Source of the DNA: Verrucomicrobiales bacterium
Lineage (GTDB): Bacteria > Verrucomicrobiota > Verrucomicrobiia > Limisphaerales > CAIMTB01
Direction of reading: 5' to 3'
Length of the DNA: 34,720 bases
Assembly: GCA_020845805.1 (NCBI GenBank)
Contig: JADLFD010000175.1
Location: 1-34,720, forward strand
Positions 1 through 34,720 of the stretch are shown in pieces (positions within the stretch are counted from its first letter, which is position 1; each line of letters begins with the position of its first letter). Made by a program: the position numbers and the translations under genes. Below the pieces are notes generated by a model, which saw nothing but the letters and a program-made list of their open reading frames with translations, ran no database searches and had not been told where the DNA came from.

Positions 1-2928
1 AATCAGGGGCTGATCAGCATCTCCACCAACTCCACGCTCTATCTCGCCGGCGCTTCCCTGACCAATGAAGTCGAGGGCCGGATCCTCCAGGCCGGAGGAC
101 AACTCCGCGGGAACTACCGCGAGTCGTTCGAGAACCGTGGTGAATGGTCAGTGCCCGGCGCCGGCGCGCTGGCGGTCTCCGGACTGATCGTTCGCCAGGC
201 CGGCCGATTGACCGTGGACCAGGGCGATTTCGAGTTCTGGGGCGGCACGGTGGAGTTTCTCATCGGGTCGACGAACCGGGGAACCGGCCGGCTCCTGCTC
301 AGCTCCAACCCGGCGCGAAGCGGGGCGCCTCTGCGGTTCGACTCGGGCTTGGTGATCTCCAGCGGTGTGCTGACCAATGAAGCGGACCAGACCTGGTCGA
401 ACCTGAGCCTCCAGCAGGGCACCATTGAAGGGGCGGGGACGTTGGTGGTGACGCAGCAATGGATGGCGGGCAACTCCAGCCTGCTGGGCACGGGGTCACT
501 CAGACTTCCCGTTGGTTGCACGGTACTCGTGCCCGCCTCCCGCTACCTGGTGCTGGAGCGATCCGTCGAAAGCGACGCCGACTGGCTGTTCGATACCAAT
601 GCCTCCATCCTGATGGGGAAGTCGACCTTCCGTTCGCGGGGACAGATCGAGCTCCGCGGAGGCGCCCACTGGCGCGCCTCATCGGGCGTGGAATCAGGAT
701 CCCTCGAGATCCACGGAACCTTGCGCAAGACGGGAGTCGATCGCTCGATGATCAGCGGAGTCGGGATCCGAAATCTGGGCCGCCTTCTGATCGAGGCGGG
801 TTCACTTCAGGTCGCCAGCCGCGTCAGCAATGCCGGGCGCATCCACGTCGAGCTCGGTGCTACCCTGGAATGGCAGGCCTCCGCGGAATACGATGCCGCG
901 TCCTACCTGGGAGGACCGGGGTCGGTGGTCTTTGCCTCGGGATCGCACGATCTGCTGGGCACCTTCGAGCCCCTCGGCCCCTGGCGCGTCGAATCCGGGG
1001 AGGTGCGTGTCCGCCGCCCGATGCCCCCGACCACGCGCGTTCACACGAGGTCCGGTCGAGTCACGCTCGATCAACCTCAGACGTTTGCCTCGATGGATCT
1101 GGCGCAAGGCGAGTGGACGTTCGCCCACGACGTGACGCTGACGGAGTCCGGCTCCTTGTCGGCCACCCGCCTGCGTGGCCCAGGGCGCTGGATCATCGCC
1201 ACCAATGCCTCCGTGTCGGTGGCCTCCTCGAGTGCGACGCTGGAACTCGAATGCCTGAACCAAGGTCGGCTTGAGCTGGCTCCAGACACGCTGCTGCGTT
1301 TCGGAGGCGCGCGATTGGTGAACTGGGGTGAGTTGACCCTGATCGGCGCAGCCACCTTCCTGGGGACTGGTGGCTCCACCAACGACGTGCTCAATCACGG
1401 GCTCTTCCGTGCCGGCACCAACACGCTGCGCTTCAGTTCGGTCGGATTTTCCGCGCTCGGCCGCCAGATCCTCCAACCCGCCGAAATCTCCCTGGATCGC
1501 GGGACCAATGCCACGGACTGGATCATGCCCGCGGGTGGTCGAACGGTGTTCAACGAGTCATTCCGTCATCTGCCGGGAAGTCATCTGGGCGGCGCCGGTG
1601 ACGTGGAGTTTGCGCGCGGAACACAGGACGTGGCGGGACACATGTCCGTCACGGGCACTCTCCGCTTTCAAGGAGCCGACGTACGGTTTGCAGAAGGATT
1701 CACCAATCTCGCGCCCACTCGCCTGAGCTCCGGCAGCGTCCTCCTTGCCGGCACCAACCTCTGGCGCGACCTGACTTTTGCAGGTGGCCGATTGGCGCCT
1801 CAGGAACTCCTGCGGCTCAGCCGGTCCCTGGACTGGACCGCTGGTACGCTCGAGGGCGCCGGTCGCCTGCGCATCGAACCGACGGCGAGCGCCCAAGCGC
1901 GTGGATACGGCGGGCAGGCCCTGTCCTCCACGTTGGAAGTCGCAGGCACATTCTCCATCACCAACGACACCCGCATCGCCTTTCGAGAGGGCGCTCTGCA
2001 TGTGGTGCCCGGCGGAGTTCACGACCTGGGGGCCGCGGTGGCCTACTGGAACTCCGGGAACGCGTCAGGCGCGCTTTGGAACGAGGGCCTGATTCGCAAA
2101 ACCGGGCCCGGCGTCGTCGACCTGGATCTCGAGATCGGCGGAGAAGGGGAATGGAAACTGCAGGGCGGTCGCCTCGATCTGGGATCGGCAACCCGGTTGG
2201 CCGGTGCCTGGTCCATCGCCACCGACACCGAGTTGCGCCTCGAGGGAGCCACGAATCGCATCGCCACCGGTGCCTCATGGGCCGGCGACGGGACCATCCG
2301 CGTCACCCGCGCGGGAACCTTGCAGCTGGAGGCGGACACCGATTTCGGATCCCTGGAGGTGGTGCTCGCCGCCTCGCTGCAGGTGTCCGGGGAGCATGCT
2401 CTCCGCTCGGGAATCGACGGCAGTCTCTCGCTCACGGGACCGAGCATCACGGTGGAGGGCCCGGTGGAGGTCGCGGGCAACCTGGAGATCGGGGCCGCCA
2501 CGACCGTCCGGATCGATGACGAACTCCGCCTCACGACGGGCGCGACATTGACCAATCGTGGGCGGCGCGATGCGCAGAACCGGAGCAACGTCCGCGTGCG
2601 GGGATTCCCCTCGTTGGGTGGGACGGTGTCCGGCATTCCACCGGACGTCATCCCCGCATCTTCGCCGCTCCGACTGGTGCCGGGCGGTGCCGATCGACTC
2701 ACAGTGCTGGGTCTCAGCCACCGGAGCACCGACACTCCAGGAAGATGGCACCTGAATTGGTGGTGCGCCGCGGGAGTGGCGACGCGGATCGAGTCCAGCA
2801 CCGACCTGGCCGTATGGCATGAGCTGGTGGAGATCCCGGCGGCGGCGAACGCGGGATGGCACGCCGTGCCGGTGGAGGCCGCGGACGAAGAGACGCGCTT
2901 CTTCCGGATCCGGGAAACGGAGTGGTAA
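1..2928 (+). CDS. Large beta-helix / autotransporter-like surface protein, partial (5' end outside window)
   Basis: Frame 1 is open from base 1 to the TAA at 2926-2928. Gly/Ser/Thr/Asn-rich repetitive translation (e.g. LGGPGSVVFASGSHDLLGTF, LGGAGDVEFARGTQDVAGHM) and a C-terminal TRIESSTDLAVWHEL-like module. Confidence 0.85.
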   Translation, partial: NQGLISISTNSTLYLAGASLTNEVEGRILQAGGQLRGNYRESFENRGEWSVPGAGALAVSGLIVRQAGRLTVDQGDFEFWGGTVEFLIGSTNRGTGRLLLSSNPARSGAPLRFDSGLVISSGVLTNEADQTWSNLSLQQGTIEGAGTLVVTQQWMAGNSSLLGTGSLRLPVGCTVLVPASRYLVLERSVESDADWLFDTNASILMGKSTFRSRGQIELRGGAHWRASSGVESGSLEIHGTLRKTGVDRSMISGVGIRNLGRLLIEAGSLQVASRVSNAGRIHVELGATLEWQASAEYDAASYLGGPGSVVFASGSHDLLGTFEPLGPWRVESGEVRVRRPMPPTTRVHTRSGRVTLDQPQTFASMDLAQGEWTFAHDVTLTESGSLSATRLRGPGRWIIATNASVSVASSSATLELECLNQGRLELAPDTLLRFGGARLVNWGELTLIGAATFLGTGGSTNDVLNHGLFRAGTNTLRFSSVGFSALGRQILQPAEISLDRGTNATDWIMPAGGRTVFNESFRHLPGSHLGGAGDVEFARGTQDVAGHMSVTGTLRFQGADVRFAEGFTNLAPTRLSSGSVLLAGTNLWRDLTFAGGRLAPQELLRLSRSLDWTAGTLEGAGRLRIEPTASAQARGYGGQALSSTLEVAGTFSITNDTRIAFREGALHVVPGGVHDLGAAVAYWNSGNASGALWNEGLIRKTGPGVVDLDLEIGGEGEWKLQGGRLDLGSATRLAGAWSIATDTELRLEGATNRIATGASWAGDGTIRVTRAGTLQLEADTDFGSLEVVLAASLQVSGEHALRSGIDGSLSLTGPSITVEGPVEVAGNLEIGAATTVRIDDELRLTTGATLTNRGRRDAQNRSNVRVRGFPSLGGTVSGIPPDVIPASSPLRLVPGGADRLTVLGLSHRSTDTPGRWHLNWWCAAGVATRIESSTDLAVWHELVEIPAAANAGWHAVPVEAADEETRFFRIRETEW

Positions 2929-2929
2929 G

Positions 2930-3640
2930 ATGCCGGCGGATGGAGATCATCCCTCCCCGGTGCGTATTCTCGTGGTGGAGGACGAAGAAAAGGTGGCGGG
3001 CTTCCTGGCGGAAGGCCTGCGGGAACAGGCCTTCGCCGTGGACCTCGCCACCGATGGCGAGGAGGGCATCTACCGTGCGCTTAATACCGCGTACGATCTG
3101 ATCCTCCTCGACGTCATGCTGCCCAAACGGGACGGATTCTCGGTCCTCCGCGCCTTGCGGCAGGCAGGGCAGACGACGCGCGTGATGATGCTGACCGCCC
3201 GGGACGCGGTGGCCGACCGGGTCCATGGGTTGAACGAGGGAGCGGACGATTATCTCCCCAAGCCGTTCGATTTCGACGAACTGCTCGCGCGGATCGCCGC
3301 GCTCCTGCGGCGTCCTCCCACTGCGGTCGCCGAGGAACTTTGGTGCGCGGACCTGAGACTGAATCGGCGAACGCGGGAAGTGGTTCGGGGTGATCTGCCC
3401 ATCGAGGTGTCGGCCAAGCAGTTCGCCGTGCTGGAGTATCTGATGCTGCGAAAGAACGAGGTGGTGGATCGCAGCCAGCTGGCTGAGCACGCGTGGGACG
3501 AGGATCTCGATCCGCTCAGCAACGTTATCGACGTGACGGTGCACCACCTGAGATCGCGCATCGACAAGGGACACCACGTCCGGCTGCTGCACACAGTGCG
3601 CGGTGTGGGCTATGTGCTGCGCGAAGGGAAGGGGACCTGA
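2930..3640 (+). CDS. OmpR/PhoB-family two-component response regulator
   Basis: ILVVEDEEKVAGFLAEGL, LILLDVMLPKRDGFSVL, LPKPFDFDELLARI, and a C-terminal winged-helix DNA-binding domain (VHHLRSRIDKGHHVRLLHTVRGVGYVL). ATG at 2930 lies 1 nt after the previous stop. Confidence 0.95.
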   Translation: MPADGDHPSPVRILVVEDEEKVAGFLAEGLREQAFAVDLATDGEEGIYRALNTAYDLILLDVMLPKRDGFSVLRALRQAGQTTRVMMLTARDAVADRVHGLNEGADDYLPKPFDFDELLARIAALLRRPPTAVAEELWCADLRLNRRTREVVRGDLPIEVSAKQFAVLEYLMLRKNEVVDRSQLAEHAWDEDLDPLSNVIDVTVHHLRSRIDKGHHVRLLHTVRGVGYVLREGKGT

Positions 3641-5064
3641 TGCTCTCGCTGCGAGCACGCGTGGCCCTCGGCGTTGGCCTCCTCGTGGTGGCCGCCCTGG
3701 TGGCGTTCGCCTCGCGCTTCTACCAGGTGACCCTGGAATGGACGCAGCAGAACGCCCTCGAACTGGCCAAGGACAAAACCATCCGGCTCGGCCGCTGGGT
3801 GCCCACCGATCGCCCTGAGTTCGAGGAGGCCGCGCGTTCCGCCTTCGAGGACGCGGTTCAGGGGTTCCACGGCGCCGTTCTGCCCGCGAGCGGGGTCTTC
3901 GACCGCCGTCAGGCTTCCCGCTACTTCCCTGAGGGCGACTTCTCCGTCCCCAGCACCTGCCTTACCAACGCGGAACCGTGGCGTGAACCGCACGCTTCGA
4001 TCCGGGAGGCCGCCAACGGCGAACGCTACGCCGCGGCCTGGTATCCGATCGGTCACGGTCCCCGGCTCTCGCAACCGCCCGCCGGGTGGACGGTCGCCGC
4101 GGTGCCCCTCGCCGATCTCCAACGGCGCACCACCGCGCTGCGCGGAAACATGATCGTGCGCATCCTCTCCATCGCCGTCAGCATCACCGTGCTGGCATAC
4201 CTCCTGGTCGGACTCTGGACCCGCTCCCTCACCGTGGCGGCGGAGTCGGCGGAGCAGTTGAGCCAGGGCGAACTGGGCATGCGCGACCTCGCGGTGCCGC
4301 GGGGAGAAGGGGAGCTGCGCCGCCTGGTGCTCGCCTTCAACGCGCTGCTGGAACGCCTGCGCCAGCTGCACGCCGTCCAGCAGCGTTTCGTGGCGGATGC
4401 CGCCCACGAGCTCCGCACGCCCCTGACCATCCTTCGCGGCGAGATCCAGGTGGCGCTCCGCAAGGAGCGCGACCTGGGGCGCTACCAGGCGGTCCTGCAC
4501 AGCAATCTCGAGGAGGTGGTCCGGCTTTCCCGGCTCACGGACAATCTCCTGGCGCTCGCCCGGGCCGACGCCGGGGAAGGGCTCCACCAGTCCTCGCGAC
4601 TCTGTCTCCGCGCCGCCTGTCAGTCCGTGTGCGAGAAGCTCGGACCGATCGCCGAACACGCCGGCATCCGGTTGTCCACGGAAGGGGCGGAGCAGGCCGA
4701 GATCCACGGGGACCCGGTGGCGATCGAACGGATCGTCGTCAACCTGGTGGAGAATGCGCTACGGCATTCGGAACGAGGCGACGCGGTGCGCGTGCAAATC
4801 ACCGACTCCGCGCAAGTGGCGGCGATCGAGGTGGTGGACGAAGGGACCGGAATCCCTCCGGAGCACCTGCCTCGGATCTTTGACCGGTTCTACCGCGTCG
4901 AATCCGCGCGCACTCGCGACTCCGGCGGGGCCGGCCTCGGGTTGGCCATGGTCAAGGCCCTCACGGAATTGCATGGCGGACGCGTGGCGGTGCGCAGCGA
5001 TTTCGGCGCCGGTGCCACCTTCTTGGCCGAGTTCCCCAAAGGGCCGCGTTCACGCGCCACGTAA
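3640..5064 (+). CDS. HAMP-domain sensor histidine kinase
   Basis: HisKA motif AHELRTPLTILRGEIQVAL, N box NLVENALRHS, G boxes DEGTGIPPEHLPRIFDRFYR and GGAGLGLAMVKALTELHGG. Start overlaps the RR stop (TGATG). Confidence 0.95.
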   Translation: MLSLRARVALGVGLLVVAALVAFASRFYQVTLEWTQQNALELAKDKTIRLGRWVPTDRPEFEEAARSAFEDAVQGFHGAVLPASGVFDRRQASRYFPEGDFSVPSTCLTNAEPWREPHASIREAANGERYAAAWYPIGHGPRLSQPPAGWTVAAVPLADLQRRTTALRGNMIVRILSIAVSITVLAYLLVGLWTRSLTVAAESAEQLSQGELGMRDLAVPRGEGELRRLVLAFNALLERLRQLHAVQQRFVADAAHELRTPLTILRGEIQVALRKERDLGRYQAVLHSNLEEVVRLSRLTDNLLALARADAGEGLHQSSRLCLRAACQSVCEKLGPIAEHAGIRLSTEGAEQAEIHGDPVAIERIVVNLVENALRHSERGDAVRVQITDSAQVAAIEVVDEGTGIPPEHLPRIFDRFYRVESARTRDSGGAGLGLAMVKALTELHGGRVAVRSDFGAGATFLAEFPKGPRSRAT

Positions 5065-5071
5065 GCCTGAC

Positions 5072-5109
5072 CCGGCGTTCGCGCTTCCGCCGCAGAACGC
5101 GAGTGCCGG
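5072..5109 (+). terminator. Candidate terminator hairpin in the convergent gap
   Basis: CCGGCGTTCGCG(5072-5083) pairs with CGCGAGTGCCGG(5098-5109): 12-bp stem with two G-U wobbles in + strand RNA, 14-nt loop, starting 8 nt after the kinase stop. Confidence 0.5.
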
Positions 5110-5137
5110 CCTGGCCATCGCGCTCCCCGACCGGAGA

Positions 5138-8100
5138 TCAGGGTTGCAGCATCACTCGCACAAAACGTTGCGAGGGCGCCGCGAGGGGCAGGGGAATCCG
5201 CGCCGTGCTCTCCACCTCCACCGCCGTGACCTCCGTCCCCGCATCACGCCAGAGGGGGTCGGTCAGCGTGTCCGTCGTCTGCAGGAGGTAGCGACGCCCC
5301 GGTCGCGAGATCCAGCGCACTTCCAAGGTGTCGTCCGCCCTGCGCTGAGCGCTCAGAATTCGGGGCGGTTCGTTCTCCGCGCGAGGTGCGGCATTGGCCG
5401 CCCCGGGGGTGGGCTGCGACAACTCCTGCACCGGGCCGGTGGATCCGTCCGGCCAAAGCCCGAGGGCACGGTCGGTCACCCCCACGCCCAACGCGGTCTC
5501 GACCACGACGTCGCCCCGCGCCGATCGCAACGTCAACAGCTCGCCGCCGCGATCCAGTCGGAAGGGAAGATGCCAGGAAACGCCCGGTTGAGTCTGGTTC
5601 GGTTCGCCATCCGCCCACAGAAGCAGAAACGCGCCGGGCTCAAGTCGGGTGCCTGGGGGAAACACAAACTGATCCGGAACTGCCGCCGTGTCGGTGAGCC
5701 ACCACCCTGACAAGTCCACGGCGGCCGAGCCTGTGTTGTGGAGTTCCAGCCAGTCTTCGAAGTCGTCATCGGCCGGGTCCCGCACACTCGAGGCATTGGC
5801 CGCCATCCACTCGTTGAAAACCACGGAGGAAACGGGGATGGCGGTGTTGCCGGTGTAGTGGACGCCCAGCGTCACGGGTCCGCCGGAAATCACCGCACCC
5901 GTCGCGTCACTGGCCGCCACGGCCAGCGTGTTCGTCCCCGGGACCAGCGGCAGGCGCGCGGTCCATCGCGTCAAGGCCTCCCAGGTGACGGCCAGCGGGA
6001 ATCCGTTCACCGTGATCTGCACTGCCTCGATCGGAGCCGTGCCCGTGAGGGTGAGCACGGCGTTGGTCGTGGTGGCGGGGGTTCCCGTGTCGACGGTGAA
6101 CGACGACGCCACGGTGGCCAACTGTTCCACCAAATACGCGCGACGTGACGCCAACCACGCGCGCACCGGTTCGGGAGCGGCCAGTGTACCCCCGCTGCTT
6201 CGCGTCACGCCGGCGCGCACCAGCGCCGCGTGAGTCTCCGTCAGGCGCGCCCGGACGCGCTCCGGTCGCAGCGGGCCTTCCACCGCGTCGCGGATGGCCC
6301 GCCAGTAGGCGCGCTGGAGCAGGGGATCCCGGTACATGCGCCCGACCACGGGGTCGCGGTTGCCCTCCCCGAACGGGGCCGTCCCGCGGTACATCAGCGG
6401 CGAGCGCGGCGTGTACCCATGCTGGGCAGAAGCCAGCATCACCCAATCGACGTCCCAGATGAACAGGCGCCACCGTCCCCCGGGAGCGAAATGGGCATAC
6501 ATGTTCTTGCCGATGTCGTAGCCCCAGGCGTCGAGATTCACCACGATGTTCTCGGTGGCAAACACACGCATCCACTCCTCGTAATCCACCAGCGACGCCA
6601 GCACACCGGGATATCCGTCGCTGGCGCTGGCGTTCGCAGCTCCCACCAGGTCGAGCAGTGCACCATAGTCGTGAGGGGCGTCGGTGCCGCGCTGGAGCCA
6701 GTTCCATCGATAGCGACGCGGCACCAGCTGCCCACCGGTCCCGCGATAGGCCTCCAGCCGTGGCGCTCCGACGTGCGTGAGTCCGAGTTGATCGTCGAAT
6801 TCGAACCACTGCTCGATCTTGTAGAGCGCACCGTCCGAAGCGCCCGGAACCCAGCTGTCCACCAGATCCTTGTTCACCTGCTGCGCATCCTCGAAAACGC
6901 TGCCCCGGGTCGTCTCGGTCACCCCATTGACGTGCAGCCGGACATACCGGCGGTGGTTGAAGGGAATGCCCAGCTCGCGCGCGATCCAATAGGCCATCGG
7001 CTCCTGCTGCGCGGTCGCGTCGCGGCCCGGCCAGTCGAGAACGACTTCCGTCGCGCCCAGGAACGGCTGCGGCCCCGGGAAATGCAGGACGTATCCGCAC
7101 AGACCACTGCTGGGCCCGCTGTACCCAGGAGAAATGTGCGGGCTGCCCGCATAGAGTCCGCCCACCCCATGAACCACACGCTCGTCATTGTAAACAAACG
7201 TCACCGGCAGCGGCGCGTTGTCGAGCGGCGGTCGCGTGCTCCAGCGCTGACGCGTGGCCTGTGTCATCCAGATCCGATACGTGCCCAGTCCGGCAACCGG
7301 AACGGATTCCCCCACGCGAATCAGTGCCTCCGCCTCGGGAAAGGTGCGGATTCGGGCTGCCGTCGAAGCGTCCCGCGCCTCGATCCGGAACGCGTGCAAG
7401 GTTCCCGCCACCGCCCCCGGCACGGTGGCGCTGTACCACCCATCGCCCGCCACCCGGTCACCGTCCTCGCCCCGGTCGTTCATGTCCTGAAAGACCTCGA
7501 TGGGCGACGGATCCATTCGTCGACGCAACACCACGCTTCCCACGCCATCAGGATCCTCCACACGGGCGGTGATCACACAGGGCACGCCCGCCGGCGGCAG
7601 GACCGGGAAATGCCCGATCTCCGCGATGGTTGGCGGCGCCGAACTCGAGGCCCGGCTGTTCGAACGCCCCGGAGTGCCCAGGGCGGTGGGGAGTGTCAAA
7701 GTGACCGGCGCATCCAGCCCATTGCCGCGCAGGCGCAGAAGCACCGAAGGATCCCCGCGCAACCACCGGATCCGTGCGCTCAACACTGCCGTCACACCCG
7801 CAGGGACCGGGGTGGTCAACGGTGTCTCCACGCGGTTCGCTCCGGAATCGCCGCGCCCGCGCGCCACCAAACGCAACGCCGCGGTCTCGGAACTCCATCG
7901 CGACTCACCCTGCGTCCCACGAAAGGTCCATCCCGTGACACCCTCGTCAAACGTGCCGTTAGCGAGGCGATTGGCGCCGTTGCCCACCGTGACGCGCACG
8001 TCGTCCACCAGATACTCGCCTTCCCCCAGGGCAAACACCTGGAGTTGGTCGGCGGTGCCGACGCCCAACTCCAATCGGCCCGTGACCTCGATCGCCGTCC

Positions 8101-9589
8101 ACGTCGCCTTGGTGCTCTCCTCGGAGTCCTGCCAGTCTCCGCCCAGATATCCGCGTGACCTGGCATCCACCCGTTCCAGGCTGCTGCCACCCCCATCCGA
8201 CCAACGCCCCCACTCGCCTCCCGTGCTGTAGACGACCTCGGCCTCCAGGACGTTCACGACGGTCTGCACCTGCGACCCTGCGGGGCCAGGGATCCGTCGA
8301 CTCACGGGGCGTTCCAGGGCGAGGCGCTCCCCACGATTGGAAAGATTCCCCTCGTACGGCCCCAGGACTCGAGCCGAGGGAAGGTCCGAATGCAGGTTGC
8401 GCAACCACACCGGGTCCCTCGCCACGACCAAATACTCGCCGGGCTTAAGCCGGGTGCCCGGCGGAAACGTGAACTGGATTCCATCGACCAACTGCCAGCC
8501 GGAGAGATCGAGCTCCATGGCGCCGCGGTGGAAGAGTTCAACGAACTCCCCATGCTCCTGCGTGTCGGATGGCGGAGGGTGATACTGGATCTCGTTGAAG
8601 ATGACGTCCGCCATCTCCGGCTCGGCGTGGTCCGTCCCCGGAGTGCGCTGTTGGAGCGGCACCCATTCCGACGGCACGGACTCGTCGCGTCGGTACGTCA
8701 CACCTTCAAGGCAGGGCCCAAGCCGAATGGCATCCACACACTCGGCGCCATCGGGAGTCAGAAGCAGAAGTTCCTCGCCCACCCCCGCCAACTCGACCCC
8801 GTCGCGCGCGCTCAACTCCAGCACCGTGGCCTCGCCCGCCGCGAGGATCGTCCCCGGCGCCACACTCCTCCGATAGCCCAAGGCCGGGACCACCACCTCC
8901 AGGCCGCTCAGATCGTGCGGAGTCGAACCCCGGTTCACCAACTCGACCATGGAACCGCCGGCGGTGAAGGGAAGGACGCGAAACTCTCCAATGCGGACAT
9001 CGCCTCGCTCCCACGCGGTCGCGGGGTCCTCGATCCCCGGCGATCCCCCGACGCGCGCGCTGCGATTCCAAGCCCGCGGATCTCGCTCGCCATAGGAAGG
9101 CTGACTCAGGACCAGGGACAGCCCGGCGCCATCCGTTCCCGCCGGCCAGGGCGCTCCCGGCCGATACTCGGCCTCCAACAAGATGGCTCCCTCCGGACGC
9201 AGGAGTCGCACCGTGCCCCCTCCGTTGGACAATCGGCCCGTGAACGGTCCCAGCACGGTCCCGGCCCCCAGCCCGCTCACCACCACCAGGTCTTCCGGGG
9301 CGCGGGCCACGATGATTCGTCCACCCGCCGGCACGACTGTCCCGCTGGGAAACTGGAATTCAATCTCCCCGGCCAGGCGGTGCCCGGCGAGATCCTCAGC
9401 GATGAGTCCGCTGTTCCGGAGTTCGACGAACTCAAGGTCGCGACCGTCGTCGCGCACCACGGGGTGATACATGATCTCGGTGATGGACCAGCTGGTCCGT
9501 CGACTGCTCGGGCCCGGGATTTCGGACGCCACCAGCCAGCCGGACCCGAATATCAGATGCAGCGTCAGGGCAAGCCGCACGCCGGCCAT
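5138..9589 (-). CDS. Secreted CotH-like kinase with multiple lamin-tail (LTD) domains
   Basis: Start chosen at MAGVRLALTLHLIFGSG (signal-peptide-like) within ORF 5138..9991. LTD-like segments (ITEIMYHPVVRDDGRDLEFVELRNSG; VIFNEIQYHPPPSDTQEHGEFVELFHRG; VVFNEWMAANASSVRDPADDDFEDWLELHNTG) and CotH-like NMYAHFAPGGRWRLFIWDVDWVM. Confidence 0.85.
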   Translation of the reverse strand: MAGVRLALTLHLIFGSGWLVASEIPGPSSRRTSWSITEIMYHPVVRDDGRDLEFVELRNSGLIAEDLAGHRLAGEIEFQFPSGTVVPAGGRIIVARAPEDLVVVSGLGAGTVLGPFTGRLSNGGGTVRLLRPEGAILLEAEYRPGAPWPAGTDGAGLSLVLSQPSYGERDPRAWNRSARVGGSPGIEDPATAWERGDVRIGEFRVLPFTAGGSMVELVNRGSTPHDLSGLEVVVPALGYRRSVAPGTILAAGEATVLELSARDGVELAGVGEELLLLTPDGAECVDAIRLGPCLEGVTYRRDESVPSEWVPLQQRTPGTDHAEPEMADVIFNEIQYHPPPSDTQEHGEFVELFHRGAMELDLSGWQLVDGIQFTFPPGTRLKPGEYLVVARDPVWLRNLHSDLPSARVLGPYEGNLSNRGERLALERPVSRRIPGPAGSQVQTVVNVLEAEVVYSTGGEWGRWSDGGGSSLERVDARSRGYLGGDWQDSEESTKATWTAIEVTGRLELGVGTADQLQVFALGEGEYLVDDVRVTVGNGANRLANGTFDEGVTGWTFRGTQGESRWSSETAALRLVARGRGDSGANRVETPLTTPVPAGVTAVLSARIRWLRGDPSVLLRLRGNGLDAPVTLTLPTALGTPGRSNSRASSSAPPTIAEIGHFPVLPPAGVPCVITARVEDPDGVGSVVLRRRMDPSPIEVFQDMNDRGEDGDRVAGDGWYSATVPGAVAGTLHAFRIEARDASTAARIRTFPEAEALIRVGESVPVAGLGTYRIWMTQATRQRWSTRPPLDNAPLPVTFVYNDERVVHGVGGLYAGSPHISPGYSGPSSGLCGYVLHFPGPQPFLGATEVVLDWPGRDATAQQEPMAYWIARELGIPFNHRRYVRLHVNGVTETTRGSVFEDAQQVNKDLVDSWVPGASDGALYKIEQWFEFDDQLGLTHVGAPRLEAYRGTGGQLVPRRYRWNWLQRGTDAPHDYGALLDLVGAANASASDGYPGVLASLVDYEEWMRVFATENIVVNLDAWGYDIGKNMYAHFAPGGRWRLFIWDVDWVMLASAQHGYTPRSPLMYRGTAPFGEGNRDPVVGRMYRDPLLQRAYWRAIRDAVEGPLRPERVRARLTETHAALVRAGVTRSSGGTLAAPEPVRAWLASRRAYLVEQLATVASSFTVDTGTPATTTNAVLTLTGTAPIEAVQITVNGFPLAVTWEALTRWTARLPLVPGTNTLAVAASDATGAVISGGPVTLGVHYTGNTAIPVSSVVFNEWMAANASSVRDPADDDFEDWLELHNTGSAAVDLSGWWLTDTAAVPDQFVFPPGTRLEPGAFLLLWADGEPNQTQPGVSWHLPFRLDRGGELLTLRSARGDVVVETALGVGVTDRALGLWPDGSTGPVQELSQPTPGAANAAPRAENEPPRILSAQRRADDTLEVRWISRPGRRYLLQTTDTLTDPLWRDAGTEVTAVEVESTARIPLPLAAPSQRFVRVMLQP

Positions 9590-9719
9590 GCCCAACCGCC
9601 GGAGCAAACCGGGGCCGGTCTGCGCACGAACCCACGCGGAGAAGGGACCGCTTCTGCAGGAAGATGGACTTGCGGCCAGTACCGGAGTAGAAGGGCCTTC
9701 GTCGATCGCACCACCGCGT

Positions 9720-12695
9720 ATGCGCTTCCCCACTCGCCTGGATTGGCTTCGTGTCGTCGCTACTGCTGCCTTTCTCCTCCCCGCCGTGCCAGGCGTCCTT
9801 TCCGGCGCGGACGCCGCGGAGGGCGACCCCAAGCCCGACTTCCCGCCCCACACCGAGGTGCTCAAGGACTTCGAGCAGGTGGTCTCCTCCATCGATCGCG
9901 CCCCGAGCCTGCTCCAGATCTGGGTACGGCGTAAGGACAACCAGATGCTGGCGGTGTTTCCCGAGAAGTTCGCCGAGAAGAAGTTTTTCATCGCGCTGAC
10001 GGTGGCCAGCGGAGAGAGGTACGCCGGCCTTCAAGCCGGTGACATGTACGTCTATTGGCGCCGTGTGGACAAGCGCATGGTGCTCGTCGCACCGCAATTG
10101 GATGTCCGCTCCACCGGCGAAGCCGAGTCGCGCGCCAGTGTGCAACGGCTGTTCACAGACCGCGTGATCGTCGATGTCCCCATCCTCGCGCTCGTCCCGG
10201 GGCAGGGCCCGGTCATCGACATGGACGGCCTGTTGGTGGGCGAAGCCGCAAAATTCTTCGGCGGCATGGTCGGGAGCGCGAAGACGCAATTGGCCACGAT
10301 CAAGACGGCCAAGGCGTTTCCCGGCAATGTCGAGCTGGCCTTCGAACTGCCCATGGCCAACGGGATCCTCAAGTCGCTCCACTACTCCATCAGCGAGATC
10401 ACGCCGAACCCGGCGTACCGGACACGTCTCGCGGATGAACGCGTCGGTTACTTCACCACCAGCTTCAGCGACCTCGGGAAATACCAGGCCGAGGAGGACC
10501 AGGTTCGCTACGTGAACCGCTGGCACCTCGAGAAAGCGGATCCGAACATCAAAGTCAGCCCGCCCAAGACGCCCATCACGTTCTACGTCGAGTCCACCAC
10601 GCCCATCCGCTACCGCCGCTGGGTGCGCGAAGGCGTGCTGATGTGGAACAAGGCGTTCGAGAAGGTCGGCTTCGCCAACGCGATCGAGGTCTATTACCAG
10701 GACGCCGCGACCGGAACCCACATGGAGAAGGATCCGGAGGATGTCCGCTACAATTTCGTGCGCTGGCTCAACAACAACGTGGGCACCGCCATCGGTCCCA
10801 GCCGCGTCGACCCGCTCACGGGCCAGATTCTCGACGCCGACATCATCCTGACGGACGGCTGGATCCGGCACTACTGGCGCCAGTTCAATGAGGTGATTCC
10901 CACGCTGGCCCTCGAAGGCATGAGCCCGTCCACGCTGGCCTGGCTGCAGCAGCGCCCCCAGTGGGATCCGCGCGTCCGGCTCGCACCTCCCTCCAATCGC
11001 GGCGCCGTCATCGCCTCGCTGCTCGCCCGTGGCGCCCTCCCCTACGGCGGCCATCCCATGGCCTCGGTCGATCCCACGCTGGTCGGCAACAACGACTACG
11101 ACGGCTTGGTGGGGCGCACCAGTCAGTTCAACGGACTTTGCCGCGCCGCGGAATGCCGGGCCCTGGATCTCGCCGCCATGCGCTTCTCCTTCGAGTTGTT
11201 CGCCGATGCCCTTATCGCCGAGTCAGCCCCCGCCGCCAAGAAGGAGGACGACAAGGAGAAGGAGAAGGACCAAGGCCAAACCAATCAGGTCGACCAAGCC
11301 AAGGGCGCAGCCCCCAAGAAGGAGGAGAAGAAGGGCGAGGATCCCAAGGATCTCCTGGATGGTGTGCCGGAATGGTTCGTCGGCCCGCTCATTGCGGATC
11401 TCGTAGCCCACGAGGTCGGGCACACGCTCGGCCTGCGCCATAATTTCAAAGCCTCGAGCATCTACTCGCTCGAGAAGATCAACAGCGCCGAAATCAAGGG
11501 GAAGAAACCCTTCGCCGGCTCCGTGATGGACTACCTGCCCGTGAATATCTACCAGTGGGAGGACCGCGAAAAGCAGGGCGACTACGGTATGATCGACATT
11601 GGGCCCTATGACCACTGGGCCATCGAGTACGGCTACTCGCTGGGCGACAAACCAGAGGATCTCAAGGCCATCCTCAAGCGCGCGTCCGAACCCGAACTCC
11701 AGTTCGCCACGGACGAGGATACCATGGGCCCCGATCCGCTGGCCCGACGCTACGATTTTGCCGCCGACCCTCTCGCCTACGCCCGCCGCCAGATGGAGCT
11801 CGCGCATCACCAACGCGGCCGGTTGCTGGACAAGTTCGTGAAGGACGGACAGAGCTGGTCGCGCGCACGGCAGGGCTACGAGATGACCCTCGCCCTCCAG
11901 ACCCGAGCCCTCAGCATCATGTCGGGCTGGCTAGGCGGCGCGTTCGTTAACCGCGACAAGAAAGGCGACCCCGGCAATCGCGCTCCCATCGAGGTCATCC
12001 CGGTGGCGCGCCAGCGCGAAGCCCTGACCTTCATCCTGGAAACAGCGTTTCGGGACAACGCCTACGGCCTCAATCCCGAGCTGCTGCGCCGCATGACGAT
12101 CGACAAGTGGCTGGACGATTGGGTCCGTGCCTTCGAGGACCCCACCTGGCCGGTGCACGATCGCATCATGGGCATTCAGGCCCTCGTCCTCACCCGCCTC
12201 CTTAACCCAGGGACCCTGGGCCGCGTCTATGACAACGAGTTCCTCGTTCCCGCCAAGGAGGACGCCGTCACGCTTCCCGAGGTGCTGCGCGCCGTGGATT
12301 CGGAGATCTGGTCGGAACTCGATCGCAACGGCGGCACGTTCTCGGATCGTGAACCGCTGATCTCCAGCCTGCGCCGCAATCTCCAACGCGAACACGTCGA
12401 ACGCCTCATCGACCTCAGCATGCCGGCGTCCTGGGGACAGGCCTCACACAAGCCGATCTCCACCCTCGCCCTCCTGCAATTGCGCCAGCTGAGCGAGCGC
12501 ATCGGCAAAACCACGGAATCACGCAAGGAAGCGAACGCTCTGGATGCCTACTCGCGCGCGCACCTCACTGAAGCCAAACTGCGTATCGACAAGGCCCTGG
12601 ACGCGGGCTACGTGCTCAACGCGGGCGGACTGGGCGGCGGTGGAATCCAATACCTGATCCTCGGCCAGACCAACGCCATCCCGACGGCACGGTAG
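9720..12695 (+). CDS. Secreted zinc-dependent metalloprotease (metzincin motif; DUF5117/DUF4953-like)
   Basis: HEVGHTLGLRHNF matches HExxHxxGxxH. Signal-like N-terminus MRFPTRLDWLRVVATAAFLLPAVPGVLSGADA. YYQDAATGTHMEKDPEDVRYNFVRW context typical of this family. Confidence 0.88.
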   Translation: MRFPTRLDWLRVVATAAFLLPAVPGVLSGADAAEGDPKPDFPPHTEVLKDFEQVVSSIDRAPSLLQIWVRRKDNQMLAVFPEKFAEKKFFIALTVASGERYAGLQAGDMYVYWRRVDKRMVLVAPQLDVRSTGEAESRASVQRLFTDRVIVDVPILALVPGQGPVIDMDGLLVGEAAKFFGGMVGSAKTQLATIKTAKAFPGNVELAFELPMANGILKSLHYSISEITPNPAYRTRLADERVGYFTTSFSDLGKYQAEEDQVRYVNRWHLEKADPNIKVSPPKTPITFYVESTTPIRYRRWVREGVLMWNKAFEKVGFANAIEVYYQDAATGTHMEKDPEDVRYNFVRWLNNNVGTAIGPSRVDPLTGQILDADIILTDGWIRHYWRQFNEVIPTLALEGMSPSTLAWLQQRPQWDPRVRLAPPSNRGAVIASLLARGALPYGGHPMASVDPTLVGNNDYDGLVGRTSQFNGLCRAAECRALDLAAMRFSFELFADALIAESAPAAKKEDDKEKEKDQGQTNQVDQAKGAAPKKEEKKGEDPKDLLDGVPEWFVGPLIADLVAHEVGHTLGLRHNFKASSIYSLEKINSAEIKGKKPFAGSVMDYLPVNIYQWEDREKQGDYGMIDIGPYDHWAIEYGYSLGDKPEDLKAILKRASEPELQFATDEDTMGPDPLARRYDFAADPLAYARRQMELAHHQRGRLLDKFVKDGQSWSRARQGYEMTLALQTRALSIMSGWLGGAFVNRDKKGDPGNRAPIEVIPVARQREALTFILETAFRDNAYGLNPELLRRMTIDKWLDDWVRAFEDPTWPVHDRIMGIQALVLTRLLNPGTLGRVYDNEFLVPAKEDAVTLPEVLRAVDSEIWSELDRNGGTFSDREPLISSLRRNLQREHVERLIDLSMPASWGQASHKPISTLALLQLRQLSERIGKTTESRKEANALDAYSRAHLTEAKLRIDKALDAGYVLNAGGLGGGGIQYLILGQTNAIPTAR

Positions 12696-12739
12696 GCTCC
12701 CTGCGACACCCACGGCGCTCGAACGTATCGTCCGTGCGG

Positions 12740-13270
12740 TCAGGACGGGACGGCCATCGGCCCGATCCGGCTGAACTCCGGGTCGGGGACAACCTTCGCC
12801 AGGCATTCCCGCGCCGTCCCGGCCCAGCCCGGGGCCCGGAAGTCCGGCAGAATCTCGGCCAGTGGCTCCATCACAAACCTCCGGGAGACCGCGCGAGGAT
12901 GGGGCAAGGTCAGCCGTGCCGAGGCGCGCGTTTCCTCCCCAAAGGCGATCAGGTCCAGATCCAACGCGCGGGCTTCGTTGTGGACGCGTTTGGGCGCGCG
13001 GCCCAGATCGCGCTCCAACTGTTGCAAGGCGTCGAGCAACGTTTCCGGCGCCCATCCGGGCTGGATGCGGAAGCCCACCACGGCGTTCACGAACCGCGGG
13101 GTGCTCGGCGGACAGTCCTGCGGCGTCGAGGACCAAAGCGACGAGGTGCGGAAATCAAACGCCGCCCACGCCTGCAGGCGCGCCACCGCCCGGCGGATCC
13201 GACCCTCGGGGTCTTCGAGGTTGGCCCCCACCGCCACCACCACCCAGTCGCCGCCCGACGTCGCCGTCAC
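12740..13270 (-). CDS. folK: 2-amino-4-hydroxy-6-hydroxymethyldihydropteridine diphosphokinase
   Basis: VVVAVGANLEDPEGRI, FVNAVVGF, RALDLDLIAFG, LPHPRAVSRRFVMEPLAEI are HPPK motifs. Likely GTG start at 13270 overlapping the upstream stop (GTGA). Confidence 0.9.
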   Translation of the reverse strand: MTATSGGDWVVVAVGANLEDPEGRIRRAVARLQAWAAFDFRTSSLWSSTPQDCPPSTPRFVNAVVGFRIQPGWAPETLLDALQQLERDLGRAPKRVHNEARALDLDLIAFGEETRASARLTLPHPRAVSRRFVMEPLAEILPDFRAPGWAGTARECLAKVVPDPEFSRIGPMAVPS

Positions 13271-14634
13271 GGCGGGGGCGGGGTGAAGGCCTGCTGCGGG
13301 GTCCCCTCGGCACCCGGCGGTAGAGGAGGCGGGATGATGGGGATTCCCGACTCTCCCAGGTCGATCGGCGCGGTCAGCGACTCGAGCCACGACCCGCCGT
13401 TCTGGCGGTAGGCGTCGAGCAACGGTTCTCCGAGCACGTCGACGATCGACGATTGGGTGGTCTCGCGAATGGCTTCCAGCGCGCGCACCTTCTGATCCAC
13501 CGTGAGCAGCGGGTTGGCACGCACGCGGTCGGTCTGCACCTCCACCGCCGCCCGCATGTCCCAGACCTGGCCGGCCACCTCGGTCGGCACCTGGTGCCCC
13601 AGCGCCAACGAATACAGGGTCTGATAATCCGGGTCGCGTGCGCGCTGGTACTCCTTGAAGCGCTGCTCGCCCAGGGCCTGGCGCACGTTCTGCTGCTGCT
13701 CTTGTTCCAACGCCTCGAGCTTCTCGCCACGCTGGGGATCGTCCGCCGCTGCAGCCAGGGCCGAGGCCTGTCTCTCGCCTTCGCGCTGCAGTCGGAACAG
13801 CGTCTCAAACTCCTCGCGCGTGGAGGAAAAACCCCGCAGTTGCTCGCGAAGCTCGTCCGCCATCGGGCTCGATCGCAGTTCGTACTGCTCCCGTTCCTCC
13901 GGGGTCAGAGACTTGGCAAAGGTGTCCTCGAGCGCGCGCTCGGCGGCTTCCAGAAACGACTGGCGCTCACTGGGAGTGGGTAACCCACGCGCCTCTTCCT
14001 CCGCCTGGCGATAGCGGGCCAAGGCCGCGGCCACGGTTTCGCGCTTGGCGGGATCCAGAAACTGGAGCGCGCGATCGTGCACCGCTTCGGCACGGAGTTC
14101 CTCCAGCTCCGCCGTGATCGCGGAGGTGCCGAGAAGCGTGGCAAGGAGTCGGCGGCGCTCCTGCTCCAATTCCGCCAGGATTTGCTCCCGCTCCAGGTCC
14201 TCGGCGTTCGCCCCCGCACCACCGGCCTTGGCTTCGTCCGGCGATCGCCAGAACTCCCAGTCTTTACCCGTCGGCTGCAGCGCACGTCGCTTCTCGCGAA
14301 AGAGCTTGTCGATGTCCGCTCGGATGATGTCTCGGATGGTCTCCTCGGGGCATCGAATCCGACGCAAGTTGGCGACGTAGGTCGCGTAGTCCTCGGACTC
14401 CACCGTCCGCCAGTCGAGTTCGACGGTCTGATTGCGGATCTGGATGGGGGGAAGCTGCTGCAGCCGCAGCCGCACCGGTCGCGCGCTGGTTGAACCGGTC
14501 ATCTCCGGAGCCGGCAGCTCCGCGCCCTCCATCTGGCGGTGCGCCTCCCGGAGTTGGCGCGCCTGGTAGACCGTCAGGCCAAGCAGTCCGATCACCACCC
14601 CGGACTGCGCCGCGATGATAAAGCGGGACCTCAT
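13267..14634 (-). CDS. Hypothetical membrane-anchored coiled-coil protein
   Basis: 455-aa ORF with N-terminal hydrophobic segment (IIAAQSGVVIGLLGLTVYQ) and long Glu/Arg/Gln/Ala-rich helical region. Confidence 0.8.
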   Translation of the reverse strand: MRSRFIIAAQSGVVIGLLGLTVYQARQLREAHRQMEGAELPAPEMTGSTSARPVRLRLQQLPPIQIRNQTVELDWRTVESEDYATYVANLRRIRCPEETIRDIIRADIDKLFREKRRALQPTGKDWEFWRSPDEAKAGGAGANAEDLEREQILAELEQERRRLLATLLGTSAITAELEELRAEAVHDRALQFLDPAKRETVAAALARYRQAEEEARGLPTPSERQSFLEAAERALEDTFAKSLTPEEREQYELRSSPMADELREQLRGFSSTREEFETLFRLQREGERQASALAAAADDPQRGEKLEALEQEQQQNVRQALGEQRFKEYQRARDPDYQTLYSLALGHQVPTEVAGQVWDMRAAVEVQTDRVRANPLLTVDQKVRALEAIRETTQSSIVDVLGEPLLDAYRQNGGSWLESLTAPIDLGESGIPIIPPPLPPGAEGTPQQAFTPPPP

Positions 14635-14679
14635 GTCGCCGCGAAGGTTAGGGCTCTGCGTGCGGGAATCAACGGGGTT

Positions 14680-15678
14680 CTATCCCGGGACCTCTGCGGC
14701 GGGCAGCACGGTCGGGAATCGATCCTTGCGCGCGGCCTTCCACAACTCCGGATGCGCACGCTTCGTCAGTGTCAGTTCCCCCAGGCACGAGGCCTGACAG
14801 GCGATCAGGCGTACGTCGGCCTTGTGCAACTCGGGACGGCCCAGAACGCGGATCTCCGGTGTAACGACGGAGGTCGGCGGCACGGCGCGACGATCCAGCA
14901 CGAGGTAACTCAAAGGCAGGCTCCGTAAGTCGATCCCCAGGAAATGTGCGAACCGTCCCCAGAACGGATCAGTGAAGACGCCCGCGGGCGGGGACGCGAA
15001 ATGATGGCACCAGTGCCGCTCGTTGCCGGGGCTCAGAATGCCGCACGCACCCCCATGAGGGCAGGGGGACACGATCCGAAAGGTGGCACGGAGTCGCTCG
15101 CGGATGGCGATGAGCGCCAGGCTCGCCTCGTAGGTGCCGGGTTCCACCCAGATCACTGAGGTCGCCGTCGCCAGCTGTGCCAGGAGTTCGTCGACCTGTG
15201 AGGGTTCCAACTCGGTGAGGACGTGGCTCACCAGCACCACGGCCGGTCCCTCTCCCCACCCCACGCCGCTGCGCGTTCCCGGAAACCGCGCCGCCAGCCG
15301 CTGGGCGGCAAATCGCACGGCCAGGGGCGAACGGTCCAGGAACCGCACTTCCTCCACCCCTGCTGTGCCGAACAGGTCCAAGACCGCGCGCGTGGCAATC
15401 CCGGAGCCACAGCCCCAGTCCACCAGAACCCCTGGGGGCAGGGTCCAGCCCAGGCGCTGCAAGTCCTGCAGGACGAAATCCCATTTCCACCCAATGCGCT
15501 GAGCGAAGGTGGCGTCGTATTGGGCGAGGTCCTGCATGCCGCGCCAGTAGTCCTGCCGACCCGCCGTGCCGTCGAGAAACCCACGCCGTAGACGCTCCAG
15601 GCAAAGCCAGTCCGGAACCAGATCGCTTCCGGCCGGAGCCGGGTTGGCCACACCACGAGAAACAGGCACGGCTTTCAT
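14680..15678 (-). CDS. Rsm22-like ribosomal small subunit methyltransferase
   Basis: SAM motif VLVDWGCGSGIATRAVLDLFG and Cys/His motif PCPHGGACGIL...RHWCHHFASPP typical of the Rsm22 family. Confidence 0.8.
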   Translation of the reverse strand: MKAVPVSRGVANPAPAGSDLVPDWLCLERLRRGFLDGTAGRQDYWRGMQDLAQYDATFAQRIGWKWDFVLQDLQRLGWTLPPGVLVDWGCGSGIATRAVLDLFGTAGVEEVRFLDRSPLAVRFAAQRLAARFPGTRSGVGWGEGPAVVLVSHVLTELEPSQVDELLAQLATATSVIWVEPGTYEASLALIAIRERLRATFRIVSPCPHGGACGILSPGNERHWCHHFASPPAGVFTDPFWGRFAHFLGIDLRSLPLSYLVLDRRAVPPTSVVTPEIRVLGRPELHKADVRLIACQASCLGELTLTKRAHPELWKAARKDRFPTVLPAAEVPG

Positions 15679-16892
15679 CGGGTCAACAGGCAGTCCATAG
15701 CGTGGTTTCCCACACCGAACTGTTCACGCAAGGCATTCAACGACTGGCGGACCGCGTCATCGGCAAACGGCCGCCGTGAGGGATCGCGCACCGCAGCCAG
15801 CAGCAGGTTCTTCGGAGTGTGCTCGGGGTCGACGAACTCGATGGCGCGCACACGATACCCCGCCCACTCCAGGTGGAGCGCGCGCAACCCGTCGGTGAGC
15901 CAGTCCGCGAAGCGCGTGGCGAGGAGCCCATGCCGGAACAAGGTGCCCAACGCGCCGTCGGCACGGAGTTGCGGTCGAAGCTGCTGATGACAGCAGGGCG
16001 CCACGACGATCACACGTGCGCCGGCGTGAATGCCTCGCAGCAACGCCTCGTCCGTCGCGGTATCGCAGGCATGCAAGGCCAGGAGCAGGTCGATCCGGGG
16101 CAAGGCCACTTCCGCGATGGTCCCGGCTTCGAACCTCAATCCGTCACACCCCAGTCGGGTGGCCAGCTCCTGCGCGGTGCGCGCCAATCCTGGCTGCGCC
16201 TCCACACCCACCATCTCCACCTTCAAACCGCGCTGTCTTCGCAACACCTGCCACGCTGCGAACGTAAGCGCGCCGCGACCGCATCCCATGTCCACGGCAT
16301 GGAGTTCCTCGGTGGCAGCGAATCCGGCGTCATCCAGTTGGTGTCCGAGGATCTCGGCGAAGCGGAGCAACTGCTGGTGCTTGTGCCGGCGCGAGGGCAG
16401 GGGGGTGCCCGCGTCGTCGACCAGCCCCAACCCCTTCAACCAATCCGCCGCCGAGGGCTCCAGGGCCGTGGCCTTGTCGCGATCATGATTCCTCGCCGGG
16501 ATCTCCCGTGTCCGCGCACGGTGGCGGAGCAGACGCTCCGCTCCACGGCGACCGCCCGCTCCCTGCCATTGCCAGTCCCCGCGAGTGGTTTCCAACAGAG
16601 CCGAAGCGAACCGACTCTCGAGGGCCGTCTCGAGCCACGGCAGGACCTCCGCCGGTGCGAGGTTTCGGGTCAGGTCCCGCCGCTCCTCATGGGTCACCAC
16701 CGACAACACACGCACACCGCGCAGCTCCACGACCCGCGCCGTCTCCCGCCGCGCTGCACCCGCGCCGTCGCGCGGGCTCGAGAGCACCAGGCGCACCAAG
16801 GTGTCGGCCATCAGACTCTCCTGTGCCCGATCGAGAAACTGTCGGCGAGGCTCAGGCCGCGGCGAAGCCGGGGTGGGCGTGGCCTCGTTCAT
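15675..16892 (-). CDS. Methyltransf_32-like SAM-dependent methyltransferase
   Basis: HAVDMGCGRGALTFAAW, LALHACDTATDEAL, VVAPCCHQQLRPQL. Stop overlaps the next start (ATGA at 15675-15678). Start assigned at MNEATPTPAS. Confidence 0.8.
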   Translation of the reverse strand: MNEATPTPASPRPEPRRQFLDRAQESLMADTLVRLVLSSPRDGAGAARRETARVVELRGVRVLSVVTHEERRDLTRNLAPAEVLPWLETALESRFASALLETTRGDWQWQGAGGRRGAERLLRHRARTREIPARNHDRDKATALEPSAADWLKGLGLVDDAGTPLPSRRHKHQQLLRFAEILGHQLDDAGFAATEELHAVDMGCGRGALTFAAWQVLRRQRGLKVEMVGVEAQPGLARTAQELATRLGCDGLRFEAGTIAEVALPRIDLLLALHACDTATDEALLRGIHAGARVIVVAPCCHQQLRPQLRADGALGTLFRHGLLATRFADWLTDGLRALHLEWAGYRVRAIEFVDPEHTPKNLLLAAVRDPSRRPFADDAVRQSLNALREQFGVGNHAMDCLLTR

Positions 16893-16986
16893 GCCCGCCC
16901 CCGTGGGATTCGCCTCTTCACCCCCACACACGCGGCGCGTGCACCCAAGACCTTTGGGTGCGGCGTCCCGAGGTGGCGGGATCCGA

Positions 16987-18840
16987 TCACGGAGCCTTCG
17001 CGACGACGCGTTCGAGCAGTTCGTTCATGCGACGCAGCAGGACCTGCGGTTCGTCCAGCACGCCCGCACTCAGTCGCGCGCTGTCGAAGAGGTGCTCCGC
17101 CACCGTGGCGGCCAGCACGGCATCAGTCCGGCGCAGGCGATCCAGCCCCACCACGACGGTGTGCCCCGGGTTGAGCTCGAGATCCAGCTTGCCCGGTTCC
17201 GCCTCAGGCCCGTCCTCCCGTTTCATGGCCTTCATGAGCCGGCGCATGGAGGAGGTCACCATCTCGTCGCTGTCGATCACCACCGCCGGGCTGCCCACCA
17301 GCCGCTGGGAGGCGCGAACCTGGTTCACGCGGGCGCCGAGGGTCTCCTTCACGAACGCCGCCAAATCACGCGCCGCGTCGTCGCTCAGTGCCCCTTCGGC
17401 GGCTCGCTCGATCTTCAGATCGGCTTTCTCCGCGGGCTTCAATGGCTTGCCGTCGAATTCCCGCAGGTGCTCAAAGACAAACTCGTCCACCGGCTCGAAG
17501 GAGAAGAGCACTTCGTAACCCAGCTCGCGCGGGCCTTCCAGGTACGGACTCGCCGCCGCCGCCGCCCGGTGAGCCGCATGAATGTGGTAGATCTCCTTCT
17601 GCCCCTCCTTCATGCGCTTCACGTACTCCGCCAGGGTCGTGGTCTGGCCGGCCGCCGTGAAGGTGGACTCAAAGCGCAGCAGCTTGGACAGCGCCTCGCG
17701 ATGCTCGTAGTCCGTGATCGTGCCTTCCTTGAGAAACCGGCTGTGCGTGGCGTAGATCTTCTCGTACACCGCCGCGTCCTTCTCGCTGAGCTCCGCCAGG
17801 AACTTCAGGAACCGTCCGGTCAGCACGCGGTTCAGTTTCCCGAGCAACGCGCTGTCCTGCATCGTCTCCCGCGAGATGTTCAGCGGCAGATCCTCGGAAT
17901 CCACCACGCCCTTCAAGAAGCGCAGCCAGTCCGGAAACAGGCCCTTGGCCTTGGACTGGATGAGCACCTTGCGGCAATGGAGGTTCACCTCCGACTCCGA
18001 CTTCCCCAGCCCCATGTTCTCCAGATTACGCGCCGGAACGAACAGGAGCGCCTGGATCGCCAGCGGGGCGTCGGCGTTGAAATGCAACCGCGCCAACGGA
18101 GGTTCCGGGTCGTGCCCGATGAACTCGTAGAACTCCTTGTACTCCTCCTCCTTGATCTCCGACTTCGACCGCGCCCACAGGGCCTGAACGGTGTTCAGAA
18201 CCTTGTCGCTCACCTTGATGGGGAAGGGGACGAACGAGGAATACCGCTTGAGGGTCTGCTCCAGCTGCCAGTTCTCCGCGAACTCCTTCGCGTCGTCCTT
18301 CAGGTGCAGCACAATCCGCGTCCCGCGCGGCAACGCCTCCCCGGGCTCGATGTCGTAGCCACCGGCTCCGTCGGAAACCCAGTGCCACCCCTCGCCGTCT
18401 GGTTGGTGCGAACGGGTGAACACCTCCACCTGGGTCGCGACCATGAAGGCGGAATAGAATCCCACGCCAAACTGGCCGATGAGATTCACCGCAGGCTTCT
18501 CCTTGGCCTCCGCCAACTTCTGCAGAAAAGCCTTGGACCCGGAGTGCGCGATGGTGCCGAGGTTCTCGACCAACTCGTCCCGCGTCATCCCGATGCCCGT
18601 GTCCGTCAAGGTCAGGGTCCCCGCCGCGCTGTCCGCCACGACGGTGATCTCCAACGGGAGCTCAGGCTGGTGCAGCGTCTGACCCGAGGTCTGCAGGAAG
18701 CGCAGCTTTTCCAGCGCGTCCGCCGCGTTGGAGACCAACTCCCGCAGGAAGATCTCGCGCTCGGTGTAGAGCGAGTGAATGACGATATCCAGCACACGCT
18801 GGATCTCGGCCTGAAATGTATGGTGTTCCTTCTGACTCAT
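16987..18840 (-). CDS. htpG: Molecular chaperone HtpG (Hsp90)
   Basis: IQRVLDIVIHSLYTEREIFLRELVSNAADALEKLRF, DTGIGMTRDELVENLGTIAHSG, GQFGVGFYSAFMVA, full length 617 aa. Confidence 0.97.
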   Translation of the reverse strand: MSQKEHHTFQAEIQRVLDIVIHSLYTEREIFLRELVSNAADALEKLRFLQTSGQTLHQPELPLEITVVADSAAGTLTLTDTGIGMTRDELVENLGTIAHSGSKAFLQKLAEAKEKPAVNLIGQFGVGFYSAFMVATQVEVFTRSHQPDGEGWHWVSDGAGGYDIEPGEALPRGTRIVLHLKDDAKEFAENWQLEQTLKRYSSFVPFPIKVSDKVLNTVQALWARSKSEIKEEEYKEFYEFIGHDPEPPLARLHFNADAPLAIQALLFVPARNLENMGLGKSESEVNLHCRKVLIQSKAKGLFPDWLRFLKGVVDSEDLPLNISRETMQDSALLGKLNRVLTGRFLKFLAELSEKDAAVYEKIYATHSRFLKEGTITDYEHREALSKLLRFESTFTAAGQTTTLAEYVKRMKEGQKEIYHIHAAHRAAAAASPYLEGPRELGYEVLFSFEPVDEFVFEHLREFDGKPLKPAEKADLKIERAAEGALSDDAARDLAAFVKETLGARVNQVRASQRLVGSPAVVIDSDEMVTSSMRRLMKAMKREDGPEAEPGKLDLELNPGHTVVVGLDRLRRTDAVLAATVAEHLFDSARLSAGVLDEPQVLLRRMNELLERVVAKAP

Positions 18841-18876
18841 ACGCGTGGATGGAAGTAGAAAAAGTTCGGCCCGCGG

Positions 18877-20109
18877 TCAAGGGGCGGTCAGTGAATGCCG
18901 GGCCAGCCTGAGGAAGTTCACCATCAGTTGGCGCGAGGTCTCCGGCGTTCCCGCCATCTCGATGTGGAATTGGGCCGCATACACCAGGTGCCCGCGCTTC
19001 CGCAGACACTGGATCCGCGTGAGCGCCCCCTCGCCACCGCCCGCCACCACATCCCACCCGTCGGGCGCGTAATTCAGCTGGCCACAGTGACTCTGCATGA
19101 CCTGGAAGCTCGGCGGCATGCCCTCAAACAGGGGCTCGGTGGCGGCGGTGACAATGGCCTTCGGACCCTTCTCGAAAGTGCACTGCGCATAGTCCCCGCA
19201 TGCCAGCCGCCCCTGGCCGGTGTGCCCAATGTGCCCGTAGATCGGCGTCCGCGGACGGTCCTCGTCCCGGCAGTGCGGGCAATCCCACGCCCGGGCCGTG
19301 CCCGAATCGGCGATGATCGCCAGGGCCTGCGCGCCACCGCACGAGGCCCACATGGGCACGGTCGGCGCCGCCAAAATACGTTCCACCCCGCGCCAATGGC
19401 TGCGATCCACCTGGCACCAATCCTTGAATGTCCCGGAGAGAAACACGGCCAGTGGCGCCGGCTCGGCTTTCAGGAATCCAGGCTCCAGATCCGCCACCCA
19501 GATCTGCTGCGCCCCCGCGTTCTCATAACCCGGGCACGAGCGCACCAGCGGAATGAACTCCTGACCGTGACCCGGCAGCTTCGGGTCCTCGGTCGAGTTC
19601 ACCACCAAAACCCACGGCGCCAGGCGCACATTCGCGTCCGGACGCTCGAGAATCTCCAGGGATTGCACCACCGGCCGCTGGTCTCGGATCGAGGCCACCA
19701 CCAACCGCAGGCCACTCGCGCGAACCGGGAATCCGAGGCGGAAGATGCGCACCCGCCGCCGCTCGTTCCGGACCCGGGTCTCGGGCAGCGTCCGCCAGGT
19801 CTTGCCGTCCGTGGTGACCTGCCACTCGTAGTCCAGGGGAGCGTTGCGAAGGATCAGTGGATCGTCGCCCAGCGTCTGCACCAAGCCCCCGATCGAGCGC
19901 GCCTCGGGGAATCGCTGTTCCCATACCCAGGGCGCCACGGTCTTCCCGCCGTCCCAAGCCACCGCACCCACCACCGGCCTGACCTGGCTCAGCGGCACGC
20001 CCGAGGGAATGGGCGTGGCGGCCGCCAGCGCCCGAGCCCCCGGTGACCCGAGGGAGGAAACTAAAAGCGCAGCTCCGGCGAGGAGGGCGCTGAGACGACG
20101 TGGAATCAT
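18877..20109 (-). CDS. Secreted protein with C-terminal class I glutamine amidotransferase-like domain
   Basis: Signal-like MIPRRLSALLAGAALLVSSLGSPGARALA. Nucleophile-elbow-like MWASCGGAQALAIIAD and late QFHIEMAGTPETSRQLMVNF (candidate Cys-His-Glu triad). Confidence 0.75.
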   Translation of the reverse strand: MIPRRLSALLAGAALLVSSLGSPGARALAAATPIPSGVPLSQVRPVVGAVAWDGGKTVAPWVWEQRFPEARSIGGLVQTLGDDPLILRNAPLDYEWQVTTDGKTWRTLPETRVRNERRRVRIFRLGFPVRASGLRLVVASIRDQRPVVQSLEILERPDANVRLAPWVLVVNSTEDPKLPGHGQEFIPLVRSCPGYENAGAQQIWVADLEPGFLKAEPAPLAVFLSGTFKDWCQVDRSHWRGVERILAAPTVPMWASCGGAQALAIIADSGTARAWDCPHCRDEDRPRTPIYGHIGHTGQGRLACGDYAQCTFEKGPKAIVTAATEPLFEGMPPSFQVMQSHCGQLNYAPDGWDVVAGGGEGALTRIQCLRKRGHLVYAAQFHIEMAGTPETSRQLMVNFLRLARHSLTAP

Positions 20110-20199
20110 GAATGACGAATGGAACGGAGGGAACAGATCATCTCCGTCGCACGCCCACTCCGGGGGCACGCGGCGGAAGCGGAAACCCAATCATCGGTC

Positions 20200-21189
20200 T
20201 TACCGCATCATGTGGTCGGCCACTTTCACGCCCTTCTTATAGGAGCCAAACCCGAACATGGACGGCTTGAACTCGCCGATGGGCGTCGCATCCGCGTTGT
20301 CCGGCACCTTCTGCCCGGTAAGATCGTACGCGGCGTTGATGAACAGACGACGCAGATCCTCACTGGCCAGGTCCGCCGCCGCCCCAATCGTGGTGCAGAG
20401 AATCCGCGAGGTCTTCCCCGAGGGCGCCCGGTAGTCGCGCAGCCAGACCAGCGGCATCAGCGCCTTCTTCAGTTGCGGCGGGTCCGTCGGGTTCATCCCG
20501 GTGAGCGTCAGCCCCTGCATCAGCACGATCGCGTCCGCCGGAAAATCGGCGTTCACCCCGTACACGTCCGAAGGACCAAACACGTCGCGCACGCCCTTCA
20601 GGATCGGATGATCCCGGTGCCGGCCCTCCACCAGGCCACGCGTCGCTTCCTTGCCATGATCCCCGTGATGAAAGGTCCAGGTCTCTCCCACTGTCAGGCC
20701 ACCGAACCCGCCGCGGGCATCGGCCCCCTTGTAGTCCCAGGAATACTTGGCATAGGGACTCGTCTTGTTCCGGGAGTAGGCAAACGCATGCGTGGCGGTG
20801 CGCACCACCATCATCGGCTTCCCGGCATCGAGGTAGTCCACGAAGTGCTTCATGTCCGCGTCGGGCAATTCGCGGAACCGGAGCTGATTGATGACCAGGT
20901 CCGCCCCGCCGAGCAGGTGCATGCCGGGGATGTTGGTCTGGTTGTTGGGGTTGATCGTCGTGTCGGCCTCCTGGCTGAACAGCACGGTGCACTTGAACCC
21001 GTGCCGCTGGCTCAGGATCTTCCCCATCTGAGGCAGGCTTTCCTCGGAACGATATTCCTCATCGCCGCTCAGCATCACGATGTGCTTGCCGTTGGCCCGG
21101 CCCGCGGGCGGTTCATAGGTGACCCAAGCTTGGGCGTGAACCGCCAGCGTGGCCGCCAGGCAGGCAAAGGCGCAGACCAGTGATCTCAT
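20200..21189 (-). CDS. Secreted ThuA-like domain protein
   Basis: Signal peptide MRSLVCAFACLAATLAVHAQA. HIVMLSGDEEYRSEESLPQMGKIL, GADLVINQLRFRELPDADMKHFVDYLDAGKPMMVVRTATHAF, RDHPILKGVRDVF typical of ThuA/trehalose-utilisation-like proteins. Confidence 0.82.
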   Translation of the reverse strand: MRSLVCAFACLAATLAVHAQAWVTYEPPAGRANGKHIVMLSGDEEYRSEESLPQMGKILSQRHGFKCTVLFSQEADTTINPNNQTNIPGMHLLGGADLVINQLRFRELPDADMKHFVDYLDAGKPMMVVRTATHAFAYSRNKTSPYAKYSWDYKGADARGGFGGLTVGETWTFHHGDHGKEATRGLVEGRHRDHPILKGVRDVFGPSDVYGVNADFPADAIVLMQGLTLTGMNPTDPPQLKKALMPLVWLRDYRAPSGKTSRILCTTIGAAADLASEDLRRLFINAAYDLTGQKVPDNADATPIGEFKPSMFGFGSYKKGVKVADHMMR

Positions 21190-21200
21190 GGCGCAAGTCT

Positions 21201-21215
21201 AGGGGTGCAGCCCCT
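21201..21215 (-). terminator. Weak hairpin downstream of cimA
   Basis: AGGGG-TGCAG-CCCCT (5-bp stem) 33 nt past the cimA stop on the minus strand; no clear U-tract. Confidence 0.25.
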
Positions 21216-21247
21216 CGCCGGGCCACACCATTTCCAAGGTCAAAAAC

Positions 21248-22816
21248 TCAGTGCTTCCCCACCAGCGCGTACTCCATGGAGTCGACCAGCGCCTGGAGGC
21301 TCGCCGAAATGATGTTCTCGGAAACCCCGACGGTCCCCCATTCCGCCGTGCCATCAGTGCTGGTGATCAACACGCGGGTCCGCGCCGCCGTGCCGGCCAC
21401 GCCGTCCAGGATCCGCACCTTGTAGTCGGTCAGCGTGACCTTCCGGATGCGCGGGAAGGAACGTCCCAAGGCTCGGCGCAACGCCCCGTCGAGCGCGTTC
21501 ACCGGCCCGTCCCCCTCCGCCACCTCATGATGCACGGTGTCTCCGACCCGGACTTTCACCGTGGCTTCGCACACGGTCTCCGGACCGTTCGAACGCATCG
21601 AAACGTGGTACGAATCCACGGTGAACAGCAGTTCCGGATTCCGATCCAACACGCCGCGGATCAGCAATGCCAGGGAGGCCTCCGCCGCCTCATACTCGAA
21701 CCCGCGCGCTTCCAGTTCCTTCACCTTCGAGGTGATGGCGCGCGTCTCGTCCGCATCCGACCCCAGCTTGAAACCGAGTTCCGCCGCCTTCATCAGGATG
21801 TTGGTGCGCCCGGACATGTCGCTGACCAGCACGCGGCGAAAGTTGCCCACCGATTCCGGGGTGATGTGCTCGTAACTGCGCGCCACGCGGTCGATGGCGT
21901 GCACATGCATGCCGCCCTTGTGCGCAAACGCGGTCTGCCCAACCCACGGCTGCCGCGGGTCGTGACGCACGTTGGCGATCTCGTCGATGAACTCCGACAG
22001 TTCCTTCAGCTTGGGCAGCGACTTCGCCGGCACCCCGGTCAACCCCATCTTGAACTCCAGCGTGGGCATGATGCTGGTCAGGTTGCAGTTCCCCGTCCGC
22101 TCGCCATACCCGTTCATCGTCCCCTGGACCTGCGAGGCGCCCGCATCCACCGCCGCGATCGCGTTGGCCACGCCAAATCCACAGTCGTTGTGCGTGTGAA
22201 TACCCAGGCGGCAGGTGAGCTTGCCCTTCGCCATGGCCGTGATGCGCGCGATCTCGGACGGAAGCCGGCCACCGTTCGTATCACAAAGGACGATGCATTC
22301 GGCCCCCGCACGCTCCGCCGCCTGCCAGGTGGCCAGCGCGTACTCCGGCTCGTCCTCGTAGCCGTCGAAACTGTGTTCCGCGTCGTACATCACCACCTTG
22401 CCGTGGTCGCGCAGGAACTTGATGGTGTCCGCGATCATCGCAAGGTTCTCGTCGGGCTTGGCACGGAGCACCTCGGTGACGTGCAACAACCAGGTCTTCC
22501 CCACGATGGTCACCACCGGCGTCTCCGCCTCCAGCACCTGACGCATCAACGGATCGTTCTCGACCGCCATCCCCTTGCGCCGCGTCATGCTGAACGCCGC
22601 CACCCGCGCTGACTTCCAGCGCTTCCGCGCGGCCCGCTGGAAGAACTCCATGTCCTTCGGATTCGACCCCGGCCAACCGCCTTCGATGTAGTGAACGCCA
22701 AACTGATCCAAGCGCTCGGCAATGCGCAGCTTGTCCATCAGCGAGAAGTTGATGCCTTCCGCCTGGGCGCCGTCGCGCAGCGTGGTGTCGTAGATCTCCA
22801 CTCGGTTCTTTTTCAT
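21248..22816 (-). CDS. cimA: (R)-citramalate synthase
   Basis: MKKNRVEIYDTTLRDGAQAEGINFSLMDKLRIAERLDQFGVHYIEGGWPGSNPKD, LGIHTHNDCGFGVANAIAAVDAGASQVQGTMNGYGERTGNCNL, C-terminal LeuA-dimer-like regulatory domain. Confidence 0.93.
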   Translation of the reverse strand: MKKNRVEIYDTTLRDGAQAEGINFSLMDKLRIAERLDQFGVHYIEGGWPGSNPKDMEFFQRAARKRWKSARVAAFSMTRRKGMAVENDPLMRQVLEAETPVVTIVGKTWLLHVTEVLRAKPDENLAMIADTIKFLRDHGKVVMYDAEHSFDGYEDEPEYALATWQAAERAGAECIVLCDTNGGRLPSEIARITAMAKGKLTCRLGIHTHNDCGFGVANAIAAVDAGASQVQGTMNGYGERTGNCNLTSIMPTLEFKMGLTGVPAKSLPKLKELSEFIDEIANVRHDPRQPWVGQTAFAHKGGMHVHAIDRVARSYEHITPESVGNFRRVLVSDMSGRTNILMKAAELGFKLGSDADETRAITSKVKELEARGFEYEAAEASLALLIRGVLDRNPELLFTVDSYHVSMRSNGPETVCEATVKVRVGDTVHHEVAEGDGPVNALDGALRRALGRSFPRIRKVTLTDYKVRILDGVAGTAARTRVLITSTDGTAEWGTVGVSENIISASLQALVDSMEYALVGKH

Positions 22817-22851
22817 GGCGTCCGTCTCTCGTGTCCTGCCCCCGAAAGCGC

Positions 22852-22884
22852 GAAACCCCGTTCCGGATCGCGGAACGGGGTTTC
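22852..22884 (-). terminator. Perfect 14-bp hairpin between short upstream ORF and cimA (terminator or attenuator)
   Basis: GAAACCCCGTTCCG(22852-22865)-GATCG-CGGAACGGGGTTTC(22871-22884) on the + strand; perfectly symmetrical stem, 5-nt loop, A/T at base and G/C above. Confidence 0.7.
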
Positions 22885-22900
22885 AGCGGGGGAAACTCGT

Positions 22901-23032
22901 TCAGCGACCTCGTGGGCGAGGAATAATCGCGATCCCGCCGAGGCCGATCCCAAGGCTCACCCCACCGGATCGCCCGCCGATCCGCGGCTCCATCCCCCAG
23001 CCAAGGTTGGTGAGCACCTGCATGGCCGCCAT
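22901..23032 (-). CDS. Short BCAA-rich ORF, possible leader peptide of cimA
   Basis: MAAMQVLTNLGWGMEPRIGGRSGGVSLGIGLGGIAIIPRPRGR*, reading checked codon by codon. Stop is 16 nt before the 14-bp hairpin. Start codon uncertain (longer options exist upstream). Confidence 0.4.
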   Translation of the reverse strand: MAAMQVLTNLGWGMEPRIGGRSGGVSLGIGLGGIAIIPRPRGR

Positions 23033-23301
23033 CAATGCCAGATCCGCCCCTCCCACCTCAAGCCCCCAGTTGACGCCCTGATTCCCTGGCGCGCATGACA
23101 GATTGCCCCGCCTGTGCGCGTCTTCGCCACAAATCCATGTCGCGGACCGCCGCGTCCGGTACGGTGCCACCAGGCAAGCAAGGCCACGAACGCACCGTGC
23201 CGGCTCCGCTCGCCAAGGGAGTCCGGCCCCGGGACCCCGGTCGCCACGTCCCTTCGCGGTCCCACGCGGTGGCCACTGGTGCCATTCACGCTCCTGCCGC
23301 C

Positions 23302-24354
23302 ATGAACCCACACCTCGCCGCCTGGGCCATCGAGCCGGACCAGTTTCCCGCCGACGGGTTCGCCTCGGACCGCCTGGAGTTTCTGCTCCACTACGCCATC
23401 CTCGCCCCGTCCCCCCACAACACGCAGCCCTGGCTGTTTCGCGTGAATGTCAGTGACGTGGAACTCTTCGCCGACCGCCGTCGACAGCTTCCCGTCACGG
23501 ATCCGCTGGGTCGCGAGCTCACCCTCAGCTGTGGCGCCGCACTCTTCAACCTCCGGGTCGCCGCGGAATACTTCGCTCAGGCCTACACCTACGAAGTCCT
23601 CCCTGACCCGCGCACACCCCAGCTCCTCGCCCGACTCACCCTGGGAGGGACCGCCGAAACCAGCGCCGATGACATCGTCATGTTCGGCGCCCTGATCGAA
23701 CGCCGCACCAACCGCGAGCCGTTTGACCCGGAACCCGTCCCCATCGAAGTGCTCGACCTCATCGCCGCTGCCGCCGCCCGTGAAGGCGCCTGGGTGGAGG
23801 TGATCGCCGATGACGACCGCCGTGCCGCTGCCGCCGCCCTCGTCGCCCAGGCCGATCGTGTGCAATGGGCCAATCGCGATTTTCGCAGCGAACTCGCCCG
23901 CTGGATCCGCACCGACGCCGAACGCCAGGCCGACGGCATCCCCACTCGTGAAATGGGCGTCAGCGATTGGATGGCCTTCGCCGGACCCGCCCTCGTCCGC
24001 ACGTTCAACCGCGGCAATAACCAGGCCGCGCGCGACGCCGATATCGCTACACACTCTCCCGCCTTGGTGGTGCTGGGTACCGACACCGATGACCCCGCCG
24101 CCTGGGTGAATGCGGGCCAGGCCCTGGAGTCCGTCCTGTTGCACCTCCAGGCTGAGGGAATTGCTGCGTCGTACCTGAATCAACCCGTCGAGATCACCGA
24201 AACGCGCCGCGAGCTCACCGATCTCATCGGACGTGCCGGCTATCCCCAGGCCCTGATGCGCATCGGCCGCGGCCAATCCGTTCCGCCCACGCCCCGACGC
24301 TCCTTGCGCGGCGTGCTGCTCGCCCAGGACCACTCCAAGGATCCGCCGCACTGA
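23302..24354 (+). CDS. Acg-family / nitroreductase-like FMN-binding protein
   Basis: LLHYAILAPSPHNTQPWLFRV, CGAALFNLRVAAEYF, RRTNREPF, SPALVVLGTDTDDPAAWVNAGQALESVLLHLQAEGIAASYLNQPVE typical of Acg-like nitroreductases. Confidence 0.85.
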   Translation: MNPHLAAWAIEPDQFPADGFASDRLEFLLHYAILAPSPHNTQPWLFRVNVSDVELFADRRRQLPVTDPLGRELTLSCGAALFNLRVAAEYFAQAYTYEVLPDPRTPQLLARLTLGGTAETSADDIVMFGALIERRTNREPFDPEPVPIEVLDLIAAAAAREGAWVEVIADDDRRAAAAALVAQADRVQWANRDFRSELARWIRTDAERQADGIPTREMGVSDWMAFAGPALVRTFNRGNNQAARDADIATHSPALVVLGTDTDDPAAWVNAGQALESVLLHLQAEGIAASYLNQPVEITETRRELTDLIGRAGYPQALMRIGRGQSVPPTPRRSLRGVLLAQDHSKDPPH

Positions 24355-24485
24355 GCCGACGCTTCGGGCGTGACACCACGCGACGCCGAACATCACGTCG
24401 TCCGTCCGGACAAAAGCCTCGGCCCGTCGATCGCGATCTGCTCCGCGCATTGGTGCGAGACCGAACCGCGGGATGGCCCACGCCT

Positions 24486-25394
24486 TCATCCAGTCGTTGG
24501 CGTGCGTGTCGCAATCCACCACCGGTGACCCTCCGGATCGCGGATCCCATACTCACGCTGCCCATACGGACGATCCTCCGGCTCGCTCTCCGGGTGACCG
24601 CCCTGCTGCCGCGCATGCGCATGGTGGGCGTCCACGTCATCCACATAGACCACCAATCCCGAACTCGACGACGAGCACGCCAAAGGTGAGGCCAAGCCAT
24701 GCTCGGGACTGACGCCGTGCAACCAAATCACCATCTCGCCCGCCCGCACTTCCCCATGCACCACCCGACCCGACGGATCCCGATGCAGCCCGCCAGACTG
24801 AAAACCCAGGGTGCCGACCAGGAACGCGTGTTCCGCTTCAATGTCCCGGCATACCAGGATCGGAATCAGCCTCTCGAGCCGTGCCATGCGTCGCCTCGCT
24901 CTCATCCACTTCCAAACCACTCCGTCCTCAGCGTGCCGCACCTCGCCGAGGCACACAAATCCCAGCTTCTGCAGAATCCGCACCGAGGCTCCACCCGCCG
25001 GCAGGGTGTGCGCGATGCATTCCAAAGTGGCATCCTCCGCCTCCGCCAGTTCGACGAGCTTCCTCGCCATCCACGTGGCCAGCCCACGTCCCTCATGCCC
25101 GGGAAACGTGAAGTACGCGATTTCCACTTCTCCCTGGGCCGCGGGTCCCGCGAATCCGCAGGCGCCCACGCAGGCCGCGCCTTCGTAAGCCAGGTAGCCA
25201 ATCCACGGCGGCTGGAATCCACGACGCTCGTACAGGGATTGCGTCGCGCGCACCGTGTCCTGCAGCAGGACATGTCCAGCCTCAACCTCCGAATCCAGGT
25301 GCGCCTCGGTGCGGCCAATGGCCTCCAGCCTCAATGCCCCACCCGCCGTCAGTCCGTTCGGGTGGGGTCCTGGATCGGACGCCGCGACGCTCAT
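24486..25394 (-). CDS. GNAT acetyltransferase fused to a C-terminal VOC (glyoxalase/bleomycin-resistance) domain
   Basis: GNAT: EIAYFTFPGHEGRGLATWMARKLVELA...ASVRILQKLGFVCLGEV. VOC: LIPILVCRDIEAEHAFLVGTLGFQSGG...VVYVDDVDAHHAHARQQGG...YGIRDPEGHRWWIAT. Confidence 0.85.
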   Translation of the reverse strand: MSVAASDPGPHPNGLTAGGALRLEAIGRTEAHLDSEVEAGHVLLQDTVRATQSLYERRGFQPPWIGYLAYEGAACVGACGFAGPAAQGEVEIAYFTFPGHEGRGLATWMARKLVELAEAEDATLECIAHTLPAGGASVRILQKLGFVCLGEVRHAEDGVVWKWMRARRRMARLERLIPILVCRDIEAEHAFLVGTLGFQSGGLHRDPSGRVVHGEVRAGEMVIWLHGVSPEHGLASPLACSSSSSGLVVYVDDVDAHHAHARQQGGHPESEPEDRPYGQREYGIRDPEGHRWWIATRTPTTG

Positions 25395-25419
25395 GGTCAG
25401 AACTCCAGGGCCTGCTTAT

Positions 25420-26436
25420 TCAGCGTCCCGCACCCGCGTGCGTCCCGGCGGTTGCCGCGCGAGGCTCGGGTGTCGCCGCAGGTGAGGGCCCGGAAACCGC
25501 CTTCGCCGCGCGTACCAGTTCCTCAGTGAACGCCACCGTGGCCGCGGGGAAGGGGTGGTACGGGGTGTCGGAAAATTCCGCGCGATTGGTATTGATGCCC
25601 AGTCCCGGTGTGGCCAGCACCGGCAGGTGCGTTCGCACCGCGTCGAGGAAAGCCACGAGATGCTCCCGGCGCACCGCCGCCTGCGCGGGATCGCAGTAGA
25701 TCATGGGCAGGGTGTAGACACATCGCACCCCGGCTTCCTCACCGCGGCGACGCATTTCCTCCAGCCAACTCGCTCCTCCCGGCGAGAGTTTGAACAACGC
25801 GCTCTCCTCCCCGCCAAAGTCGCGGGCCTCCCGCATCAGCACCGAGCCATCGCGCTCAATCTGGTTCTCCTGGTATCGATAGAGCGGCCGTCGGATCGCC
25901 AATTTCACCAGCAGACTCGTGAGGTGACGCGCCCCCGGCCGTAGCTGAAGGGTGGTGGACATCCAGCGCGTCCACCGGTTCCCCAGCCCCAGCCACGCCG
26001 GCTTCCCCATGCTCCACGCAAATTGAATCCCCAGTGGCGGCGGTGCCATGTCGCCGGACAACAGGGAGGGTTCCAGCATCAGCACCAGGGTGTCGCCCTT
26101 CCGAACACTCTCCAGCGCGGCCTCGCCGATCACACGCGCTCCCATCCCCGCCCCCAGCCCAAGATTCAACACCGGCACGCCCAGGCTGGCGCTGGCTTCT
26201 TTCGCACGAATGGAAGCCCCGGTCCCCGATCCGCCCGCGATGGCAATGACGGGCACCCCGGAGGTGCGGACCTCTGTCCCCCAAACCTGCTGCGTCTGCC
26301 GGATGCGCTTGAAATAGCGCACCTCCGGATTCAGCCGGGTGGTGTAGTAGATCGAGGCGCACACCGTGACCCAGGCGGTCAGGGCAACGAGGATCGCCAC
26401 CGGCCCACGATTAGAACGCAAAGTAGATGAATCCAT
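25420..26436 (-). CDS. MBOAT-associated SGNH-like membrane-anchored protein
   Basis: N-terminal TM (VAILVALTAWVTVCASIYYT), VIAIAGGSGTGASIRAKEASASLGVPVLNLGLGAGMG, GDTLVLMLEPSLL, late DTPYHPFPAAT (Asp/His). Overlaps the MBOAT gene by 26 nt. Confidence 0.75.
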   Translation of the reverse strand: MDSSTLRSNRGPVAILVALTAWVTVCASIYYTTRLNPEVRYFKRIRQTQQVWGTEVRTSGVPVIAIAGGSGTGASIRAKEASASLGVPVLNLGLGAGMGARVIGEAALESVRKGDTLVLMLEPSLLSGDMAPPPLGIQFAWSMGKPAWLGLGNRWTRWMSTTLQLRPGARHLTSLLVKLAIRRPLYRYQENQIERDGSVLMREARDFGGEESALFKLSPGGASWLEEMRRRGEEAGVRCVYTLPMIYCDPAQAAVRREHLVAFLDAVRTHLPVLATPGLGINTNRAEFSDTPYHPFPAATVAFTEELVRAAKAVSGPSPAATPEPRAATAGTHAGAGR

Positions 26437-27820
26437 TGTCGACGGTGGGAGCCAGGAGGACGGTCAGCACCACCAAGGCGATCGTCACCGGAGTCCAGCG
26501 CAGGACCGAGTAGGCTTCGCCTCGCCGCAACGAAACCCATTCAAGGAACAGGGTCAGCGAACTCAGGCATCCGATGAACAACAGCAGGACGAGATCCGCT
26601 TCGGGAAAATACCCAAGCGTCTCCCGCAGCGCCGCCACGCCATACGCCGAGGGCGTCACCAGCAGCCGGAGATCCGAAACCAGCACCGCCGGGTTCGTCC
26701 GATAAAAGAACAACCAGGTGAGCATCACCGCGCCCATCGTGAACCCCCACTTCACCACGGACGGCACGTTCGGTAGCGGAAGCTTCCGGACCAGGATGAG
26801 CAGCACCGCGTGCGCCGCACCCCACGCCACGAAGTTCCACCCCGCGCCATGCCAGATGCCGGATACCAGGAACACCACGAAGATGTTCCGCATCCAAAGC
26901 AGATCGCTGCCCCCCGGATTCCGGGATCCGCCCATCGGCAAATACACGTAATCCCGAAACCAATTGCTCAAGGTCACGTGCCACCGCCGCCAAAACTCCA
27001 CGCAACTGGTGGAGCAATAGGGACTCACGAAGTTCAACGTCAGCCGGATCCCCAGGCAGCGCGCCAGGCCCATCGCGATCAGGCTGTACCCGGCGAAGTC
27101 AAAGTAGATGCGCAGGCCGAAGAGCGCGTTGTTCAACCATACGTGCCAGGCCGTGCGAACGGCTCCGGTGGCAATCAGACTGGCGAGATTGTCCGCGAGG
27201 CAGGACTTGAAGAAGAACCCCAGCACCAGCCAGGGAACGCCCAGGTGCAGGTTCTCCCAGCTCAAACGCAGGGAAAATACTTCCACCTGGGGAAGTAGAT
27301 CCGCACCACGCTCGATCGGACCCGCGACCAGCTGCGGAAAGAATCCCAGGAAGTTCAGCCAGTCCACAAAGGGCGGTATCGGCTTGTGAAAGGCCAGCGT
27401 GTCCAGCGTGAAGGCGATAGCCTGAAAAGTGTAAAACGAAATCCCCACCGGGATCGCCAAATCCCGCAAGAATCCCGGCGCACTCACCCCCACCACGTCC
27501 TCCACGAGAAACCGGAGGTACTTGAAGCCAAGCAGCGGCCACACCTGCAGAAGGATGATGGCCAGGAACCCGCCCCGCGGCTTCCGCACGCCGCCCGACA
27601 GCAGCCTCATCCCGAACCAACTCACCAGGATGACGTACAGATAAATGAACAGGGTCAGGAGATCCGCGCCGCCCAGCAGGATCATCCCGGAGATGGCGAG
27701 ACACCACTTGTCGTACTGCTTCAGCGCGGCCGGGGTAAGACGCAGAAACCGCCGCAAAACCAGCGCACCCCCCAGCGAGGAGATCAGGAGAATCCAGAAT
27801 CGAAGATCAGCAAAATTCAC
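26411..27820 (-). CDS. MBOAT-family O-acyltransferase (AlgI/DltB-like)
   Basis: Polytopic; GISFYTFQAIAFTLD, FFPQLVAGPIERG, FWRRWHVTLSNWFRDYVYLPMGGSR, SGIWHGAGWNFVAWGAAHAVLL. Confidence 0.93.
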   Translation of the reverse strand: MNFADLRFWILLISSLGGALVLRRFLRLTPAALKQYDKWCLAISGMILLGGADLLTLFIYLYVILVSWFGMRLLSGGVRKPRGGFLAIILLQVWPLLGFKYLRFLVEDVVGVSAPGFLRDLAIPVGISFYTFQAIAFTLDTLAFHKPIPPFVDWLNFLGFFPQLVAGPIERGADLLPQVEVFSLRLSWENLHLGVPWLVLGFFFKSCLADNLASLIATGAVRTAWHVWLNNALFGLRIYFDFAGYSLIAMGLARCLGIRLTLNFVSPYCSTSCVEFWRRWHVTLSNWFRDYVYLPMGGSRNPGGSDLLWMRNIFVVFLVSGIWHGAGWNFVAWGAAHAVLLILVRKLPLPNVPSVVKWGFTMGAVMLTWLFFYRTNPAVLVSDLRLLVTPSAYGVAALRETLGYFPEADLVLLLFIGCLSSLTLFLEWVSLRRGEAYSVLRWTPVTIALVVLTVLLAPTVDNGFIYFAF

Positions 27821-28085
27821 GTCGCGTTACGGGTCGGGGACCATACGCCGCCGCCTCCCAAGACCCGCAAGCACTTTCCCCATGACGGGCCCCACCGCAG
27901 CCCCTCGGCTCCCCTGGAAGCCGGTCAATCAGGCTACCCACGACCTCCTGGTCTGGCTTGCGGCTCTCGCCCTGGCAGGACCACGTGCCCGCCTCGGACT
28001 CCGTTTCGGGACCCGGCAGAGCAGTTCCCCGTGCTTCGTCTCATTGCCAGGTCAGGCAGGAGATCCCCCCCCGGCGCTTTCCCGT

Positions 28086-28388
28086 TCAGCGACGGGGAGC
28101 TGTTCGACCCGCCACCCGATGCGACACCACCGAAGCCACCGCCCCCACCACCGTCATCGTGCCTCCCAAAACCCAGCAGGTGATGATCTCGTCCTGGGAA
28201 AACTGAGGCTGCCTGCCGTTGACCTGGAGCACAAAACTGAACGCGGTCGGCGCCATCGCGATCAGCGACCCCAGAATCACCAGAACCAGGCAAACCGAGA
28301 TCGGCATCGCATGCCCGCGACGGGCGGCAAACACCAAACCCAGACCGCAGCAGGTGATAAGCGCCAAAGAGAAAATCTGTGGATTCAT
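28086..28388 (-). CDS. Small membrane protein, unknown function
   Basis: MNPQIFSLALITCCGLGLVFAARRGHAMPISVCLVLVILGSLIAMAPTAFSFVLQ...ITCWVLGGTMTVVGAVASVV: about three hydrophobic segments. Confidence 0.65.
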   Translation of the reverse strand: MNPQIFSLALITCCGLGLVFAARRGHAMPISVCLVLVILGSLIAMAPTAFSFVLQVNGRQPQFSQDEIITCWVLGGTMTVVGAVASVVSHRVAGRTAPRR

Positions 28389-28852
28389 GTCGTCTTCCGG
28401 AGGAGCGCCGATTCACACGCAACGAGGGAACACTGACTCCCTCGCTTCGGCAACAACAGCCGCGGCAGACCTATCCGCGGAGACCTCGCCCAGGCACCGG
28501 GGAAACACCAGAAAGGGAAACTCCGGTCCAATCGGGTTGCTCCGCTGCTTCCCCGTCAGTGAGGACTTCGCTCGGCCGGTTCTTAGAGCCCGTTACCGGA
28601 GGAATTCATTCCGGAGCCTCTAGGGCAAAGCCGCTTCCACTTCCTACGATCAGCGTTTTGAGAATCACTCTTGAGGCGGCGTGGCCCAAGTTGCGAACCT
28701 GCCGCGCCAACTGGCTCAGCCGGTCACCATGGACCATGGGGCACACGGGTTTCGACCCTTCCACGACCGAGTTCGCGCTGAAATCACCAGGCGATCCTGC
28801 CAAAGGGCACTCGGTCATGCCCATCTCATGAAGGAAGGGGAGCCGGCGGGCT

Positions 28853-29827
28853 TCAGGGAGCGATGCTTAGCGTGGCAATCTTCCCGTCTCGGACCGTAAA
28901 CTGGTAACGGAGCAAAACAGGGCTGCCCGGAAAATTGCCGCTAACCTGTGCGGTGGCGATCGTCTGGATACCAGTCGGCACCACGCCAGCAACCTCAGCG
29001 TGCAACGGCCGGTACTTCGCGATGGCGTCGTCCATCCATGACTTGATGGCAGCTCCGCGATACTCGTGGGCCTCGTCGGAGACCACGGCGTCCGTCGTGA
29101 AGAGGTCCATGACCCGCTCCGTCATTCCGGTGTTGTGGGCCTGGAAGAACCGGGCAATGGGATCGGGCAGACCGGTGTCCATAGTTTGAGCCTTCGTCGA
29201 ATCTGGAGGCGTTTCCGTTCGCTCGGCGACCGCGTTTCCTGGTGACGGGAGGCCGCGGTCGAAGCGGTCTGCGATAGGGTGTTCAGGCGTGAAGGAGTCC
29301 CTGGCCGCAGCAGGAGGCGAGCCAACGACGTCCTGGAACGGAGGGTTGGCATGCTCAACGCAATGCAAGCCGATCTTCCCATGGTGGAAGTAATCGTCGA
29401 CCTCTGGCAGTAGAGCGACCAACTCCGCGCAGACTTGGGAGGCTGGGCGCGGCGGACGACCCAGAATGCGAAGCCAGAAAGGGGCATCCTGGCAGAACCA
29501 GTGCCGAGTGCTGGATCCAGTGCCTCGGGGATAGAGACAGATATAGCGAGGCGCCTGTCCAGGACCCATGTCTTCGGCCAAGGTGCGCACACCGCCCGCG
29601 AGGGTGCCCGCAGCACTCACCGTGCCCAAAGTAACTTTGAACCTGGGTCGGCCGTATTTCTCCCACTGGAACTCGATGAAGTCCACCCGATCACCTCGGC
29701 CGCGTCGGAAGTCGATGAAGTGCGGAGCGTGGCGCTGATCGAGCGCGAAGTTTCGAGCGATGAGGAGCGGGTAAACGTCCGCCTTGAGTGCTCGACGAAG
29801 CTCAGTTGTGGTGCCCACGCGGCCCAT
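28853..29827 (-). CDS. DUF4304-like N-terminal domain followed in frame by SnoaL/NTF2-like domain
   Basis: N-part TELRRALKADVYPLLIARNFALDQRHAPHFIDFRRGRGDRVDFIEFQWEKYGRPRFKVTLG. C-part from internal ATG at 29182: MDTGLPDPIARFFQAHNTGMTERVMDLFTTDAVVSDEAHEYRG. May be one fused or two separate genes. Confidence 0.6.
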   Translation of the reverse strand: MGRVGTTTELRRALKADVYPLLIARNFALDQRHAPHFIDFRRGRGDRVDFIEFQWEKYGRPRFKVTLGTVSAAGTLAGGVRTLAEDMGPGQAPRYICLYPRGTGSSTRHWFCQDAPFWLRILGRPPRPASQVCAELVALLPEVDDYFHHGKIGLHCVEHANPPFQDVVGSPPAAARDSFTPEHPIADRFDRGLPSPGNAVAERTETPPDSTKAQTMDTGLPDPIARFFQAHNTGMTERVMDLFTTDAVVSDEAHEYRGAAIKSWMDDAIAKYRPLHAEVAGVVPTGIQTIATAQVSGNFPGSPVLLRYQFTVRDGKIATLSIAP

Positions 29828-29865
29828 ATCCAGGCGAAAACGACAGAGTCCAGGTGAACGTCAGG

Positions 29866-30261
29866 TTACCGGTGCGGGGGTGCCGATACGAGGACCCTCA
29901 CTCGCGAACGGTCGAAGCGATGTGGGAGCGAGGAACGCCGGATCCGGGACTCGAGTTGTGCTCGCGCCAGTAGGTTCTCCAGCCTTGGTTTCGAACCATG
30001 GCAGTGGCTGGAATCTGCCAATTCATGCACCACAATGATGCCGCCGAATGAGAGCAGGAACCAAGGCACGGAGATCGCCCACACCGTCCCCTCCAGCGGA
30101 GTGATGAGCATCCAGATAAACCCAAGCACAACTCCGGTTGCGATGCCGACGGGGTTGGCCAGGATCTGCATGGCCCAAGGCGTGGGTTCGCAAAGGGGTC
30201 GCCAGGGGGACTCGGGCCGAAAGTCGGGGCTCGACGGAATGGTACCTGGACGAAATCGCAT
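29866..30261 (-). CDS. Small membrane protein, uncertain
   Basis: MQILANPVGIATGVVLGFIWMLITPLEGTVWAISVPWFLLSFGGIIVVHELADSS: two hydrophobic segments. Start and C-terminus uncertain. Confidence 0.4.
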   Translation of the reverse strand: MRFRPGTIPSSPDFRPESPWRPLCEPTPWAMQILANPVGIATGVVLGFIWMLITPLEGTVWAISVPWFLLSFGGIIVVHELADSSHCHGSKPRLENLLARAQLESRIRRSSLPHRFDRSRVRVLVSAPPHR

Positions 30262-30476
30262 GGTGCTGCGCTGGCGAACGGCGGCGCCATCCGGCTGTCA
30301 GGATCTCCTTTCCGCGATGATCGGAGCATGGGAAAGGGGCCGTGTGGGGGAGCAACCCCAACTTAGCTCCGCAGCAGCGGGGCTCAGTGACCCATGAAAT
30401 CGTACTGCCCAATCAAGCCCTGCCCTCAGTCGCCCGCTGATCCGGGTCCACGGGCGCGGAGCAACTCTTCCCGCTC

Positions 30477-30983
30477 CTACCGCTTCCTCCCCCCGACTCC
30501 GGGTACAGCGGTGACCTGTTTCATCCACTCGGCGAGCTGGCGCGCGTCGACATCGTCCACGGATTCGAGTTCCACTCCCCGCGTGGACTTGCCCATCGCC
30601 ACCGGCGTCACCGGAGGTGCCGGCACGAGCGCCGCACCGTTCACGAACATGACTTTGACGTGGCCGGCGAAACCGCCGCAACAGAAGCACCAGCCCTCGC
30701 CGACGCCATAGTACGCCATGCCCCATTTCACGGAACGCTGCAGGCCAGGAAGCGTCTTGGCCGCCAACGCATCAATGCACTCCGCGATCCCGCGTTGTGG
30801 TTGCGGCAGGCTGGCGATGTAGGCAAAGACGGGCTGGTCGCCGACGGCGGCCTTCGCGGGGCTGGCCTTGCCGGTAACCATGGATTCCGGCAGCGACCTG
30901 GCAACCTTATCAGGTGCCGCTGCGCGATGAGTGGGTTTGCGAGGCGTGGGCTTGGAACTCCGGGCAGACTTCGAGGCGGTCAT
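30477..30983 (-). CDS. DUF1801-like protein with Lys/Ala/Ser-rich N-terminus
   Basis: MTASKSARSSKPTPRKPTHRAAAPDK leader then YIASLPQPQRGIAECIDALAAKTLPGLQRSVKWGMAYYGVGEGWCFCCGGFAGHVKVMFVNGAAL. Confidence 0.7.
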   Translation of the reverse strand: MTASKSARSSKPTPRKPTHRAAAPDKVARSLPESMVTGKASPAKAAVGDQPVFAYIASLPQPQRGIAECIDALAAKTLPGLQRSVKWGMAYYGVGEGWCFCCGGFAGHVKVMFVNGAALVPAPPVTPVAMGKSTRGVELESVDDVDARQLAEWMKQVTAVPGVGGRKR

Positions 30984-31038
30984 GGTGGTTTCCTGTGCCG
31001 AGAATGTGGATCGGCCAAACCTCGAAAACAGGTGCACC

Positions 31039-31395
31039 TCAGCACAGAACCTCGATCGTGAACCCTCCCGGAGCCGCGAAATAGAACGTCCAAGCCCCAT
31101 GCTCTCGAGACGGTGCCGGAACCTCATATCCGTCAGCGCGCAGGCGATCGTAGACCAGATTGACGTCGGCCTCCGTGGGCTGGATGAAGCCAATGTGAAA
31201 GGTTGCTGGGTAGCGAACTTCGGATTCTGAGCCGAGCGCCATGCTTGTCAGCGACAGAACCAATCCTTTGTCATCTCTCAAAAAGCAAATGTGCTCGTTT
31301 GGCTTACCGGAAATCGACAGGCCGAAATACTTGGCCAGGAATGCCTGCGCCTGCTTCGTGTCGGTCACCGAGAGATTGAGATGATTGAGTTGCAT
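31039..31395 (-). CDS. VOC-family protein
   Basis: MQLNHLNLSVTDTKQAQAFLAKYFGLSI...FHIGFIQPTEADVNLVYDRLRADGYEVPAPSREHGAWTFYFAAPGGFTIEVLC. Confidence 0.82.
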   Translation of the reverse strand: MQLNHLNLSVTDTKQAQAFLAKYFGLSISGKPNEHICFLRDDKGLVLSLTSMALGSESEVRYPATFHIGFIQPTEADVNLVYDRLRADGYEVPAPSREHGAWTFYFAAPGGFTIEVLC

Positions 31396-31539
31396 TGGGG
31401 CTTCTGGAAGGGTGGCGTGCTGCCATCGCCTGATGTCGGAACAGTGCGACCGCCTCGTTGACTCGATATCGGCCCGACTCTCCAACCGCGCCGCGGGGTA
31501 AGTGTTCGCTTCGATGGAGCCCGTTCGAGCGGCCTGGAT

Positions 31540-32364
31540 TCAAGGCGCATAGGCCGTCAACTCCCAGAGATCGCCGCCACGTTGATCCCGTTTCACCAAC
31601 CCCAGATGCTTGGCATGCCAGGCTGTTTCCATGAATTGCACTGCCCCCGCAGCCAACGTCCGAGTCACTTTGAAACAGTTGAGGGTTCCGTAGGGTACCG
31701 TGATCGTCTCCGTTTCAGTTTTCATCCGCATGGTGATCACCACACCCGGCATATCCGTTCGAGTGAGTGAGTTGGTGTACTCCAGCCCTGGAACGAAGGT
31801 CTTCATCAGCCGGGGGACGGAAGTTCCCCAATACCACTTGGCCTCGGTAGGCTTCCCGTAGTCGTTCAGACCGCCCATCTCCGAGAGTCCTTCCGAGAGA
31901 TCGGTATCCAAAAAAGCCTGATCGTTGGGGAACTCATTCTCGTCGTATTCCTGCAGGAGATAGACCGGGTGCGCCTGCTCGGTCATCGTGCCCAAGACCT
32001 TGACGGCCCACGTGGTAATGGGTCCCGTGCCCTCCTTCGTCCTTCGATAGCTCCACCTGCCGCAAAGATTGGCGTACGACGCAATGTCAATCGTCAGCTG
32101 CGTATTGGTGTTCGAGACGATAAACCGGTGGAACGCATAGGCCTCGCCGTGCGTCGAGAATAGGCGAAGGACCGGGCTTCCTGTTCCCACGATCTCGTTT
32201 CCCAGATTCATCCAAGTTGCCATGTCAGGGGAACTTTGGATTTGGTAAAACTTGTTTGGTTCTGTGGGGATCTCGATTTCCACCGCGCGATGGATCAGGA
32301 TTTGAGATGGGCCGCTCTGGCCCAAAGTGAGAAGCAGCATTCCGGCGAGGGCAATTTCTCTCAT
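31540..32364 (-). CDS. Secreted hypothetical protein with N-terminal short repeat-like domain
   Basis: Signal-like MREIALAGMLLLTLGQSGPS then EIEIPTEPNKFYQIQSSPDMATWMNLG; C-part unrecognised. Confidence 0.75.
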   Translation of the reverse strand: MREIALAGMLLLTLGQSGPSQILIHRAVEIEIPTEPNKFYQIQSSPDMATWMNLGNEIVGTGSPVLRLFSTHGEAYAFHRFIVSNTNTQLTIDIASYANLCGRWSYRRTKEGTGPITTWAVKVLGTMTEQAHPVYLLQEYDENEFPNDQAFLDTDLSEGLSEMGGLNDYGKPTEAKWYWGTSVPRLMKTFVPGLEYTNSLTRTDMPGVVITMRMKTETETITVPYGTLNCFKVTRTLAAGAVQFMETAWHAKHLGLVKRDQRGGDLWELTAYAP

Positions 32365-32451
32365 GTCACGATAAGGTTGGCGCCGAGGTGGTATACGTCC
32401 AGCGCTGGATCGTATCAGCCTGGTCCATGGCAGGTCCTTGGGAAGGATGGG

Positions 32452-32920
32452 TCAGGCGCCGCCGGGCAACTTTCCATTGACCCGCCCGACCTCGTATGTC
32501 GTGAGTTCGTAAGGATTGCCATCAGGATCGCGGAAGTAGAGCGAGAGTGACACCTCATGATCTTGCTCGCTGACTTGGCCAGGTAAGGCGCTTTCGAGGT
32601 GGGTTTTCCAGGATTCGTAGCCGGCGGCGCCCACACGGAAGGCGATGACGGAGCGGCAGGTTTGAGCGGGTCGTTCGAACAGCGCGATGTGGATGCTGCC
32701 GGAACTGTTCCGAAGCATCAGTGGACCGCCATCGGACGACCAAAACTCGAGTTCTTGGCTTCGATACAGGTGCAGTACATCGCGGTACCAGGTCTCCGCC
32801 GTCACGCGGTCGGTCACATAGACGTGAACGTGATCAAAAGCCGGAAGTTCCAGCGGCTTGGCCGTGGCTCCGGCAGGTTTGGGAAACGGGGTGCTGATGG
32901 TTCCCTCATGAACAGCCTTC
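32452..32920 (-). CDS. VOC-family protein (start uncertain; ORF extends to 33084)
   Basis: LPAFDHVHVYVTDRVTAETWYRDVLHLYRSQ...GSIHIALFERPAQTCRSVIAFRVGAAGYESWKTHL...VSLSLYFRDPDGNPYELTTYEV. Confidence 0.7.
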
Positions 32921-32999
32921 CGAGGCTGCGTTGTCAAGTCCGGCGCATAAACGTCAGGGGCTCCGGGCGGTTGGAGTAGCGCCTTGTCTGGGTGCACTC

Positions 33000-33425
33000 T
33001 TACTTTTCGTGGATGCTGGCACGGGCAAACGAGGCTCGCACAATGACTATCGCTCCGGACATAAACTGGATCGCAGTGAGCCAACTGGGGTCTACGCCAT
33101 CATGGTCATCAGTCATGAGCACGCCACCCGCCCACTCTTGGTCCGTCCAATATCCAATCGTACTGACGCAGTCATCCTCTGTGTAGGGCATATCCTGACG
33201 ACGCGGCCTGAAGCGAAACTCTTGAACATCGCTGAAGAGGATTTGCACCATTCGTGGACCATCTGTTTCTTGCTGCCCGCGATCCGATCGTTTCCAAGTC
33301 AGAACCAGCGTCCGGTCAAGGAGGGAGTATGCGAGATCAGTGAAACTATACTGGTTGTGCAAATCGAGTTGATAGAGGCCCTGCAACAGGTGGATTCCGC
33401 CGACGATGGTGAAGTTTCTCTCCAT
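33000..33425 (-). CDS. Hypothetical protein, unrecognised
   Basis: MERNFTIVGGIHLLQGLYQLDLHNQYSFTDLAYSLLDRTLVLTWKRSDRGQQ...IQFMSGAIVIVRASFARASIHEK: balanced protein-like composition. Confidence 0.6.
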   Translation of the reverse strand: MERNFTIVGGIHLLQGLYQLDLHNQYSFTDLAYSLLDRTLVLTWKRSDRGQQETDGPRMVQILFSDVQEFRFRPRRQDMPYTEDDCVSTIGYWTDQEWAGGVLMTDDHDGVDPSWLTAIQFMSGAIVIVRASFARASIHEK

Positions 33426-33920
33426 AGGATTGGAACGAATGAGGTATGCGCCCCAGACGAGGGTAATGGTGGAGCGTACATTAGACCCTTGATCGGCGCC
33501 CAGCCTGGAACAGCGAGTCATCCTATGGTCTGGCGACGACGGTCGCCACGAGGCGCGCGGTGGAGGCACGAGGAGTAGTCACGAGCCGCGAGTATCAGAG
33601 AAACGTCCACCAGCGCATAGTTGGGCGCCTCGGTGAACTCGCAACTCAGCCTGCAGGCTCCTGCCCGTCGCGGGACGAACCTGCGCTCGGGACGACTCCC
33701 ACTCTCGACGGAGCAGTGCAAAGAGGAAATCGCTGTCCCATGGGTCAAAGCACGCTGAATTGAGGAGCCTCACGACAGGGATCACCGACCGCCGCCGGGG
33801 GCGGACGCTGGCTGGCAATCCGGCGGCCCATTGCTCTGGAGCATTGAGGCTAGAGCACGGGGGGGGTGAGGTCTGTGTGCATCCGCTTGCCATGCTTGGC
33901 TCATTGCCGGTCCCTGGTGA

Positions 33921-34619
33921 TCATCGGGTGACAATCGCTAGGAAGCGCTCGATGGCATACCTTCCGATCTGCGCTCCGGGCGTGTCGAAGTGGACCAGGT
34001 CGAACCCGTGACCGGCCCACGGCAGCGAGACCAAGGTGTGCGGCACCCCGGCCGCGGCGAGCTTCCGGTGTAGCAACTGGGCCTGCTCCAGAAAGACGTT
34101 GATATCCAATGCGCTGTGAAGGGTTAGCGTGGGCGGGGCGTTGGGCGTTACCAGCGTGGCGCTGCTGGCGCTTTGGTAGGCGTCGCGAGCTGTCTCCGGG
34201 CTGCCGCCAAGGAAGAGTTCCAGGTTATAGCGGTGATCGAGGTTTCGCGGGAGGGCGGCCACTTCCCACGTGCGGTTAAGGTCGGTTGGGCCATAGATGT
34301 TGACGATGCCGCAGACGCCGGGAATCACCTCAGCGTAGGCGGCGGCGGTTGCCATCTGGCCGCCCGCGGACCGGCCAACCAGCACAAGCCGGTCTTGATG
34401 AATTCCCAGGGCAGCCGCGTGATCCCGTAGGAATCGGATGGCGGCAAGAAGGTCGTCGCGCTGAGCTGGCCATGTGATCTGCGGCGAGAGCCGGTAGTCG
34501 ATTGACGCCACCGCGTATCCGAGCCGCGCGAGCCAATCATTGAGCCAACGCTTGGTGCCGTCGTCCAATCTGTTGCCGCCGACCCAGCTTCCGCCTAGGA
34601 CGCGCCCTTTGAGATTCAC
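33921..34619 (-). CDS. Alpha/beta-hydrolase (esterase/lipase-like), possibly short at N-terminus
   Basis: LGGSWVGGN (oxyanion-like), VLVGRSAGGQMATAAAY (GxSxG), LHSALDINVFLEQAQLLHRKL, WAGHGFDLVHF. Candidate GTG start at 34619 overlapping an upstream stop. Confidence 0.75.
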   Translation of the reverse strand: MNLKGRVLGGSWVGGNRLDDGTKRWLNDWLARLGYAVASIDYRLSPQITWPAQRDDLLAAIRFLRDHAAALGIHQDRLVLVGRSAGGQMATAAAYAEVIPGVCGIVNIYGPTDLNRTWEVAALPRNLDHRYNLELFLGGSPETARDAYQSASSATLVTPNAPPTLTLHSALDINVFLEQAQLLHRKLAAAGVPHTLVSLPWAGHGFDLVHFDTPGAQIGRYAIERFLAIVTR

Positions 34620-34720
34620 AGGTCGAGGATCTGAGGGTGTTTGTCGAAAACGAGGGCGCGGAGGCGCTCGCGACCACCTCGTGCGGAGAGAAAGCGCTTC
34701 CGAAAGGATTTGGTATTCGC
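34616..34720 (-). CDS. 3' end of an upstream minus-strand gene, partial
   Basis: Minus-strand frame reads ANTKSFRKRFLSARGGRERLRALVFDKHPQILDL* with TGA at 34618-34616; higher G/C third positions than the alternative frame. Confidence 0.45.
   Translation of the reverse strand, partial: ANTKSFRKRFLSARGGRERLRALVFDKHPQILDL

Follow-up and report, generated by a model that had tools for sequence, protein, structure and literature searches.

In the enteric ilv, leu, thr, his and trp leaders, a short ORF in which codons for the regulated amino acid abound is combined with a terminator and a mutually exclusive antiterminator. Citramalate synthase, the product of cimA, commits pyruvate to isoleucine by a threonine-independent route. 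Here we analyzed a region upstream of cimA that follows the same ORF, terminator and antiterminator logic as E. coli ilvGMEDA and the other enteric attenuators. It differs from them in that its leader is rich in isoleucine only, it precedes citramalate synthase and it belongs to another phylum. In addition, the 5' strand of its antiterminator (region 2) begins inside the leader stop codon, and a conserved protector hairpin was not supported.

Outside the enteric bacteria, upstream ORFs rich in branched-chain amino acids (BCAA) precede BCAA genes in the ilvB-II, ilvB-OMG and Leptospira ilvB motifs, and a terminator and an antiterminator have been modelled for ilvB-II (PMC10272879). These motifs precede ilvB and carry mixed BCAA codons, with Thr codons too in ilvB-OMG and Leptospira (PMC10272879), whereas the cimA element carries Ile alone; neither cimA nor Verrucomicrobia is mentioned in that paper. 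Candidate leader peptides have also been reported for genes of BCAA metabolism in Actinobacteria, namely ilvB, leuS and leuA, with terminators for ilvB and leuS (PMC1262725). They concern other genes in another phylum, and leuA there has a pseudoknot element (PMC1262725). We found no description of a cimA attenuator, or of leader-peptide attenuation in Verrucomicrobia, in the open-access literature, and a preliminary description of the present locus knew of no cimA case either. Ribosome-mediated attenuation is a known kind of regulation, and its probable use at cimA appears to be undescribed in that literature.

An isoleucine-rich ORF and a hairpin upstream of cimA

The window, that is, the whole stretch of DNA analyzed (34,720 nt), covers positions 1-34,720 of contig JADLFD010000175.1 from Verrucomicrobiales bacterium GCA_020845805.1 (Verrucomicrobiota, Limisphaerales). 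The element is intergenic, with cimA (21248..22816, minus strand) on one side and a divergent plus-strand gene, whose ATG is near 23302, on the other. Read along the minus strand, the order is an Ile-rich short ORF, its stop codon, a 14-bp hairpin and cimA. The identity of the downstream gene, the proposed target of control, was borne out by its 522-aa product, which matched the (R)-citramalate synthase model TIGR00977 at 685 bits (cut-off 450).

The short ORF with clustered Ile codons noted earlier on the minus strand (23032-22901; MAAMQVLTNLGWGMEPRIGGRSGGVSLGIGLGGIAIIPRPRGR) was recovered as described. Its start is probably not at 23032. In relatives, an ATG is most commonly found at a distance of 26-41 codons from the stop. 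This points to the ATG at 22993, in frame with 23032, and to a 30-aa peptide (22901..22993, minus strand; MEPRIGGRSGGVSLGIGLGGIAIIPRPRGR) whose frame and Ile codons are kept in relatives. The start codon had already been considered doubtful, and a search among the leaders for a Shine-Dalgarno consensus found none. The putative regulatory codons, ATC GGC CTC GGC GGG ATC GCG ATT ATT (22922..22948, minus strand), occupy positions -15 to -7 before the stop and include four Ile codons (ATC 22948-22946, ATC 22933-22931, ATT 22927-22925 and ATT 22924-22922).

The hairpin is a perfect 14-bp inverted repeat (22884-22871 / 22865-22852) with a 5-nt loop, present as a single copy in the genome. It is separated from the leader stop codon upstream by 16 nt and from the cimA ATG (22816) downstream by 35 nt; its length and both spacings agreed with the preliminary description on re-checking.

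The element is conserved in front of cimA

All four remaining genus genomes, and one genome of another family, carry the same block before cimA: TGAACGAGTTTTCC followed by GAAAACCCCGTTCCG-loop-CGGAACGGGGTTTTC. We built a covariance model on the block starting at the stop codon and searched 321 genomes of the order. Strong matches were obtained in 5/5 genus genomes, in 43 genomes of family f7 and in one genome of family f33. We examined 50 places: cimA was directly downstream in the sense orientation in 47, one was at a contig edge and two were false. The model matches L171 and L179 were rejected as leaders. The element stands just upstream of cimA, in sense, wherever the contig permits checking, and its recurrence there in about 48 genomes is more than chance. 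Occurrence away from cimA, which had been put forward as a finding that would speak against regulation of this gene, was not encountered. Among 390 genomes drawn across the phylum, the model matched only the window's own genome.

Two further observations concern the cimA genes themselves. A genus-level group within family f7, g117 (L142, L151, L152, L155, L160, L170 and L175), has the same leader in front of a cimA lineage quite unlike that of other f7 members, and looks as if cimA had been swapped behind a retained leader. In leaderless Limisphaerales families, cimA is often preceded, at a distance of about 20-50 nt, by the promoter-like motif TTTGC-N-GTAGAA (L005, L009, L010, L016, L018, L024, L025 and others), and in many cases a small CCCGC..GCGGG stem comes after the motif. 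The leader-bearing genomes in that scan all lacked this motif before cimA.

Leader codons are specific for isoleucine

We counted Ile codons over the last 25 codons of 47 leaders, in the frame set by the conserved TGA stop. There were 206 in frame, against 36.1 +/- 5.8 in shuffles (z about 29), and the two other phases held only 24 and 27 ATH triplets. After near-copies were removed, the remaining 36 leaders gave 150 Ile codons in frame versus 15 and 25 in the other phases. The share of Ile among these codons was 17.5% in frame, against 2.2% and 2.4% in the two alternative frames; the corresponding figure for cimA is 5.7%. The codons peak at positions -7 to -15 before the stop. Leu (4.9%) and Val (3.9%) were without enrichment. 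The leader is Ile-specific and is not rich in BCAA codons in general.

The leaders also favour ATT, a rare Ile codon in the cimA genes of these genomes: the ATT:ATC ratio is 110:70 in the last 20 codons of the leaders versus 152:1015 in cimA (Fisher p about 1e-41). The peptides are otherwise not conserved (e.g., MYPIAIGIIAIGPGPCR, MPMIGSIIIISGHRPC and GFGIAISRIIIPRTTRR). The prediction that homologous short ORFs would keep their Ile codons while the rest drifts was therefore upheld across the 47 leaders. In 11 of them (e.g., L143, L155 and L175) the last 20 codons contain two Ile codons or fewer, so some may be degraded or mis-framed.

Mutually exclusive terminator and antiterminator pairings

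The two arms of the hairpin, region 3 (GAAACCCCGTTCCG; 22871..22884, minus strand) and region 4 (CGGAACGGGGTTTC; 22852..22865, minus strand), form a stem that is 14-15 bp long across the leaders. In total, 96.6% of the cells in the alignment were paired, and four pairs had changed on both sides. The covariation anticipated by the preliminary description was present (0.130 versus 0.090 in shuffled alignments, a value reached by 0/500 shuffles), in an alignment that had been fitted to the covariance model.

The U-rich tail of the window (TTTCGCGCTTTC; 22844..22855, minus strand; its first bases are the stem end) is weak, as had been noted: the 12 nt that follow GGGG contain 6 T, compared with 7-11 in most relatives (mean over leaders 8.5, maximum 11). 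The U-tract of L135, for example, is strong. A terminator scan of the window did not call the hairpin. A sigma-70 promoter scan gave no match in the window, and no clear -10 element emerged upstream of the leaders. The distance from the stem end to the cimA ATG ranges from 11 to 72 nt across leaders. A transcription start after the hairpin had been named as a finding that would speak against attenuation, and the gap of only 11-17 nt in several relatives is too short for a promoter at that position.

The follow-up revealed a feature absent from the preliminary description. Region 2 (GAACGAGTTTC; 22892..22902, minus strand), a conserved non-coding block that begins inside the TGA stop, can pair with region 3 and form an antiterminator: GAACGAGUUUUC, from the UGA stop onward, pairs with GAAAACCCCGUUC of the terminator 5' arm. 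Counted from the second stop-codon base, the pairing is GAACGAGTTTTC with GAAAACCCCGTTC. Both structures need region 3, and they are mutually exclusive. The antiterminator forms in nearly all leaders, with its outer five base pairs in 47/47, and its mean energy is -7.7 kcal/mol versus -4.5 kcal/mol with region 2 shuffled, an average gain of 3.2 kcal/mol. In the subgroup L168-L177, the inner part has become CCTGGG and the pairing is retained with CCC (GGG/CCC in place of GUUUUC/GAAAAC), and the antiterminator there is no stronger than in shuffles. The window and some other leaders have both arms shortened by one base pair. When region 3 was permuted among sequences, the loss of 2:3 pairing was slight and the result borderline (p about 0.05), since the two strands hardly vary. 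We also looked across the leaders for a conserved protector hairpin between regions 1 and 2, which was not supported; it can form in some leaders, on average no more than in shuffles.

A proposed attenuator responding to charged tRNA-Ile

We propose that cimA is, with high probability, under ribosome-mediated transcription attenuation, with charged tRNA-Ile as the signal that is sensed. The leader-peptide attenuator reading of the preliminary description is thereby supported, the sequence-level comparisons that it suggested having all come out in its favour. RNA polymerase would start upstream and make the leader, and a ribosome translating the short ORF would follow behind. Under a shortage of Ile-tRNA, this ribosome would be expected to stall on the Ile codons at positions -15 to -7 relative to the stop. 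The stall would free GAACGAGUUU(U)C, from the UGA stop onward, to pair with GAAA(A)CCCCGUUC; this antiterminator pairing would keep the terminator from forming, and cimA would be transcribed. When Ile-tRNA is plentiful, the ribosome would reach the stop codon and cover region 2, the 14-15-bp terminator would form and transcription would end before cimA.

Judged from the general size of ribosome footprints, a ribosome at the stop codon would cover region 2, and one at codons -7 to -15 would not. The locus displays the sequence-level features of ribosome-mediated attenuation. The leader ORF carries an excess of Ile codons, which specify the end product of the controlled pathway, as cimA commits to isoleucine. 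A predicted intrinsic terminator lies between the leader and the first gene, with a weak tail in the window itself. Finally, there is a mutually exclusive antiterminator, whose blocking by the ribosome we infer from geometry.

The same leader could sense isoleucine and act on translation, with the hairpin hiding the cimA ribosome-binding site. The weak U-tract of the window would fit this, rho-independent termination is not yet proven in these bacteria, and two Verrucomicrobiales loci (L057 and L060) have Ile leaders without an evident terminator. We nevertheless consider translational control improbable, since, given the spread in distance between stem end and ATG, sequestration of the start region in the stem cannot be general, and most relatives have T-rich tails.

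Two readings would dissociate the region from isoleucine, and we regard both as very improbable. In one, the product of the short ORF is itself a small functional protein, and the hairpin serves as an ordinary terminator or as a processing site. The frame is indeed open in all members, but the peptides are unrelated between leaders apart from Ile and an Arg-rich end, their length and start vary, no minus-strand gene ends at the hairpin, and the neighbour is divergent. In the other, which we judge just as implausible, the hairpin block would be explained as a repeat, a riboswitch or a T-box, and the Ile codons would be incidental. Although a conserved non-coding block does follow the stop codon, the hairpin is not repeated in the genome, the block is always in front of cimA and the Ile enrichment is strictly in frame. 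Rfam searches at gathering and relaxed thresholds brought no family to threshold, including T-box and BCAA or ppGpp riboswitches. The rnk leader gave a sub-threshold match only (E 0.15) and was discarded.

Isoleucine-rich leaders before cimA in other phyla

In a scan of 113 cimA upstream regions, 8 short ORFs had five or more Ile within ten codons; the opposite strand gave 2 and shuffles gave 0.3. They include one from Limisphaerales, two from Planctomycetota (L083 and L096) and three from Patescibacteria (L036, L043 and L181). In the latter five loci the Ile-rich ORF has a hairpin downstream, with a strong U-tract in L083, L096 and L181. The UGA stop of the planctomycete L096 lies inside a strand able to pair with the terminator arm, a putative antiterminator. 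Examples of the patescibacterial leaders are MKSRTAIIISGIIIPSERGGLACVR and MQMSKKIIITAIIITSPNGGGLARV.

In a quick tree, the cimA genes of L036 and L043 nest inside Limisphaerales cimA, which suggests horizontal transfer. In the class to which the patescibacterial locus belongs, only 4 of 387 genomes have cimA at E <= 1e-90. The L036 contig also carries a 16S rRNA match 3' of cimA (3538-4363), in which 826 bases span the whole 1533-position model, with much missing. The Verrucomicrobiales loci L057 and L060 encode SSIIITAIIIG and SSIIITAIMIG, respectively, each up to the stop codon, upstream of cimA; their Ile codons are at a strong hairpin with no clear terminator, perhaps reflecting a different mechanism.

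It is possible, although we would not call it probable, that Ile-only attenuators of the citramalate route arose repeatedly (in Limisphaerales, Planctomycetota and Patescibacteria), with the stop codon inside the antiterminator in Limisphaerales and at least one planctomycete, and that g117 kept its leader while cimA swapped lineage.

Product-matched leaders within the genus

We also read the regions upstream of leuA and ilvB by eye from the sequence, without statistics. In 5/5 genus genomes (L113, L114, L116, L117 and L118), a Leu-rich leader (e.g., NLLLTGALLLSSAAAGR) and then a GC-rich terminator-like hairpin stand before leuA; the leader in the window genome is IRFSTNLLLTGALLLSSAAAGR (L113, G000:C822). 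Similarly, ilvB in 5/5 genus genomes (L184-L188) follows a Val/Leu-rich leader and a terminator with a 6-9 T run (MLDRVDVPTLVVGLAVTGPAEGWRCA in the window genome; L186, G000:C143). The leader amino acid matches the gene behind it (Ile for cimA, Leu for leuA and Val/Leu for ilvB), which provides an internal control.

Amino-acid-specific leader-peptide attenuation would thereby be extended to citramalate synthase and to Verrucomicrobiota. The covariance model may serve as a genome-scale marker for leaders that annotation pipelines easily miss. Together, the cimA, leuA and ilvB leaders suggest that each BCAA arm in this genus has its own product-matched leader, and the set would offer a clean natural system for testing codon-specific sensing.
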